In this document: piece after piece, positions 1 through 64,000 of the stretch
Position numbering within the stretch: the stretch's first letter is position 1
Layout: each line of letters opens with the position of its first letter
Assembly (NCBI GenBank): GCA_002842035.1
Contig: PHBP01000006.1
Span: 147,688-211,687, forward strand
From: Candidatus Cloacimonetes bacterium HGW-Cloacimonetes-2
GTDB lineage: Bacteria > Cloacimonadota > Cloacimonadia > Cloacimonadales > Cloacimonadaceae
DNA length: 64,000 bases
Reading direction: 5' to 3'
Position numbers and translations under genes: made by a program
Notes under the pieces: model-generated
Told to the model about the DNA's origin: nothing
Databases searched by the model: none
What the model saw: the letters and a program-made list of their open reading frames with translations, nothing else

Positions 1-392
1 AGTACTACGGCTTTGCCCTGGCGCTTACCTCCAATCCCTCTGCTCAAGACTACCTGAAGCAGGACAATCTCTGTGGCAAGATCGCTTTCTGGATCAATAG
101 CTGTCCCAATCAACAAATCGGAGCAGTCGTAGGTGCCACTCAAACCGCTGATCTGGCTACAATGCGAAGCCTGATGCCCCAGACAATCTTCCTGGTTCCC
201 GGTATCGGTGCACAGGGTGGAGATCTCTCAGCAGTGCTCAAGCACGCCTCAGCCAGCGTTGATAACCCCTTGATCCTGATCAATTCCTCCCGCGGTATCC
301 TCTATCAAGACAATAGCATTAGCTTTGCCAAAGCTGCCGCCACCGAGGCACAACGCCTACGTGATGAAATCCTGAGCGAAATCAGAGGCTAA
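1..392 (+). CDS. pyrF: Orotidine 5'-phosphate decarboxylase, C-terminal part (5' end outside window)
   Basis: The frame is open from base 3 to the TAA at 390-392, so about 129 C-terminal residues are present. They carry the end of the OMP decarboxylase barrel: a GAVVGAT strand, the phosphate-binding stretch LVPGIGAQGGD, then INSSRGILY and a final helix ending LRDEI. This pattern matches the longer 'type 2' PyrF family found in mycobacteria and many anaerobes. The enzyme converts OMP to UMP in the last step of pyrimidine synthesis, in the cytosol. The catalytic Lys/Asp motif lies upstream and cannot be checked. The next gene starts 1 nt after the stop, so the genes may be co-transcribed, although no functional link to the redox genes downstream is evident. 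Confidence 0.9.
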   Translation, partial: YYGFALALTSNPSAQDYLKQDNLCGKIAFWINSCPNQQIGAVVGATQTADLATMRSLMPQTIFLVPGIGAQGGDLSAVLKHASASVDNPLILINSSRGILYQDNSISFAKAAATEAQRLRDEILSEIRG

Positions 393-393
393 G

Positions 394-660
394 ATGGGCA
401 AACTCGAACCCAAACGCTTGATCGGACTGATCCTGATCCTCGCAGCATCCGCTTTCCTGATTGCCGCAACCTGGCTGGCACCAGCAGTCAATCGTTCACA
501 ATGCGTGGGTTGCGGTGATTGCGCTGCGATCTGCCCCACCGGATCAATCACCATCGTTCGCGGCAAAGCCGTCATCGACGACGCCTCATGCATCCGCTGC
601 GACAATTGCGTCCGCGCCTGTCCCTACAATGCTATCAACGGCAAAGACAGGAAGTACTGA
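394..660 (+). CDS. Membrane-anchored 2x[4Fe-4S] ferredoxin-like protein
   Basis: This 88-residue protein has a basic N-terminus (K3, K7, R8), one hydrophobic segment at about residues 9-31, then two complete CxxCxxCxxxCP clusters: C37, C40, C43, C47 and C66, C69, C72, C76. By the positive-inside rule the clusters should sit outside the inner membrane. No twin-arginine signal is visible, so how assembled clusters would get there is unclear. A likely role is one-electron transfer. The TGA stop overlaps the ATG of the next, similar protein (ATGA), which suggests translational coupling. I know of no named family for a single-helix ferredoxin of this size. The function is inferred from the cysteine motifs and the neighbours. 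Confidence 0.85.
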   Translation: MGKLEPKRLIGLILILAASAFLIAATWLAPAVNRSQCVGCGDCAAICPTGSITIVRGKAVIDDASCIRCDNCVRACPYNAINGKDRKY

Positions 661-905
661 TGAAGAGATCTCTATTACTGCTGCTTTGCCTGGCGATGCT
701 GCTGGCTATGACTGCCTGCAAATCCCTCTCCGACACCGAGTATCACATCGATAAGAGTGCCTGCAACGGCTGCACAAACTGCTCTGCAGTCTGCCCCAGC
801 GATGCAATCTATTTCGATTCCAACGGCAAAGCCGTGATCGACCAAAGTAAATGCACCAAATGTGGTGACTGCGTGGCTGTATGTCCTCAAAACGCTATCT
901 ACTAA
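660..905 (+). CDS. Putative lipoprotein with two [4Fe-4S] clusters
   Basis: The protein has 81 residues. The N-terminus is a short basic, hydrophobic signal (residues 2-19) ending in M-T-A-C, with C20 as a plausible lipidated cysteine, although -3 is Met rather than the usual Leu. The rest is a bacterial-type 2x[4Fe-4S] ferredoxin: C35, C38, C41, C45 and C65, C68, C71, C75, each followed by Pro. It looks like a paralogue of the preceding gene, with both ferredoxin halves alike. The start is the ATG overlapping the upstream stop; a longer reading from base 519 runs through the upstream gene and is rejected. The 3' end overlaps the next gene by 25 nt. A role as an extracytoplasmic electron carrier is inferred. 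Confidence 0.82.
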   Translation: MKRSLLLLLCLAMLLAMTACKSLSDTEYHIDKSACNGCTNCSAVCPSDAIYFDSNGKAVIDQSKCTKCGDCVAVCPQNAIY

Positions 906-2104
906 GTATCCTGTTTCTGCTCATAGTCCTGGGATTGACAGCCCAGTTCAGCTTCCAATCCAGCACTGATCTACGCTTGCGCACCGGTGATTCCAACGCT
1001 TGGGGCTTAGTGATGGATACCGGAATCTACGCTCCTATCGACCAATACAGCTATATTGAGGTCACAAACCTGCTGGATTGGTGGGATCGTGCCACAGAAA
1101 ACCGCAATGCCAAGACGCGAGATCACTTCACACTCGGCTACGTCTATAATGAAGACTCTCTCGAATACGGACTATCCTACTACGGGACATTCTTCAAAGA
1201 CGCCACCCCCATCTTCATCGAGTTCGATCCGACCGCCCCCCAATGGGCTCAGTACTCCCGAAAGGCTATTCACCAGGCAAATCTCGATCTGAACTACAGA
1301 CTGGGACGGCTCAATGCCTCTGCTGATGCCAATCTACGCCTTGTCAAGACCGAACCGCATCTGCTCTTTGGCAGCCCCGATCCACAGCCCGAAAGCAGTT
1401 TATTTGATAACTACATAACTGCCGCTGCAGGCTATCAGCTCACCCCGGAACTGGCTGTAAACGCTGAACTGAACTACAAAACACAGACTCCCTATGCTGA
1501 GCTCATCGATTCCTCCCGCGATTCCGAAAGCTATGCCATGCGCACCGGACTCGCCTTTAAAAAAGACTTCGGAACCAATATCCTCAGCCTCGACATCCGC
1601 TATCAAAAGCAGGATTGGGACAATATGCCCGAGGCACTGGGTAACCAGTTTATCAGCGAGCTGCATTACAACCACTCCTTTGGCCCCTATCTAAATGGCT
1701 TTCTTAGCTTTATAAACCGCAGCAGTCTTTATGAAGACGAGCTATGCCTATTGGCAAATTACGCCCGTGCCCAGATCAAATACAGCTTACCATCAGATGA
1801 ACTGGCAGGCAGTTACGTACTCCTCGGAGCAAAGCTTCGCCCTGCCAACGATGCTGCTTTTCATCCCGATTGCTCAGCCTATTTTGGAGAGTGCAATTTC
1901 CTCCTCGTGCCCAATCTTTACCTGGGCGCAGCGCTCAATCTCGCCCCCGAGATTCAGAACCAATACAGCGCCAGACTAAGCTACAGAGTGGACCAAAACA
2001 GCGAGTTGCATTTGGATTTTATTAGCAGGCAATCCAGGCGTAACTCCGCATCCGACAAGGACTTTCATTCCCTGTTCGGAATTGGTACGGAGCTAGTCTT
2101 TTAA
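881..2104 (+). CDS. Outer-membrane beta-barrel protein, function unknown
   Basis: The protein has 407 residues, with a signal peptide at about 1-23 ending in a Thr-Ala-Gln-type cleavage region. The remainder is rich in alternating polar/aromatic strands (for example LGYVYNED, YGLSYYGTFF, LNLAPEIQNQYSARLSYRV) and ends in a strand with a terminal Phe (GIGTELVF), as outer-membrane barrels do. The ATG at 881 lies inside the previous gene. It is the only start that keeps the signal peptide, so the 25-nt overlap appears real. The stop overlaps the next ATG by 1 nt. It could be the outer-membrane component of the redox cluster. No specific family is recognised. Confidence 0.72.
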   Translation: MSSKRYLLSILFLLIVLGLTAQFSFQSSTDLRLRTGDSNAWGLVMDTGIYAPIDQYSYIEVTNLLDWWDRATENRNAKTRDHFTLGYVYNEDSLEYGLSYYGTFFKDATPIFIEFDPTAPQWAQYSRKAIHQANLDLNYRLGRLNASADANLRLVKTEPHLLFGSPDPQPESSLFDNYITAAAGYQLTPELAVNAELNYKTQTPYAELIDSSRDSESYAMRTGLAFKKDFGTNILSLDIRYQKQDWDNMPEALGNQFISELHYNHSFGPYLNGFLSFINRSSLYEDELCLLANYARAQIKYSLPSDELAGSYVLLGAKLRPANDAAFHPDCSAYFGECNFLLVPNLYLGAALNLAPEIQNQYSARLSYRVDQNSELHLDFISRQSRRNSASDKDFHSLFGIGTELVF

Positions 2105-3090
2105 TGTTTAAAGCTCTGATCGAGGGCTTTGCTCTCGGGCTATCTACAGGCTCACTCTGCCTGATGACCTGCGTGCCGATCTATCTGCCCTATATGATGT
2201 CCGAAGAACGCAGTCTCCTAAAGAGTTTAGGACGCCTGATGGAGATCTCGCTGGGACGCTTTATTGCTTATATCCTCTTTGGAGCGCTGGCTGGTTACTT
2301 CGGCACCCGGATCAATCCGATGGGACGCGGTCTGTTTACCGGAATATCTTATATACTGCTCTCCATCTTCTTGGTGATCAATGCTTTCAGAACTCATAGA
2401 GAGGGCAAAAGCTGCCGCGTGCCAAAGTGGGCTCTGATGAGCAAAAGCGCTCTGCTATTGGGATTTTTCACTGGTGTAAACTTTTGTCCTTCCTTCCTGA
2501 TTGCGCTATCCAGCGCGGTCGATCTGGGCGGAGTGCTCTCCGGCATCCAAATCTTTGTGGGGTTCTTCTTTGGCACCTCGCTTTTCCTGATGCCACTGGC
2601 GCTCTCCGGCTATCTGACCTTTATCAAAGGCATCAAATACCTCGCCAGAATCGCCACAATCCTGATAGCTATCTGGTTTATCTGGCAAGGGATTGGCAAT
2701 CTTATCAAGGTCTTTCGGGACTATCGGCACGAGCGCAATACTGTGATGCTCGATCTTGAGACACATCCGTTCAAACCAGTCGTGGTGTCCAGTCCCGCAG
2801 ACAGCCTCGAATCGTTCGATATAAGTGACTCGCTGCTTGCTATTTACAGGACTGCTCCTATCTTGCTCAACCAGGACAAGCCTGTCCTGAGCGAACTTCC
2901 CCAAGCCGGGGATGAGATTCTGATCCTGATTAGCGCAAATTGCTTCTCAGACAGCCTGAGTCCTTTGATGCTAAGTGACTATCACCATATCATATTACAG
3001 GATCATCAGGCGTGGCACAAACTACCCGGATTCCTGAGGACTACCATCTTCCGGCTGGACAAAGGCAAGAGACTGCAATTCAAGATCTGA
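2104..3090 (+). CDS. DsbD/CcdA-like (DsbD_2, 'sulfite exporter'-type) membrane protein
   Basis: The protein has 328 residues with about six membrane segments in residues 1-205. The first contains C19-x3-C23-V-P followed by a LPY motif, and a later one contains F-C-P-S. These two half-sites are characteristic of the DsbD/CcdA-like fold that shuttles reducing power through a cysteine pair in the membrane. Residues ~210-328 form a soluble tail with no recognised domain and a single Cys in SANCFSD. The ATG overlaps the upstream stop (TAATG), so it belongs to the same coupled cluster as the two [4Fe-4S] proteins and the barrel. Transport of electrons to extracytoplasmic partners is inferred. Transport of a metal or sulfur compound is an alternative. 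Confidence 0.72.
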   Translation: MFKALIEGFALGLSTGSLCLMTCVPIYLPYMMSEERSLLKSLGRLMEISLGRFIAYILFGALAGYFGTRINPMGRGLFTGISYILLSIFLVINAFRTHREGKSCRVPKWALMSKSALLLGFFTGVNFCPSFLIALSSAVDLGGVLSGIQIFVGFFFGTSLFLMPLALSGYLTFIKGIKYLARIATILIAIWFIWQGIGNLIKVFRDYRHERNTVMLDLETHPFKPVVVSSPADSLESFDISDSLLAIYRTAPILLNQDKPVLSELPQAGDEILILISANCFSDSLSPLMLSDYHHIILQDHQAWHKLPGFLRTTIFRLDKGKRLQFKI

Positions 3091-3098
3091 GATTTTGC

Positions 3099-3442
3099 TC
3101 CCTGCTTGAATTCTTATGTGATCCCCTAGTGATCCCCTAGTGATCCCCTAGTGGCGACAAGGGGATCGCAAGTGCAGTGTCAGAGTATTGCCTTAGGATT
3201 CAATAGGGGAGATTTTCACAAGGGGTAAAGGAGAAAGGAGTGGTGGTGTGGGAGCGACATCTTGTCTCTCGGAAGGACTGTGCGTCAGGATGACGCACCC
3301 ACATGTTTTTAACTCATACAAATACCGGTGTAAAAGGTATCATCGGCGATAGTATGCACTGGTATTTGTATAAGGCACAACACGAAGCGAACTGCGAACG
3401 CTGTGGCAAATCAGGAGATACCACGCCAGATATGGCGGAGCT
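3099..3442 (+). repeat. Composite modular repeat copy 1 (CMR1): modules A, E, B-deleted, D
   Basis: This starts 8 nt after the preceding stop and fills the 510-nt gap before the C25 gene. Module A (3099-3180) has three tandem GTGATCCCCTA units and an inverted half ending in AAGGGGATC. Module E (3249-3303) has hairpins GAGCGACA/TGTCTCTC and GTGCGTCA/TGACGCAC. The B remnant (3308-3371) keeps only its last stem, ATACAAATACC/GGTATTTGTAT. Module D is 3385-3442. The linker between A and E is rich in AAAGGAG words. Bases 3443-3590 have no feature that I recognise. No coding potential is credited to the gap. Confidence 0.85.
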
Positions 3443-3600
3443 CAGCGAACCCCGGGTACAGGTATCGTAGAAACGTTTTCCGTATTACCCCCGATTGTCC
3501 CCTCATATCAACGAATAATCCTGAAATATGTACGAGAAAGGAATGTATATTGCAAATCTTTCAGCCCAATATTTGTAGTAATTCAAATAAAGGAGACCTT

Positions 3601-6600
3601 ATGCCCAAAACAAGGCTCAGTGTGTGTTTACTGATCATCCTGATGATCGGCCTTTTCTCCGTTTTGTCCGCTCAAAGCAGGCAAATCAGCATTTCTAATG
3701 GCGCCAGCCAGACCAGATTGCTCTCCGGCAATGACTTTGGTATGGAACTTCAGTTCAACGTAGGTGAGCTCAGGCTCGAAACTGTACAGACCCGTGGCGG
3801 GAGCTTCGACGAAATCTCAATCGAAGGCTTTAGCCACAGCAACCGGATCGGCGAGCCCAAGCTCCCCGTATCCACCAAGATCGTAGCTGTACCAATTGGT
3901 GCAGAGCTAAGTTTTGAAGTCATCTCCAGGCAGAGCTTACGCCTGGATGGCAGCGATAGCAGATTGCAGCACAAACTATTACCCGTGCAGCTTTCTGTGT
4001 CCAAATCCGATGATCCCGCGCTCGTACCCTTCAAGCAAAATGAAGAGCTTTACAACCGTGATGAATTCACCGGTGGCGAGCTTTTCAGGATTGAGGAGAT
4101 CGGCTATATGCGTGGACTTCGCCTCTTCCAGTTTTATTTTGAACCCATCCGTTACAATCCTGTGAGCGGTGAGCTTCAGGTGACTTACGATGCCACTATC
4201 CGCGTGAACTTCAACAATCCTGATCTGATTGCAACGCAGGATCTGCTGGCACGCACTGCTTCTTATGAATATGAAGCACTTTACGCGCAGACGGTTTTCA
4301 ATTGGGATACCACAAACCGCGCCAGCCTGGTGCGTTATCCCACCAAGATGCTCATTCTATGCCCTCCGAACTACACCGATGAGATGGCACCCTTTGTGAC
4401 CTGGAAAAAGCAACAGGGTTACAACGTGACGGTGACCACAGTCGGCACCGGCGGTACAATCGCCAATACGACAGCAGCCATAAATACATATATGGCATCC
4501 GTTTGGAGCGCTGCAACCGCACAGGATCCCGCTCCGACCTATCTGATAATCGTAGGCGATACTTCCACCAGCGGAGACAATATCATCGCCAATACCGGCG
4601 TAACAGGGTCTCACGTTACGGATCTGACCTATGTCCGCCTGAACGGTACAGATTATGTCCCGGATATGTATTACGGACGTTTCTCTGTCGCGAGCGGAAC
4701 AGAGCTTACCAATGCCGTAAACAAGACCATCACCTTTGAAAAGACTCAGATGCCCGATCTGACTTATCTGGGAAAAGCAGTGATGATAGCCGGTGTGGAC
4801 AGCGGTTTTGGTCCGACCCACGGTAATGGCGCCATCAATTATGGTACCACAAACTACTTTAATAGTAGTCAGGGCATTACCTCGAATACATATCTTTATC
4901 CTGCCTCAGGCTCGAGCGATGCCACGATCATAGCCAATGCCAATGAAGGTAGAGGTTATATAAACTACACAGCCCACGGCAGCGAGACTTCCTGGGCTGA
5001 TCCCACCTTCTCAGTTAGTGATGTCAACTCTATGACCAATACCAACAAGTATGGTGTGATGGTGGGTAATTGCTGCGTTACCAATGCCTTTGGCACAGGT
5101 GTTTGCTTTGGTGAATCAATCATCCGCAAAGCCAATGCCGGTGGCGTTGCCTACATTGGTGGCACAAACAACACCTATTGGGACGAGGATTACTGGTGGG
5201 CAGTGGGTGCCAAAGGATCTGCCAATGGTACTGCTCCTGCCTATGATGCCACCAAGCTGGGTGCTTACGATGCGATGTTCCATACTCACAGCGAAGCATT
5301 CACAGATTGGGCTCAGACCACAGGTGATGCAGTCTATATGGGAAACCTTGCGGTTGCTCAGGGAAATAGCTCCAGAACAAACTATTACTGGGAAATCTAC
5401 TCCATTATGGGCGATCCTTCCCTGATGCCTTACTTTGGAGTTCCCACTGTCAATACAGCTAGTTTCCCATCCACAATCCTGATTGGCGCGACATCCATCA
5501 CAGTGACTGCCACACCTTATTCCAGAGTAGCCCTCAGTATGGGCGGCACACTTTACGGAACAGGTATTGTGCCTGCCGGCGGAAGCCTCACTCTAGCAAT
5601 TACACCTTTTAGCACCACAGGCACAGCTAACCTGGTGATCACTGCTCAGGACAAGATCACTCGTATCGAGAATATCACTATCGCTCCCAATAGCGGGCCT
5701 TATATGAACGTCTCGGCGATTGTTTACAGCGATACAAACAATAGCAGCCCTGAATACAATGAGACCGGCAGATTCAGCCCGACCTTCCACAATGTGGGCT
5801 CAGTTACCGCTACCAATGTGACTGCTACGCTTAGCTGCAGCACTCCGGGATTTACGATCAGTGATGGTACAGAAAACATTGCCAGCCTTGCTGCAGGCGC
5901 TACCAGCACAATCAACAATGCCTTTACCTTTGGCATCCCCAATGGTATCGCTGATGGTACGATGGCTGCCTTTACGATTACGATGGTAAGTGGCAGCAAT
6001 ACCTGGGTGCACAATTTCACTCTCGAGATCAATGCACCGGCGCTTGTCTTTGCCAATATGACAATCAGCGATCCCTCAGGAAACAACAACGGCAGGCTCG
6101 ATCCGGGCGAAACCGTTACTGTCACGATGCCTTTGAACAACACAGGCGGAGCTTCGAGCCCTTCAGGCACTGCGACTCTATCCTGCGCTACCCCCGGAAT
6201 CACCATCAATACAGGCACTGCGAACTTTGCAGCTATCTCAGCAGGTGGCAATGCCAATCTGAGTTTCAGCATTACCGCAGCAGCCGGTATTACTATAGGT
6301 ACTATCGTCAATATCAACTTCAACGCTACAGCGGGTTCTTATACAGCAAGCAAAGCACAGTCAGTGACTGCCGGTATCATCCTGGAAGACTTTGAGACAG
6401 GAAACTTTAACAGCTTCTCCTGGGTGATGGGTGGAACTCTGCCCTGGGTTATAGACAATACCACTGCCCAGACCGGGACCTATTCTGCAAAGAGCGGAGC
6501 TATCACACACAGTCAAAGCACTACGATGGAGACCACCAGGGTGCTTTCGAGTACAGGTGATCTCAGCTTCTGGTACAAAGTCTCCTCTGAATCAAGCTAT

Positions 6601-9597
6601 GACTACCTGAAGTTCTATATCGATGGAGTAATGCAGAACCAATGGTCCGGCACCGTAGATTGGACGCAGATTACTATAAGCCTTGCGGCTGGTACACGAG
6701 TCCTGAAGTGGGAATATATGAAGGATGGAAGTGTGGATAGCGGGAGCAACTGCGCCTGGATCGACAACATCATCTTCCCTGCTTCTACTTCTCCCAGTGT
6801 TTACAATCCTCCCCAAAACTTTGCTGCTGTCCCCGGCAATGGCTTTGTAACACTCAACTGGCAAGCACCTGTCTCCGGGACACCCACAGGCTATAAGATA
6901 TTCAGGAATAGCAGCCTGCTTACCACGGTGACTGGTCTTACATATACAGATAATGCAGTCGTCAATGAGACAAGCTACAGCTACTACCTCAAGGCTGTCT
7001 ATACAGGTGGTGAATCTGATCCCACTGCAACCGTAAACGTTACTCCTACAGCAGTAGTAGCGACTGAGTTTATCATCGGTACAGGCACTACTGCGACCGG
7101 TCTTACCACTGCCTCACCCATAAATGTCTATTATCAAAGCTTGCACGGACAATCTGTCTATACAGCAGCAGAGCTCAATGCAGCAGGCATCCTGGGACCG
7201 ATAAACATCACTCAGCTTGGCTTCAACATTACCAGCTTGCCTGATCGGAATATGCCAAACTTCCAGGTACGGATGGGACACACAACAGCAGCCAACGTAG
7301 CCAGTTGGATTTCTACTGGTCTCACTCAGGTATGGTCCAGCGCAAGCTATCTGCCTACAGCAACAGGCTGGAATATGTACACTCTCAGCACTCCTTTCCT
7401 CTGGAACGGAACTGACAACATAGTGATAGATACAGCCTTCGGTCTGATTGGATCATATACTCAAACCGGTGCAATCCAATACACCACAGTCACCAACGGC
7501 TATCGCTACAATCGTAGTGATAGTGCTGATCAGACTGCTGTTTTCACAGGTGGATCCACCTCTACGAACAGACCCAATCTGAAAGTAATGGTAGCTCCCA
7601 ATGCAGCCGGCCCTGCGATAGCAGTAAGCCCCACCACTCTCAGTTATGGTGATGTAGCTGTTGGCACCAGTAGCGCGCAGCAATTTACCATCTCAAACTC
7701 CGGTGATCAGACTCTTACAGGCAGCATCACCACCCCCACAGGCTACACTGTGAGCCTTGTGAGCAGAAACGAAGTCGAAACCCCCGTGATTGCCAGCCGC
7801 AACACCCTCTCCTATAGCGTCAATGCCGGCTCGCAAAAGACCTACTCACTCAGCTTTGCTCCCACTGCTGCCACTGCATACAACGGCAACGTCTCAATCA
7901 GTTCCAACGCCACCGACAATCCCAGCCGTAGCATCGCGGTTTCAGGCAATGGCTTCATTCCGCCCACCATCGGTCTCAGCACCGAATCCCTCTACACAGA
8001 GCTGGCTCCCGGAGATGAAGATGCTCAAAGCTTCACTATCGTAAACACCGGCTCTCAAGCTCTGAACTACAGTATCAGTATGCAAGAGCTTCGACAGGGA
8101 CGCATCCCTACGAGCGCAAACGGTAACAGCAGAACTGATGACCGTAGCATTGCCGGCAGCACTCTGGTGCACGATACAGGGCTTTACCTGCCAGGCACCA
8201 CAGTGGATTGGACTTTCACCGTCACCAATGCCAGCACGGATACCGAATGGCTGGAAGACGTCATTATCACTTTCCCCGCAGGAGTTACGGTCAATAGCGC
8301 CACAAACTTCGTAGGCGGCTCAGGTGGAGATATGATCGCCAATACCACCAGCGGCAGCGGTATCACCATCACTTGGCATGGTGAAGATGGTTCTGGCTGG
8401 GGCGTAGTGCAGGGCAGTCAATCTGCAAGCGCCACTGTAAACGTCACAATAGCACCCGGCGCTGCCGGTAACCTCAGCTTGCCCTACACGATCAATGGCG
8501 ACATCTATGGAGCCGAACCTCACACCCTGAGTGATACAATCGTTCTGACTCAGGACGTCCCGCCCGTGGAATGGCTAAGCCTCCTGCCTCTATCCGGCAG
8601 CATCCCCGCCTCAGGCAATGCTGAAATAGCAGTCAACTTCTCTGCCATCGGTATGGAAGCAGGCACCTACGAAGCACTGATCACCATCAGTTCCAATGAT
8701 CCTGCCAATCCGACCATGAGCGTTACAGCCACGATGGATGTCGTAGGCAATCTGAATCACGCACCCCAGATCAACCTGCCCGATAGCTTCAGCTTTGACA
8801 AAAACGGCAGCTTGAATCAGAGCTTCAGCTCCTACGTGACGGATCAGGACAACGATCCTCTCACTCTCTCAGTGGTAGGAAACACCATTATCCAAGTCCA
8901 GATCAATGGCCTCAGCGTTACCTTCACTGCCCCTCAAAACTGGATCGGCAGCGAAATCCTGACCTTCACCGTGAGCGACGGACTGCTGACAAATGCAGAT
9001 TACGTTACCGTTACAGTCAATCCTGTGAACAGCCCTGCCTGGAACCCCGTGATCTATCCCAACAACCCCGCAACTCTCTACGCTGTCGTCACAATCGATA
9101 ACATCCCGGCTCAGCTCAACGACATGGTAGCCGCTTTTGTCGGCACTGAATGCCGCGCCACCGGTGAGATCGTGATGATCGACCGCAGCGTTGCCTATAC
9201 CACTCTGCTGGTAAATCTGGCTGCTCCCGGCGAAACCGTCAGCTTCAAGATCTATTCCTATTCTCAGGATACGATCTATCCCGTGGCTGATCTGATCTCG
9301 ATGACTTACGGCGAGGTCTATGGAGAGGACAGTCCTGTCCCGCTCAATGGCACAAACAACATCGTAATCGCCGCCCCTGCCCCAGCCATCCTGAGCCTTG
9401 GCTCTGTGATGCGGATCACATGGGATGCAGTGACTTATGCCAACAACTACAAAATCTACTCCTGCGAAACTCCCGATGGAAGCTACACTCTGATCGGATC
9501 CACCCCCAATCTCTACTATGAGATCAATCCCGATACGATGTGCAAGTTCTACAAGGTAGTCGCAGAGCAGATCATCCCTGTCAAGGCAGGAAGATAA
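3601..9597 (+). CDS. Secreted gingipain-like C25 cysteine peptidase, multidomain
   Basis: The protein has 1,998 residues. The ATG at 3601 follows AAAGGAG with good spacing and opens a signal peptide (residues 1-24); an upstream in-frame ATG at 3403 would add a non-signal extension through repeat sequence and is rejected. After a C25-type propeptide (~25-240), the peptidase domain (~249-605) shows TAHGSETSW with H459 and GNCC with C491/C492. The H459-C492 spacing of 33 equals that between the catalytic His and Cys of gingipains. Downstream lie CARDB-like segments, a cleaved-adhesin/MAM-like module (~927-1060), Fn3 (~1069-1150), a module shared with neighbours (~1157-1333), a Hydin-like Ig domain, a cadherin-like segment (~1719-1810) and a final Fn3-like module (~1933-1998). 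It lacks the 'PNPF' C-terminal domain. It is a likely surface or secreted protease, and its stop overlaps the M14 gene start. Confidence 0.9.
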   Translation: MPKTRLSVCLLIILMIGLFSVLSAQSRQISISNGASQTRLLSGNDFGMELQFNVGELRLETVQTRGGSFDEISIEGFSHSNRIGEPKLPVSTKIVAVPIGAELSFEVISRQSLRLDGSDSRLQHKLLPVQLSVSKSDDPALVPFKQNEELYNRDEFTGGELFRIEEIGYMRGLRLFQFYFEPIRYNPVSGELQVTYDATIRVNFNNPDLIATQDLLARTASYEYEALYAQTVFNWDTTNRASLVRYPTKMLILCPPNYTDEMAPFVTWKKQQGYNVTVTTVGTGGTIANTTAAINTYMASVWSAATAQDPAPTYLIIVGDTSTSGDNIIANTGVTGSHVTDLTYVRLNGTDYVPDMYYGRFSVASGTELTNAVNKTITFEKTQMPDLTYLGKAVMIAGVDSGFGPTHGNGAINYGTTNYFNSSQGITSNTYLYPASGSSDATIIANANEGRGYINYTAHGSETSWADPTFSVSDVNSMTNTNKYGVMVGNCCVTNAFGTGVCFGESIIRKANAGGVAYIGGTNNTYWDEDYWWAVGAKGSANGTAPAYDATKLGAYDAMFHTHSEAFTDWAQTTGDAVYMGNLAVAQGNSSRTNYYWEIYSIMGDPSLMPYFGVPTVNTASFPSTILIGATSITVTATPYSRVALSMGGTLYGTGIVPAGGSLTLAITPFSTTGTANLVITAQDKITRIENITIAPNSGPYMNVSAIVYSDTNNSSPEYNETGRFSPTFHNVGSVTATNVTATLSCSTPGFTISDGTENIASLAAGATSTINNAFTFGIPNGIADGTMAAFTITMVSGSNTWVHNFTLEINAPALVFANMTISDPSGNNNGRLDPGETVTVTMPLNNTGGASSPSGTATLSCATPGITINTGTANFAAISAGGNANLSFSITAAAGITIGTIVNINFNATAGSYTASKAQSVTAGIILEDFETGNFNSFSWVMGGTLPWVIDNTTAQTGTYSAKSGAITHSQSTTMETTRVLSSTGDLSFWYKVSSESSYDYLKFYIDGVMQNQWSGTVDWTQITISLAAGTRVLKWEYMKDGSVDSGSNCAWIDNIIFPASTSPSVYNPPQNFAAVPGNGFVTLNWQAPVSGTPTGYKIFRNSSLLTTVTGLTYTDNAVVNETSYSYYLKAVYTGGESDPTATVNVTPTAVVATEFIIGTGTTATGLTTASPINVYYQSLHGQSVYTAAELNAAGILGPINITQLGFNITSLPDRNMPNFQVRMGHTTAANVASWISTGLTQVWSSASYLPTATGWNMYTLSTPFLWNGTDNIVIDTAFGLIGSYTQTGAIQYTTVTNGYRYNRSDSADQTAVFTGGSTSTNRPNLKVMVAPNAAGPAIAVSPTTLSYGDVAVGTSSAQQFTISNSGDQTLTGSITTPTGYTVSLVSRNEVETPVIASRNTLSYSVNAGSQKTYSLSFAPTAATAYNGNVSISSNATDNPSRSIAVSGNGFIPPTIGLSTESLYTELAPGDEDAQSFTIVNTGSQALNYSISMQELRQGRIPTSANGNSRTDDRSIAGSTLVHDTGLYLPGTTVDWTFTVTNASTDTEWLEDVIITFPAGVTVNSATNFVGGSGGDMIANTTSGSGITITWHGEDGSGWGVVQGSQSASATVNVTIAPGAAGNLSLPYTINGDIYGAEPHTLSDTIVLTQDVPPVEWLSLLPLSGSIPASGNAEIAVNFSAIGMEAGTYEALITISSNDPANPTMSVTATMDVVGNLNHAPQINLPDSFSFDKNGSLNQSFSSYVTDQDNDPLTLSVVGNTIIQVQINGLSVTFTAPQNWIGSEILTFTVSDGLLTNADYVTVTVNPVNSPAWNPVIYPNNPATLYAVVTIDNIPAQLNDMVAAFVGTECRATGEIVMIDRSVAYTTLLVNLAAPGETVSFKIYSYSQDTIYPVADLISMTYGEVYGEDSPVPLNGTNNIVIAAPAPAILSLGSVMRITWDAVTYANNYKIYSCETPDGSYTLIGSTPNLYYEINPDTMCKFYKVVAEQIIPVKAGR

Positions 9598-11459
9598 TGA
9601 AAAAAGCAATCCTGATCAGCCTTTTGATGCTCTTTGCACTGAGTCTGTCAGCCACCCTTGGCACCACCTGGAATCAGTACTACTTCCGCTTTGAACTGAT
9701 AAACAAAGTAGAACTGCAAGAGCTCACAAGGATGATATCCATCGATAATATCTGCGGTAACTGGGTCTATGCCTATGCCAACGATACCGAATGGGAAGCT
9801 TTTGAGAAGCTGGGTTATCGTACCCAGCTTCTCCCTGCTCCCTCCAGCCAATTCACCGGCACCATCGCCCGCAATCCCGGCGAAATGCGTAATTGGGATG
9901 CCTATCCCACCTATGATGCCTATGTCGCGATGATGACTGGCTTTGCCACCAGCTATCCCAATCTTTGCCAGATCGTAAACGTCGGCACCACCGTAAACGG
10001 ACGCCAGATCATCTTTGCCAAGATCTCGGACAACGTTGCCAGCCACGAAGCCGAGCCGGAACTGATGTATTCCGGAACCATCCACGGTGACGAAGTGACC
10101 GGCTATATGCTGCTGCTGCGTCTGATCGATACTCTGCTTAGCCAATACGGCAGCGATCCCCGCATCACCAATCTGGTCAATAATGCCGAGATATGGATCG
10201 GACCAAACACCAATCCCGATGGCACTTATTACGGCGGTAACAACACCCTCGCCAGCGCTCGCAGAGCCAATGGCAATGGTTATGACCTAAACCGTAACTT
10301 CCCAAATCAGAATGGCAGCACCAATACAGGCCCCATCCAGATCGAGACTCAGGTAATGATGGACTTTGCACTGAGCCGCCACATCAGCCTCGCGGCAAAT
10401 TTCCACGGTGGCGCGGAAGTCGTAAATTTCCCATGGGATTACACCTACAGTCTGCATCCGGATGATAGCTGGTACATCAGCTTGTCCCATGTCTATGCCG
10501 ATCTCGTGCAGGCAAATGGTCCCAGCGGTTATTTCACCAGCGTGAGTTCCAATGGAGTCACCAATGGTGCCGATTGGTACGTGATCGCCGGTGGCAGGCA
10601 GGACTGGATGAATTACACGGCACAAAGCCGGGAAGTAACCATCGAGGTCAGCAATACCAAGATGCCCGCTGCCTCCACAATGCCAAACTATTGGAATTAC
10701 AACTATGATGCGATGCTATCTTACCTGGAACAAGGTCTTTACGGCATCCACGGCATAGTGAGCGATCCCTATGGCAATCCGCTGGCGGCAACGATCACGG
10801 TAAATAGTCACGATACAGCAGTTTCAGTGATCTCCACAGATCCTGCCAATGGCGATTTTTACCGCTATCTCAATCCCGGCAGCTACAACCTCACCATCTC
10901 CGCAGCCGGATATCCGGATAAAGTGATCACCGGTGTGGTCGTTAATGCCAATCAAAAGACCAGCCTCAATGTCACTATGGGCGAGCTTCTGCATCAGCAA
11001 GAAATCAGTCTTGCCCCCGGCTGGAACCTCCTCAGCTTCAATATCGATCTCGGTGAAAACACGATAGGAACGATCTTTGATAACGATCTGAGACAGATCA
11101 AGAGCCAATCCGCTACCTATTCTCCGCTGGTGCCCGCGCATTTCAACAATCTTGCCGGAATCAGTAGTGGAAAAGGTTATTGGGTAAACAATCTCAGTAG
11201 CGAAAACCTGGTCGTGCAGGGCAATCTGCTCTCTACGTCAAGTTCTCAGGAACTCGCCAGCGGTTGGAACCTCGTGGCTTATCTGCCCGATACGCAGATG
11301 GCGGTCAGCACAGCGCTTGCCGGTATCAATGCATACCTGCAGGAAGTGCGCAGCCTGGATTCCGTCTGGACTCCCGGCGGAGGCAGCCTTAGCCAGATGC
11401 AGCCCGGAAAAGCATATTGGATCAAGGTCTCCCAGGCCTGCAACCTGATCTATCCCTGA
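9597..11459 (+). CDS. Secreted M14-family zinc carboxypeptidase
   Basis: The protein has 620 residues with a signal peptide at ~1-19. The M14 domain (~98-385) has zinc ligands H163 and E166 (HGDE) and H270 (FHGG), and catalytic E350 (TIEVS). NPDG and the RxNxNGxDLNRNFP stretch form the substrate-carboxylate site. Then follow a carboxypeptidase-regulatory-like beta-sandwich (~383-465) and two tandem copies of a ~70-residue unit with 'GWNLxS/A...GKxYWI/V' signatures (~470-620), whose role is unknown. ATG 9597 overlaps the C25 stop (TAATG), so an endopeptidase and an exopeptidase are produced together. The protein should act outside the inner membrane on peptides. It has no PNPF-type tail; the duplicated unit may replace it. 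Confidence 0.92.
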   Translation: MKKAILISLLMLFALSLSATLGTTWNQYYFRFELINKVELQELTRMISIDNICGNWVYAYANDTEWEAFEKLGYRTQLLPAPSSQFTGTIARNPGEMRNWDAYPTYDAYVAMMTGFATSYPNLCQIVNVGTTVNGRQIIFAKISDNVASHEAEPELMYSGTIHGDEVTGYMLLLRLIDTLLSQYGSDPRITNLVNNAEIWIGPNTNPDGTYYGGNNTLASARRANGNGYDLNRNFPNQNGSTNTGPIQIETQVMMDFALSRHISLAANFHGGAEVVNFPWDYTYSLHPDDSWYISLSHVYADLVQANGPSGYFTSVSSNGVTNGADWYVIAGGRQDWMNYTAQSREVTIEVSNTKMPAASTMPNYWNYNYDAMLSYLEQGLYGIHGIVSDPYGNPLAATITVNSHDTAVSVISTDPANGDFYRYLNPGSYNLTISAAGYPDKVITGVVVNANQKTSLNVTMGELLHQQEISLAPGWNLLSFNIDLGENTIGTIFDNDLRQIKSQSATYSPLVPAHFNNLAGISSGKGYWVNNLSSENLVVQGNLLSTSSSQELASGWNLVAYLPDTQMAVSTALAGINAYLQEVRSLDSVWTPGGGSLSQMQPGKAYWIKVSQACNLIYP

Positions 11460-11480
11460 TACACAACTGACAAGGATATA

Positions 11481-11508
11481 ACCGGCTCCTGATGGGAGCC
11501 GGTTTTTC
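11481..11508 (+). terminator. Rho-independent terminator after the peptidase operon
   Basis: A perfect 9-bp stem ACCGGCTCC/GGAGCCGGT (11481-11489 with 11495-11503) with a 5-nt loop is followed by a T-run. It lies 22 nt after the M14 stop. Confidence 0.9.
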
Positions 11509-11512
11509 TTGC

Positions 11513-12034
11513 TCTTTGAATTCTCTCGTGATCCCCTTGTGATCCCCTAGTGATTCCCTAGTGACGACAAGGGGATCGCCAGTGCAGTGCGTGTGGTTTG
11601 CCTGATGGTTCAAGGAGGAAGAATTTAACAAGGAGTAAAGGAGAAAGGAGTTTCCTTTACCACAGAGAAAGCGCTGAGCGCTAAGCGCAGTGGGGAAGTG
11701 ATGGAGTGGTAGTGTGGTGTTGTGGGAGCGACATCTTGTCGCTCTGAAGGACTGTGCGTCAGGATGACGCACCCAAATGTTTTGACCTATAATTCTGCCT
11801 TGCCAGTCTCGAATTGACAAGCAGGTCATTCCCGGCAGGATTATGAGTTAAAACAATGCAAGCAGTAGTAGCTGGGTACTATGCGCAGGGCTTTCGTTTT
11901 AACTCAAACAAATGCCAATTGAAAGGGATCATCGGCGATAGATTGCACAGGCATTTGTTTAAGTCAAGACAGGGGGAGCGATCTGCGATCACTGTGGCAA
12001 ATCAAGAGTTTGCCACCCCAGATATGGCGCAGAG
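11513..12034 (+). repeat. Composite modular repeat copy 2 (CMR2), the fullest copy: A-E-B-D
   Basis: Module A (11513-11590) has GTGATCCCC units and the inverted AAGGGGATC half. An AAGGAGTAAAGGAG linker follows. Module E (11724-11772) has two perfect 8-bp hairpins, GAGCGACA/TGTCGCTC and GTGCGTCA/TGACGCAC. Module B (11779-11970) is the cloverleaf listed separately. Module D (11977-12034) holds the hairpin GTGGCAAA/TTTGCCAC followed by CCCAGATATGGCG. This fills the gap between the peptidase terminator and the PFOR promoter region. No coding function is credited, though spurious reading frames cross it. Confidence 0.88.
11779..11970 (+). other. Cloverleaf element (module B), full copy
   Basis: Four inverted-repeat stems are nested as in a cloverleaf. 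The outer arms are GTTTTGACCTA (11779-11789) and TAAGTCAAGAC (11960-11970). Inside are ATAATTCTGCC/GGCAGGATTAT (11789-11799 with 11834-11844), TGAGTTAAAAC/GTTTTAACTCA (11844-11854 with 11896-11906, perfect) and AAACAAATGCC/GGCATTTGTTT (11906-11916 with 11950-11960, perfect). Stems share end bases, so the elements abut. It could be a structured RNA, or a non-autonomous mobile element whose outer arms act as terminal inverted repeats. No target-site duplication is visible. Confidence 0.75.
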
Positions 12035-12107
12035 TAACCTCTCTCCACCACTTCAACACTCCACCACTTCATCACTACTCATAGCGCCGCAAACCTCTTA
12101 AAACAGA

Positions 12108-12136
12108 TTGACAGAATTGCGCCCTTGAATATCCTC
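12108..12136 (+). promoter_or_regulatory. Possible promoter for PFOR
   Basis: A TTGACA box (12108-12113) lies 79 nt upstream of the PFOR start. No good -10 box is present at 17 nt (ATCCTC). The call rests on recurrence of TTGACA before many genes in this window. Confidence 0.35.
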
Positions 12137-12186
12137 GTCTAAAAGTGAGATTATAAGTAAAAATATATCATACAAGGAGTTAACAA

Positions 12187-15100
12187 ATGGCTAAATTCAA
12201 GAAAGCCACGATGGATGGCAATACCGCAGCAGCGCACGTTGCGTATGCCTTCAATGAAGTTGCCGCCATCTACCCCATCACTCCCTCATCCACTATGGGT
12301 GAGCTTTCCGATGCTTGGGCATCCGAAGGCAGAAAGAATATGAACGGCACAACGGTCGATGTGATCGAGATGCAATCCGAAGCCGGTGCTGCCGGTGCTG
12401 TGCACGGTTCACTTTCCGCCGGTGCTCTCACAACCACTTTTACAGCCTCGCAAGGCCTGATGCTGATGCTTCCCAATATGCACAAGATCGCCGGCGAGAT
12501 GCTGCCCACAGTATTTTACGTCACCGCCCGCAGCTTGGCTGCACAATCGCTCTCCATCTTTGGAGATCACTCGGACGTAATGTCCGCCCGCAACACCGGC
12601 TTTGCCCTCATCGCCTGCAACAGCGTTCAGGAAGTGATGGATCTGGCTTTGGTGGCACAGCTTAGCACGATGAAGACCTCGATACCTTTCCTCGTCTTCT
12701 TTGATGGCTTCCGCACCTCTCACGAGCTGCAAAAGATCGAAGTGATCGATTATGACACGATGAAAGAGCTCGACAATGGCGAATTGATCGAAGCTTTCCG
12801 CGCTCGTGGCTTGAATCCGGACAATCCTCGCATCAAGGTCGGCCAGCAAGCTCCGGATGTATATTTCCAGGGACGCGAGACCAGCAACCTGCATTACCAG
12901 AAGGCTCCCGGAATCATCCAGGACACTATGAACGCCGTCGCTGAGAAGATCGGTCGCGGTTACAAACTCTTTGATTACGTCGGTGCTCCCGATGCCGAAG
13001 AAGTGATCGTTGCTATGGGCAGCGGTTGCGAGACCATCCAGGAAACCATCGAGTATCTGAATAAAGAACGTGGTATGAAGCTTGGCTTGGTCAAGGTTCG
13101 CGTCTATCGTCCTTTCGACGTCGATGCTTTCAAAGCTGCTCTGCCTGCATCAGTCAAGAAGATCGCCGTGCTCGATCGCACCAAGGAACCGGGCTCCATC
13201 GGCGAGCCTCTCTATCTTGATGTAGTCTCTGCACTCAAGGATAATAAAGACCTCTTTATCATCGGTGGCAGATACGGACTTTCCTCCAAGGAATTCACTC
13301 CTTCGATGGTGCTTGCGGTTTACAAACACCTTGTCAAAGGCGGCTTCCACGGCTTCACAGTCGGTATCGAAGACGACGTCTCCAAGCTCTCTCTTGCAAT
13401 AGACGAGATCATCAGCACCGTTCCTGCCGGAACCATCAGTTGCAAGTTCTGGGGCCTTGGCTCAGACGGTACCGTTGGTGCCAATAAGAACTCCATCAAG
13501 ATCATCGGTGATCATACAGATATGTACGTCCAGGGTTACTTCCAATACGATAGCAAAAAGAGCGGCGGTATCACCCGTAGCCACCTGCGTTTTGGCAAGA
13601 CTCCCATCCACAGCCAGTATCTGGTGACCAAGGAAGACTTTGTTGCCTGTCACAATCAGGCTTTCATCGGTCGTTTTGATCTGCTTTCCGGGATCAAGGA
13701 AAATGGTGTCTTCCTGCTCAATTCCTTCTGGAAGAGTGAAGAAGCTTTTGATCACCTTACCTGCGAGATGCAGCAGACCATCATCGACCGCAAGATCAAG
13801 TTCTACAATATCGACGGTCTCAAGATCGCCGAGGAAGTGGGTTTGGGCGGACGTGTCAATACCGTGATGCAGACTGCTTTCTTCCTGATCTCAGGCGTGA
13901 TGGATCGTACCGAAGCTATCGACCTGATCAAAGAATCAATCAAAAAGACTTACGGTCGCAAGGGCGAAGAAGTCGTGAAGATGAATCTGGATGCTGTGGA
14001 CAAGGTTAATGAAGCCTTGGTGCAGATCCCGATCCCTACCGCTGTACCGGAGAAATGCACTCCTGCCAAGCAGCTTGTGCCTCCCGGATCAGATGAATTC
14101 ACAATGAAAGTGATCGAGCCCATCATGCGCGAAATGGGAGACAATATCAAGGTCTCCGAGATGCCGCTTGATGGCTATGTCCAGACCGGAACAGCCAGGC
14201 TCGAGAAGCGCAGAGTAGCTCCCCTGGCTCCGCATTGGATTGCCGAAAACTGCATTCAGTGTAACCAGTGTTCCTTCGTCTGCCCTCACGCTGCTATCCG
14301 TGCCAAGCTGATCAAGGACGGAGATCTGGCTGATGCTCCTGCTACTTTCAAGACACTCAAAGCAATGGGTGCAGAAGGTTATCAATACAAGGTTCAGATC
14401 TATATAGACGATTGCCAGAGCTGCCGCGTTTGCGTCAATGAATGCCCCAAAGCAGCCCTCGTGATGAGCCCGATTGAGGACGAACGCGCCATCGGCGAAC
14501 AAGATAACTATGAGTACTTTGACAGGCTGCCCAACGACGTGATGGCAACCTTCAAAGAAGATACAGTCAAGGGCAGTCAGTTCAAGCAGCCTCTGCTTGA
14601 GTTCTCCGGAGCTTGCGCAGGATGCGGTGAGACTCCCTATATCAAGCTGCTCACCCAGCTCTACGGTGATCGTATGATCATCGCCAATGCCACTGGTTGC
14701 TCCTCCATCTGGGGCGGAACTTTCCCGACCATTCCTTATGCCAAGAACAAAGACGGCAAGGGTCCTGCCTGGGCAAACAGCCTCTTTGAAGACAATGCCG
14801 AGTATGGCTTTGGTATGAGACTGGCTCTGGATAGCCACCGCAAGCTGGTCAAGCTCGCTATCGAATCCCTGATGGACAAATCTATCGATCCCGCTCTGAA
14901 AGAAGCCTTTGGCTATGCTCTGGAGCACTGGAACGATGTTGATACCGCTGCCAAGGACAACGTCGCCAAGATCAAAGCTCTGCTTCCCAAAGCTCTGGAT
15001 AACGCATGTGATGGTTGCCGCAAATACGTACGTCGCGTGGTAGAGCTCCAGGATTACATCATCGACAAGTCCGTCTGGGCGATCGGTGGTGACGGCTGGG

Positions 15101-15705
15101 CTTATGACATCGGCTACGGCGGATTGGATCACGTGATGGCTTCAAACAAGAACATAAACATCTTCGTGCTGGATACAGAAGTCTATTCCAACACAGGTGG
15201 TCAAGCCTCCAAATCCACTCCTCTGGGCTCAATCGCTCGCTTTGCCGAAGCCGGAAAGTCCACAAACAAGAAAGACCTCGGTATGATGATGATGAACTAC
15301 GGCTACGTCTATGTCGCCAGCATCGCCATGGGATACAACAAGAACCAAGCTCTGCAAGCCATCAAGGAAGCAGAAGCCTATCCCGGACCCTCGATCATCA
15401 TCGCCTACGCGCCTTGTATCAACCACGGCATCGATATGTCCCTCACTCAAAAGAGAGAGAAGCTCGCTGTCGAGACCGGATACTGGCTGCTCTATCGCTA
15501 TAACCCGCTGAACAAGCTCCAGGGCAAGCACCCCTTCACTCTGGACAGCAAAGAACCCAATGCCAGCGTCACCAAGTTCCTCGAAGGCGAAGTCCGTTAC
15601 AGCGGTCTTGCCAAAATATTCCCGGAACGTGCTGCAGACTTCAGCAAGGGCGCAGAGCAGTTCGTAAAAGAACGTTGGGAACAATACAAGAAGTTCTCAC
15701 TGTAA
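12187..15705 (+). CDS. nifJ: Pyruvate:ferredoxin (flavodoxin) oxidoreductase, single-chain
   Basis: The protein has 1,172 residues, normal for the homodimeric enzyme that oxidises pyruvate and CoA to acetyl-CoA, CO2 and reduced ferredoxin. AAGGAGT precedes the ATG. The N-terminal pyrimidine-binding domain begins at once (AAAHVAYAFNEVAAIYPITPSS). Two [4Fe-4S] clusters follow at C689, C692, C695, C699 and C743, C746, C749, C753. The proximal cluster ligands are C810, C813, C838 and C1077, and the thiamine-diphosphate loop is GDGWAYD with D969. All expected ligands are present, so it should be active. It is monocistronic: a repeat-filled gap precedes it and a strong terminator follows. It is the probable link between amino-acid fermentation and ferredoxin reduction. 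Confidence 0.97.
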   Translation: MAKFKKATMDGNTAAAHVAYAFNEVAAIYPITPSSTMGELSDAWASEGRKNMNGTTVDVIEMQSEAGAAGAVHGSLSAGALTTTFTASQGLMLMLPNMHKIAGEMLPTVFYVTARSLAAQSLSIFGDHSDVMSARNTGFALIACNSVQEVMDLALVAQLSTMKTSIPFLVFFDGFRTSHELQKIEVIDYDTMKELDNGELIEAFRARGLNPDNPRIKVGQQAPDVYFQGRETSNLHYQKAPGIIQDTMNAVAEKIGRGYKLFDYVGAPDAEEVIVAMGSGCETIQETIEYLNKERGMKLGLVKVRVYRPFDVDAFKAALPASVKKIAVLDRTKEPGSIGEPLYLDVVSALKDNKDLFIIGGRYGLSSKEFTPSMVLAVYKHLVKGGFHGFTVGIEDDVSKLSLAIDEIISTVPAGTISCKFWGLGSDGTVGANKNSIKIIGDHTDMYVQGYFQYDSKKSGGITRSHLRFGKTPIHSQYLVTKEDFVACHNQAFIGRFDLLSGIKENGVFLLNSFWKSEEAFDHLTCEMQQTIIDRKIKFYNIDGLKIAEEVGLGGRVNTVMQTAFFLISGVMDRTEAIDLIKESIKKTYGRKGEEVVKMNLDAVDKVNEALVQIPIPTAVPEKCTPAKQLVPPGSDEFTMKVIEPIMREMGDNIKVSEMPLDGYVQTGTARLEKRRVAPLAPHWIAENCIQCNQCSFVCPHAAIRAKLIKDGDLADAPATFKTLKAMGAEGYQYKVQIYIDDCQSCRVCVNECPKAALVMSPIEDERAIGEQDNYEYFDRLPNDVMATFKEDTVKGSQFKQPLLEFSGACAGCGETPYIKLLTQLYGDRMIIANATGCSSIWGGTFPTIPYAKNKDGKGPAWANSLFEDNAEYGFGMRLALDSHRKLVKLAIESLMDKSIDPALKEAFGYALEHWNDVDTAAKDNVAKIKALLPKALDNACDGCRKYVRRVVELQDYIIDKSVWAIGGDGWAYDIGYGGLDHVMASNKNINIFVLDTEVYSNTGGQASKSTPLGSIARFAEAGKSTNKKDLGMMMMNYGYVYVASIAMGYNKNQALQAIKEAEAYPGPSIIIAYAPCINHGIDMSLTQKREKLAVETGYWLLYRYNPLNKLQGKHPFTLDSKEPNASVTKFLEGEVRYSGLAKIFPERAADFSKGAEQFVKERWEQYKKFSL

Positions 15706-15736
15706 TACCTGCGGTTAGTTAACCGCTTGCAATATG

Positions 15737-15774
15737 GCTCTGTGGAGACTATCCTGTCTTCACAGAGCTTTTTT
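15737..15774 (+). terminator. Rho-independent terminator after PFOR
   Basis: Stem GCTCTGTG (15737-15744) pairs with CACAGAGC (15761-15768), followed by six T. A small palindrome, GCGGTTAGTTAACCGC (15712-15727), lies just before it. Confidence 0.9.
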
Positions 15775-15851
15775 ATGATGAGCAGTGGATTTGGAATAAT
15801 CTTTGCATTATCCCTTCTTTATTGACAACAGCTTTATAAAAGGAACGTTCA

Positions 15852-17603
15852 ATGAAGAAGCTTGTACTGATTTCCATCTTTATCTCAATGCTATATTTAT
15901 GTTTAGGGCAAGCCATCAGCCAGGACTATGCCCGCCAGATCGCCAAAGCTTTCCTCTCCCAAAAGGGCTATACTCCCAGCGGATACACCAATATCCACCC
16001 AATAACGGATGATTCCCGCCTCTACGCCTATATCTTTGAGCTCGATCCTCAAGGCTACATCGTTGTGAGTGCAGACGAAAAGCTCCCCCCCGTAATAGCC
16101 TATTCCTTTGATAGTGTTTATCTTGCCGAAGACAGCCGCAATCCTATGCAAGCGATGCTCCTTGCAGACTTGGCACAGCGTATTTTGGCTCCTGAATCTA
16201 TTGCACAAAGGAATCGCCAAGCCCGGCAGGACTTGCTTTCCGGCACTAGCCGGGGTATCTTTGAGCAATGGCCACCAGAGGGCAGCACCTTTACCGGCGG
16301 CTGGGTCAAGACCCGCTGGAACCAGACCGCGCCCTACAACGCTCTGTGCCCAATTGATCCCGTCTCCCAAATCCGCTCTGTGGCAGGCTGTCCGGCAGTC
16401 GCAATGGCTCAAATCTTTAACTATCATCAGCAACTCAACGGCACCACTTTTACTGATACCGACGACTATTATCACAACTACTCCGGGCGTTATTACTGGA
16501 TAGATAACGACTACGATGCCAATGGTTTCCCTTCCTGGTCCCAGCTCAACGACTATCTGGATACTCTGGCAAACACCTATTGGGGTGGCACCGAGCCCAC
16601 TCCCCTCGAGACAGCCGCATTGATCTTTGCTTGTGGAGCCGCAGCCCATCAGGTCTATAGTTCACAAGGCTCCGGCACCTTTGCCGTAAGCCAGGCTTTC
16701 AGCGCTATTCAGCGCTTTGGATATGCAGAATCAGAGCTGCTCACTGCCGATTCACCCGATCTCTTTACCCGTATTGCACAGAACATTAAAGACGCTCTGC
16801 CTGTGCTTTATGCCTGCGTTACTCCAGCTTGGGACGCCGGACACAACGTCGTCCTTGATGGCTACAACACCGATGACTATTACCACATAAACTTCGGCTG
16901 GGGCGGCTCTTACGATGGCTGGTTCCTTCTGCCCTCCGAGATGCCCTATCAGCTCACGGTCGTGGAAGGCGCAGTCGTAGATATCATCCCTCCCCAATTC
17001 CTCTTCTGTATGCCGGAACAGATTGTCTTTGAGAACATTACTCAGCTATCCGAGGGAGTAGATTTTGAGCTGCTAAATCTCTCCGATCAGCCTCTACTGA
17101 TCGAGGCTGTGGAATGTCCGCACTACAACTCGCTTTATTTCCAAGTCACCATCCAAAACCAGAGCCTGCCCTATCTTCTGCCTGCCGGACAAAGCCTCTA
17201 TGGCACGCTGCAGGGCATTTTCCTGGATAGGGTCTATCAGGGCTTTGGGATGAGGATCAAGCACTCCAAAGGCTACCAGACCTACCCCGTGGTGATCGAC
17301 GACTCCATCCCCTTGACAAATGCCGATCCACAGATCTCCCCGCCTGCTATCTCATTGCGCTCCTATCCCAATCCCTTCCAAACCAGCTTGCAGATAGAGC
17401 TCACGGGCAAAGTCCCTGCCGCAGGACTAGTGGAGATTTACAATATCAAGGGACAATTGGTGCGAGAACTGGCTGCCAACTCCTCTATTTTGCTCTGGGA
17501 TGGTAAAGCCTTGGATGGCAGAGATCTAACCAGGGGCATCTACCTGCTGCACCTGAAGGGTACAGATAGCACAGCCAGGATTTTCAAGCAGCAGAGCTAC
17601 TAA
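15852..17603 (+). CDS. Secreted C10-family (streptopain-type) cysteine peptidase with PNPF-type C-terminal domain
   Basis: The protein has 583 residues with a signal peptide at ~1-19 and a Spi-like prodomain (~20-110: DYARQIAKAFLSQKGY, GYIVVSADEKLPPVIAYS). The catalytic part has WNQTAPYN, AGCPAVAMAQ with nucleophile C180, and GHNVVLDGY with H331 followed by the family motif INFGWGG. The C-terminal ~80 residues start at SYPNPFQ and continue with VEIYNIKGQLVREL and a WDGKALDGRDLTRGIYLL stretch, the FlgD-like/type IX secretion-type fold. AAAAGGAA precedes the ATG. It is likely secreted and activated by prodomain removal. A third extracellular peptidase next to C25, M14 and PFOR supports a protein-fermenting life style. 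Confidence 0.92.
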   Translation: MKKLVLISIFISMLYLCLGQAISQDYARQIAKAFLSQKGYTPSGYTNIHPITDDSRLYAYIFELDPQGYIVVSADEKLPPVIAYSFDSVYLAEDSRNPMQAMLLADLAQRILAPESIAQRNRQARQDLLSGTSRGIFEQWPPEGSTFTGGWVKTRWNQTAPYNALCPIDPVSQIRSVAGCPAVAMAQIFNYHQQLNGTTFTDTDDYYHNYSGRYYWIDNDYDANGFPSWSQLNDYLDTLANTYWGGTEPTPLETAALIFACGAAAHQVYSSQGSGTFAVSQAFSAIQRFGYAESELLTADSPDLFTRIAQNIKDALPVLYACVTPAWDAGHNVVLDGYNTDDYYHINFGWGGSYDGWFLLPSEMPYQLTVVEGAVVDIIPPQFLFCMPEQIVFENITQLSEGVDFELLNLSDQPLLIEAVECPHYNSLYFQVTIQNQSLPYLLPAGQSLYGTLQGIFLDRVYQGFGMRIKHSKGYQTYPVVIDDSIPLTNADPQISPPAISLRSYPNPFQTSLQIELTGKVPAAGLVEIYNIKGQLVRELAANSSILLWDGKALDGRDLTRGIYLLHLKGTDSTARIFKQQSY

Positions 17604-17639
17604 GCGCTGTCCCCTCCGTCATTCCTGCAGATTTCGTAG

Positions 17640-17862
17640 GAGCGTCATCCTGACGCTCAGTGTTTCTGAGCTACAGGATGTAGCTCCTACACCACCACTT
17701 CACCACTGCGCGAAGCGCTCTCCTTCCTCCTTTACTCCTTGTTAAAACCTTCCCCTTTGAATCCACCGGCAAAAGTCTGGCACTGCTCTGGAGATTCCCT
17801 TGTCGTCACTAGGGGATCACTAGGGGATCACTAGAGGATCACCAGTGGATTCAAGCAGGGAA
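17640..17862 (-). repeat. Composite modular repeat copy 3 (CMR3), minus orientation: A and E
   Basis: Read on the minus strand, module A (17862-17781) is followed by the AAGGAGTAAAGGAG linker and module E (17686-17640). E here has hairpins GAGCTACA/TGTAGCTC and GAGCGTCA/TGACGCTC, both perfect although the bases differ from copies 1 and 2. No B or D module is found. It occupies most of the 410-nt gap between the C10 peptidase and the next gene. Confidence 0.85.
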
Positions 17863-17903
17863 CTCAAGTCCATTCTTGATCTTTGAATTTAGTCAAAAAA
17901 ATC

Positions 17904-17930
17904 TTGACAATAATCTGGAGCCATTATTTG
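17904..17930 (+). promoter_or_regulatory. Possible promoter for the wHTH/M29-like gene
   Basis: TTGACA (17904-17909) is followed at 15 nt by TATTTG (17925-17930), a weak -10. The next gene starts at 18015. Confidence 0.35.
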
Positions 17931-18014
17931 CTCGACTCAGATCGAAAATGGTGGTCGCAATGCCACCGTTGACATAGCTAAGAGCATTGTGAATAAAGGA
18001 TAAAAGGAACTTGA

Positions 18015-19382
18015 ATGTTAAAAAACCTGATGCTGCTGGAACGCCAATCGCAGATCAAAGAGCTTGGGACCAATCTCAACTATCTGATTTTGAAAGAGTT
18101 GATCAAGAGTCCGCTTACCTGCCAGCAACTCGCCAATCTCTTCTCACTCTCAAAGCAGAAGATACACTACAACCTCGGCAAGATGCAGGAAGAAGGCTTG
18201 ATTGAGATCGATGGAAATCATCAACCAAATCTCAAAGAAGTATTCTACAGAGCTACCGCCAAGAATTATGTCCTGGCATATACAATTGGTCTAAATATTG
18301 AAGACAATATCTTGAACAACCGCGAAATCATCAATACTATCCTGGAGAACGATTACAAGCTCTCTTTGCAGGATATCGCAGCCAAGATTCTGGATGAAAG
18401 CCTCAAGGTCAAAGCCCGGGAAAAGCTCCTGATCGTGACCGGCAAATACAATCTGCCTCTGGTGGAAAAGATGCTGATCGAAGCGGGCAGGCGCGGGGTC
18501 TCCACCACGATGCTCTATCAGGATGAACAGCAGCTCAGGGCAAAGTATGAAGAGTATTCGTTGGCTGCCTTCAATGCGGACTATGAGAATTTTAACAACC
18601 TGCTTGCCAAGCACGATGTCTATCTGAATCTGAATGGCGAGGCGCGCTTTATCCAGCTTAGCGATCCGGAAAAGATCAAGCTGCGTAACCGTCATTTCCA
18701 CAAGAGCCGCAGCATCCTTGGCAAAGGCGCAATCAGGATGGCGATGATGCCCGGGCTTTTACACGATACACTCACCGATCACTCCATCAATATCGAGCTG
18801 CAGTTTTGGAAAGCTCTGGATATCGATTATCCCAAGCTCTGCGAACGTACTACAGCTCTCTGCAAGGATTTTGAGGACAAGCAGGTACTCGACGTTCAGA
18901 GTATGGAGAGCAGCTTTTTCTTTGAAATAGACAAGATTATGGCGGATACCGGCTCTTTTGATTGCAGCCCTTATCAGAGCCCGGTGATCAACCTTCCGGG
19001 TGGAGAGATTCTTTTGTTGCCAAAGCCGGGCACGATGAATGGAACCATCGCTTCCTCAGTGGCTTATGCCTTTGGTGAAGTGATCGAAAACCCCATCCTG
19101 GAAATCCGGGATAACGAGATTATCAGCTTTAAGGCAGACAAAAATCAGGAACTGATCGCCAAAGCAATTGCGATGGGCGGTCACGATGCGCGCAAGGTTG
19201 CCCTGATCTGTCTGGGGACAAACGAGAATATCGGGCTGCAGAATATAGATAGCAGCTACAAACATAAAATGATGGGTCTGATGACCGTCTATTGGGGCGA
19301 AAATCAGACTCTCGGCGGCACGGTAGCGGGGACCAGCGAGTGGTTTATCCAGATCGAAGAACCGCTGATAAGCAGCAAGTGA
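18015..19382 (+). CDS. Winged-helix protein fused to a degenerate M29 aminopeptidase-like domain
   Basis: The protein has 455 residues; AAAAGGAA precedes the ATG. Residues ~20-75 form a winged helix-turn-helix (ILKELIKSPLTCQQLANLFSLSKQKIHYNLGKMQEEGLI). Residues ~130-455 follow the plan of M29 metallo-aminopeptidases: an early Rossmann-like part (LLIVTGKYNLPLVEKMLIEAGRRG), NLPGGEILLLP with the first metal-binding Glu, GTMNGTIAS, and late LGTNENIG and MTVYWGENQTLGG segments. The later segments appear to lack the Glu, His and Asp ligands expected of an active enzyme, so catalysis is doubtful. It could be a regulator that senses a peptide or amino acid. The next gene, a secreted protein, begins 7 nt downstream. 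The M29 assignment is from memory of the family pattern and needs a profile search. Confidence 0.62.
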   Translation: MLKNLMLLERQSQIKELGTNLNYLILKELIKSPLTCQQLANLFSLSKQKIHYNLGKMQEEGLIEIDGNHQPNLKEVFYRATAKNYVLAYTIGLNIEDNILNNREIINTILENDYKLSLQDIAAKILDESLKVKAREKLLIVTGKYNLPLVEKMLIEAGRRGVSTTMLYQDEQQLRAKYEEYSLAAFNADYENFNNLLAKHDVYLNLNGEARFIQLSDPEKIKLRNRHFHKSRSILGKGAIRMAMMPGLLHDTLTDHSINIELQFWKALDIDYPKLCERTTALCKDFEDKQVLDVQSMESSFFFEIDKIMADTGSFDCSPYQSPVINLPGGEILLLPKPGTMNGTIASSVAYAFGEVIENPILEIRDNEIISFKADKNQELIAKAIAMGGHDARKVALICLGTNENIGLQNIDSSYKHKMMGLMTVYWGENQTLGGTVAGTSEWFIQIEEPLISSK

Positions 19383-19389
19383 GGAAGAA

Positions 19390-22300
19390 ATGAAGAGATT
19401 CATAGCTCTGGCCATCATTCTGATGAGCCTCGGTGTGGCATACGGTCAATGGCTGATCAATGAGAATTTCGACAACATCACGTCATTGCCGACCGGGTGG
19501 ACTACCCGGGACGATGGCGACGGGATGATTTGGCGAAACCTGAATAATGCTTCGCATGCTTTTAGTGGCACGCGGGCAGCTTTTTGCGATAACTACTTGC
19601 CCAATCAAAATGCTGATTGGCTGATCACTCCCCAGCTTTCCATCACAGCCGGCGATTCCCTGCATTTCTATACCCGCAGTTGGATCAGCACAGAGCCGCT
19701 CAAGGTCTATGTCTCCACCAGCGGGACTCTGCCCGGTAACTTCACTCATCAGATTGCCAATCTTACGGGAATTGGCACTGCTTACCAACTGGTGAGCCGG
19801 GATCTTTCTGCCTTTGCGGGACAGAATATCTATATCGGCTTCCTCTGGAACTGCCAGAATTATGGTATCCTGATCGATGATGTCAAGATCGGGCATCCGC
19901 TGATTATAGATGCGGAGCTTGATCTGCCCGAGAGCTTTAGCTTCTTTCAGGGTGAGACCATCAATATCGACTTCACACCTTATGTCACGACTACCGATCT
20001 GGCTACTGCCAGCCTCACCGTGAGTGGAAACACAAACGTTCAGGTGGCAATCAACGGGATGATGGTGAGCCTTAGTTCACCTGCTTTCAATGGCACGGAG
20101 ACACTAAGCTTTACCTTGCACGATGGCAGCAGCGGACAGAGCGATACGGATACAGTTCAGATCATCGTGGCTCCAGAGCCCGCTGTGGACCTGGTGGTTA
20201 CAGCTATCAGCTCGCCCAGGGAGTTCCAATACCAAAATCTATCGTTTGCACCTGCCTTGAGCGTTAAGAACAACGGAACGGTTACTTTCAACGATGTCCT
20301 GCAAGTGAACTGCGTGATCACCGATGCACAAGGAACCGCCGTCTATACAGAAACAGCTTTCCAGAATGCCCTGATCGAGCCAATGGGCACCAGCAATATC
20401 AGCTTTACACAGAACTGGATGCCTGCAGTTCTGGGCACTTACACCGCAACCTTTACTATAGCCAATGAAGATGGCAATCCCGGCAACAACAGCCTTGCTA
20501 AAGCATTTACGGTGGTTTACCGAGTGACACAGGGTGGTCCCGATGCCTTTGGCTACAGCTTTATAGATAGTAATGCTCCCGGTGGTCCCGAGTACAACTG
20601 GATCGAAATCAGCGAGACCGGTACATCCTCGATTATGTATGGAGTACCCACCTTTGAGGGTGACGACAACTTCAGCGAGCCGGTTCCTCTGGGCTTTAGC
20701 TTCCCCTTCTATGGTTATAACTACACTTCAGCTTATGTCGATATCAACGGTGAACTGCTACTGGCAGAGAACAACTGGTACGACGAGTATCCCGGATTGA
20801 GCTGGGACAACGATGGCAATATGTTTAACTATATGTATCCCATCCCGGGCTATACCCAAATGCCGGGTCTGATCGCGGTCTATTGGGATGATCTCCTGGC
20901 TGTGGAAGGCACATCTGATATCTATTTCCAGAGCTTTGGCACTGCTCCGGATCGTTATGCCGTGATTCAGTGGAACAATTTGCGCTTCCTGGCAGGCACG
21001 GGTGGTACACCCGCACTCAAGTTTCAGGTAATCCTCCACGAGAATGGCGAGATTGTGATGCAGTATCATATAGTCAATACAGGACACGCTCCCGGAACTG
21101 TCCCTCACGAGAGCGGACGCAGCGCAACAGTCGCCGTGCAGAATGCTACAGCAGACATCGGGCTTACTTACCTGCGCGAGATAGTGCAAAACAATACCTA
21201 TATCGGTGTGGAACCCGCAGGCAACCTGCTACACGATGGCTTGGCAATTCGTTTCTTCAACGATGCCGATACCCAGGCTCCCGTCTTGCTGCATACTGCT
21301 CCCGGCAATACATTTGAGAATAGCTTTACCCTCAAAGCCAGCATTGTGGATTTCTCCGAGATCCAAAGCGCTGTGCTTCACTTCAATTATGGTGCCGGCT
21401 GGCTCACTGCTGTTCCTTCTGCCATAGAGGGCAATCTTTACAGCTTTGCAATCAGCGATCTGCCCTTGGGCTCGACCTTTAATTACTACTTCAGCGCTTC
21501 AGACGTCCTGGCAAATTCCAGCACTCTGCCTGCTGCTGCTCCGAATGAATATTACAGCTTCAAGATCCTGCCCACTCTCGGTGCACAGGCTCTGATCGTA
21601 TATTCCGGCAACCAGGATTACCAGAGAACAGAGCTTCCCGTCTATGAAGACCTCCTGCAATCACTGGAGATCAGCTATGATATCTTCAACTGGGAAGAAT
21701 ACCCCACTTACACCTTCCCGACCGGGTACCAGGCTCTCTTCGTATATGCTACGACAGGAGGCAGTGGTGACAAGTCGCTGCAATTGAGCTCTGCCTTGAT
21801 CGATTATATGGAGAGCGGTACGATTGTCGATCCCAAGAATGTCTTCTTTGCTTCCGACGGCTGGGCTGCCGATTCGCATGCTTTGCCCAATGACAATATC
21901 AAACGCAAGTTCAACGCAGCATACCTGAGGATGCACTACGTGGCATCAGGCTTTGGCGGAGGCACAAACGGCCTGGCGGGTCCCGACGTCTATACTTATC
22001 AAAACGGAACTCTGCTCTGCCGTCCGCAATCCCCGATTGGCACCATCAACACCGAATATTCAGTCTATGCAAACAGCCCCGATTGTATCTTCTATTACGA
22101 TGAGGTCCTGGATACGTATGCAGATCAAGTCCAATATCCCGAGATTGGCGCATTTGCAGCCTTTACCTTCCAGGATGGTCCGGTAAATGGCAATGCCTAT
22201 CTCCTCAATGGAGTAGCAGCCGTAGCCCTGGAACTGCCTATTTACAGAAGTTACTACTTCAGCTTTGACTTCTCCCAGCTAAATGACCCTGCCCAGCGCT

Positions 22301-22653
22301 TTGAATTGATGAGCGACCTGGTGGATTGGTTTGAGCTGAGCCCGGTAAGTAACGCTGACGACCAGATTACGCCTGTCAGCAGCGGAATCAACCGCATCTA
22401 TCCCAATCCTTTCAACCCCCGCAGCACTATCGAGCTTTCTATGAAGCAAGCCGGTGAACTCAGCGTGGATGTTTATAATCTCAAAGGCCAAAGAGTACGA
22501 AGCCTAGCCAGTGGCAACTATCCAGCCGGGATGCACTCCCTGAGCTGGGATGGAACCGACGATGCCGGACGTGGTGTCGCCAGTGGTATCTATTATGTCA
22601 GGATGTCTGCGGATAGACGGAGCTTTAGCCGCAGGATAGTCCTGATCAAATAA
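19390..22653 (+). CDS. Large secreted multidomain protein with PNPF-type C-terminal domain
   Basis: The protein has 1,087 residues with a signal peptide at ~1-19. Residues ~20-172 are a cleaved-adhesin ('choice-of-anchor') module opening with NENFDNITSLPTGW and ending ILIDDVKIG. Then come an Ig-like stretch (~175-265), a CARDB-like stretch (~270-375) and a middle region with repeated beta segments. Residues ~733-960 form an alpha/beta-looking domain (ALIVYSGNQDY, then LFVYATTGGSGDKSLQ). The tail from ~1002 is IYPNPFNPRSTIEL, VDVYNLKGQRVRSL and WDGTDDAGRGVASGIYYV, the FlgD-like/type IX-type domain. GAGGAAG precedes the ATG. Possible co-transcription with the upstream regulator and the downstream secreted protein (12-nt gap). 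A surface adhesin or hydrolase accessory role is inferred. Confidence 0.8.
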   Translation: MKRFIALAIILMSLGVAYGQWLINENFDNITSLPTGWTTRDDGDGMIWRNLNNASHAFSGTRAAFCDNYLPNQNADWLITPQLSITAGDSLHFYTRSWISTEPLKVYVSTSGTLPGNFTHQIANLTGIGTAYQLVSRDLSAFAGQNIYIGFLWNCQNYGILIDDVKIGHPLIIDAELDLPESFSFFQGETINIDFTPYVTTTDLATASLTVSGNTNVQVAINGMMVSLSSPAFNGTETLSFTLHDGSSGQSDTDTVQIIVAPEPAVDLVVTAISSPREFQYQNLSFAPALSVKNNGTVTFNDVLQVNCVITDAQGTAVYTETAFQNALIEPMGTSNISFTQNWMPAVLGTYTATFTIANEDGNPGNNSLAKAFTVVYRVTQGGPDAFGYSFIDSNAPGGPEYNWIEISETGTSSIMYGVPTFEGDDNFSEPVPLGFSFPFYGYNYTSAYVDINGELLLAENNWYDEYPGLSWDNDGNMFNYMYPIPGYTQMPGLIAVYWDDLLAVEGTSDIYFQSFGTAPDRYAVIQWNNLRFLAGTGGTPALKFQVILHENGEIVMQYHIVNTGHAPGTVPHESGRSATVAVQNATADIGLTYLREIVQNNTYIGVEPAGNLLHDGLAIRFFNDADTQAPVLLHTAPGNTFENSFTLKASIVDFSEIQSAVLHFNYGAGWLTAVPSAIEGNLYSFAISDLPLGSTFNYYFSASDVLANSSTLPAAAPNEYYSFKILPTLGAQALIVYSGNQDYQRTELPVYEDLLQSLEISYDIFNWEEYPTYTFPTGYQALFVYATTGGSGDKSLQLSSALIDYMESGTIVDPKNVFFASDGWAADSHALPNDNIKRKFNAAYLRMHYVASGFGGGTNGLAGPDVYTYQNGTLLCRPQSPIGTINTEYSVYANSPDCIFYYDEVLDTYADQVQYPEIGAFAAFTFQDGPVNGNAYLLNGVAAVALELPIYRSYYFSFDFSQLNDPAQRFELMSDLVDWFELSPVSNADDQITPVSSGINRIYPNPFNPRSTIELSMKQAGELSVDVYNLKGQRVRSLASGNYPAGMHSLSWDGTDDAGRGVASGIYYVRMSADRRSFSRRIVLIK

Positions 22654-22665
22654 GAGGAGATAATG

Positions 22666-24345
22666 ATGAAACAAGCCCTTCTCGTAGCAATTCTTACGCT
22701 TCTGTCCATCTGTATGCTGTCCGCCGGTGATTACCGCATCGGCACCGGAACCGGCACGCAAAACAAAGTACCCGTCTATGGGTATGCAAATTATGGCTGG
22801 AGCAAGTTCTTTTTCTCCGAAGACGAGCTGGCAACTGCAGGAATGAGCGATGCTACTCAGATCACAAAAATCGCTTTCCAGGTAAGTGGCTCCATCTCAA
22901 ACTACATTATGGAAAACCAACGCATCTATATGACTCACTATTATAATAGCGATTATACCACGAGTACGGACAATTACCCAGCAGTGAGCACATATAATCA
23001 GGTCTTTAATGGTACTGTTGTATGGAATGGTCCGGGGTGGGTAGAGATTGAGCTATCGACTCCCTTTAATTACGTGGGACAATACGGATTAGAAATAGTC
23101 TGGGAAGATAGAGATGGCATAGCGATAGGTGGCCCTCCGAGTTTTCGCTATACCCAAACCTCGGGATACACATGTGTTTACAAAAACGGAACGACTTTTT
23201 CCACTGGCGACGGCACTCGCGTAAAAAACCGTCCCAATATCTGGTTTATGAGCCCGCCCACCGATGTCCCGCCTCCTGCTGAAGTGGTTACACCTGCTGA
23301 TGCTGCTACTGAAGTTGGAATCGGGACTCACCTGGTCTGGAATCACACAGGTGGTGATCCTGATTACTACAAGCTTTGGTTTGGAACGGATAATCCACCC
23401 TCCAATCTGGTTGCAGCCCAAAACGTCTATGGCAATGTCTTTGACATCCCGCAGTATCTGGATTACAATACCACCTACTATTGGCGGGTTGTCCCCCACA
23501 ACGATTTTGGCTTTGCCTTTGATTGCCCCGTCTGGAGTTTTACCACCGGGCCTGATCCCGCCATCTACACATTTCCCTATACTCAGGATTTTGATGGCAG
23601 CTATCTGCCGGATAGATGGATAGAGTTTCTGGGCACGATGGCAGATCCCATCGTGATCAACCCTGTAGACAGCCAGTGGCAACAGGATGATTGGCTCAAT
23701 ATTGCTGGCACCGACAAGGCTGCCAGAATAAACGTCTATTCTACTATTGCCGGATATCTGGTCTCACCTTTCCTCAATATCGCAAACGATGATTTCGTAC
23801 TGGAATTTGACCTGGCGTATATGGATTATGACAACAGCAATCCCATCAGCTCCGATCCCAACGGACTGACCGGCGTTGACGACCGTTTTGCCGTATTGAT
23901 CAGCGATGGTTTCACCTGGTCCAGCACCAACATCGTGCGCGAGTGGAACAACAGCGGCAGTCCCGATGTCTTAAACGATGTGCCTAATACAGGCGTTCAC
24001 GTCACAATTCCCCTGGCAGGGCTTACCGGAAGCAAGCGCATCGCTTTCTATGCCGGCTCCACAACAATCAATGCGGACAACGATCTGATGATCAACAACT
24101 TCGTAGTTCGCGAGGCAGTGCCCACTCTTGGCATCCCGGAACTCCTTATCACCCGTGATGATGTAAACAACCTGATCTCTATCACTTGGAATGCCATTAC
24201 CGGCGCCAACAGCTACCAAGTCTATAGCTGCAGCAGTCCTGATGGCACCTATGAATTGATCGATACTATCCCTGATACTCATTACGAGCTATCAGCTTCA
24301 CCTAATAGAGCTTTCTTTAAAATAGTCGCCTCCTCAGAGAGGTAA
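22666..24345 (+). CDS. Secreted Fn3/cleaved-adhesin protein with alternative Fn3-like tail
   Basis: About 559 residues. Two adjacent ATGs (22663 and 22666) follow GAGGAG; the second has the better 6-nt spacing. The signal peptide is at ~1-20. Residues ~22-180 are a beta-rich module that recurs in the 1,839-residue protein (YGWSKFFFSEDELATAGM...). An Fn3 domain follows (~195-295), then a cleaved-adhesin-like module containing NSNPISSDPNGLTGVDD, probably a ligand- or ion-binding loop. The last ~60 residues are Fn3-like and end SYQVYSCSSPDGTYELI...FFKIVASSER, a tail seen in three other proteins here instead of the PNPF domain. Exported; exact role unknown. Confidence 0.8.
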   Translation: MKQALLVAILTLLSICMLSAGDYRIGTGTGTQNKVPVYGYANYGWSKFFFSEDELATAGMSDATQITKIAFQVSGSISNYIMENQRIYMTHYYNSDYTTSTDNYPAVSTYNQVFNGTVVWNGPGWVEIELSTPFNYVGQYGLEIVWEDRDGIAIGGPPSFRYTQTSGYTCVYKNGTTFSTGDGTRVKNRPNIWFMSPPTDVPPPAEVVTPADAATEVGIGTHLVWNHTGGDPDYYKLWFGTDNPPSNLVAAQNVYGNVFDIPQYLDYNTTYYWRVVPHNDFGFAFDCPVWSFTTGPDPAIYTFPYTQDFDGSYLPDRWIEFLGTMADPIVINPVDSQWQQDDWLNIAGTDKAARINVYSTIAGYLVSPFLNIANDDFVLEFDLAYMDYDNSNPISSDPNGLTGVDDRFAVLISDGFTWSSTNIVREWNNSGSPDVLNDVPNTGVHVTIPLAGLTGSKRIAFYAGSTTINADNDLMINNFVVREAVPTLGIPELLITRDDVNNLISITWNAITGANSYQVYSCSSPDGTYELIDTIPDTHYELSASPNRAFFKIVASSER

Positions 24346-24387
24346 TCTGGTCTCCCTAACCCATCAATAGTAGAACTAATCGCACAC

Positions 24388-24416
24388 GAGGACAGCAGAC
24401 GCTGTCCTCTCTTTTT
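24388..24416 (+). terminator. Rho-independent terminator
   Basis: Perfect 9-bp stem GAGGACAGC/GCTGTCCTC (24388-24396 with 24401-24409) with a 4-nt loop and a T-rich tail. Confidence 0.9.
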
Positions 24417-24460
24417 GCCCATATTCAATCGATATCTCATAAGTACATACAGGGTAGTCG

Positions 24461-24540
24461 CTTCCTGCCTGTTCATACAGGATTCAAGCAGGATACAAGC
24501 AGGATAGAAGCATCCTATCAAGCAGGAAGCAAGGGATGCT
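24461..24540 (+). repeat. Dispersed repeat family C, copy 1
   Basis: It contains CCTGCCTGTTCATACAGGAT, then short units of the type CAAGCAGGATA, then AAGCATCCT and CAAGCAGGAAGCAAGGG. It matches copies near 29442-29560 and 37971-38090. It lies between a terminator and the next gene's promoter. Confidence 0.8.
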
Positions 24541-24577
24541 CTTCCACTTTGCCCGCAATTTTGGAGGCATTTCTTAC

Positions 24578-24583
24578 TTGACA
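24578..24583 (+). promoter_or_regulatory. Possible -35 box for the beta-barrel gene
   Basis: TTGACA lies 52 nt upstream of the start at 24635; the -10 is unclear. Confidence 0.3.
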
Positions 24584-24634
24584 ATATCAGCCTGCCGTCA
24601 TTGGAATAAATCAGCTCTGATAAGGATACAGCTT

Positions 24635-25975
24635 ATGATAAAGAAAGCCTTGGTTTTTATACTTTTAGTCTTTGCGGTGGCACTTGCGGCACAGGATCAG
24701 CCTTTTGCGGTGAGATCATCCACCCGCTATGGCATATCCAGTATGTTTGGAATAGTCGAGCTGGATTCGCTTACCTTTTATCAGATGCGGCTGATTCAAG
24801 AATTTAAGTACAAAGGCTTTAGTCTGGGGCTGGATCTGGACTTTCTCTTTGATGACGAATACCATCTCCTGGAAGAGGAATGGGATCAGCTAAAAGACAT
24901 CCCCTCAAAGATATACTACTTTCGCTATGGTAAGCAGGGCGAGCCGGTATTCTTTCATTATGGAGGTTTTACAGCTTATACGATCGGGAATGGACTGCTG
25001 ATGAATAACTACACCAATATGTCCTATTACCCGAGGCTGAGGAACAACGGACTCCTGATCGGGGGGACGCTCCCGGTGCGAACCCAGCCGACCATCGAGC
25101 TGATGACATCTGATCTGATCAAGAACGAGCTGATTGCTCTGAATGCACACTTTAGCCCCCTTCCGGATTCCAGCGTGAACTATATCGATGATCTGATAGT
25201 GGGCTTTAGCGTGATCCGGGATAACAACCAGAAAGGCAATCTGCACCACACTTTGGGGGATTCTCTGTACAGCTCGATGCATATCGGCAAAAGAGACGGG
25301 CTTACGGCTTATAGCATCGATCTGGAGGTGCCGGTAACGGTCGATAGCAATACTGTCCTGGGCGGTTATCTCGAAATGGCGCATATCATCGGCAATGGCA
25401 CGGGCTTTATCCTGCCGGGTATCTTTGCCGATTTCAAGTTCCTAAAAGTCAATCTGGAATACAGGCTGCACAACCGGCGCTTTGTCCCTGCATATTTTGA
25501 TCATTTTTACGAGGAAAACCGGTCTGTCCTGGTCTATGACGAGGAAGGTGCTCCGGATATTCTGACGGGGGAAGAAGCTTTACAGGAAAAACCCGGCTCC
25601 TATGGCTGGTATGGCAAGGTGCAGTGGATAATTCGCAACAGATTGAAGATGGTGCTGGCCTGGCAAAATATGTACGGCAAAGAGGTGGATCGGGGCAAGT
25701 CGCTCTGGTTTACAATGCGGATAGACACGCGGTATAAACACTGGGAAAATATGACTTTCAGCTATAGCAAAGTGAATGCTGCGGAGCTCTCCCCCGGCAA
25801 GGTGATCGTGCCAGCTGCCAGGCTGGGCTTTAGCTTTACGATCAGTTTGGGCGAAAAACGGCGCTGGTTTGTGGTGAGTAAATACTCCGAGAAGTATAAG
25901 AACAAGGAAGGCGGTATCAACTGGTGGCGTGACACCGAGCGATCCTTCTCAGCAGGTGTAAAGTACGTCTATTAA
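24635..25975 (+). CDS. Outer-membrane beta-barrel protein, function unknown
   Basis: The protein has 446 residues. The ATG at 24635 (MIKKALVFILLVFAVALAAQ) gives a clean signal peptide and follows AAGGA; an in-frame ATG at 24536 would place ~33 unrelated residues in front of it and lies in repeat/promoter sequence. The mature part is dominated by amphipathic strands with many Tyr/Phe (FYQMRLIQEFKYKGFSLGLDLDF, KIYYFRYGKQGEPVFFHYGGF) and ends in an aromatic-rich strand FSAGVKYVY. This fits a porin- or transporter-type barrel of ~20 strands. It is convergent with the small membrane gene that ends 17 nt later. No family is recognised. Confidence 0.75.
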   Translation: MIKKALVFILLVFAVALAAQDQPFAVRSSTRYGISSMFGIVELDSLTFYQMRLIQEFKYKGFSLGLDLDFLFDDEYHLLEEEWDQLKDIPSKIYYFRYGKQGEPVFFHYGGFTAYTIGNGLLMNNYTNMSYYPRLRNNGLLIGGTLPVRTQPTIELMTSDLIKNELIALNAHFSPLPDSSVNYIDDLIVGFSVIRDNNQKGNLHHTLGDSLYSSMHIGKRDGLTAYSIDLEVPVTVDSNTVLGGYLEMAHIIGNGTGFILPGIFADFKFLKVNLEYRLHNRRFVPAYFDHFYEENRSVLVYDEEGAPDILTGEEALQEKPGSYGWYGKVQWIIRNRLKMVLAWQNMYGKEVDRGKSLWFTMRIDTRYKHWENMTFSYSKVNAAELSPGKVIVPAARLGFSFTISLGEKRRWFVVSKYSEKYKNKEGGINWWRDTERSFSAGVKYVY

Positions 25976-25991
25976 GGGGATTTAGCAGCTT

Positions 25992-26225
25992 TTATTTCTT
26001 GGCTTTAATCCCGAAGATTTGGGATTTGATCCACTTGAAGTTCAGGATGATATGCAGGATTGCCAGGATAAAGAAGATCGCTCCGGAGAGTGCGTGGATC
26101 TGCCCTAGGACTTCATCATAGTAGAAGCGTCCGGGCAGGCGATAGAGCAGCATACTGATAGCAACGGTCAGGAAAGCTATAAAGAGGATGGGATTGAGGA
26201 TCTTGAGCAGCTTGAGATTCATCAT
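25992..26225 (-). CDS. Small DUF4405-like membrane protein (possible heme-binding)
   Basis: About 77 residues from the ATG at 26225, which follows AGGAG; a second ATG is adjacent. An upstream ATG at 26264 overlaps the divergent promoter and is less likely. There are two hydrophobic segments, at ~10-28 and ~44-63. The second contains H-A-L-S-G and H-I-I-L-N, the two-His pattern of DUF4405/cytochrome b561-like small proteins, followed by KWIKSQIF. A role in inner-membrane electron transfer is possible. It is divergent from the next gene across a short shared promoter region. Confidence 0.6.
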   Translation of the reverse strand: MMNLKLLKILNPILFIAFLTVAISMLLYRLPGRFYYDEVLGQIHALSGAIFFILAILHIILNFKWIKSQIFGIKAKK

Positions 26226-26257
26226 TACTCCTAATCTTGTGTTCTCAGAAACCGGGC

Positions 26258-26285
26258 TTGACAAATGGCTTCCAATAACTAATAT
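26258..26285 (+). promoter_or_regulatory. Promoter of the 113-residue periplasmic protein
   Basis: TTGACA (26258-26263), 16 nt, TAATAT (26280-26285). It is one of the best sigma70-type matches in the window and lies 61 nt before the ATG at 26319. Confidence 0.65.
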
Positions 26286-26318
26286 ATCGTTATACGATCA
26301 TTAAACAAGGAGAGACTA

Positions 26319-26660
26319 ATGAGAAAACATATCTTAGTACTAGTGGTTCTGATGGCACTGGCTACCTGGCTGAGCGCTCACCCGGCATCAAATGTCCTGG
26401 TAACCTACAGCAACGAAAATCACGTCCTTAGCCTTACAATATCTCACCAGGTGAGAGATGCAGCAGATCACTTTATCTCAAAAGTAACAGTCAAAGTAGG
26501 CAATGCCGAGATCCTTACCCACAAGCTTACAATGCAGGACAGCCTTACCGGTGGAGTGCTGCTTTACAAGCTTCCGGGCCTGGCCAGCGGCAGCCGTATC
26601 ACGGTCATCACAGATTGCAACAAAGGCGGTAGAAAGACCGCTCAGATTACTGTCCGGTAG
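26319..26660 (+). CDS. Small exported protein with superoxide-reductase-like Ig fold (tentative)
   Basis: The protein has 113 residues. AAGGAGAG precedes the ATG. Residues 1-20 form a signal peptide ending in Ser-Ala. The mature chain opens H-P-A-S and has His-rich strands (NENHVLSLTISHQVRDAADHFISKVTV), followed by alternating strands and ITDCNKGGRKTAQITV. This is reminiscent of the desulfoferrodoxin/superoxide-reductase beta-sandwich, in which four His and one Cys bind iron; one Cys is present in ITDCNKGG. Whether the ligand set is complete cannot be judged by eye. It stands divergent to a small DUF4405-like membrane protein, which would suit a shared redox role. The assignment is weak. Confidence 0.45.
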   Translation: MRKHILVLVVLMALATWLSAHPASNVLVTYSNENHVLSLTISHQVRDAADHFISKVTVKVGNAEILTHKLTMQDSLTGGVLLYKLPGLASGSRITVITDCNKGGRKTAQITVR

Positions 26661-26749
26661 CTTGTCAAACCTCGATCAGATCTGTGGAGCAAAGGCTACA
26701 GCCCGCAGTTACTTATCTGATTAAATTGGATTATGAATGAAAATAATCC

Positions 26750-26779
26750 TTGACACCTATCAGGCAGCCATTCTAATAG
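26750..26779 (+). promoter_or_regulatory. Promoter of the LamG-domain secreted protein
   Basis: TTGACA (26750-26755), 18 nt, TAATAG (26774-26779). A small hairpin, GTCTCC/GGAGAC (26800-26805 with 26815-26820), lies in the leader. Confidence 0.6.
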
Positions 26780-26849
26780 AACCAGATTAGAAAAAGATAG
26801 TCTCCCAAAGTATCGGAGACGACCTAGATAATGTGATCAGGAGGAAAAG

Positions 26850-28181
26850 ATGAATCGCGTTAGATTGTTTGTTCTTTTGTTTTTGTTAGGCATTACTGGC
26901 ATACTGTTTGCCAATAACGCTCTTTACTTCGATGGTGTTGATGACTGCGTGCAGATAGCTTCACCGGGTATCACCAATACCTTTACCGCCGAGTGCTGGT
27001 TCAAGCCCTATTCAGCAGGCCTCACCGGGACTTATGGCTCTACCATTATGGGTTCTTCCACAGGCACTGCCAGATCATACTGGCTTACTCTGGTAGATGA
27101 TGAGCTGCGTCTTTGGGCTTTCCAGTCGAATGCAAGCCAGCTTTGGACATCCACCAATCTTGATATCCAGGTCGGCACTTGGTATCACGTGGCAGTAACT
27201 GCGGTCCGAAATGGTGCTTTCAATGTATATCTCAATGGCCAGCTTGTAGGATCCGGTACAGCCGGTAACTTTACTGATATGAACAACCAGCTTACCTTGG
27301 GTGATCTGCGTCCCGGTCGTGGCTTGGCTTTCCACGGACTACTTGATGAAGTTCGTATCTGGAATGTTGTGCGCACCCAGACTGAGATTGCCAACAATAT
27401 GAATACCATTATCAGTCCATATCCCAGCAGCCTGCTTGGTTACTGGCCACTTGATTCTGCCAATGGTTCCACAGTTTATGATATGACTACACCTTCGCAG
27501 AATGGCAACACCCAAAACGGTCTTGTATCCAATCCCAATCCTGGTTTTTACAACAGCGATGTCACTCTGCCTGTCGAGATGTCTTCCTTTATGGTGACTG
27601 GTACCTCAGATTTCTTCGTCAGACTTACCTGGATCACTCAGACAGAGACCAGCGTGATGGGCTATTATGTCTATCGCAACAGCCAGGACAGCTTTGCCAC
27701 AGCCACCAGAATCAGTGATCTGATTCCTGCTCAAAACCAGACCAACACCACTCACTACACCTATATCGACGAGGAAGTGAGCGAAGGCACCTGGTACTAT
27801 TGGCTGCAAAACATCGATTACGACGGAGTGGACGAAGTTCACGGTCCGGTCTCCTACACAGTGATCTATGGCACAGAGGAGCCTATTACCCCGCCTCCTG
27901 CCCCTGTCACCAAGCTGAACGATGTATTCCCCAATCCTTTCAATCCTATTTCCTACATTCCTTTCTATCTTGATAGTCAGCAGAATGTCCGAGTGGATGT
28001 GATCAACCTGAAAGGCCAAGTCATCAAGACCGTCTTCCAAGGATTGGCTCTTCCCGGCGACCACGTTGCCAATTGGGACGGTAAAGATGCCAATGGTGAA
28101 GCTTGCTCCACCGGTATCTATATGATCCGTCTTACTGCCGGAGACAAGGTCTTCACAAAGAAGGCAATGCTCATTAAGTAA
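26850..28181 (+). CDS. Secreted LamG/concanavalin-like protein with PNPF-type C-terminal domain
   Basis: The protein has 443 residues; CAGGAGG precedes the ATG. After a signal peptide (~1-21) comes a laminin-G/concanavalin A-like jelly roll (~22-205: ALYFDGVDDCVQIASP, FTAECWFKPY, WYHVAVTAVRNGAFNVYLNGQLVG, LDEVRIWNVVRTQTEI). A short Fn3-like part follows (~235-335, VRLTWITQTETSVMGYYVYRNS). The tail from ~357 has VFPNPFNPISYIPF, VDVINLKGQVIKTV and NWDGKDANGEACSTGIYMIRL and ends KKAMLIK, typical of type IX-like sorting domains. It is a likely surface protein that binds or acts on a polysaccharide. It is monocistronic, with its own promoter and terminator. Confidence 0.88.
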   Translation: MNRVRLFVLLFLLGITGILFANNALYFDGVDDCVQIASPGITNTFTAECWFKPYSAGLTGTYGSTIMGSSTGTARSYWLTLVDDELRLWAFQSNASQLWTSTNLDIQVGTWYHVAVTAVRNGAFNVYLNGQLVGSGTAGNFTDMNNQLTLGDLRPGRGLAFHGLLDEVRIWNVVRTQTEIANNMNTIISPYPSSLLGYWPLDSANGSTVYDMTTPSQNGNTQNGLVSNPNPGFYNSDVTLPVEMSSFMVTGTSDFFVRLTWITQTETSVMGYYVYRNSQDSFATATRISDLIPAQNQTNTTHYTYIDEEVSEGTWYYWLQNIDYDGVDEVHGPVSYTVIYGTEEPITPPPAPVTKLNDVFPNPFNPISYIPFYLDSQQNVRVDVINLKGQVIKTVFQGLALPGDHVANWDGKDANGEACSTGIYMIRLTAGDKVFTKKAMLIK

Positions 28182-28212
28182 ACTAATTACGCGATAAACT
28201 GATCACGGTATT

Positions 28213-28247
28213 AAGAGCCCCGGGCCGATGTCCGGGACTCTTTTTTT
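28213..28247 (+). terminator. Rho-independent terminator
   Basis: Stem AAGAGCCCCGG (28213-28223) with CCGGGACTCTT (28232-28242), one C/A mismatch, followed by a run of T. Confidence 0.85.
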
Positions 28248-28278
28248 ATGCTCTTTTCACAAATCCTAAAGATTCTTC

Positions 28279-28318
28279 TTGACAATTTAACTAATTACCT
28301 AATTATGTCCTTAGTTAA
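28279..28318 (+). promoter_or_regulatory. Promoter with palindromic operator for the ArsR-type repressor pair
   Basis: A TTGACA -35 box (28279-28284) is followed by AT-rich -10 candidates TAATTA/ATTATG (28300-28307). A perfect inverted repeat TTAACTAA (28287-28294) / TTAGTTAA (28311-28318) brackets the -10. This is the expected position for autorepression by the ArsR-type protein encoded just downstream; the binding is inferred. Confidence 0.6.
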
Positions 28319-28361
28319 ACACTGTAGCTTGCCAAGTTTATTGGCAGCAAAGGAGATACAA

Positions 28362-28640
28362 ATGTCGGATTCCTTTTTTAAGGCAATTGCCGATGCAAAC
28401 AGACGCAAGATTCTGAAGCTTCTCAGAGAGAATGGTACACTCACTGCCGGTGAACTGGCAGAGAACTTTGAGATCTCAAAGCCTGCTCTCAGCGAACACC
28501 TCAAAATCCTGCGCAATGCCGATCTGATTTACGCTGTAAAGAAACAGCAGTTCATTCATTACAGCCTCAACACCACTGTGTTCGAGGATATAATTAGTTG
28601 GATTACCAATTTAATAGACAAAAGTGAGGAAAAGAAATGA
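28362..28640 (+). CDS. sdpR: ArsR-family transcriptional repressor (SdpR type)
   Basis: The protein has 92 residues. The ATG at 28362 follows AAGGAGA; the longer reading from 28248 would run through the promoter and operator. The chain is one winged helix: FFKAIADANRRKILKLL, LTAGELAENFEISKPALSEHLKIL (recognition helix) and a wing IYAVKKQQFIHYSL. The short C-terminal helix and the following SdpI-like gene, overlapping by 4 nt (ATGA), identify the SdpR/SdpI arrangement, in which the membrane protein can tether the repressor and relieve repression. No metal-binding cysteines are present. The palindrome over its own -10 suggests autoregulation. The symbol is used by analogy. Confidence 0.85.
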   Translation: MSDSFFKAIADANRRKILKLLRENGTLTAGELAENFEISKPALSEHLKILRNADLIYAVKKQQFIHYSLNTTVFEDIISWITNLIDKSEEKK

Positions 28641-29299
28641 AACGCCTGATGAACTTCAAGTGGTCCGTAATCGTTATGATCCTGTTCTTTATCGTGGGAG
28701 CTTATATGCTCTCGCTGCTTCCCGCGGATGCCCGCATCCCGTCACACGTCAATATCCGCAATGAGATCGACGGCTGGACCAGCAAGACCGGCACGATGCT
28801 CTTTGGCGGCGGTATGATGATATTCCTGTTTGCAATGTTCTTCCTGATGCCCTGGTACTCCCCTTGGTATCGTAATTATGAGCATCGCAACGAGAAGATC
28901 ATCCCGACTCTCTGCTTTATAATGATTCTGTTTTTTGCACTGCTCTTGCTATTTCAGATCTATCTGGCTATCAAGAACATCACTGATCCGCCTATCCAAA
29001 TAATGCTGATCCTGATCGGACTGCTCTTTATCTCGCTGGGAAACCTGCTGCCCAAGATGCCAAAGAACTTTTTTATTGGCATCAAGACGCCCTGGACTCT
29101 GACCAGCGAGGACAACTGGATCAAGACGCATCGCCTGGGCGGAACGCTTTTTGTGATCAGCGGACTAATTATGATCATCAAGGGATTCTTCCCAAAGGGC
29201 AATATGACAGTGCAACTCGTTACGACCCTGATCGCGATCGGAATGCTGCTCTACCCGATGCTTTATTCCTTTATGCTATATCGCAAGGAAAACAAATAG
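28637..29299 (+). CDS. sdpI: SdpI/YhfL-family membrane protein with DUF1648 segment
   Basis: The protein has 220 residues with six or seven membrane segments. The N-terminal DUF1648-type motif is LLPADARIPSHVNIRNEIDGW. The C-terminal SdpI signature is FFIGIKTPWTLTSEDNW followed by KTHRLGG. SdpI proteins confer immunity to a membrane-active toxin in Bacillus and sense it by capturing SdpR. In this genome it may sense cell-envelope stress; no toxin gene is nearby. It is translationally coupled to the repressor and followed by a terminator. Confidence 0.87.
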   Translation: MKRLMNFKWSVIVMILFFIVGAYMLSLLPADARIPSHVNIRNEIDGWTSKTGTMLFGGGMMIFLFAMFFLMPWYSPWYRNYEHRNEKIIPTLCFIMILFFALLLLFQIYLAIKNITDPPIQIMLILIGLLFISLGNLLPKMPKNFFIGIKTPWTLTSEDNWIKTHRLGGTLFVISGLIMIIKGFFPKGNMTVQLVTTLIAIGMLLYPMLYSFMLYRKENK

Positions 29300-29330
29300 G
29301 GATAATTACTTAGAACTAACTGGCTAATTC

Positions 29331-29362
29331 TCCGGCAGGGACACAATCTCTGCCGGATTTTT
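29331..29362 (+). terminator. Rho-independent terminator after the sdpRI-type pair
   Basis: Perfect stem TCCGGCAG/CTGCCGGA (29331-29338 with 29350-29357), followed by TTTTT after one base. Confidence 0.85.
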
Positions 29363-29441
29363 GTGTAAGCGACTATATTATATATGAGATAGACTCTCCG
29401 CAGCAGCAGGCAAGAACGACCTGCAAAAACACCCATCTCCC

Positions 29442-29560
29442 GAACTGCTTCCTGCTTGATAGGATGCTTGTACCCTGCTTCTATCCTGCTTGAATCCTGG
29501 ATGAACAAGAATGAATGAACTGTCCTGCAATGTTTTAGCATTGTTTCACTGAAAGGGAGC
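29442..29560 (-). repeat. Dispersed repeat family C, copy 2 (minus orientation)
   Basis: On the minus strand it reads CTCCCTTTCAGTGAAACAAT, then GATTCAAGCAGGATA units and AAGCATCCTATCAAGCAGGA. The first part is shared with copy 3 and the second with copies 1 and 3. It sits between two convergent transcription units. The rest of the gap to 29663 holds nothing recognised. Confidence 0.8.
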
Positions 29561-29663
29561 CGATAAGGAACACAAAGACAATCGCTTAGATGAACCTGCC
29601 AGGATAATGGCCTTGGCTGTTCTCAAACAAGGAACTCAGATCTACAATGGGAAAGATCAGGAT

Positions 29664-29695
29664 AAAGAAAAATCCCGGATTCTTGAATCCGGGAT
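29664..29695 (-). terminator. Terminator of the minus-strand ribH-to-ZIP operon
   Basis: Perfect 11-bp stem ATCCCGGATTC/GAATCCGGGAT (29672-29682 with 29685-29695). On the minus strand it is followed by a T-rich run (29672-29664). Confidence 0.88.
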
Positions 29696-29731
29696 ATGGT
29701 AACGATAGTTATACGTTTGTAATAAAGTGGC

Positions 29732-30526
29732 TTAGCCCAGCGCTACGTCCAGCACCATCATCACGGCAAAGCCCAGCATCACTCCGAGAGTGGCAAGATG
29801 CCCGTGTTTACCTTTTTGTGATTCCGGAATCACTTCTTCCGCAACCACATAGATCATTGCTCCGGCGGCAAAAGCCAGCGTATAAGGCAGCAGCGGACGA
29901 GCTATTGTAACCATCAAAGCTCCCAGCAAACCGCCGATCGGCTCGATCATACCGGAGAATTGTCCCCAGAAAAAGCTCTTCCAGCGAGAGAGACCTTCTC
30001 GGCGCAAGGGGATGGCGACTGCGGCTCCTTCGGGCAGGTTTTGAATACCGATACCCAATGCCAAAGCCATTGCTCCGGCGAGAGTTGCGCTTTCAAATCC
30101 ACTGGCAAGCGCTCCAAAAGCAACCCCCACAGCGAGGCCTTCAGGAAAATTGTGCAGAGTGACCGCCAGGAACATCAGAGTCGATTTACCCCAGGGCGTC
30201 TTGATGCCTTCACGCTCCGAGATATCGTCGCCCGGATGAACGTGCGGCAGCACCAGATCGATCAATCTAAGGAAGGCTCCGCCCAGGAGGAAACCCACCA
30301 CTGCAGGCACCCAACTGCCATCAGACATTTCGATGGCGGGATTGAGCAGCGACCAAAAGCTGGCAGCGATCATCACACCCGCGGCAAAGCCGAGCATAGT
30401 GTCCAGGACAGAATCTTTGATCTCCTTGAAAAAGAGCACAAAGCTGGAGCCAAGCGCGGTCATAAACCAGGTGAAACAGGTGCCCAGAACTGCAAATACC
30501 AATGCTTCTTTAGTACTGATAATCAT
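29732..30526 (-). CDS. ZIP-family divalent metal transporter
   Basis: The protein has 264 residues with eight predicted membrane helices. The family's metal-site helices are clear: LHNFPEGLAVG in TM4 and IQNLPEGAAVA in TM5. The loop between TM3 and TM4 has a short His-containing stretch (LPHVHPGDD), as in GufA/ZupT-like carriers. It should import Zn2+ or another divalent cation across the inner membrane. It is the last gene of an 11-gene minus-strand run, 11 nt after the small gene upstream, and a terminator follows. No metal-responsive regulator or site is visible here. Confidence 0.92.
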   Translation of the reverse strand: MIISTKEALVFAVLGTCFTWFMTALGSSFVLFFKEIKDSVLDTMLGFAAGVMIAASFWSLLNPAIEMSDGSWVPAVVGFLLGGAFLRLIDLVLPHVHPGDDISEREGIKTPWGKSTLMFLAVTLHNFPEGLAVGVAFGALASGFESATLAGAMALALGIGIQNLPEGAAVAIPLRREGLSRWKSFFWGQFSGMIEPIGGLLGALMVTIARPLLPYTLAFAAGAMIYVVAEEVIPESQKGKHGHLATLGVMLGFAVMMVLDVALG

Positions 30527-30537
30527 AGCTTTAGCAC

Positions 30538-30738
30538 CTATGCCCGATAGAAGTTTTCGATTACTTCCAGCATCTCTTTGATCGTGGCATTGGGATCATC
30601 CACAGCGAGAGTGCGTTTATCACCGTTATCAAAGGTAATAACCAGATTTCCCAAGGCTTTGGCGATTTCTCTGATCTTAGGAATCACGATGTAGCTTTTG
30701 CCGAGATGCTCGTCTTCGTAGGTGAAGATTGCTTTCAT
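30538..30738 (-). CDS. Small conserved-looking cytosolic protein, function unknown
   Basis: The protein has 66 residues; TAGGAG precedes its ATG. Sequence: mixed beta-alpha, with KAIFTYEDEHLGKSYIVIP, an NLVITFDNGDKRTL strand pair and a final amphipathic helix (ATIKEMLEVIENFYRA). There is no signal or membrane segment. Its spacing (9-11 nt to both neighbours) within the operon and the ribosome binding site support that it is real. No family is recognised. Confidence 0.6.
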   Translation of the reverse strand: MKAIFTYEDEHLGKSYIVIPKIREIAKALGNLVITFDNGDKRTLAVDDPNATIKEMLEVIENFYRA

Positions 30739-30747
30739 AGGAAGCTC

Positions 30748-31191
30748 CTAATAGCGTTTTAGGGTAAAACTCTGGCTGAAGTTTTCCCCCGGACGCAGGA
30801 ACTCTACGTCCGAGGGATCAAAGGAAATGAGGGCGAAATCGGGATCGTCGTAGCCGTTGAAGTACTCATCAAAGAAATAGCACTGCTCTGCAGCTTCCGC
30901 TTTATCGTTGTTATTATTGACGATAGAGGCGGTGCCTGTGAGCCGGATATATCCGGTCTGACCATCCTGATGCAGGGGTATGCAGACTTCTACCTGGCGG
31001 TTTGAAGCTATCTGCTGGATCTTCGAATCGCCGCTGAAGGTAATGAACCAATAGGCGTCATTGTAGGAAAAGAGCACAATCGGGCGTACCCGGGGCTGCT
31101 TTTTATCGAGCGTTGCCAGATAGGAATATTGGTTTTGCCTAATCCAGGAAAGCGCTTCTGCCTGCAGGGCGGATTCGTGTACGCGAGCCAT
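30748..31191 (-). CDS. Pyridoxamine-phosphate-oxidase-like FMN-binding split-barrel protein
   Basis: The protein has 147 residues, the usual length of single-domain split-barrel flavoproteins. It begins with a helix (ALSWIRQNQYSYLATLD) and continues with the expected strands: PRVRPIVLFSYNDAYWFITF, SKIQQIASNRQVEVCIPL and GYIRLTGTASIV. The C-terminal DPSDVEFLRPGENFSQSFTLKR matches the last strand of general-stress-protein-26-like members. It probably binds FMN or F420; the substrate is unknown. It lies 2 nt from the cyclophilin gene in the same operon. Confidence 0.8.
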   Translation of the reverse strand: MARVHESALQAEALSWIRQNQYSYLATLDKKQPRVRPIVLFSYNDAYWFITFSGDSKIQQIASNRQVEVCIPLHQDGQTGYIRLTGTASIVNNNNDKAEAAEQCYFFDEYFNGYDDPDFALISFDPSDVEFLRPGENFSQSFTLKRY

Positions 31192-31193
31192 AA

Positions 31194-32042
31194 CTATTCC
31201 CTTACGATTCTAACCTTTGAGACTGTGGCTTGGTTTTCAATATTGGGATTGTCGGCGCTGTCACGAGGGAGATTCTCGATGGCGTGGACTACTTCCATAC
31301 CTTCGAGGACTTTGCCAAAGACAGTGTGCTTGCCATTCAGCCAGCTTGCGCCGTCACGCTTTGTCACGATAAAGAATTGCGAACCGTTTGTATTGGGTCC
31401 GGAATTTGCCATGCAAAGAGTTCCGTAAGCCACGGGATGGACGAGGTTTTGCTTGAAAACGGGCTCGCTGTGGCCGGTCTTTTCCATATAGAATTCTACG
31501 GTCTTTTCCATGAAGGGGCCAAAGCTGTTTGCTGCGTTGCAAGCCTGGATCACGGCATCAAGCTCGGGATCGGGAACGGGAGTGCTTTGCAAATAGGGGA
31601 TTACGATCTTGGTGAGGACTGTATTGGCATCATTCTCGTTTGTGATGGCGCCGGTCATCTGTTCGCCATTGGTGAAGCATTCATCTTCAAAACGATAGCC
31701 GGGACCACCGCGTCCGTCATCGCTACGATCGGCATTTTTGGTATTGGGGCAACCGCCCTGGATCATAAAGTTGGGGATTACACGGTGGAAATAGGTGCCG
31801 ACATAGTAATCCGAATCGGCGAGTTCTATGAAGTTTTGGACAGTTCTGGGGGTTAACTCCGGCCAAAGCTCGAGGGTGATATTACCCTGGTTGGTTTCGA
31901 TTACAGCTTTCAATTGTACTTCCTTTATTTCTTCTTCTTGTGTTTCTGTCTGGGGCGGGACTTCTGTGTTTGCGCTCAGGATCAGGGCGATTGTGACGAT
32001 TATTGCCACGATCAGGATTCTGGAAATTGCGGGTCTGAACAT
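31194..32042 (-). CDS. Exported cyclophilin-type peptidyl-prolyl cis-trans isomerase with insertion
   Basis: The protein has 282 residues. The ATG at 32042 follows AAGGAG; an ATG 33 nt upstream would extend into the neighbouring gene without a better site. Residues ~5-25 form a signal anchor. The cyclophilin fold starts at ~45 (AVIETNQGNITLELW, YFHRVIPNFMIQGGCP) and ends with GTLCMANSGPNTNGSQFFI and HTVFGKV. Between GAITNENDANT and GTLCMANS lies an extra helical stretch of ~65 residues that ordinary ~165-residue cyclophilins lack. Its function is probably folding of exported proteins in the periplasm. Confidence 0.9.
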   Translation of the reverse strand: MFRPAISRILIVAIIVTIALILSANTEVPPQTETQEEEIKEVQLKAVIETNQGNITLELWPELTPRTVQNFIELADSDYYVGTYFHRVIPNFMIQGGCPNTKNADRSDDGRGGPGYRFEDECFTNGEQMTGAITNENDANTVLTKIVIPYLQSTPVPDPELDAVIQACNAANSFGPFMEKTVEFYMEKTGHSEPVFKQNLVHPVAYGTLCMANSGPNTNGSQFFIVTKRDGASWLNGKHTVFGKVLEGMEVVHAIENLPRDSADNPNIENQATVSKVRIVRE

Positions 32043-32053
32043 TCTGTAACTCC

Positions 32054-32791
32054 TTAATCTGTTTGGTATTGGCAAAGCTCAAGCTTGCCGTCTATGATAG
32101 TAATAAAGCTGTTGTGGCGGAGCCAGTCACCGCCATTGGCATAGAAGCCTTCTCCAATGGGGATCAGGACGGGATTGTGGCTGTGTCCCATGATTACATA
32201 GTCGTATTTGCCTGCCTGAATCTGCTTTCTGGCAAAGAGTTCGAGGCCGGCGACACGGGCTTTGTGGCTGCTTTTGGCGATGCGTTTAACGCTGCTTGTG
32301 CGGGAAAGTTTGTTGCCCAGGCTGAGGGCAAGATCGGGATGCAAGATGCTGAAAATCTTGCGGACAAAAGGGCTGCGCACGAGCCGGCGGAAGATTTTGT
32401 AGCGTGTGTCGTTTAAGGTAAAGAGATCGCCGTGGCTGATCAGGATGCGCTTGCCATCGGCGTCGAAGCCGTAGCTACTGTCGTGCAGCTCTGCTCCCAG
32501 GTATTTGGTGAAGAAATCTCCAAACCAAAAGTCGTGGTTACCGCTTACATAGACTATCTTGCAGCCGCTCTCGACGACATCTGCGAGTAGCTTGAGGGCG
32601 GGGAAGTACTGCTTGATCAGGCTGAATCTCCACTCTGCCCAGAGATCAAAGATGTCACCATTGAGGACAAGTAAGTCTGCCTTGCCGACCAGGGACTTCA
32701 GGAAGCTCAGGATGCGGTCGTGACGGGCTTGTTCCTCAGGGCTGCTGTGGGTGAATTTGATGTGGACATCGCTGAGGATATAGACACGCAT
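32054..32791 (-). CDS. LpxH-like UDP-2,3-diacylglucosamine diphosphatase / metallophosphatase
   Basis: The protein has 245 residues from the ATG at 32791, which opens directly on the first motif. An ATG at 32914 would read 41 unrelated residues through the upstream gene. All calcineurin-like motifs are present: SDVH (D8, H10), LNGDIFDLW, VSGNHDFWFG, SHGD and GHSH. The extra D-F-W-F-G residues after GNHD are those of LpxH, which hydrolyses UDP-2,3-diacylglucosamine in lipid A synthesis. This supports an LPS-type outer membrane. Another phosphatase activity cannot be excluded. It starts 4 nt after the DUF4159 gene. Confidence 0.82.
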   Translation of the reverse strand: MRVYILSDVHIKFTHSSPEEQARHDRILSFLKSLVGKADLLVLNGDIFDLWAEWRFSLIKQYFPALKLLADVVESGCKIVYVSGNHDFWFGDFFTKYLGAELHDSSYGFDADGKRILISHGDLFTLNDTRYKIFRRLVRSPFVRKIFSILHPDLALSLGNKLSRTSSVKRIAKSSHKARVAGLELFARKQIQAGKYDYVIMGHSHNPVLIPIGEGFYANGGDWLRHNSFITIIDGKLELCQYQTD

Positions 32792-32795
32792 ATAC

Positions 32796-33473
32796 TTACC
32801 GGGTGAGCAAATAGTAGATGATATTAGTGCCAAACTTGAGGGCGAGTTCGCGGATCTCAGGGGGGTCTTTGTGCGTGGCGGGATCGGCCCAGCCATCCGA
32901 GATATTGGTCTCAAAGGTGTAAAGAGTCATCAGGCGTCCGTTGTCATCGAAGATGCCATAGGCTTTGGGAGCTTGTTCATCGTGCAGATGTATCTTTGGC
33001 AAGCCTGAAGAGAAGTCGTAGAAACAGGTGTAAAGAGGGAATCCCGGGTCGAGCTCGATCAGCTCTCTTTCGGGGAAGATGCGGCGGATTTCACGGCGGA
33101 AGGACTCGTTCATCCCGTAATCATCATCGGCATAGAGGAATCCACCACGCTCCATCCAGGCGCGTAGGTTGTCTATCTCACGATCGGTAAAGCGGAGATT
33201 GCCGTGACCCGTGAGATAGATGAAGGGGTATTCAAAGAGCTTTGCATCAGAGGCTTTGACCACGCTTTGGGTGAGAGGGAAGGCTGTTCCGAGAGTGCTG
33301 TTTACATATTGAGCGAGGTTTGGCAGTACTTCAGGGTCGTTGTACCAATCGCCACCGCCATCGTAATTTAGGCGGGCAAATCCGGTTCTTTGCAGACCTG
33401 TATCCACTACTGCCTTCAGAGGAACGATCAGGCAGGCAACCAGGATCAGGAGAGCAAAGATATTACGCTTCAT
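32796..33473 (-). CDS. Exported DUF4159-domain protein
   Basis: The protein has 225 residues with a signal peptide at ~1-21. The mature part matches the DUF4159 plan: FARLNYDGGGDWYNDPEVLPNLAQYV, EYPFIYLTGHGNLRFTDREIDNLRAWMERGGFLYADDDYG, then FRREIRRIFPERELIEL, and a final LKFGTNIIYYLLTR. The fold resembles the ThuA/GATase-like alpha/beta domains often linked to cell-envelope or gliding-type operons. It overlaps the propeller protein gene by one nucleotide. No enzyme activity is established for the family. Confidence 0.85.
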   Translation of the reverse strand: MKRNIFALLILVACLIVPLKAVVDTGLQRTGFARLNYDGGGDWYNDPEVLPNLAQYVNSTLGTAFPLTQSVVKASDAKLFEYPFIYLTGHGNLRFTDREIDNLRAWMERGGFLYADDDYGMNESFRREIRRIFPERELIELDPGFPLYTCFYDFSSGLPKIHLHDEQAPKAYGIFDDNGRLMTLYTFETNISDGWADPATHKDPPEIRELALKFGTNIIYYLLTR

Positions 33474-34882
33474 CAGTTTAGAATAATCAGGTCAATCTTG
33501 AGCAGTGAAGCACCGACTACCGCGTAGAAACAGGAATCAAAGCTATCGTAAGCAGAGAGAAAGCGGAGTTCTTGCTTGAGCTCAATGCTGGAGAAGAGCT
33601 CTCCGCGGTTGCTATCCACAATCGAGATACGGTTCTGCTCCGGAATCACCACGATACTGCCGTCGATGCGAGGATCATCCGTGCTGCTTACTTCTCGCAG
33701 GGCTGGTTCTTCATCATCTTCGGGCAGGGCATTCAGCGGGAGAGCCCAGGCTATGTTGCCATTCTCTTTGATGCCGATAACACGCTTGTTTTCCAGGATC
33801 AGCACCAGCGAGTGCTGAGTGCGGTTCATCGTGATAATATCCTCTTCAAGAGCTAAGTTCCAATCGAGCTCCTGGTTCTTCTTGTTGTATGAGAAGAGGT
33901 TTTTACCACTGGCTATATATATGTGTTCGAGATCAAAAGCCGGGATGGCAGAGACTTCATAAGGCAAGTCTTTGGTCCAGGCAACCCTGGTCTCTATGTT
34001 TCTGGCAGGTGCGTTGACCACTCTGTCCATTATCTTCATAATGTCTGCGTTGCGCAGTTTAAGAGTATTGGGCAGGTCTTCAAGGGAACTGATACTCTTT
34101 GATTGCACCAGCATCTTGGTCTTGTGGAGCCCCTGATCAATGAAGCGATTGCCAAAAGCTACATAGAGGACAGCTACTATCGCCAGCAGGATCAGGACTA
34201 TACTGCTGATCTGGAGCCTGTTCAGCTTTCTCTTGCGAGGTTTCTGAAGCTCGCTAAGACGGCTGATATGCAGCCATGCAGCTTGTCTATCACCCTTGTA
34301 AGAATCCAACAGAGCCTCCAGCGAGCTCAGATCCTGATACTGATCCAGGAGCTTCAAAGCTATAGGTGAAGGTATTATCAGCAGGTGTTGCTTCTCTTCG
34401 AGCAATACTCTATGCGACTTTACCTTGATATCGTTTTCGGCATAGCCAATGAGTTCCAGTTCATCCGCTGTCTTGATGTGGTAATGTTTCCAAGACCGTC
34501 CCAGTTGCACCATCCCCTTCGCATCGAGAGAGGCACAAAGCATCCTGCCAAACTGCACAAAGATCAGCTCGTTCTCGTAGAGCAGCCCAAAGAACAGGGA
34601 TATTCCCTTTTCCCGGAGTTCGGTCTTGCGCAAGCGTGCATGCAGCTTCCAGTGATACTCGGAGAAGAAATCTCTCAGCCAGTTCTCTATCTCCAGCTTA
34701 CTGAGCTTTAGCGGCTCAGCATTGATGATTTCCAGCTTGATCTCAGCCTGGATTTCCTCCAGAATGTGTTCACTATCAGGATGCCAGGTAGCCAGAAACC
34801 AGGCATATTTTCCCTCGGCTTCTGCCTGATAACTGACGACGCTTCCCGGAGGACTAAAGTGCTTGGAAAGAATCGATATCAT
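33473..34882 (-). CDS. Bitopic membrane protein with predicted beta-propeller C-terminus
   Basis: The protein has 469 residues. Residues ~1-190 are a soluble mixed alpha/beta domain (ISLFFGLLYENELIFVQFGRMLCASLDAKG resembles, weakly, a PP2C-like core). A basic stretch KPRKRKLNRLQ precedes one membrane helix at ~222-242. Residues ~290-469 look like PQQ/WD-type propeller blades (FDLEHIYIASGKNLFSYNKKNQELDWNL; VVIPEQNRISIVDSNRGELFSS). Positive residues before the helix put the first domain in the cytosol and the propeller outside. No family is recognised with confidence. It is tightly packed between radical SAM and DUF4159 genes. Confidence 0.7.
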   Translation of the reverse strand: MISILSKHFSPPGSVVSYQAEAEGKYAWFLATWHPDSEHILEEIQAEIKLEIINAEPLKLSKLEIENWLRDFFSEYHWKLHARLRKTELREKGISLFFGLLYENELIFVQFGRMLCASLDAKGMVQLGRSWKHYHIKTADELELIGYAENDIKVKSHRVLLEEKQHLLIIPSPIALKLLDQYQDLSSLEALLDSYKGDRQAAWLHISRLSELQKPRKRKLNRLQISSIVLILLAIVAVLYVAFGNRFIDQGLHKTKMLVQSKSISSLEDLPNTLKLRNADIMKIMDRVVNAPARNIETRVAWTKDLPYEVSAIPAFDLEHIYIASGKNLFSYNKKNQELDWNLALEEDIITMNRTQHSLVLILENKRVIGIKENGNIAWALPLNALPEDDEEPALREVSSTDDPRIDGSIVVIPEQNRISIVDSNRGELFSSIELKQELRFLSAYDSFDSCFYAVVGASLLKIDLIILN

Positions 34883-34885
34883 AGT

Positions 34886-35968
34886 TTATGACCACCATTT
34901 AATAAAAGATCTGTAGAATACTCTGAACAGCGTAGGCAAATCCATCAGCATATTTGTATAGGAGGCATTGGCGAGAGGACACCAGCACTCTTTGTTGTGA
35001 ATACTGCGGCGCTCCAGTTCTGCTTCCGGACTATACCAGATTTGCTTGAATATATAGTTGTTTTGCCTCAAATTGCCGATATTAGCGCTTTTGATGCAGC
35101 AACTCCAGAGATCTCCATCCGGCGAAATCTGCACAGATGCCAGCCCGGAATAACAGGGAATCACCTGCGTCCGGTCTCTTAGGATTTGCTTTACCATATT
35201 GTAGTATTCTATCCTAAAGGCCATGGTTATCTTGCTCATGCCTTTATACTTCTCGTTTTTGATGCGGTGAATCAGATAATCGATGGCAGATTTGTACTCC
35301 ACCAAGGAAGGTGTAATATCAGTATCCAATGTATCCAGCTCAACCCTTTCTTCTGCAATTTCAGTAATATAGGAATCCGGCTTCAGCTTCATCAGTTCAT
35401 TGGCAATCAGCGAGAAATTCTCGACGTTAAATTTTGAGATCACCGTATGAATACCCACCTGCAGATTGGGCAGCTTCAGGGCTTTGAGCCGCGTAAAAGT
35501 CGCTGTTGCTTTGCGGTAGTTACCCGGGACATTGCGGATCTCATCGTGCTGAGAGTCTATCCCATCCAGCGAGACATTGATAATGATCTGCGCTTTGGGA
35601 CAATCCTGGGCGATTTGCTCCACCTTTTCCACAATGGTTTTGGTGAGGATGCCATTGGTAGGGATATTGATGATGCGGGGCTTGGAAACCTCATAGATGG
35701 TGCGGACGATCTCGTCGATATCGTTTCTCAGGAAAGGCTCGCCACCGCTAAAGGTGATCCAATAGGGGCTTTTGCCCACGCTCTTGAAGATCTTGCCATA
35801 TTCCTCTGCTGTGAGGTTGCGGGCTTTTTTCTTCCAGATATTACATGTGCTACATCTGGAATTGCATGTATATAAAAGGCTTACCGTATAGTTCATTGGC
35901 AGCAGCTTGGGAAAGCCCAGTTGCTTCATAAACCAATAGCCGATTATTCTGAACAGAAGAAAAAACAT
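34886..35968 (-). CDS. Radical SAM protein with SPASM-like C-terminal cysteines
   Basis: The protein has 360 residues; AGGAG lies 8 nt before the ATG. The SAM-binding cluster motif is C-N-S-R-C-S-T-C, followed by FSGGEPFLR (SAM-binding GGE) and INVSLDGIDSQHD. The C-terminal part has further cysteines (IPCYSGLASVQISPDGDLWSCC and ECWCPLAN) typical of SPASM/twitch domains with auxiliary [4Fe-4S] clusters. The short hydrophobic N-terminus suggests membrane association. Such proteins modify peptides or carry out glycan or lipid chemistry; the neighbouring GT2 gene hints at the latter. The substrate is unknown. Confidence 0.88.
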   Translation of the reverse strand: MFFLLFRIIGYWFMKQLGFPKLLPMNYTVSLLYTCNSRCSTCNIWKKKARNLTAEEYGKIFKSVGKSPYWITFSGGEPFLRNDIDEIVRTIYEVSKPRIINIPTNGILTKTIVEKVEQIAQDCPKAQIIINVSLDGIDSQHDEIRNVPGNYRKATATFTRLKALKLPNLQVGIHTVISKFNVENFSLIANELMKLKPDSYITEIAEERVELDTLDTDITPSLVEYKSAIDYLIHRIKNEKYKGMSKITMAFRIEYYNMVKQILRDRTQVIPCYSGLASVQISPDGDLWSCCIKSANIGNLRQNNYIFKQIWYSPEAELERRSIHNKECWCPLANASYTNMLMDLPTLFRVFYRSFIKWWS

Positions 35969-35989
35969 CCTCTGGCTGCTCCTATCCTA

Positions 35990-36895
35990 TTATTTACCAA
36001 GGTTCTTGGTCGATCGTGCTATCTCCCAGGCAAAGGGATTCTTTTTGTGCCAATAGAAATCGATACTACCCAGGATGCGGCAATATACTTCCCAAGCCAT
36101 CACCACGATCATACGCGGAATGTCGCGCGGGTATTCGATCGCTTCCTCCACCAATATACTCAGCAGGGTGCCATTATCCTGCGAAGAAACGCTGTAATTA
36201 TGCTTTGCTTTCAGCCACAAATGTCCATTCTGGATTCTGCGGCGCTGCTTTACAAAGTCCCGGAAGTTCTCCGGACCCTTGTTCCTGATGATGGCGGAGC
36301 CCACATAACGCAGCTTGAGCCCTTTCTGCCTCACGATTGCTTCGATCGAGGCTTCGTCCACTGCGGAATCTGCCGGAATCTCGTCCATCAGCTTGCGAAA
36401 GGCGATCATTTCTCCCAGTTTAGGTGATCTGAGCGCCATCCTGTGATGCAATCTCCACAAGAGATGCACACTGTAGCCCATCAGGCTTTTCGGATCATTG
36501 ACCGGCACCGGTCTGCCTCCGGATGCGCCAATGGCGGGATCTGTAAAGACCGAGACCATCCGTTCGATCGTATGCTGCTCGGGGATCACGTCTCCGCTGA
36601 TCACGACCAGATGCTGCTCTCTTGCTTCCTTGAGAAAGATGTTGATAGCGCTGGATTTGCCTTCGCGTTTAGCCTGCTTGATCAGCCTTACTTTGGAGTG
36701 ATCCCGGCTATAATCCTGCACCAGTTCATCCGTTCCATCCGTGCTGGCGCTGGATACTACAATGATCTCCCGGATCTGCACGCTGCTCAGGATCTGCTTA
36801 TCGAGCGCATCCAAGAGCCGGATAATATTGCCGGCTTCGTTGTAGGCAAAGATTCCAATACTACAAAGGATTTGCTCCGGATGTGCTTCACTCAT
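35990..36895 (-). CDS. Family 2 glycosyltransferase
   Basis: The protein has 301 residues. The GT-A start is clear: CSIGIFAYNEAGNIIRLLDAL, then IIVVSSASTDGTDELV. KREGKSSAINIFL is followed by VVISGDVIPE, where the usual DxD is replaced by GDV, and GGRPVPVND. Later VDEASIEAIVRQKGLKLRYV and a QRRRIQNGH stretch (Q/RxxRW-like) fit processive or lipid-linked GT2 enzymes. A C-terminal hydrophobic region (RMIVVMAWEVYCRILGSIDF) suggests membrane contact. It probably acts in envelope glycan synthesis. It overlaps nusB by 4 nt. Confidence 0.87.
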   Translation of the reverse strand: MSEAHPEQILCSIGIFAYNEAGNIIRLLDALDKQILSSVQIREIIVVSSASTDGTDELVQDYSRDHSKVRLIKQAKREGKSSAINIFLKEAREQHLVVISGDVIPEQHTIERMVSVFTDPAIGASGGRPVPVNDPKSLMGYSVHLLWRLHHRMALRSPKLGEMIAFRKLMDEIPADSAVDEASIEAIVRQKGLKLRYVGSAIIRNKGPENFRDFVKQRRRIQNGHLWLKAKHNYSVSSQDNGTLLSILVEEAIEYPRDIPRMIVVMAWEVYCRILGSIDFYWHKKNPFAWEIARSTKNLGK

Positions 36896-37359
36896 TGCGG
36901 CTGCTCGCTCCGGTCTCCTTCCTTGATCCCTTTGTTGATCGCGTCCAGGATGCCATTGAGAAACTTCCCGGTAGGCTCGGAGCAGAACTTCTTGGCAATC
37001 TCGATAGCCTCATTGATGATCACTGCGGGCGGGGTATCTGTAAACATAAGCTCATACACTGCAATATGTAAGATCGATCTATCCAGATGCGCGATGCTCT
37101 CGCAATTCCAGTTGTCCGTATGCTTGTTGATCTCGAGCTCGACATCTTCGATATTGATGATCGTGTTTTTAACCAATTCATCTGCAAAAGCATAGACTGA
37201 TGATTCGGGAGCGATGTTTTCTGAGGATGCAAGTTGGCTGAGTACTCCGGGATACTCGTTGAGCATTGAGTACTCTTTATAGCCTTCCTGCAGCTCACAA
37301 AAATCCAGAGCATAGAGGCACTGGATTGCCATTTCGCGGGCTTTACGCCTTTGTCCCAT
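36892..37359 (-). CDS. nusB: Transcription antitermination protein NusB
   Basis: The protein has 155 residues, the standard size. It opens [17 protein letters not shown] and has the core helices of the family: [31 protein letters not shown] and [10 protein letters not shown]. NusB binds boxA RNA with NusE (S10) and promotes rRNA antitermination. It overlaps ribH by 17 nt, an arrangement common in bacteria. Confidence 0.96.
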
Positions 37360-37822
37360 TTCTCAACTCCTGCATAAGATTCAGCATTTCCAAAGCTGCT
37401 GCTGCAGCGCTGAAGCCTTTGTTACCGCTTTTGGTACCGGCACGTTCTATTGCCTGCTCGATTGATTCGGTGGTCAGAACGCCGTAAATCACCGGCTTGT
37501 GATAAGTTAAGCCAACGTGTGCGATGCCTTTTGTGACTTCCGCGCTGATATAATCAAAGTGCGGAGTGGCTCCGCGGATCAATGCGCCAAGGCAAATTAC
37601 CGCATCGTAAACATCCTGCTTGGCTGCTTCTGCGGCAATCAGCGGAATCTCATAGGCTCCGGGCACCCAGATGACAGTAATATCATCATCTTTCACTTCG
37701 TGACGCACCAGACAATCCACTGCGCCTTCCAGCAGCTTGCCGCTGATAAACTCGTTGAAGCGGCTCACCACGATCGCTATTTTATAAGCCTTTGATACCA
37801 GCTTACCTTCGATGGTCTTCAT
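37343..37822 (-). CDS. ribH: 6,7-dimethyl-8-ribityllumazine synthase
   Basis: The protein has 159 residues. Active-site segments are visible: [26 protein letters not shown] and [17 protein letters not shown] with the catalytic His, followed by [10 protein letters not shown] and [20 protein letters not shown]. The enzyme condenses a ribityl-uracil with dihydroxybutanone phosphate in riboflavin synthesis. It is the first gene of the minus-strand run. I saw no FMN riboswitch upstream, and no other rib gene is in the window. Confidence 0.97.
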
Positions 37823-37970
37823 ATCTATCTCCTTCCCGATAAACAGGAATTTTTCGTTTGGGACATCATATTTCGGGGGCTGTTTTCCTTCAAGTCTTTT
37901 TTTTCATAGCCTGTAGCCCCTTTTCCCGATGCTCCCAAAAGCCATTTGAACCAAAATCATTATCCTTTGC

Positions 37971-38090
37971 TCTCCCTTTCAGTGAAACAATGCTAAGTGA
38001 TTGTAAAACGGCTCTTTCCTGCCTGTTCATACAGGATTCAAGCAGGATAGATGCAGGATACAAGCATCCTGCCAAGCAGGGCGCAAGGGG
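37971..38090 (+). repeat. Dispersed repeat family C, copy 3
   Basis: CTCCCTTTCAGTGAAACAAT is followed by CCTGCCTGTTCATACAGGAT, GATTCAAGCAGGATA units, and AAGCATCCTGCCAAGCAGG. It combines the parts seen separately in copies 1 and 2, in the divergent gap between ribH and the next gene. Confidence 0.8.
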
Positions 38091-38151
38091 GAAGCTGATA
38101 AAAATCATCAACAAATCCCACAAAAAAAGATTAATATGGCAAGGATATGTC

Positions 38152-38180
38152 TTGACTAAGTTTCTCGAAATCACTACCTT
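38152..38180 (+). promoter_or_regulatory. Possible promoter of the following secreted-protein gene
   Basis: TTGACT (38152-38157), 17 nt, TACCTT (38175-38180); the start codon is at 38239. Confidence 0.4.
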
Positions 38181-38238
38181 GCGTTCCTGCTTTATGCTAA
38201 ATACAAGGTATAAAGCCACTTCATTCAAGGAGGTATAG

Positions 38239-39993
38239 ATGAAGCGTTCACTGCTCATCATCGCTATCATCCTGATAGCAATATCCACAGCTTGGGCGCA
38301 GGATCGTTACAACGCAGACATTCAATATTTCGACGAATCTCAGACAGCATACTACACACAATGTCCGCGTACGATCGCTGCAGGCACCTACACACTTCTG
38401 GGCACCAGTTTCGACCCGCTGTATCCGGTATCTCTCCTAAATGGAATCTATGTGTATATGTACACATCGGCTGGATCCCCGAGCGGCGTCAAAATCGAGG
38501 TCTATGCCACGGATGTAAACGGTCTTCCGACCGGCTTGTTCCCCCTGGCAAGTTTGACCAAGGCTTATTCGGAGATTACCTGGAATGCCTGGAATTACTT
38601 CGATTTCTCCACATTGAACCTGTCTTTCGATGCAGGAGAAAAATTCTTTGTAGCGTATTCGATACCAAATGGAGTCCCGGGGACTACCTGGGCAGGGCCT
38701 CTGTTGAATCTCGCGGCGACTCCGGCTCATAGTTATCGTTACTTCACGACCGGCACTACAGGCTGGCAACCCTATGCCGGCGAGTGGTACTTTGCCGCAA
38801 ATGTCGAGTATGACGCTCCATTTTATGATGTTGCAGCCAGTTCTATCTGGTTTACCGGGGATATCTTCCTGAGCCCGGGAACATCTGTAAATTATGAAGC
38901 TGATGTGGAAAACGTGGGTGATCAGGCGGTAAGCAACGTGCCGGTCACAATCGAGATCAGCACGATTACTTACACCCGGGAAATCGTCTATACCAATACG
39001 CAGATCGTTCCCACGATCGGTATTGGAGAGGAGGTGCACGTCACGGGCTTCCCAGCCTTCGAGTACACCAATCCGGGAGAATATATCGTGACTCTGCGGA
39101 CGGGCTTGGGGACAGATATGAACAATCTGAACGACTCTATGACCCTGGAGCAGCAAATCGTGACCTTCCCCACTGTCCTGACTTATGACGATGGAACAGC
39201 GGATGGAGCTTGGGCGCCAAATACCGCCGGAAACTACTTTGCAAACAAGTTTGAGAGTCCGGTGGGGCCGCTTGCTGTCACCAGCTTGCAATACTACATC
39301 TGGAATGATACCTGGCCTGCACCCGGTACTACGACAATGGGTATCGCGGTCTTTGATGACGACGGTCTGGATGGAGATGGCAATCCCGGAGCACCGGGAA
39401 CTCAGCTCTATTATGCTGATGTAACCTGTACCCGGGGAGCTTGGAACACCTATGATATCTCTGGATCGGGTGTTTTGGTGCCGGATGGAAGCTTCTTCGT
39501 TGCCTGGAAGGCTCTGGATGCCTATCCCAATTGCCCCGGTATGGCGGTTGACAACAATGCTCCCTGGACTGCCTGGAAGGCTTCCTGGCAGAGCGATGGC
39601 GCCGTATGGTACGCTCAGTATCCCGAGTATCAGATGGACTGGATGATGCGCGCCGGTGTGGACTATGTGGAGTTTTGGACGCCTGAGGATCTCACCATCA
39701 ATTACAGTGGAAACGACATTCTGCTGGATTGGATGGATGTACCGGCTGCCAATTTCTACGAGATCTATCACGGCACAGCACCTGATGCCATTACAAACCG
39801 CATAGGTACGGATGTCAACGTAAGCAACTATACGCATATCAACGCTTTGAGCCAGGAGAGAGGATTCTACAAGGTGACTGCCTCGACAGAGGAAATGGCT
39901 CGCAGCAACCAGATAAGGGAAATCGAGAACCAAACTGCTCGCAGACGGATCGGGACAAGCTTGCCCACTGCTCCCGTCTTGCAGGCTGAATAA
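38239..39993 (+). CDS. Secreted CARDB/Fn3-type protein with alternative tail
   Basis: The protein has 584 residues. CAAGGAGG precedes the ATG and the signal peptide is at ~1-20. Residues ~21-195 form a beta-rich module with repeated Tyr/Trp strands. A CARDB-like domain follows (~195-300: ENVGDQAVSNVPVTIEI), then a third beta-sandwich (~310-475, LTYDDGTADGAWAPN ... GMAVDNNAPWTAWKASW). The end is Fn3-like (~480-555: DILLDWMDVPAANFYEIYHGTAPDA ... GFYKVTASTEE) with a ~30-residue polar extension. It thus carries the alternative Fn3-like tail rather than PNPF. Its role outside the cell is unknown. It stands alone, with its own terminator. Confidence 0.8.
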   Translation: MKRSLLIIAIILIAISTAWAQDRYNADIQYFDESQTAYYTQCPRTIAAGTYTLLGTSFDPLYPVSLLNGIYVYMYTSAGSPSGVKIEVYATDVNGLPTGLFPLASLTKAYSEITWNAWNYFDFSTLNLSFDAGEKFFVAYSIPNGVPGTTWAGPLLNLAATPAHSYRYFTTGTTGWQPYAGEWYFAANVEYDAPFYDVAASSIWFTGDIFLSPGTSVNYEADVENVGDQAVSNVPVTIEISTITYTREIVYTNTQIVPTIGIGEEVHVTGFPAFEYTNPGEYIVTLRTGLGTDMNNLNDSMTLEQQIVTFPTVLTYDDGTADGAWAPNTAGNYFANKFESPVGPLAVTSLQYYIWNDTWPAPGTTTMGIAVFDDDGLDGDGNPGAPGTQLYYADVTCTRGAWNTYDISGSGVLVPDGSFFVAWKALDAYPNCPGMAVDNNAPWTAWKASWQSDGAVWYAQYPEYQMDWMMRAGVDYVEFWTPEDLTINYSGNDILLDWMDVPAANFYEIYHGTAPDAITNRIGTDVNVSNYTHINALSQERGFYKVTASTEEMARSNQIREIENQTARRRIGTSLPTAPVLQAE

Positions 39994-40029
39994 AGCTTAG
40001 TTTCATATTTGTCGCACATTTACGTATAT

Positions 40030-40060
40030 GGATCCCGGCTCGCACCCGGGATCCTTTACT
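40030..40060 (+). terminator. Rho-independent terminator
   Basis: Perfect 9-bp stem GGATCCCGG/CCGGGATCC (40030-40038 with 40046-40054), followed by TTTACTTTTG. Confidence 0.88.
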
Positions 40061-40132
40061 TTTGTTGGGGGAAGCAGGAGATGACAATCGAGCTCGTAAA
40101 GCTAATCCGTGAAAAGGCTTTTACAAATCTGC

Positions 40133-40138
40133 TTGACA
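40133..40138 (+). promoter_or_regulatory. Possible -35 box of the rpmH operon
   Basis: TTGACA lies 65 nt before the rpmH start; an AT-rich -10 zone (TAATAAAATT) follows but is poorly spaced. Confidence 0.4.
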
Positions 40139-40202
40139 TTATAGGCAGTAATAAAATTCTGGCTTTCTATAGAAAAAATGATTTAATCCAAGGAGATAAA
40201 TA

Positions 40203-40337
40203 ATGAAACGCACATTCCAACCCTCAAACCGCAGTCGTAAGAACACACACGGTTTCCGCAGCAGAATGGCTACCAAGAACGGTCGCAAGGTGCTTGCCAG
40301 ACGCCGTGCCAAGGGACGCAAGATCCTCAGCGTATGA
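40203..40337 (+). CDS. rpmH: 50S ribosomal protein L34
   Basis: This 44-residue ORF encodes [19 protein letters not shown] and continues [25 protein letters not shown], an unmistakable L34. AAGGAGA lies just before the ATG. It is followed by rnpA 3 nt after its stop, the near-universal pairing. dnaA, commonly upstream, is not there. Confidence 0.97.
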
Positions 40338-40340
40338 TCT

Positions 40341-40673
40341 ATGCCCGTCTGGATCAGACAACATACAGATTATCAACGCTTTTTAACGCCCTTATTTTCG
40401 ATTCGGACGGCTCACTTTTATGTACCGGTTCTTCGGAGTGAAGACGATTTCCGCTTGGGAATCACTATCAGTAGAAAAGTTGGTAACGCGGTTTTGCGCA
40501 ATTATTTGCGGCGCAGAATCAAAGCTTGGTTTCGGGAGCGTGAGTTTCAGCTCCCTTATGCCGTCAATCTCGTGGCTCGCAAAGGAGCCGGGCAGCTCTC
40601 TTGGCTAGAGCTTTGCGCGGAGCTTCAGCAGATAACCACGGGACTGGCTCAAAAAGCACTGTCCTCTCAATGA
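40341..40673 (+). CDS. rnpA: Ribonuclease P protein component
   Basis: The protein has 110 residues. The RNR signature is [16 protein letters not shown] followed by [19 protein letters not shown] at the N-terminus and a short aromatic strand (TAHFYVPVL) fit the family. It assists the catalytic RNA in tRNA 5' maturation. No strong ribosome site precedes the ATG, so translation may be coupled to rpmH. Its stop overlaps the yidD ATG. Confidence 0.95.
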
Positions 40674-40894
40674 TCGCGTCCATACCAAACTACACCTTTA
40701 TCGGAATCATCCGGTTTTACCAACGCATCATCTCGCCGGCCTTACCGCCCAGTTGTCGCTTTACGCCCAGTTGTAGCGCTTATGCTCTGCAGGCGTTTCG
40801 CAAGTACAATTTCATCAAGGCTATCCGGCTGAGTGTATGGCGTATTCTCCGCTGTAACCCCTTTTGCAAGGGTGGTTACGACCCACTTCCCTAA
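40670..40894 (+). CDS. yidD: Membrane protein insertion efficiency factor YidD
   Basis: The protein has 74 residues from the ATG overlapping the rnpA stop; an in-frame start at 40601 inside rnpA is rejected. The family core is complete: [33 protein letters not shown], then [17 protein letters not shown]. Three conserved cysteines are present. It is an amphipathic, inner-membrane-associated protein acting next to YidC. Confidence 0.95.
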
Positions 40895-40903
40895 GGAGGA
40901 ATC

Positions 40904-42550
40904 GTGGATAAAAGAACACTTTATGCCCTTGTCGCAATGCTGGCACTTTTCCTGATCTTTGATACATTCGTCTGGAAACCGCAGCGCCGACAAAAAGCTC
41001 TTGCCACACAAGAGACGACTCAGAATACCAATCCCGCTCCGGTGGATACACTCGGGGCTACACTGACCGACAGCCTGACAGCCACAGGTCCGGCAGTGAT
41101 GCTTGACAGCTTGTCCGCACCGGATGCTATGGAAGAGCTGGTAAAGCTCAAGAACGACAAAGTAGTAGTCACTTTCAGTACTCGTGGAGCAGAAATCACA
41201 CAGGTCGAGCTTGCTGATTTCATGATGAACGGCTCCGAGCAAGTGAAGCTGGTCAATACAGGCAGTAGTATTGCCGGCGTCAGTCTGGTTACACCGGACA
41301 AGAAACAGAGCCTCTCAAACGTAATCTTCCGGCACAAACTGACCGATAGCGGCAGGAACCTGGTCTTTTATCTGGGAGAAGAAGCCAATCCCAGCTTTGA
41401 AAAGACCTATAGCCTGGATGACAAGTATGGTATCAAACTGGCAGTCAAAGCTCATTCTATCGCCCCTGTGAAGGGAATGGAGTTGGATTTTGCCGGTGGT
41501 ATCGCCGATAGTGAGGAGTATCTTCGCTCCAAAGCTCAGGATTACAAGTTCCTGCTCTACACCAATCAGCTTCAAAAGTTTACGGTCGGCAGTCTCAAGA
41601 AGAAGCCTCCCACCAGCTACGTAACCGGCTTTACCTGGGCAGCGGTGCGTTCCAAGTACTTCACTATTGCGGTACGGGAAGAGGAGCCAGCTTTGATGAA
41701 CCATATTGAAGCCTTTATCTCCACTACCAATCAAAGCCCTGCCTTCAAGCTCAATTCAGAGCAAAAGATCACTCGTAACGACTGGACTCAGAGCTTCCTG
41801 ATCTATGCAGGTCCTGCCGATTATGACATCCTGAAGTCTTATGGCAGTTCACTGGAAAACGTGGCAGAACGCGGCGCTTCCTGGTTGCGCTGGCTTGCCA
41901 GCATCTTTGCCTGGTTCCTGAAGTTTTTACACTCGCTGATCCCGAATTATGGCGTCGTGATTATCATCTTCTCCATAGTTCTGAAGATAGTGCTGCATCC
42001 TTTTACCCACAAGCAGATGGATGCCAGTCTCAAGATGCAGCGAATTCAGCCTCAGGTACAGGCTATTCAAACCCAATACAAAAACGATCCTCGTATGATG
42101 CAGCAAGAGCTTTCCAAGCTCTACAAAGAGAACGGAGCTTCTCCCTTCTCCGGATGTCTGCCGATCTTGATCCAGATGCCGATCTTTATCTCGCTCTACA
42201 ATGTGCTGAGATACTCTCTGGATATGCGCAATGCGGGCTTCGTATTCTGGCTCAAGGATCTCTCAGAACCGGATAAGTATATGGTACTTCCGATCCTGAT
42301 GGGACTCTTTATGATCGTGCAAAGCCGAATGATGCGTCCTCCTGTACAGGAAGGTGCTGTGCTTGACGAAAAGCAACAAGCCGCTATGCAAAGCCAGAAG
42401 ATGATGACCTGGATAATGCCGGTGATGATGTTCTTCATCTTCCGCGGTATGCCTGCCGGACTCGTCCTTTACTGGACCGTCTTCAATATCCTCGGCATTC
42501 TACAGCAGTACTATCTGCAGAAACACTTAAAAACAAAGGAAATCACTTAA
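40904..42550 (+). CDS. yidC: Membrane protein insertase YidC
   Basis: The protein has 548 residues. The start is GTG at 40904, preceded by AAGGAGG at good spacing; no ATG fits. An N-terminal membrane segment (~6-22) is followed by a large periplasmic domain (~40-320) and the conserved Oxa1 core (~330-545). The core includes NYGVVIIIFSIVLKIVLHPFTHKQ, LQIMPQ-like KMQRIQPQVQAIQ, and FSGCLPILIQMPIFISLYNVL. It is the Gram-negative long form. It inserts inner-membrane proteins with or without SecYEG. Confidence 0.96.
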   Translation: MDKRTLYALVAMLALFLIFDTFVWKPQRRQKALATQETTQNTNPAPVDTLGATLTDSLTATGPAVMLDSLSAPDAMEELVKLKNDKVVVTFSTRGAEITQVELADFMMNGSEQVKLVNTGSSIAGVSLVTPDKKQSLSNVIFRHKLTDSGRNLVFYLGEEANPSFEKTYSLDDKYGIKLAVKAHSIAPVKGMELDFAGGIADSEEYLRSKAQDYKFLLYTNQLQKFTVGSLKKKPPTSYVTGFTWAAVRSKYFTIAVREEEPALMNHIEAFISTTNQSPAFKLNSEQKITRNDWTQSFLIYAGPADYDILKSYGSSLENVAERGASWLRWLASIFAWFLKFLHSLIPNYGVVIIIFSIVLKIVLHPFTHKQMDASLKMQRIQPQVQAIQTQYKNDPRMMQQELSKLYKENGASPFSGCLPILIQMPIFISLYNVLRYSLDMRNAGFVFWLKDLSEPDKYMVLPILMGLFMIVQSRMMRPPVQEGAVLDEKQQAAMQSQKMMTWIMPVMMFFIFRGMPAGLVLYWTVFNILGILQQYYLQKHLKTKEIT

Positions 42551-42552
42551 TA

Positions 42553-43479
42553 ATGAACAGTATTGAACGCACCGGAGCCTCGATTGAAGAGGTTATCCGG
42601 AATTACAAGAAGGAATTCAAGGTAAAAGAGTGGGAACTCAGATACGATGTTATCACCCGTCCCAGCTCCGGATTCTTGGGTCTTGGCAGAAAGAAAGCCA
42701 AGCTCAGATTCCACCAGGATGATCTTCACGTCCGCATCAAACACTTTGTGGAAAAGCTGCTCTCCGAGATGGGAGTCGGCTATTCCGAGCTCAAATCCAA
42801 GACCGAAGGCAAGACGGTCTATGTTGACATCATTGGCTGCAGCGATCCCGGCTTTATGATCGGGAAAAACGGCAATATGCTGGAAACACTGCAATTTCTG
42901 GTAAACCGAATCTTTGAAAGCGAACGCAAGCTGGAGCGAGTCTATCTCGATCTCGATGGTTACCGTGAACGCAAGGAAGCTCAGTTCCTCAGGCAGTATA
43001 TTCCGCAATTCAAAAACGTCGAAAAGACAGGCAAGACCATCACTTTACCCCTGATGAATCCTGCTGATCGCCGCATTATCCACAAGTATATCGAGCGTGT
43101 CAAGAGCCTGAAGACCCTCACAGTCGGCGAAGGCGAGACCAAGCGTGTCGTGATCTTCAGCTCCCGTCTTTCCGAGAAAGATGCTTTAGCCGGTGCTGAC
43201 GGAGCTCCTGCGGAAACCAAAGAAGCAAAACCCCGTCCTCAGCGCAGCCCCAAAGCTGCACCTCCTCCCACTCCCAAGGAGGCCAAGGAACGTCACGAAG
43301 CTGCTCAAAGTAAGAAGCCCAATCCCCCTCGCGTAAGACCTGCCGCAAAGCCTCAAGCAGCCCCAGAGGTTCAAAGCGAAGGCACAGAGCACGCTCAAGC
43401 AGCCGCTCCTGCCCCTCGCAAGCGTCCCAATCGCCGTCCTCCCCGCAAGAAGGTGGAAAGCACCAATGATACTCCATAA
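42553..43479 (+). CDS. khpB: RNA-binding protein KhpB (Jag) with long basic tail
   Basis: The protein has 308 residues. A Jag-N domain (~1-50: SIEEVIRNYKKEF, SSGFLGLGRKKAKL) is followed by a KH domain with GFMIGKNGNMLETLQFLVN and an R3H domain (~150-215: PLMNPADRRIIHKYIERV). Residues ~217-308 are a Pro/Ala/Lys/Arg-rich low-complexity tail that most Jag proteins lack, probably disordered and RNA-binding. The stop of yidC lies 2 nt upstream. Its 3' end overlaps the MBL gene by 14 nt. Confidence 0.93.
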   Translation: MNSIERTGASIEEVIRNYKKEFKVKEWELRYDVITRPSSGFLGLGRKKAKLRFHQDDLHVRIKHFVEKLLSEMGVGYSELKSKTEGKTVYVDIIGCSDPGFMIGKNGNMLETLQFLVNRIFESERKLERVYLDLDGYRERKEAQFLRQYIPQFKNVEKTGKTITLPLMNPADRRIIHKYIERVKSLKTLTVGEGETKRVVIFSSRLSEKDALAGADGAPAETKEAKPRPQRSPKAAPPPTPKEAKERHEAAQSKKPNPPRVRPAAKPQAAPEVQSEGTEHAQAAAPAPRKRPNRRPPRKKVESTNDTP

Positions 43480-44266
43480 AGCCCACGCCGGGCATTACTG
43501 GTCTGATGGTGGCGCCTTTATGGGCGTCCTGCCCTGGGCTATCTGGGGTAGAGAGGTGAATACCGACGAGCGTCGTCGCCAGCGTATGGATCTCAATCTT
43601 CCGGTGATTATGGATGAAAAGCGTGTAATCCTGATCGATACAGGGCTTGGCAACCGTCTAAGCTTCAAACAGCAAGATATCTACAAACCTTCCGAATTTC
43701 TGCTGCCGCTATCCCTTAGCGAGCTGGGACTGCGTGATACGGACATCACCGATGTGATTATGACACATCTGCATTTTGACCACGCCGGCGGTATCGTAAC
43801 CGGCTTTGGCGATCACGATGCGCTCACCTTTCCCAATGCCACCTACTGGATTCAGGCAAAGGAATGGGAGATAGCCAAGCATCCTGATGGTCTCAATCAA
43901 GCCGCCTATTCCTTTGACTGGCAGCTATCGCTTCTCGAAAGCTCCGGTAAGATAGAGCTGGTTGAAGGCGAGCGTGAGATCACAGCCGGAATCAAGGTCA
44001 AACTGGTCGGAGGACACTCCATCGGCAGCCAGATCGTCGAGATCGAAGCCAATGACCGCTATTACATCTATGCCGGTGACATCATCCCCACCAAGTTTCA
44101 CACCTCTTTGGCGATCACCAGTGCCTACGATGTGAACCGCCGAGAGACCTACGAAGCCAAGCGCTATATCTACAATCGGCTCAGGGAACGGGGCGGATTC
44201 TTGCTGCTCGATCACGATACCCGTCACTGGGAATTGAGCCTGGAAGACCTCAAGATCAAAATCTAA
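43466..44266 (+). CDS. Metallo-beta-lactamase-fold hydrolase
   Basis: The protein has 266 residues. The zinc motif THLHFDHAGG gives H101, H103, D105 and H106. A third His (GGHSIGSQ), an Asp (YAGDIIP) and a final His (LLDHDTRHWE) complete a dinuclear site. The N-terminal LIDTGLGNR is typical of the family. It is most similar in outline to lactonase/PNPase-like hydrolases of unknown substrate. The first ATG lies inside khpB, so coupling is likely. Confidence 0.88.
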   Translation: MILHKAHAGHYWSDGGAFMGVLPWAIWGREVNTDERRRQRMDLNLPVIMDEKRVILIDTGLGNRLSFKQQDIYKPSEFLLPLSLSELGLRDTDITDVIMTHLHFDHAGGIVTGFGDHDALTFPNATYWIQAKEWEIAKHPDGLNQAAYSFDWQLSLLESSGKIELVEGEREITAGIKVKLVGGHSIGSQIVEIEANDRYYIYAGDIIPTKFHTSLAITSAYDVNRRETYEAKRYIYNRLRERGGFLLLDHDTRHWELSLEDLKIKI

Positions 44267-44268
44267 TA

Positions 44269-45528
44269 GTGCGCTTTAAAAACCTTAGTCCGCGCGAAGC
44301 TCAGACTGCAGGATTACTGCTGGTTGCCGCCATATTCAATGGACTGGTGCAGAGCTTCGGGCAGACTCAGGATATCATTGCCCGTAAAGCACTTCTGGCA
44401 ACCGATTGGCAGATTCTGTTGATCACGCTGATCTGGCCGATCTCCAATTTTCTCTCGATCTGGATGGGCAGAATCTTCGAGCAAAGTTGCCACAAATCCC
44501 GCTATTTCCTGATCGCTGGAATATTTGGCAGACTCACTTTGGTCTGGGCACTCTTTATGGCAGGCATCCACGAATACCTGATCCTGCTGGCCCTGCTCTA
44601 CTCTGCCAATTCCCTGCTGGTCCCGGCGCAAAACGGTATCTATCAACGTAATATAAACGTCAGCCGACGTGCCAAAGTCTATGGCTACACGATTTCGATC
44701 GGGATGCTGATCTCGATTATCGTAACCTTCTTTGCCGGACGTCTGCTCGATATCCAGGAGTCTGCCTATCGCTGGATTGTCGCTGCCACCGGTATTGCGG
44801 GATTCATCAGTTGCGTAGTGCTTTCCAGGATCAAGATCGATGAGCCTGTACCCTGCGAGAAGCGACCCAATCTGCCGCTCAGGCAAGCCCTTGCCGATCC
44901 CATCCACAGCACCATCCGTTTGCTCAAAGAAAATCCGCAATTTGCCGCCTTTGAGCGCAGTTTTTCCATCTACGGTATGGGCTTCATTATGATGACACCG
45001 GTGATTCCGTTGCTCTTGGTGAACGAGCTAAAGCTAAGCTATACAGTCAATTTCCTCACCAAAGGCATTCTTTCACAGGCTGGGATGCTCTTCCTCTCAC
45101 CTCTGATCGGCAAGATTCACGACCGTCTGCATCCATTCCGCTTTATCTCCCTGTCCTTTGGCACCCTGATGTTTTTCCCATTGGTGATCATAGTCGCCAC
45201 CAAGTTTGCCGGGATACCCGCGCTGGCCACGACCCTGGTTTTTGTGGCATATATCATTTTTGGCATCGCGATGGCAGGGATCAATATGGCGTGGAATATG
45301 AGCTCAATCTTCTTTGCAGGCAAGGAAAACGCAGCGGTTTTCCAGAGCGTGCACGTCACGATGACCGGGATTCGAGGCCTGATAGCTCCATTCTTGGGGC
45401 TGATCCTGAACCGTCTGTTTGGCTACTCAGCAGTCTTTTTGGTTGCCTCCGGTTTCCTTGCCACGGCAGCCATCATCAGCTTCCGGGATTATCGCAAGAT
45501 CAAAGCCGGTAGCTTCCGCACCGCCTAA
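44269..45528 (+). CDS. MFS-type membrane transporter
   Basis: The protein has 419 residues with about 12 hydrophobic helices. The GTG at 44269 lies 2 nt after the MBL stop. An MFS-like loop-2/3 region is present (SIWMGRIFEQSCHKSRYFLIAGIFGR), with a central cytosolic loop (~185-225) and RGLIAPFLGLILNRLFGYSAVFLVASG at the end. The substrate cannot be inferred. It is the last gene of the rpmH-to-MFS run; a CMR repeat follows 8 nt later, with no separate terminator visible. Confidence 0.85.
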   Translation: MRFKNLSPREAQTAGLLLVAAIFNGLVQSFGQTQDIIARKALLATDWQILLITLIWPISNFLSIWMGRIFEQSCHKSRYFLIAGIFGRLTLVWALFMAGIHEYLILLALLYSANSLLVPAQNGIYQRNINVSRRAKVYGYTISIGMLISIIVTFFAGRLLDIQESAYRWIVAATGIAGFISCVVLSRIKIDEPVPCEKRPNLPLRQALADPIHSTIRLLKENPQFAAFERSFSIYGMGFIMMTPVIPLLLVNELKLSYTVNFLTKGILSQAGMLFLSPLIGKIHDRLHPFRFISLSFGTLMFFPLVIIVATKFAGIPALATTLVFVAYIIFGIAMAGINMAWNMSSIFFAGKENAAVFQSVHVTMTGIRGLIAPFLGLILNRLFGYSAVFLVASGFLATAAIISFRDYRKIKAGSFRTA

Positions 45529-45536
45529 ATCCTCAC

Positions 45537-46070
45537 AATTTCTCCCTGCTTGAATGCTCTGGAGATCCTCTTGTGATCCCCTAGTGATTCCCTAGTGGCG
45601 ACAAGGGGATCTCCAGAGCAGTGCGAGGCTTTTGCCTTGGGGTTGAAGGAGAGGGCGCAGCGTGCTGCAGTGATCAGTGATCAGTGAACAGAGGGAATCG
45701 GAATGCGCTGCGCGCGGTTGTTTTAAATGGATGAATGACGGAGGGGGGGGCAGGACTGCGTCATGGCTGTTAGAAGTAAGCTGTTAGAAGTAAGTGCTGC
45801 ACATTGTTCGAAGATTGTTTCTCCGCAAAGCACTACGCGCAGTACTACAAACTTACCACGCTATTGTTTTGACTTATAATTCTGCCTTGCCAGTCTCGAA
45901 TTGACAAGCAGGTCTTGATCGGCAGGATTATGAGTTAAAAACAATGCAAGCAATTGTAGCCGGTAATGATGCATCAGGCTTTCGTTTTAACTCATACAAA
46001 TGCCGGTGAAAGGGATTCATCAGTGATAGATAGCACAGGCATTTGTTTAAGTCAAAACAGGGGGAGTGCT
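45537..46070 (+). repeat. Composite modular repeat copy 4 (CMR4): module A, inverted-repeat block, module B
   Basis: Module A (45543-45622) has GTGATCCCC and GTGATTCCC units. Bases 45537-45843 match the reverse complement of 52338-52676 almost base for base for the first ~70 nt and closely thereafter (AGAGGGCGCAGCGTGCTGCA, AACAGAGGGAATCGGAATGC). Then comes cloverleaf module B (45866-46058), listed separately. Module E is replaced by unrelated sequence and D is missing. No coding function is credited to this 614-nt gap. Confidence 0.88.
45866..46058 (+). other. Cloverleaf element (module B), second full copy
   Basis: Outer arms GTTTTGACTTA (45866-45876) and TAAGTCAAAAC (46048-46058) pair perfectly. 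Inner stems are ATAATTCTGCC/GGCAGGATTAT (45876-45886 with 45921-45931), TGAGTTAAAA/TTTTAACTCA (45931-45940 with 45985-45994) and ACAAATGCC/GGCATTTGT (45996-46004 with 46038-46046). Loop sequences differ from the copy at 11779-11970 more than the stems do. Confidence 0.75.
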
Positions 46071-46090
46071 TTACCACTCGTCACTTGTCA

Positions 46091-46122
46091 CAAAAAAAGC
46101 GCCCCACATAAAGCGGGGCGCT
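46091..46122 (-). terminator. Terminator of the 1,839-residue protein gene (bidirectional shape)
   Basis: Perfect stem AGCGCCCC/GGGGCGCT (46098-46105 with 46115-46122); on the minus strand it is followed by seven T. It lies 20 nt after the stop. Confidence 0.9.
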
Positions 46123-46142
46123 CGTTTTATAGGACTGTAAGT

Positions 46143-49100
46143 TTATTTACTGAGGGCAGGGGCGGGAGTGGGCATAGCCTCATCCGCGACTGCGGTTACT
46201 TTGTAGAACTTCTTGGCTTCGGGCAGAGCAACGGTATAGCCGTTTGTCGCGCTGTAGCCAAGGTAGTTGAAGGTTCCATAGGGATCATCGCTGGCATAGA
46301 CTTTGTAATAAGCTGCGCCGGGCTCGGCAGTCCAGGAAAGAACCACAGTGGCACCAACGGTCGTAGCCGCGATATCTTGAGGCATATAGACCTTACCAAG
46401 GATATTGGAGAAGATCGGAGCTGATTCCAAAGCGCCGGTGTAGTTGGCTTTGAGAGCCCACTTGTAGGTTCCACCAGTGATTGTACCAAAACCTTCATCC
46501 AGGTAAGTGGTGGCGGTAAGGCCGGTTGCGACGGGAGTCCAGTTTGCAGGGGTAGCCTGATCAGCCGGAAGCAGACGATATAGATCGTAATCTTCAAAGC
46601 TGCGGGTTCCGATGCTTCTGGAATTTGATGCTACTTGCTGTCTGGGAGCAGGGCCGATGTAGATGTCGTCGATATAGATTCCGCTATAGGATACCACTGT
46701 TGTGGCATACATGGCAAATCTGATCTGAATGGTTTGATTCAAGTAGGCAGACAGATCAACGACTTTCTCGGTCCAATTATTATCGATTGCTGTTTCAGAA
46801 AGGACTTGGGTCCAGGTCGTACCATCTGTGCTTACTTGGACATAATAGTAATCGTAAGTATAGTACAGATTGTTCCAGCGCCAATAGCGGAGCTGTGGAC
46901 TTGCAAAACCAGCTAAATCAACTGTTCTTGTCAGGTAACTCCAGCTTCCGGACATCGAGTAATTGGTGTAGAGCTTGGTGCCCCAGAGTCCTGTTCCAGA
47001 GTGGGCTGCTGTGGGCGGAACGCAACTGGCGGCTGAATCTGTCCAGTTAAATGTACCTCCAGCAGGATAGTTGTTGCTCCATTCCCAGTCGCCGTAGCCA
47101 CTGCCAACCCAGCCACCGTTGTCGCTTTCGAAATCGAAGAACAGGTAATCGGGTTCGCCGGCAGGATCCCAGGTCAATCTGGCATTGCCATTCTCATGAG
47201 CAGCGACCAGGTCATAAGCGGTCCAGAGATACTCGATGAGAGTGATGGTGCCCAGATCGTAGCTTGCTTCGTAAACGGTGATGTTTCCGGAGTAGCTCTG
47301 GTAACCTTCTTTGCTGACTGTGACGGTGTAAGCAAGACCTGCGTTGCTGCCCAGGACACCGGGTATAGAGAAGGTGCCATCGGCAAGAGTGGTAAGTTCG
47401 AAGCTTTCAGGTCCGTTCAGTTCAACGGTTGCACCAGCCAGGAAGGCAGCGTCGTTGGCATTGACCATACCGTTAACTGTCACTCTGGGCATAGCGGTCA
47501 GAATGAAGTTCTGGTTTACGGTATTGCCCATTGTGAGGGCGATGCCATTGACGATGCTGTTGTAGTAAGTGGCTTTTGATGCTACAGCATTGACATTATG
47601 GGCTTCCCAGAAGGTGAATTGATAGAAACCGGTGGCATCGGTGGTGGTGGCATAACGCTCGTCAGTGAGGGTTACGGTTGCACCCTGGATGGGGGTTGTG
47701 CCGTCAGTTTCATAGACGTAACCTTGCATAATTGCACCTGTCTGCATTACGGCATTCTGAACCACAAACATCGTGTTGGAGAAGTAGTTCAGAGTAGTAC
47801 CGGCAGCAGAGGGAGCCATCGGGTCGTAAACGATTGAGTCATTCTGCAGATATCTGGAGCGAGTAGTGTGAGCAGGATTGGTGGTGTAATAGAACTTGTC
47901 GCTGCTGGAAAGTGCACCGTTATCGAATACTCTGTACACACGTGTTGCGAGAGTACCACCGGTGTAGCTGAAGGGTGTGGTAAGCGGTATGATCACATAG
48001 TTCACGCCAGCAGGGAAATCTACTGTGCCATCAAAGACCAGCGTATAGTCAATAGCAGGCAGCCAACCGGCACTGAGATCAGTGACAGTCGTATGTGCCA
48101 TCCAGATCTTGATGGGTTTATCAAGCCGTTCGTTCAGGAAGGTGTTTTTGTACACCAAAGCTGTAATAGTACCTGATTGCAGGTGCATCTCGTCGGTGAA
48201 ATAAAGCTGCTCGGAGATGTTGTTTCTATAATACATATTGATCGGGAGATAGTATCCGTTGGTGGTAGTGGCATCATCACCAACCGCGATCACATCCATA
48301 GTATTATCAAGTATATAGACTTCCTTGAGAGCTGTTTCATCGTTTGCAGGGCTGCCATCGCCAGTAGCTACAACTTCACCATACACCTGGAAGGTGCCGC
48401 CGATGGCGGGAGTCCAGGGAATGGTGATCTGGGCAGTTGCACCGGGTGCGATGGGATCAGTTACCGCCACGGAGGCAAGCATATCATCACCATAACGCTT
48501 CAGGTTGACATCATAAGAGTTTATAGTAGTCGTACCTTCGTTGAAGACGCTGACAGTAAAGTCATAAGGATTGCCGGCTTCAAGGATGCCGGGGCCTGCG
48601 ATAGAAGTGGCAGCCAGATCAACAGGCAGCAATTCAATCAGTTGTACATTATCCAGATAGATCGTGCGGGATGTAGCTCCCAGGCCATGCTTGAAGGCAA
48701 TATGAGTATCGGTGCCGGCATAGCCGTCGAATGACACTTCATACTGCACCTGAGCGGCAGTAGTGGCTATGGAGCCCATCTGCGTGAATGTATTGTCAGC
48801 CGTGTTTACTGTTCCCACCAACAATACTTGTCCCGCCGTGCTGCCCCGCGCGTAGAACTTGGCTTTGATGGTATTGATCGGAACCGTGATATTCGGTGTG
48901 ATCAACATTACATTTGCAGCAGCATCCGTGGAATTGTACAGGCGGGCCACATTGGGAGCGCTGACAGAGTATGTAGTGGAGCTATAAGTATTCACGTATG
49001 CAGTTGTGACGGAGGCTTGCACTACAGAGGTCCATCCATAAGGCAGGGCAGGAGCTGTTACGCCATCAAAATACTCCTCGTGAGGCAGTGCTACGATTGT

Positions 49101-51662
49101 GGGATCAGCGATTGTCGTGAAGTCCCAGATCATAAACTCAGGAGCATCAGGATCAGGAGCTTCACCACCTTCGTTATAAGGCAATACAGCCCAATACCAG
49201 GTGGTTGAGAATCCCAGATCGATGTCTCCCTGAGCAGAGAGATTCAAGTTCGTATTCTCTGTCTCATAGAAGTATTCACCATAATAGCCAATGCCGGGAT
49301 CGATAGGAGAAGCTCCCACGAAGACTTCGTAATAAGCAGGAGTACCACCTGTAAGAGCGGCAGACCAGGAAAGGACTGTATTCTCCGGGTAGAGATCTGT
49401 AGCACCATCAACAGGGCTTGTCAGGGTCACGTGTTCCGGAGCTCCGGCAGGTGTCTGGCGGATCATCACGTTATCTACGAAGAAGTCGTTATCAGCATTG
49501 CTGACGGTTGATTCACCGTAGAAAGCGATATGCTTGATACCGGTATAGGCATCCAGCGGGAAGATAAGGTGATCACCCAGATGTGAGATGTTGTTGTAAA
49601 CATAAGGTGAACCGGCGTTGTCATACTGACGCAGGATGTTGGCAGGAGTCCAGGTGACGCCATCACCGATCAGCACGATGAACTTATCATCGACACCGGT
49701 GGTGCCATTAGGGTCGGAGCTGATTGGATTGCTGTTGGCATAATCTGTAAGACCTATATCAAACTCCAGTTGATATCCGACACCCGGCATCTGGATGGGG
49801 GGAGTGATAATCCAGTGATATCTGCCAGTAGAATAGATATTCATTCTGGCAGACCAGTTCACGGGAGTCACCGTAGTGTCGTTCAACCAGTTATCCTGTC
49901 CCCATACGGTAGAGCCTGAAGCCAGCGTGCTGGGATCAGCCAGAGCACCGCTCCATCTCGTCCAGTTGGTAGGCGGGAAGGTAGTGTCTGTTGTGCCAAA
50001 ATCTTCCATCCAAGGCATTGTATAGATGGTGGGATCAGGAATTGTGGTGAAGCTTCTGATAGCACTATCGGCAGAACTACCGGTGCCATTGTATGCTACC
50101 ACTTTCCAGTAGTAGGTTGTGCTGTAGGCAAAGGCTGCCGCAGGAGTGAATGTAAGGGCTGTAACATCGCCAATCATGGTTGTGGGATTGGCATTGGTAT
50201 CGCAGTACACTCTATATCCTGTGGGAATTCCACCGGTAGCGGCGACAGTCCAGGTGAAGGTAGGCCTTATAGCTTGGTTGGTAGCTAAATCCGCCGGTGC
50301 GGTGAGAGTTACAGCATCTGGAGCGATTGCAGCAGGCTCAGGACCAAAGATATGGTCGATGTATATACTTGAAGTTGAGGTAGAAGTAGATACTTCGAAG
50401 GCCAGGTAGTAGTTACCGGCTGGGATAGCACCCAAGGCCACGCTGGCATTACGCCATTCTGTGGTTGTAGGCATGGAGATGGTAGCTCCGATCTGGTTCC
50501 ATGTAACTCTGTCCGTGGAGTACTTGATATTCAATAAACCGTAACCGGTGGTTGAACTGGTCCTGTAATAGAAATCAAGTGTAGAGTTCGCATCGATGGC
50601 AAGCATTGGAGTGGATAGGATTGCCGGAGTAGTATTGGCAGATTTGTAAGCAGTACCGGCACCATAGAACGGAGTGGTTGTCGATCTGCTCCAAGTACCC
50701 GGATTTGCCCAGCCAGCAGGCGGGAAAGCCGTGGCATCGAAGCTTTCGACCAATTGGGTTGCTGTAGGTGTGGAGAAGCTCCAGACGGGGCAATTCTCTG
50801 CCTCGCCATTGTCATTACGGGGAACTACTTGCCAATAGTATGTGGTTCCTGCAGCAAGCGTGGGTGTGAAGACCGTGCTTGTGAGATCGTCTCCCACTAA
50901 TGTTGTCGGAGGATCATCCGTTCCGAAGTAAAGGTCGTAGGAGGTAGGCATTCCACCGCCATCTGCCCAGGAGAGATTGGCATTCAGGAAGGAATATCCG
51001 CCATCTGCAGGATAAACAAGGTTGGCGGGATTGGGTGGGTCAGTCTGAGGTGTTACTATAGTGATGTTAGACCGACTTGTAGATCTCGTTCCTGCACCGG
51101 TCGGCCAATTAGTATCCAGTTGTCTATAGACTAACTTGTAATCAGGACTGGTGCTGTTATAGCGATAAGTCGGATAACCGGTTACGTAATCGCCATCCCA
51201 GTTTTTCCAGAAGACTTCAATATTGCTGGCGCCATCCCAGTCAAAACTGGCAGTGTTAAACGCGAAGTAGTGCCAGCCGCCGCCATTAAAAGTTAGCGTT
51301 CCGGAAAAGACCTGAGTAAAGGCTGTGGAATCAGGCATAGCCGTACCTGTCTCGTCCACGACTGTTGTGTAACTGGTCAGTGCAGTATGACGGATAAAGC
51401 AATTTACATTGATTATCTGGTAATTGGCTGGGGTATTGCCAACGTAGTATCCGAGACCGGCAATATTGGCCGTCCCGTCATATCCTGCCGCATTCATTTC
51501 CGCAGCGGTAATGATGGTTTTGGTCCAGCCAAAATCGTACAACCCGTTCACTGGTCCATAAGTAGATGATGAGCTTGTGCCCAAGGCTCCAATTGGATAC
51601 GTATCGGCCCAGGCAAAGGCGATCATGACCAGGAGCAAGCTCAAAAGGAATAGTTTTTTCAT
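46143..51662 (-). CDS. Giant secreted Fn3/cleaved-adhesin protein with alternative tail
   Basis: The protein has 1,839 residues; AAGGAG precedes the ATG and the signal peptide is at ~1-19. In order: a beta module shared with the 559-residue protein at 22666 (~20-200), Fn3 (~205-305), a cleaved-adhesin module opening TQLVESFDATAFPPAGWANP (~306-440), Fn3, a second cleaved-adhesin module with NSNPISSDPNGTTGVDD, Fn3, a third adhesin module, CARDB (~1055-1140), a further beta module, two carboxypeptidase-regulatory-like repeats (~1330-1510), an immune-inhibitor-A-like MAM module (~1530-1700) and a final Fn3-like tail (YYKVYASDDPYGTFNYLG ... KFYKVTA). No peptidase motif is visible. It is likely an adhesin or scaffold. 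It is alone between inverted copies of one repeat, and the gene at 62768 is a paralogue. Confidence 0.85.
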   Translation of the reverse strand: MKKLFLLSLLLVMIAFAWADTYPIGALGTSSSSTYGPVNGLYDFGWTKTIITAAEMNAAGYDGTANIAGLGYYVGNTPANYQIINVNCFIRHTALTSYTTVVDETGTAMPDSTAFTQVFSGTLTFNGGGWHYFAFNTASFDWDGASNIEVFWKNWDGDYVTGYPTYRYNSTSPDYKLVYRQLDTNWPTGAGTRSTSRSNITIVTPQTDPPNPANLVYPADGGYSFLNANLSWADGGGMPTSYDLYFGTDDPPTTLVGDDLTSTVFTPTLAAGTTYYWQVVPRNDNGEAENCPVWSFSTPTATQLVESFDATAFPPAGWANPGTWSRSTTTPFYGAGTAYKSANTTPAILSTPMLAIDANSTLDFYYRTSSTTGYGLLNIKYSTDRVTWNQIGATISMPTTTEWRNASVALGAIPAGNYYLAFEVSTSTSTSSIYIDHIFGPEPAAIAPDAVTLTAPADLATNQAIRPTFTWTVAATGGIPTGYRVYCDTNANPTTMIGDVTALTFTPAAAFAYSTTYYWKVVAYNGTGSSADSAIRSFTTIPDPTIYTMPWMEDFGTTDTTFPPTNWTRWSGALADPSTLASGSTVWGQDNWLNDTTVTPVNWSARMNIYSTGRYHWIITPPIQMPGVGYQLEFDIGLTDYANSNPISSDPNGTTGVDDKFIVLIGDGVTWTPANILRQYDNAGSPYVYNNISHLGDHLIFPLDAYTGIKHIAFYGESTVSNADNDFFVDNVMIRQTPAGAPEHVTLTSPVDGATDLYPENTVLSWSAALTGGTPAYYEVFVGASPIDPGIGYYGEYFYETENTNLNLSAQGDIDLGFSTTWYWAVLPYNEGGEAPDPDAPEFMIWDFTTIADPTIVALPHEEYFDGVTAPALPYGWTSVVQASVTTAYVNTYSSTTYSVSAPNVARLYNSTDAAANVMLITPNITVPINTIKAKFYARGSTAGQVLLVGTVNTADNTFTQMGSIATTAAQVQYEVSFDGYAGTDTHIAFKHGLGATSRTIYLDNVQLIELLPVDLAATSIAGPGILEAGNPYDFTVSVFNEGTTTINSYDVNLKRYGDDMLASVAVTDPIAPGATAQITIPWTPAIGGTFQVYGEVVATGDGSPANDETALKEVYILDNTMDVIAVGDDATTTNGYYLPINMYYRNNISEQLYFTDEMHLQSGTITALVYKNTFLNERLDKPIKIWMAHTTVTDLSAGWLPAIDYTLVFDGTVDFPAGVNYVIIPLTTPFSYTGGTLATRVYRVFDNGALSSSDKFYYTTNPAHTTRSRYLQNDSIVYDPMAPSAAGTTLNYFSNTMFVVQNAVMQTGAIMQGYVYETDGTTPIQGATVTLTDERYATTTDATGFYQFTFWEAHNVNAVASKATYYNSIVNGIALTMGNTVNQNFILTAMPRVTVNGMVNANDAAFLAGATVELNGPESFELTTLADGTFSIPGVLGSNAGLAYTVTVSKEGYQSYSGNITVYEASYDLGTITLIEYLWTAYDLVAAHENGNARLTWDPAGEPDYLFFDFESDNGGWVGSGYGDWEWSNNYPAGGTFNWTDSAASCVPPTAAHSGTGLWGTKLYTNYSMSGSWSYLTRTVDLAGFASPQLRYWRWNNLYYTYDYYYVQVSTDGTTWTQVLSETAIDNNWTEKVVDLSAYLNQTIQIRFAMYATTVVSYSGIYIDDIYIGPAPRQQVASNSRSIGTRSFEDYDLYRLLPADQATPANWTPVATGLTATTYLDEGFGTITGGTYKWALKANYTGALESAPIFSNILGKVYMPQDIAATTVGATVVLSWTAEPGAAYYKVYASDDPYGTFNYLGYSATNGYTVALPEAKKFYKVTAVADEAMPTPAPALSK

Positions 51663-51783
51663 TATTACTCCTTGAATAGGGTTTGTGCTAAAAGCAAATT
51701 AGGGAGAAAGACTGTTCTCCATACTTGGTTTTGAAGATGAAAAGAATGTCAAACCCCGTTCTGCCTGCATTCCGGCGCGCCAA

Positions 51784-51803
51784 TGTAATAATGTGCGACG
51801 ATT
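51784..51803 (-). promoter_or_regulatory. Upstream motif shared with the paralogue at 62768
   Basis: On the minus strand this reads AATCGTCGCACATTATTACA, identical to 62599-62618 on the plus strand. It ends 121 nt before the start codon. A TTGACA (51752-51747) lies between motif and gene. The function is unknown: a regulator site or remnant of a shared 5' region. Confidence 0.5.
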
Positions 51804-52225
51804 CTTACGGATGAATGCGCTGGATGTTTGGGCAGAGCTGTGGCTTGATGATGATCTCTGATTGTTTGTTAAATTGCGGTGTGTTGGTGTGGATTCTTGA
51901 TGCAGCGCTCCTGTAAGTCCCCGGTAAAAACTCTGCCACGGAGGCAGGGCAACTACAAGTACAGGCATCAAAACCCCTTTTCTAGTCATTTATTACTGGT
52001 TTGTCATTTACGCTAATCCATTGATGATCAGCGACATTCACATATCACCAGCCTAGGGAAAAGGCCCAATATATTCAGCAAATCCGAGCAATTTCCTTTT
52101 AGTACGTATTGCATTCCTATGTCAAGAAAATTTAACGCTGAACCCGATTATTTGTCTTGCAGTTCAGGAACTTAGGGCGAAAACAAAGGCCAGATAAATA
52201 TCTTGGGGCATTGAGATTTTTTTTC

Positions 52226-52676
52226 TTAAGCTGCGCAATATCTGGGGGGGGCAAACTCCTGTATTGCCCCAGCGATCGCAGATCGCAATTCTAAGCTCGT
52301 CTGCCACTCCACCACCCCTTCACTCCATTACTCCACCACTACGCGCAGCGCTTTGCGGAGAAACAAGCTTCAAACAATGCGCAGCACTAACTTCTAACTT
52401 CTTACTGCCTAACTTCTTACTGCCAGGACGCAGTCCTGGCTCCCCCTCCGTCATTCCTGCGTAGGCAGGAATCCATTTAAAACAACCGAGCGCAGCGCAT
52501 TCCGATTCCCTCTGTTCACTGATCTCTGTTCACTGCAGCACGCTGCGCCCTCTCCTTCAACCCCCTGGCAAATCGCTTGCACTGACCAGGCGATCCCCTT
52601 GTCGCCACTAGGGAATCACTAGGGGATCACAAGAGGATCTCCAGAGCATTCAAGCAGGGAGAATTTTCTGCCTACC
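52226..52676 (-). repeat. Composite modular repeat copy 5 (CMR5), inverted relative to CMR4
   Basis: On the minus strand module A (52672-52579) is followed by the block shared with CMR4 (to 52338), then module D (52285-52226) with stem GGGGCAA/TTGCCCC. Modules E and B are absent. It contains the hairpin ATTCCTGCGTAGGCAGGAAT (52463-52482), which CMR4 lacks. The remainder of this 1,190-nt gap (51663-52225) holds only the motif above and no recognised gene. Confidence 0.88.
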
Positions 52677-52690
52677 CCAAAAAACCGCCC

Positions 52691-52720
52691 GGATCTGTCC
52701 CAAAAATCGGGATCTGTCCC
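52691..52720 (+). repeat. Short direct repeat GGATCTGTCCC x2
   Basis: Two identical 11-mers at 52691-52701 and 52710-52720, 19 nt apart, just upstream of the kinase promoter region. Each is nearly palindromic. They could be an operator or a remnant of a mobile-element end. Confidence 0.4.
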
Positions 52721-52796
52721 CCATAGGATAGTAGGGGGGAATTTGCCCCACGAAGACAGAAATCCATTGAATAAAAGTAAAATGGCTTTTTATAGC

Positions 52797-52802
52797 TTGA
52801 CA
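52797..52802 (+). promoter_or_regulatory. Possible -35 box of the kinase operon
   Basis: TTGACA lies 51 nt before the start codon; the -10 (ACTTTT) is poor. Confidence 0.35.
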
Positions 52803-52852
52803 GAGTAGAAAAAGTTCAGACTTTTGATTCATTTGGATAGAGGAGTAGGAAA

Positions 52853-54700
52853 ATGCGTATCGAACGAGGTCTTCAGATCAGGGATTACCGGATTATCTCA
52901 GCTCTTGGCAAAGGTGGAATGGGTGAGGTCTGGCTAGCCGAAGACGTCCATATTCAGCGTAAACTGGCAATCAAAGCTCTGGCACCGGAATTGGCGGCAG
53001 ATAGCAGCCTGGTGGAGAGATTTTTACAAGAGGCAAAACTGCAGGCACATCTTCAGCATCCGGGGCTGGTGAGTATCATCGGCTTCTTTGCCTATGAGGA
53101 TAGCTATCTGCTCTGTATGGAATATGCCGAGGGGATCACGATCAGAGAGTTGATCCACCAGATAGGTCCCATCCCGGCTGAACGGAGCATTCCGATCATC
53201 TTACAGATACTCAGGACACTTGAATTTATCCATAAAGAGGGTATAGTCCACAGGGATATCAAACCCAGCAATATAATGATCGACCCAAAGAACAAAGATC
53301 GGGTCAAGATAATGGATTTTGGGATCGCCAAGGCGGTCGGAAGCCAACATCTGACGCGTTCCGGCACCACGATCGGTTCGCCACTGTATATGAGTCCGGA
53401 GCAGGTTTTACACGCCAATCGGCTGGATCACCGCACGGATATCTTTAGCCTGGGAATCACTCTCTATGAGATGCTGAGCGGTAAATTACCTTATCAGACG
53501 GATACAGAAAGCGATTACAGCATTCAAAAACAGATTGTGGAACAGGCTTTACCAAATCCCAAGAACTTTTATCCGCATATCCCGGATAGCATCGTACCGA
53601 TCATCTATAAGATGTGCGATAAGGACGAAAACAAGCGCTATCAAAGCTGTTCGGAGATCATTGAGGAGCTGATGCAGATCGGTGTAGCCGCTCAAACTAA
53701 GACAAGCACACCTGTACAAGTCTCAACACCCTCTATGCCCAGCCCGGCACCTGTCTCGGCGGCTCATTCCGGAAAGCTGCAGATACCCAAGCCTGTGCAA
53801 GAACGTCCATTTATAGCGCCGGGTGAAAAGAAAAAAATCCCGGGCTTTGCTTTGCTCGCGGGAGTAGCAGGACTGGTCGTGATCATTGCAGTGATCCTGT
53901 TGTTGGTCTTGAAGCCGGGCAATGAAAAAGTATCTGCCACTACCGGGATTGATCCGGGCTACTTTGTGACGGTGGAGGGCGGCAGCTTTATGATGGGCAG
54001 CAGTTCCAGCCGGGAAGCGGATGAGAAGCCGGTGCATCGGGTGAATGTAAATAGCTTTTTCCTTGCCAAAGCGGAACTTACCCAATCCGAGTGGGATGCT
54101 TTGATGCCCAGAAATCCATCCAATATCCTGGGGCCAAGCCTGCCGGTAAGCCAGGTAAGCTGGAACGATGCAATCGAGTATTGCAACAGACGCAGCAAAG
54201 CTGAAGGTCTAAAGCCTTGCTACAGCATCTCCGGAGATGATAATCCGGGAAACTGGAGCAGCGGAAGAGTGGAATGCGATTGGACTGCTGATGGTTACAG
54301 ATTGCCTACGGAAGCGGAATGGGAATTTGCAGCCAGGGGTGGAACCCTCTCCCGCGGATACAGCTATCCGGGCAGCAACGACGCCAATGAAGTCTGCTGG
54401 TATTCTGGCAACAGCGGTGCTACAATGCGTCCTGTGATGCAACTCAAGCCAAATGAACTGGGGCTTTACGATATCGGTGGCAATATCACAGAATGGTGCT
54501 GGGATTGGTACGATGCCCGTTACTACTCCTATAGTCCCTCGGATAATCCGCTGGGAGCAGAAGGCGGAGAGGATAGAGTTCAGCGCGGAGGCTCCTGGAA
54601 GTATCCCGCGAGCAGCGCCAAAGCCAGTAACCGCGAGTATGACTTTCCCTTCAAGGGCTCGCTCACCAATGGTTTACGTCTGTGCAGAACGGCTCAATAA
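52853..54700 (+). CDS. Membrane Ser/Thr protein kinase fused to an extracytoplasmic SUMF1/FGE-like domain
   Basis: The protein has 615 residues; GAGGAG precedes the ATG. The kinase domain (~12-275) has the Gly loop LGKGGMGEVW, K41, HRDIKPSN with D135, DFG with D155, and SPLYMSPEQ. All catalytic residues are present. A Pro/Ser/Ala-rich linker (~280-322) leads to one membrane helix (~325-348). Residues ~360-615 are a formylglycine-generating-enzyme-like sulfatase-modifying domain: GGSFMMGSSSS, VSWNDAIEYCNRRS, YRLPTEAEWEFAARGG, DIGGNITEWCWDWY and RGGSWKYPA. In PknB-type signalling the outer part senses a ligand. The SUMF1-like part here is probably a binding domain rather than an oxidase. The next gene starts 9 nt later. 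Confidence 0.93.
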   Translation: MRIERGLQIRDYRIISALGKGGMGEVWLAEDVHIQRKLAIKALAPELAADSSLVERFLQEAKLQAHLQHPGLVSIIGFFAYEDSYLLCMEYAEGITIRELIHQIGPIPAERSIPIILQILRTLEFIHKEGIVHRDIKPSNIMIDPKNKDRVKIMDFGIAKAVGSQHLTRSGTTIGSPLYMSPEQVLHANRLDHRTDIFSLGITLYEMLSGKLPYQTDTESDYSIQKQIVEQALPNPKNFYPHIPDSIVPIIYKMCDKDENKRYQSCSEIIEELMQIGVAAQTKTSTPVQVSTPSMPSPAPVSAAHSGKLQIPKPVQERPFIAPGEKKKIPGFALLAGVAGLVVIIAVILLLVLKPGNEKVSATTGIDPGYFVTVEGGSFMMGSSSSREADEKPVHRVNVNSFFLAKAELTQSEWDALMPRNPSNILGPSLPVSQVSWNDAIEYCNRRSKAEGLKPCYSISGDDNPGNWSSGRVECDWTADGYRLPTEAEWEFAARGGTLSRGYSYPGSNDANEVCWYSGNSGATMRPVMQLKPNELGLYDIGGNITEWCWDWYDARYYSYSPSDNPLGAEGGEDRVQRGGSWKYPASSAKASNREYDFPFKGSLTNGLRLCRTAQ

Positions 54701-54709
54701 AGGAAATTG

Positions 54710-57700
54710 ATGGCAAGATTATTCAGCAAAGACTATCACGAACACTCGACCTCCTGGTTCTTTAACCATGCGGTGATTGCCCTGGACAAGGGTGATCTGC
54801 TGCATTGGAAGTATCGGGATGGCGAGGATAAAATACACCTAAGATTCTATGCCTCGGAAGCCCGTAAAGAGCAGTTTGCGGCTAGTTTGGATCTGATCTA
54901 CGATCCGATCGAGCAAAAGATCCTCAGCCACAAGTGCCCGGAATGTCCCGAGGAAGAGGCCTGCCGTCACTATTTGTCCGTCTTGAGATATGCCTATTTT
55001 TATATGAAGACGGAGATCTTTGAGGCACCCATTGTGGAGACCTGCAATCTGGAGGCTTTGAGAGCTCCGGAGAGCCTGTGGGAACAGCTTCAGGCATCTG
55101 TCATCGAACTAGAAGGGATCTACAATCCGGCTGTGGATAAGATCCGCTTTTACTATGGCAGCTATGGCGATCTGAAGATTCCGGCACTGATCAGGATCAG
55201 CTTGGGAGAGCATCCGGAAGGGATGACTGCATCACAAATCGAGGAGTATTCCAGGGTGATACAGGCTTTTGGGGACGACGAGCTCCGGACTTGGCAGTTT
55301 GTGCATCTGCGGAAAGCGGCACATAGCTCCAAGGGTAAGTTTTACTCAATATACAAGGCAGATTTTGCCGGGGCATTGACTCTCTTGGAAAAGCTGGGTG
55401 CCAGGACTCTTGTAAAAGAAACCGGCGAAGCTCTCAGCTTTGTAGCGCACCCTTATCAGCTAAGCCTGAGAATTGAGCCAATGGGCAAGCAACACCACAA
55501 GCTCAGCGCCATCATCGTGGATGAGCTTTCTGCCTGGTATGCGGGATATCCGAGCTGGCTCTTCTTTCGCAATAAGGTCTATAGGGCTTATCTGCCCCTC
55601 AGAAATGAGATTATCGACCAGGTCTTGGGGGATGGACTGATCCTGAATGAAAGGGATCTGGTTTATTACCGTACCTTGGTCTATCACGAGCTACGCAAGC
55701 AGGATATATATCTGGACTTTGACGATAGGATAGAGCTCCCTGTGATCATCGACGAAGAACCCCGAGTAGCGCTGGAACTCAGCAAGACGGGTGCTGCCTA
55801 TCTCTTGAAAGGTCACCTGTCATACAGTGGTGATCGCAGGATACCACTCTCGGTAGTGCGTTTCAGAGCCCCACTGGTGAGCTTTCCCATCGAAGGTGAA
55901 GATGATACAAAATACTGGTTTAGAGTGCCGGTCGAGACGGTTAAACGGGTTGAAGAGCTTTATCGCAAGCTGCCAGGAGCCGATCTGAACCGTCTGGAGC
56001 AGTATTCTGAGCTGGTCTTTGAGGATCAGCAGTCCATAGACAGACTCAAAGCAACTGTCTTTGAGCTCAGCGAGACTGACTGGGATATCGTGATTGCAGA
56101 TGATATCGAGCGGGATTTTGTCTATAAAGCACATCTGGAAGTGGAGCTTAGTGCCTCACGTTCCGAGGATATAGACTGGTTTAATTACGAGCTGCGTTAC
56201 AGATACAAAGATCTAGCATTTACACACGATGAACTGAGCCGGTACTTCAAGAGCGGTGATGATTACCTCGAGACCAAAGACGGACGTATGATCTTTGTCA
56301 GTAATCCACAGGTCTTTTATGATATGGAGCGCCTGATCAAGCGTAGCGAAAAAGACAAGGATCTGGTCTATCGGGCGCGGCTGATGAATCTGCCTTATTA
56401 TCAGAGGATGATGCAGGATAATCCTCAGCTCAGGCTGGTGGGTGATAGCTTCTTGAAGCAAATGTTTGAAGAGCTGCTGTCCCGCAAGCTCTCCCGCGAA
56501 GAAAGCCTGCCCGTATATCTGCAGACAGTGCTGCGCGGTTACCAGAAAGCCGGGTTCTCCTGGCTCAAGATGCTCTCCCGCTACCGCCTCAATGGTATCC
56601 TGGCAGACGAGATGGGCTTGGGCAAGACTGTCCAGGCACTCTCTATACTGGGAAGCTTGCCGGAAGATAAGGTCTCCCTGGTGATCTGCCCCAAGACACT
56701 GCTCTACAACTGGGCAGCCGAGATCGAGAAGTTTCACACCAATATCCGCTACCTCGTGGTGGAAGGCCCGCCTGAGGAGCGACGCAGCCTCCTGGCAACT
56801 CCCAACGTACAGCTCTTTATTATGTCTTACTCGCTGGTGCTCAATGAGATCGAGACACTCAAGGCGATGCAGTTTCACTGGGTAGTGCTGGATGAAGCGC
56901 AGAACATTAAAAACGTCTCTGCCCAGAGGACAGGAGCTATCAAGAAGCTACGTTCCGATCACCGCCTGGCTCTTTCCGGAACACCGATCGAGAACGATCT
57001 CACAGAGCTCTGGTCGATCTTTGACTTCCTGATGCCAGGTTACCTGGGGACTCTTGCCTCCTTTAAGAAGGAATATATCCACAGCGACAATGCCGAGACC
57101 AACCGCCTCCACCTACACAAGGCTGTGAGCCCCTTCATTCTTCGCAGGATCAAGAAAGAAGTCCTGCTGGAGCTTCCCGACAAACAGGAACAAGTCTCCT
57201 GGTGCAAGCTGAGCCCCTTGCAGGAAAAGCTCTACCTGCAGATACTGGATAACGTAAAGCAGAAGCTCTTCCCCGGCGAAGAACAGAGCGAGACAAACTA
57301 CATCCACATCCTGGCTGCACTCACCAAGCTCCGCCAAGTCTGCAATCACCCTCACCTCGCCAATCAGGACATCCTGCCCGATCCCGGTATTTCTTCCAAG
57401 CTGGAGATGCTGATGGAACTGGTGCAAGACTCCATCCAGAGTGGACACAAGGTGCTGGTCTTTAGTCAGTTCGTACAAATGCTAAAGATCATCCGGACTG
57501 AATTTGACAAGCTCAATATAGAATATGCCTATCTGGACGGACAGACCAAAGACCGGATGGGACAGGTAAACCGCTTTAACCAGGATCCCTCGCTCAAGCT
57601 CTTCCTGATCAGCCTCAAAGCAGGTGGCACCGGGCTAAACCTCAGTTCTGCCGATACTGTAATCCTCTACGATCCTTGGTGGAACCCGATGGTGGAGCAA

Positions 57701-57901
57701 CAAGCCATCGACCGCAGCCACAGGATGGGCCAGGTAAACAAGGTAAACGTCTTTCGCCTGATCAGTCTGGGCACCGTGGAAGAGAAGATCGTCAAGCTCC
57801 AACAGAGCAAGCGAGAGCTCTTTAACAGTGTGATCGAAGAAGGTCAGCAACTGATCAAGACAATGAGCACAGACGAGATCCGTTCCCTCTTTGAGTACTA
57901 A
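54710..57901 (+). CDS. SNF2-family ATPase/helicase with SWIM-like zinc finger
   Basis: The protein has 1,063 residues from the ATG at 54710, after AAAGGA; a TTG one codon earlier is possible. The N-terminal part has C-P-E-C-x5-C-R-H, a SWIM-like zinc motif (~72-85), then a long region typical of bacterial HepA-like Snf2 proteins. The ATPase core has DEMGLGKTVQ with K639, DEAQ at 728-731, SGTPIENDLTELWSIFDF, FSQFVQMLKII, GGTGLNLSSADTVILYDPWWNP and QAIDRSHRMGQ. It is a double-stranded-DNA translocase, possibly removing stalled RNA polymerase or acting in repair. It lies between a kinase and an alkyltransferase-like gene. No nuclease domain is visible. Confidence 0.93.
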   Translation: MARLFSKDYHEHSTSWFFNHAVIALDKGDLLHWKYRDGEDKIHLRFYASEARKEQFAASLDLIYDPIEQKILSHKCPECPEEEACRHYLSVLRYAYFYMKTEIFEAPIVETCNLEALRAPESLWEQLQASVIELEGIYNPAVDKIRFYYGSYGDLKIPALIRISLGEHPEGMTASQIEEYSRVIQAFGDDELRTWQFVHLRKAAHSSKGKFYSIYKADFAGALTLLEKLGARTLVKETGEALSFVAHPYQLSLRIEPMGKQHHKLSAIIVDELSAWYAGYPSWLFFRNKVYRAYLPLRNEIIDQVLGDGLILNERDLVYYRTLVYHELRKQDIYLDFDDRIELPVIIDEEPRVALELSKTGAAYLLKGHLSYSGDRRIPLSVVRFRAPLVSFPIEGEDDTKYWFRVPVETVKRVEELYRKLPGADLNRLEQYSELVFEDQQSIDRLKATVFELSETDWDIVIADDIERDFVYKAHLEVELSASRSEDIDWFNYELRYRYKDLAFTHDELSRYFKSGDDYLETKDGRMIFVSNPQVFYDMERLIKRSEKDKDLVYRARLMNLPYYQRMMQDNPQLRLVGDSFLKQMFEELLSRKLSREESLPVYLQTVLRGYQKAGFSWLKMLSRYRLNGILADEMGLGKTVQALSILGSLPEDKVSLVICPKTLLYNWAAEIEKFHTNIRYLVVEGPPEERRSLLATPNVQLFIMSYSLVLNEIETLKAMQFHWVVLDEAQNIKNVSAQRTGAIKKLRSDHRLALSGTPIENDLTELWSIFDFLMPGYLGTLASFKKEYIHSDNAETNRLHLHKAVSPFILRRIKKEVLLELPDKQEQVSWCKLSPLQEKLYLQILDNVKQKLFPGEEQSETNYIHILAALTKLRQVCNHPHLANQDILPDPGISSKLEMLMELVQDSIQSGHKVLVFSQFVQMLKIIRTEFDKLNIEYAYLDGQTKDRMGQVNRFNQDPSLKLFLISLKAGGTGLNLSSADTVILYDPWWNPMVEQQAIDRSHRMGQVNKVNVFRLISLGTVEEKIVKLQQSKRELFNSVIEEGQQLIKTMSTDEIRSLFEY

Positions 57902-57907
57902 TATCTT

Positions 57908-58267
57908 ATGCAAGACAGCAGCAGCCTGATCATCGAGCTTATCCGCAGCATTCCCCCGGGTAAGGTTGCCGGATACGGACAGATTGCCGCTATGGCAGGG
58001 CTGCCCGGTGGTGCCCGTCTGGTCGCCCGCATCCTCCACAGCTCAACCCTCAAGCACGATCTCCCCTGGTACCGAGTCCTTCGCTCCTCCGGTGAGATTG
58101 CCCTTGCTCCCGAAGCAGGCGGCAGAGAACAAGCCGAGATGCTAAAAGCCGAAGGAGTAAGCTTCCTGAGCCAGTGGCGGGTAGATCTCAAGCGCTGCGG
58201 CTGGAATCCCCAGGTAGAATCTACCCCTATAGAAAAGAGCCCCCGGATTGGAGGCTCTTTGTATTGA
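57908..58267 (+). CDS. Alkyltransferase-like (ATL) DNA-binding protein
   Basis: The protein has 119 residues. The MGMT DNA-binding core is clear: IPPGKVAGYGQIAAMAGLPGGARLVARIL and LPWYRVLRSSGEIAL. The active-site PCHR of MGMT is PWYR, so the acceptor cysteine is Trp, as in ATL proteins, which flag alkylated bases for nucleotide excision repair rather than repairing them. The ATG lies 6 nt after the SNF2 stop. The C-terminal tail (~100-119) contains the terminator sequence and may be non-conserved. It is convergent with the next gene. Confidence 0.88.
   Translation: MQDSSSLIIELIRSIPPGKVAGYGQIAAMAGLPGGARLVARILHSSTLKHDLPWYRVLRSSGEIALAPEAGGREQAEMLKAEGVSFLSQWRVDLKRCGWNPQVESTPIEKSPRIGGSLY
58234..58260. 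terminator. Bidirectional terminator between convergent genes
   Basis: Stem AAAGAGCC/GGCTCTTT (58234-58241 with 58253-58260), inside the last codons of the ATL gene. T-rich runs exist on both strands, the better one on the minus strand. Confidence 0.75.
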
Positions 58268-58302
58268 GACAGAGCGGACTAAATCACACTACTGCCGAGG
58301 GT

Positions 58303-61215
58303 TTACTTCGACAAGAGCATCTTGCGGACCAGTATATGTTCCCCTGCTCTCAGCTTATAGAGATAAATCCCGCTGGAGACCGCTGTCCCGGAGGCATCCC
58401 TACCATCCCAGACCAGTTCGGATCTACCTGCCGGCATTGCTTCATCACTAAGCAGGCTCTTCACAAGCTGTCCTCTGATATTGTAGATATCCAGGCTCAC
58501 TCCGGAAGCCGATGGCAGTGAGAAGCTGATCGTGGTAGTGGGATTGAAGGGATTGGGATAGTTTTGCCCAAGGGCTATCCCTGGTACACCCGGCAGCTCC
58601 TGATCGTCTGTTGCTACCGATCCCATCGCAATACCGCGTCCATAAATCGAGGTATAGGCATAATCTTCGTTGTAAACTCCTGCCCTGTCGTCCCCCCAGG
58701 TCACCAATGCCCCGGTTCCCAGCGATGCTGCGGAAATCCAGCGCTGATCGTAAGGAGCATTACAGAGCAAACCTATACTGCCGAGCAGATTGCCTTCAGG
58801 GCTGATATAGCGATACAAGATGTCAAAACCTCCCCAACTGAAGACCGGTTGAGCCTCTATATCCGCCCAGATCAGAGCACGGCTGCCATCATCAAATGCT
58901 ATGAGCTGAAAGTCTTCATTGACTGCTTCTCTTTCGGCAGCTACAATACCGCTGGGCAGGCACACGAGTTCACCATTGAGCGTGATACTCTGATAGACCA
59001 GACTACTGTTTTCATCGTCCCTGCGATAGACAAAACTCAAGGTATTATCCACCACCAGATCGCTCATCGCCAGATAACCAGCCACTCCATGCAGTTCCAC
59101 ACCCATGTCTCCCCACTCGCGGTATCCATTGCCCCCAATCTTTTGCATAAAGTGCCGATACTGGGGCCAACCCGGCTGCAACACATAAGCATATAGGAAG
59201 TTATCCTTCAAAGTAGCGGTCAAACACAACTGGTTATCATACATTTCAGGAGGAATCAATTCCACTCCGGTGGGTCCGAATCCGGGGGCTATTCCACCAA
59301 ACTCATCGGTAAGGATAGTCCTGGCAGTATGTCTATTGGCATTATAATCTTCGAGTGTAAAGATATAGTGATTGCCTGCCATCGCAGTAAGATAAGCACC
59401 AGTGTTTTGAGGAATCAGACAGATTACTGTGCCTTCATCGCCCCAAAGCGCAATACCATTGGCGATTCTCTGTCCCCAAAGCTGATAAAAGCCCCCTCCA
59501 TAGAACATCGTACCCAGATAGATATTCTGATCCCTAACACCCATCTTGATATCCAGGGCAGGCATTCCCTCTTTCACGATAAGTCCTGTTCCCGGTAGGG
59601 TAGGCTCGCCATTTTGATCGATTATTTGCACCCGGGCTTTGATCCCATCACCATACTCGATCATCAACAAAGCTACAGATGTATCGTTGATCTTTTGCAG
59701 ATCGATCATACTCAGGTTTGCCACAGTTCCCGGAAAGAGCGGAGATCCATTAGGTTCGCCACATGGCTGGAGAAAATGATCCAGTATCTTGTAATAGATC
59801 TCGCCTTCGTTGCGATAGTCCTGCCAAAGAACCAGATAGCGATCTCCAAGTGCAATGCTACGAAGACCACCGGTGTTTCCACCCAGATATTCTACCAGAG
59901 GAGCCCCACCCGGTTGATTTGCGCAAGCACCGGATTCATAAGCCACCTGTTTGCGCAGGCTGGTCTTGGCATTGGCTTCTGCTTTCCAATAGATTGAGAC
60001 CTTGTCTCCCCGAGGTGAGATCACGGGTTCCTGAGCATAAGCACTGTAGTAATTGATGGCATCCGGATTGACCGGCAGAGGTCCAGTTTCACTTACGCAG
60101 GCGAGCTTTCCCATGTAAGTAAGCCAGACCTTGTCATTGGAGCCTGCCTTCAGTGATAAGTTGTAATAATCCTGCGTCTGTACAAAGGCAGGGATAGAAT
60201 TGCAGCTCCATTCCTCTTGCATAGTGGAGCTATAGCTTCTCACGCGGGTCTTATAGTTTTCACCGTCGAGCCCGCGCCAGGCTACAAAGAAACCGCCATC
60301 CGGGCGCGTCGCCACATCCATCTCACGAAACTGCGACATATAGTTCAAGTCCAGGCTGGCAGCCGATCCCACTTGATTACCCAGGGGGTCGATCTTCCAA
60401 AATACTGCTGTGCCATTCTCCCAGGGATCGCCGGACAAAAGGAAATTACCATCACCACAAGCATCTATCGTGTACGTAGGCTTGGGGAAAGCGCTGTAAG
60501 CCACCAGAGGATTGCTCCCTACTACATTGGCATTGGCATCAAAGCGCACCAGATGAGTCTGCATACCACCCGGCTCGATGTCAACACGACAGTCCAGAAT
60601 GATCCCCCCGGCACCATCAGAGACGGCATTCAACAAGTTCAGATAAGACGGGACATTCATCAGAAGCTGCCCACCGGCTTGCCAGAGATTTGTGCCGTTT
60701 CCATCGATGTTCATCCCAAAGATCCGATAATCGTCGTAATTTGGGCTGTACGCCAGATAAGCACCGCCTGTATTATTTGCGACCAGTCTGGGGCGGGTAA
60801 TCTTATCCTCTCCGTGATAGAGCAAAATGCCGTCCGCAGCCCAGAGAAATTGACCCTGGGCATTGATCTTCTGGATATACAAAGAAATCTGCGGATCTTG
60901 TGCCGTAAGCCAGGCAACAATGTAGCAATTGTCCGAAGTTTTGACTGCACCCAGCAATTCCGATAGAGGAGCCTGAGTCTGGATCCTGAGCGGGACAGGC
61001 CAATCATTGACGCAATATTGGTTCACCTTTTGGATGTAAATATCCAGATTGCCCAACGCAGAATCTTTCCAAAAGACCAGATCGCTGCTATCCTCAACTA
61101 TGGGAATAGAAAAGCCTTGCCAGTCAAGTTTATAAGCGCGACGTATCGGGAAATCCTGCGCAAAGACGCAGATCACCGCCAGCATCATCAATAATGACAG
61201 AACCTTTACTTTCAT
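58303..61215 (-). CDS. Large secreted propeller-like protein with PNPF-type C-terminal domain
   Basis: The protein has 970 residues. The ATG at 61215 follows GGAGG; an ATG four codons upstream overlaps that site. The signal peptide is at ~1-20. The body has many repeats of ~50-60 residues resembling 'AWxDxRxgdxDIYxQ' blades (for example DLVFWKDSALGNLDIYIQKVN and YLVLWQDYRNEGEIYYKIL), suggesting one or more beta-propellers. The tail from ~883 has NYPNPFNPTTTISF, LDIYNIRGQLVKSL and VWDGRDASGTAVSSGIYLYKLR and ends VRKMLLSK, the best-preserved type IX-like domain here. It is likely exported to the cell surface. A CMR module lies ~240 nt upstream. Confidence 0.88.
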   Translation of the reverse strand: MKVKVLSLLMMLAVICVFAQDFPIRRAYKLDWQGFSIPIVEDSSDLVFWKDSALGNLDIYIQKVNQYCVNDWPVPLRIQTQAPLSELLGAVKTSDNCYIVAWLTAQDPQISLYIQKINAQGQFLWAADGILLYHGEDKITRPRLVANNTGGAYLAYSPNYDDYRIFGMNIDGNGTNLWQAGGQLLMNVPSYLNLLNAVSDGAGGIILDCRVDIEPGGMQTHLVRFDANANVVGSNPLVAYSAFPKPTYTIDACGDGNFLLSGDPWENGTAVFWKIDPLGNQVGSAASLDLNYMSQFREMDVATRPDGGFFVAWRGLDGENYKTRVRSYSSTMQEEWSCNSIPAFVQTQDYYNLSLKAGSNDKVWLTYMGKLACVSETGPLPVNPDAINYYSAYAQEPVISPRGDKVSIYWKAEANAKTSLRKQVAYESGACANQPGGAPLVEYLGGNTGGLRSIALGDRYLVLWQDYRNEGEIYYKILDHFLQPCGEPNGSPLFPGTVANLSMIDLQKINDTSVALLMIEYGDGIKARVQIIDQNGEPTLPGTGLIVKEGMPALDIKMGVRDQNIYLGTMFYGGGFYQLWGQRIANGIALWGDEGTVICLIPQNTGAYLTAMAGNHYIFTLEDYNANRHTARTILTDEFGGIAPGFGPTGVELIPPEMYDNQLCLTATLKDNFLYAYVLQPGWPQYRHFMQKIGGNGYREWGDMGVELHGVAGYLAMSDLVVDNTLSFVYRRDDENSSLVYQSITLNGELVCLPSGIVAAEREAVNEDFQLIAFDDGSRALIWADIEAQPVFSWGGFDILYRYISPEGNLLGSIGLLCNAPYDQRWISAASLGTGALVTWGDDRAGVYNEDYAYTSIYGRGIAMGSVATDDQELPGVPGIALGQNYPNPFNPTTTISFSLPSASGVSLDIYNIRGQLVKSLLSDEAMPAGRSELVWDGRDASGTAVSSGIYLYKLRAGEHILVRKMLLSK

Positions 61216-61454
61216 AAGTACCTCCATAAAGCAAAAGCGTAGGTGTAATTAGAATAAGCAAATATTGAGCCATTCCACAGGGATTTTCCGGAGTGCTTAT
61301 GCTGATGCGCCTGAGATACTTAATGCAAGGGATTCTATCCGGTCGCGCATTTTTGTCGTCAGCCTATGCTTTGGGGAAAGCGGATCTCTTTGAGCAACTG
61401 CGTCTGAGATCAGCAGCCTAACTCTCCCAGCTTGAATGAACTGGTAATTCCGGG

Positions 61455-61536
61455 GCACTGCTCTGGAGATCCCCTTGTCGCCACAAGGGAATCACTAGGG
61501 GATCACAAGGGGATCACATCAGGATTCAAGCAGAGA
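61455..61536 (-). repeat. Composite modular repeat copy 6 (CMR6): module A only
   Basis: On the minus strand, GTGATCCCCTTGTGATCCCC, then GTGATTCCC and the inverted half AAGGGGATC, flanked by GCAGTG. It lies in the gap upstream of the 970-residue protein gene. Nothing else is recognised between 61216 and 61830. Confidence 0.8.
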
Positions 61537-61837
61537 GATCCGGTGCTAAGATGTCTTGATTGGTGTTCTTTTCCAAAGGACAAGCTTTGTAACATTATAT
61601 AAGGCGTAACGATAGGAGAGCCGTCTCCAATGAATCAAGATTTGACAAATCAAATTCCATTGATGTAGCCAATATACTACAGAGATTGACTATTTTGTAT
61701 GCTAATTACTATTTATAGTTATTGCAGCTGCCCCAACCAAGGAAATACCGCGTAGGCTGAAAAGCAGATAGCTCTACGGGAAATCAATTACGCAAAACAA
61801 AGGTAAGCTAAGGATGAATCCTGTTTGGGAGAGTATT

Positions 61838-61978
61838 ATGAAACGCTTTATAGCGTTAATGTCCCTGATATTATTTGTATCAAACGCCTCGGCTGCTCAA
61901 TGGAGTCTGTCTCTGTCCGATGACTACGGTGACGGATGGAGATGTATTTCAGGGAGTACGCAGGAAACTCACCAGTGA
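61838..61978 (+). pseudogene. Truncated secreted-protein gene (signal peptide plus short stub)
   Basis: A 46-codon frame after GGGAGAG starts MKRFIALMSLILFVSNASAA, a good signal peptide, continues with LSLSDDYGDGW and stops at TGA 61976-61978. D-x-Y-G-D-G-W is a loop found near the start of extracellular beta-sandwich modules, which usually continue for 80 or more residues. The rest of the module is absent in all frames, so this looks like a decayed or truncated gene. A terminator follows at 62034. A real short exported peptide is the alternative. Confidence 0.5.
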
Positions 61979-62033
61979 CCCAGCCACACCCGGAAGATAT
62001 ACCCGACCATAATAATCCTCATAATGCCCATAT

Positions 62034-62059
62034 AAGCCTCCTTCGGGAGGCTTTTTTTT
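62034..62059 (+). terminator. Rho-independent terminator
   Basis: Perfect 8-bp stem AAGCCTCC/GGAGGCTT (62034-62041 with 62046-62053) followed by a run of T. Confidence 0.9.
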
Positions 62060-62257
62060 ATCCCCTCGTTGAGAGGGGAGTGGTCAGAAATCAACAGCAA
62101 TCTGGCTTTCAGGTGCAATACCGCATCCGGCTAAACTGCTCACGGGTATAACACTATATAATTAGTGAAAATATTGTCTTTCATTATTATTCTTAATTAC
62201 AGGCATACTTTGCATCACGAAACAGGCAATCAAGAAAATAATATTGATATCTTATAC

Positions 62258-62286
62258 TTGACAAGATATTTGCCTTCAAGGCTTAT
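62258..62286 (+). promoter_or_regulatory. Possible promoter far upstream of the 62768 gene
   Basis: TTGACA (62258-62263), 17 nt, GCTTAT (62281-62286). If used, the leader would be ~480 nt. It contains a small hairpin TTACCT/AGGTAA near 62343-62358. The rest of 62060-62598 shows nothing recognised. Confidence 0.3.
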
Positions 62287-62598
62287 GCACATACAGATAG
62301 AGAGGTCTCGGATTTTACCCTGAGAGCGCTCTGCTAAATAGCTTACCTGTATAAGGTAACTGCTGGTATGCGCATCAGAAAGCTACTGCTACCGGCAGGC
62401 ATTAAGGTATAAAAAATGGTATGTACGCAATTCCGGCAGCCGGCTCCGGACATAATGCAGCCCGGCGAATTCTTCGAAATCAAGATTATTGCGTCCAAAT
62501 CACCATACAATCGCCCCACTTTCTCACCCCTGCAATATCAAGACCAAGATATATCACGGCATTACCATTCATCCCTTGCTACGCGAGTTCAGATCAAT

Positions 62599-62618
62599 AA
62601 TCGTCGCACATTATTACA
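62599..62618 (+). promoter_or_regulatory. Upstream motif shared with the 1,839-residue protein gene
   Basis: AATCGTCGCACATTATTACA, identical on the minus strand at 51784-51803. It ends 149 nt before the start codon at 62768. Confidence 0.5.
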
Positions 62619-62767
62619 GCAGCCCGTAGCCACGGATAAGAGTGAGAGCCGCAAGACCCTTGAACCAATCAAAACCAAGCAATGGGCATCCCGCATCAAG
62701 CCCTAAACCAAGGAAGCCTATAGAATAAGTTACAAGCATCTTCAAACTACCAAGGAGTAATCCCTAT

Positions 62768-64000
62768 ATGAAGAAGTTTTCACTCTTGATCGTCCTGCTG
62801 ATTCTCGGCTTGACGTTTCTAAGTGCTCAGACCATAGCTGAATATACTTTCAGTACGACCACAGACGGCACATTGGAAGATATGACCGGTAGCACAGACT
62901 TACTGACAGCCGGTACATACTACGATGACACAGCCTCCCCTGTGACCAATATTGGATTTACGTTCGGATTTGGCACCGGAGCCTATACACAATTCTCCGC
63001 CAACTCAAACGGACAGATGCAGCTTGGCGCTACCGCCATCAGTGGTGGGGCTGCTGCTCCTGCTGCAAATACCCCCAGATTGGCACCTATTTCCGGTGAC
63101 AACGCTATCCGCGCTACCGGAAGATTGCATTATAAAGTCGTTGGTTCTGCTCCCGCCCGCAAGCTCGTAGTCGAATGGCTCGATCTGCGTGTGAACTATA
63201 GCAGTTCTGCCGAGACCGGTACTTACTGCCGCATGCAAGCCTGGCTTTATGAAGGCTCAAACAACATCAAGTTCGTCTATGGAACTATGTGGAATATGAG
63301 CACCTCTGCCCAAAGCCGTGGTGTCTATGTTTCAACCAGCAACGTTGCCGGTTCCGTAGGACAGGTCGTGACAATTAATACCACACCTGCCTGGAACGTT
63401 GCAGCCACCTCCATTACAACCACATCCTTCCCTGCCAGCAGCGCTATGACCAATCTTGACAGTGCTGCCGATGGTGCCAGAAGGGTATTCCACATCAATT
63501 ATCCTGTATATACAACACCCCCCAATCCTGCTGTATTGCTCAGCCCAGCCAATGGCAGCTATGCAATGCTGACTGATGTACTCACCTGGCAGGGTGGCGG
63601 CGGTGGAGCCACATCTTATGATGTCTATTTTGGCACAAGTTCCAATCCTCCCTTTGTCGCCAACGTTTCAAGCACCAGCTATTTGCCTACCTTGGCTGCC
63701 GGTACTACCTATTACTGGAATATCGTAGCTAAAAACGAATTTGGTGATGCCGCTCCCACAGCAACCTGGAGCTTTATGACTCCATCAGCAACCCAGCTTG
63801 TGGAGAGCTTTGAAAGCACTACTTTCCCGCCTGCCGGTTGGGCCAATCCGGGAACTTGGAGCCGCAGCACTTCTTACTACAAGAATGGCGTGGCTTCAGC
63901 CTATAAGTATGGCTCATCCTCAACCCAATACGTTCTGTCCCTGCCCAAGGTTACAATTACACCCACCAGTGTATTCAGCCTCTGGACACTCAGTTCCACC
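62768..64000 (+). CDS. Secreted Fn3/cleaved-adhesin protein, N-terminal part (runs off window)
   Basis: Open from the ATG at 62768 (after AAGGAG) to the window end: 411 residues with no stop. The signal peptide is at ~1-21. A beta-sandwich (~22-250) resembles the propeller/lectin-like modules of other surface proteins (NIGFTFGFGTGAYTQFSANSNGQMQLG). Then come Fn3 (~255-340: VLLSPANGSYAMLTDVLTW ... AGTTYYWNIVAKNEFGD) and a cleaved-adhesin module starting TQLVESFESTTFPPAGWANP. The last two segments are near-copies of the same region in the 1,839-residue protein, so the two genes are paralogues. The C-terminal type cannot be seen. Confidence 0.88.
   Translation, partial: MKKFSLLIVLLILGLTFLSAQTIAEYTFSTTTDGTLEDMTGSTDLLTAGTYYDDTASPVTNIGFTFGFGTGAYTQFSANSNGQMQLGATAISGGAAAPAANTPRLAPISGDNAIRATGRLHYKVVGSAPARKLVVEWLDLRVNYSSSAETGTYCRMQAWLYEGSNNIKFVYGTMWNMSTSAQSRGVYVSTSNVAGSVGQVVTINTTPAWNVAATSITTTSFPASSAMTNLDSAADGARRVFHINYPVYTTPPNPAVLLSPANGSYAMLTDVLTWQGGGGGATSYDVYFGTSSNPPFVANVSSTSYLPTLAAGTTYYWNIVAKNEFGDAAPTATWSFMTPSATQLVESFESTTFPPAGWANPGTWSRSTSYYKNGVASAYKYGSSSTQYVLSLPKVTITPTSVFSLWTLSST

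Follow-up and report, generated by a model that had tools for sequence, protein, structure and literature searches.

The window, a stretch of 64,000 nucleotides from Candidatus Cloacimonetes bacterium HGW-Cloacimonetes-2, carries two full copies of a repeated element and a third, deleted copy, with the stems that the initial annotation had described for them. The matches to the hairpin units within these copies were obtained with a covariance model, R1, that was built from the hairpin unit. The features are:

45866..45942, plus strand: unit A, a hairpin (R1 match of 74.5 bits, E 4.7e-15); according to the pair table it consists of the X arm GTTTTGACTTA, the stem TAATTCTGCC/GGCAGGATTA and the Y' arm TGAGTTAAAAAC with one extra A
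45943..45983, plus strand: spacer of 41 nt between unit A and unit B
45984..46058, minus strand: unit B, the inverted unit (R1 match of 82 bits, E 7.9e-17), which on the minus strand reads GTTTTGACTTA-AACAAATGCC...GGCATTTGTA-TGAGTTAAAAC
11779..11970, plus strand: second full copy, with unit A at 11779-11854 (plus), a spacer of 41 nt and unit B at 11896-11970 (minus)
3305..3381, minus strand: deleted copy, unit B only (R1 unit match)
11721..11775, plus strand: module A, a GTGG-footed REP doublet (GTGG-GAGCGACATCTTGTCGCTC ... GTGCGTCAGGATGACGCAC-CCA), which is a canonical REP and not part of the element
3247..3303, plus strand: module A beside the deleted copy
11979..12028, plus strand: module C (GCGATCTGCGATCACTGTGGCAAATC...), which across the genome was seen exclusively to the right of element copies

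A search of the organism's own genome (G000; 2.5 Mb in 14 contigs, 99.55% complete) for the 192-base element gave 27 matches, which represent 25 scattered loci because two of the matches are one hairpin hitting itself in reverse. Sixteen of these loci are full-length, and single-unit and broken copies are common. All copies with a checked neighbourhood are intergenic, and both full copies in the window lie downstream of a gene. Among the full copies of the genome the stems are on average about 92% identical and the three loops 50-67%, while the spacer between the units measures 40-41 nt in every one of them. No target duplication was seen in the flanks of the element copies, and a query made of the joined flanks, representing the empty site, found no contiguous match. 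An exact 21-mer search of genome_contigs gave no match.

The plus strand of 45866-46058 folds into a four-stem cloverleaf of -59.9 kcal/mol (z = -4.62; 1 of 200 shuffled sequences folds as well). The stems had been described as an outer one of 11 bp enclosing three of 9-11 bp, mostly perfect. This holds for the outer stem (11/11 paired) and for the lengths of the others, but stem 1 (10 bp) includes a G.U pair, stem 2 (11 bp) has a bulged A and stem 3 (9/10 paired) has a T.T at its base. The strength of the fold, the intergenic location downstream of genes and the better conservation of stems than of loops all favour an orphan structured RNA, that is, a transcribed cloverleaf, for instance at gene 3' ends, whose stems are under selection for RNA pairing.

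The anatomy of the arms points elsewhere. The order within the element is X - stem 1 - Y' - spacer - Y - stem 3 - X', in which X is GTTTTGACTTA and Y' is TGAGTTAAAAC, and Y and X' are their inverses. When the second half is read on the minus strand, X is again at the start and Y' at the end. The element is thus one hairpin unit of 75-77 nt, GTTTTGACTTA-stem-loop-stem-TGAGTTAAAAC, present twice in inverted orientation. The consensus of the unit runs from 5'-GTTTTGACTYA through a 10-bp stem of free sequence, its loop and the returning strand of the stem to TRAGTTAAAAC-3'. The inner stems of the two units are unlike (TAATTCTGCC versus AACAAATGCC). Pairing of X with Y' leaves two non-Watson-Crick pairs in essentially all copies, at position 6 (G.T) and position 10 (T.G), whereas X-X' and Y-Y' pair perfectly because both units carry identical ends. 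The cloverleaf arises because two inverted units share equal arms around unequal inner stems; it is a by-product of the inverted arrangement, and a signature of mobile DNA rather than of a new RNA. Folded as single-stranded DNA, the cloverleaf and the two unit hairpins are close in energy. The outer arms, which had been read as possible terminal inverted repeats, are together with the inner arms the two ends of one unit that occurs twice.

The proposed selection on structure was based on a double change in the deleted copy, ATACAAATACC/GGTATTTGTAT, that keeps the pairing. The change is present when the copy at 11779 is taken as reference. However, the copy at 45866 itself already reads ATACAAATGCC (T.T), and in a sister copy (G000:C1:142515) ATACAAATACC faces an unchanged GGCATTTGTTT, so that only the left-hand side has changed. 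Unpaired intermediates therefore persist, and a comparison of these copies indicates that the double change arose stepwise through unpaired states. The final state could be accounted for equally well by selection and by a single templated correction between the arms of the hairpin. The deleted copy at 3305..3381 itself probably goes back to a deletion that joined two direct repeats, X (TTTTGACTTA) and Y (TTTTAACTCA). Hybrid arms occur in single-unit copies (TTTTGACTCA at C1:142515, TGAGTCAAAAC at C14:47270), and their composition is that expected after deletion between one or the other pair of direct repeats, X and Y or Y' and X'.

The covariation analysis of the genomic copies that had been suggested as a check showed nothing above the shuffled alignments, with 0 double-changed cells among the 16 full copies. 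Stem 2 at L011:400-607 does contain a real double change (AAAAC/GTTTT to TAAAC/GTTTA), which gaps in the alignment hide. Across species, the unit hairpin shows 127 double-changed cells against 36 in the shuffled alignments (maximum 53 in 1000 shuffles); it is this excess that matters and not a p-value, as the shuffles ignore relatedness. In 30 dereplicated units 92% of the pairs are standard. The core, TTGAC...GTTAA, is fixed including its G.T pair; changes on both sides affect the three outermost pairs and the inner stem. Where both units of an element are known, pairing at the three outermost positions is preserved within the unit in 63/66 cases and across the cloverleaf in 40/66. Covariation is thus strong between species, where it follows the unit hairpin and not the cloverleaf, and absent within the genome: to judge from these alignments, selection, or the demands of mobility, acts on the unit hairpin. 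The absence of covariation across the 16 copies, the preservation of the arms as sequence and not as pairing alone, and the outer pairs that follow the unit hairpin between species all argue against a transcribed cloverleaf. Rfam likewise gave nothing at the gathering threshold, and only chance-level matches at E below 1.

In the search for relatives, R1 matched 7 further genomes among 60, and in the phylum 11 of 125 genomes including the own one, all of a single bacterial family. The two other genomes of the genus have no match, and the number of units per genome ranges from 0 to more than 30. (The full element as a DNA query, a method too insensitive for this purpose, gave one weak 34-nt match in the 60 relatives.) Genes for Y1 transposases were located with PF01797. 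In HGW-Cloacimonetes-3 (G025, contig C28) a Y1 gene of 211 aa lies between two complete doublets, and doublets also flank the Y1 gene of UBA5835 (G016). Four units are found at the RAYT gene of G010 and one, at a contig end, at that of G009; the RAYT gene of G011 lies inside a tandem array of units, and that of JAKQKB (L179) likewise lies beside units. These six genes form one RAYT clade (support 99/99), in which 6/6 members carry adjoining units. A more distant RAYT, from the Neomarinimicrobiota (L217), is likewise enclosed by two full doublets, one on either side; their arms are CTTGACTTAAG/CTTGAGTTAAG, and they show the same twin of non-Watson-Crick pairs at 6 and 10. The doublets are inverted in G025, G016 and L217 as well. 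When 72 RAYT loci from named genomes were scanned with a pattern, 18 units turned up where 0.1 were expected. No weight is given to the corrected counts of 5/5 versus 1/24 (hypergeometric p about 5e-5, calculated by hand), because other RAYTs have their own, different units; it seems that each RAYT has its own repeat.

The transposase protein scores above the cut-off of Pfam Y1_Tnp; its best NCBIfam match is REP_Tyr_transpos, below the cut-off (57.6 versus 80). At 1e-3, the RAYT profile matched no sequence in the PDB. The AlphaFold2 model (17 relatives; pLDDT 82) has as its best fold match in the PDB the RAYT-REP hairpin complex 4ER8 (E 2.8e-9), followed by the IS608 and ISDra2 transposases.

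These neighbourhoods bear on two of the alternatives. That the units adjoin a transposase gene in relatives, and vary so widely in number per genome, adds to the evidence against an orphan structured RNA: conservation concerns the sequence of the arms and the transposase gene next door, and we consider the RNA explanation, as raised initially, highly improbable. A classical MITE, with terminal inverted repeats and moved by a DDE transposase, would fit the short, multicopy and intergenic nature of the element and its inverted arms. The arms, however, are the ends of internal hairpin units as well as the outer ends, no target duplication was seen, and the enzyme encoded beside the same arms in relatives is a Y1/HUH transposase and not a DDE one. 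This makes a classical MITE the least probable of the explanations considered, with hardly any chance of being correct, although the original suggestion of a MITE-like element or hairpin DNA came close in that the element belongs to the non-autonomous repeats of the RAYT/REPIN kind. The further suggestion, to look for a transposase between the same repeats, was fruitful in the relatives, where units flank Y1 RAYT genes, but yielded none in the window's genome.

Thus, the element is very probably a doublet of RAYT-associated palindromes that resembles a REPIN but has no GTAG guide, and as such a non-autonomous mobile repeat of the single-strand-DNA type that is orphaned here. Inverted doublets, singlets as their remnants, and hairpin and 'clover' folds have already been proposed for REPINs (Bertels and Rainey 2011, PMC3116915). 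As in those, two inverted palindromic units with a spacer occur in many intergenic copies, singlets occur as remnants, and units flank the RAYT gene, here in the relatives. In contrast to REPINs, the units are 71-114 nt long (REPs about 20-40 nt), the two units have different inner stems, and the matching RAYT is absent from the window's genome. The tetranucleotide at the 5' foot of the hairpin is variable (ATTG, CCTG, AGAG, CTTG and others), with no GT[AG]G guide, and the units exceed the canonical REP unit size of 21-65 nt (PMC6006769). Because of this lack of a guide and this unit size, the element is not a canonical GTAG REP; it belongs to the GTAG-less RAYT repeats (TIRtron-like), as a variant with a core shared by two phyla and the 6/10 twin.

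TIRtrons/TIRYTs are, according to Di Nocera 2013 (PMC3733652), RAYT-like genes between long inverted repeats that are unrelated to GTAG REPs. As described there, they share with the present element that the repeats lack GTAG, are long and in some cases self-complementary, form dimers, have small to moderate copy numbers and enclose a RAYT-like gene; they differ in having a GGGGWSAS motif or unrelated sequences, and in their hosts. In the abstract and the sections consulted we found no description of the TTGACTYA core or the 6/10 twin. The atypical RAYT subclasses 2.6 and class 3 (Quentin 2018, PMC6006769) similarly have Y1 RAYT genes flanked by non-GTAG structures that are copied elsewhere in the genome, but they come from Bacteroidetes, Planctomycetes and others (the string 'Cloacimon' does not occur in the paper), and the motifs listed for subclass 2.6 differ from the NHFH and YIHANP of the present protein. 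In the literature collection searched, no paper naming Cloacimonadota together with REP or RAYT repeats was found.

The E. coli REP and its TnpA_REP (PMC8266576; PDB 4ER8) resemble the present system in the fold of the protein and in that the palindrome is imperfect, with conserved mismatches in the stem. In E. coli, these mismatches are required for recognising one strand, and the mismatch bulge and the GTAG are needed for strand-specific action (PMC8266576). The E. coli repeat has GTAG and an AA-GC bulge, whereas here there are two separated pairs, G.T and T.G, and no GTAG. Since GTAG is absent, the twin is the obvious candidate for a strand mark, and by analogy with the bulge of the E. coli REPs it probably serves as such. 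Pair 6 is G.T in 27/30 dereplicated units. The inspection was extended to hairpins that adjoin RAYTs outside the clade. In 18 of 23 RAYT-flanking hairpins, a list chosen by eye, partly from one genome, and therefore a lead rather than a statistic, a distance of 4 separates the first two non-Watson-Crick pairs, which are mostly those at 6 and 10. The twin spacing also occurs in G025_C26 and G025_C12 units of quite different sequence (TGGAGTTC/GAAGTCC). A RAYT superclade of Cloacimonadota and Neomarinimicrobiota might use a GTAG-independent recognition code: a long hairpin would carry two reciprocal wobbles exactly 4 bp apart (6 and 10) that are retained although the neighbouring bases differ (TTGACTTA versus TGGAGTTC), and it would be the mismatch pattern, not a guide tetranucleotide, that singles out the strand for cutting. 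We offer this code tentatively, as a possibility that falls slightly short of an even chance.

The transposase would bind one strand of a unit in its single-stranded state, such as arises on the lagging strand, and could tell it from the complement by the twin, which gives wobbles on one strand and A.C/C.A mismatches on the other. It would then cut next to the hairpin and transfer the doublet to new intergenic sites. A RAYT of the unit-carrying clade was not found in the window's genome, where loss at a contig end is possible. The only Y1_Tnp gene of this genome (C2:456445) falls in a distant clade and is surrounded by GTAG/GTGG REPs. About 45 copies of these REPs are present in the genome, and it is this module that stands just upstream of many element copies. 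Since no matching transposase gene was found, the copies now present most likely form a population that is orphaned and decaying. If they spread at all, they may do so within larger intergenic composites. The usual composite consists of a GATC module, a middle part, the REP doublet, the element and module C, with order and orientation fixed in about 20/24 copies. Because most copies stand in this fixed order, spread by duplication of the composite and spread by transposition are inseparable; composites without the element exist, yet there is no clean junction among them.

The same fixed order and orientation, together with stems that are conserved though the matching RAYT is gone, would also suit an element of any origin that the host has domesticated as intergenic punctuation (a gyrase, IHF or terminator-like site), the composite of GATC module, module A, element and module C being the functional unit. 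The GATC and A modules are nevertheless also found without the element, single-unit and broken copies are common, and the two other genomes of the genus have no match. We therefore judge domestication improbable, if somewhat less so than a structured RNA; the orphaned REPIN-like doublet remains the preferred interpretation.

With this interpretation, an unexplained repeat of an uncultured phylum is placed in a known class of mobile DNA, and GTAG-less RAYT systems with flanking palindromes are added for the Cloacimonadota and Neomarinimicrobiota. It also provides a concrete hypothesis on RAYT strand choice without GTAG that can be tested with oligonucleotides. Furthermore, it carries a warning: what looks like a textbook RNA cloverleaf with compensatory changes can come from two inverted DNA palindromes, and it is the cross-species comparison, not the one within a genome, that tells the two apart.

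Several further observations were made around these loci. In G011, tandem clusters of alternating units of 110-112 nt span about 10 kb and include the RAYT gene (L115, G011:C1:618001-638000), and further clusters lie at C1:668912-670506 and 1006937-1012093. The spaced repeats of this genome hinted at integron attC sites. The attC core boxes are GTTRRRY and RYYYAAC; the arms GTTTTGA and TTAAAAC do not fit these boxes and the units alternate in direction, so this candidate was rejected. Many RAYTs of the wider clade (L217, L189, L190, L192, L186 and L203; Neomarinimicrobiota and Cloacimonadota) are flanked by long palindromes of other sequence, such as AAAACTTGCCCCAAGTTTTT in L192 and ATTGACTCAAT in L190. 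The window's genome has a second, canonical REP system, the GTGG/GTAG-footed REP doublet seen at 11721-11775 and 3247-3303 of the window. At L114:3932-4618 (C2:456445) such doublets lie around, and partly in frame with, the only RAYT-like gene, which itself sits inside or between DNA-methylase-like reading frames.

Within the window, module C (11979-12028 and 3387-3440) contains two more small hairpins (AGCGATCTGCGATCGCT, GTGGCAAA...TTTGCCAC). Another module, GATCCCCTAGTGATCCCCTAG...CAAGGGGATC, occurs at 3117-3172, 11525-11590 and 45566-45620 and has about 40 copies in the genome; it is often found just past a stop codon, 125-330 nt upstream of the element and in the same direction. Finally, a gene for a C25-family peptidase with Ig-like domains (3403-9597) is located downstream of the deleted copy.
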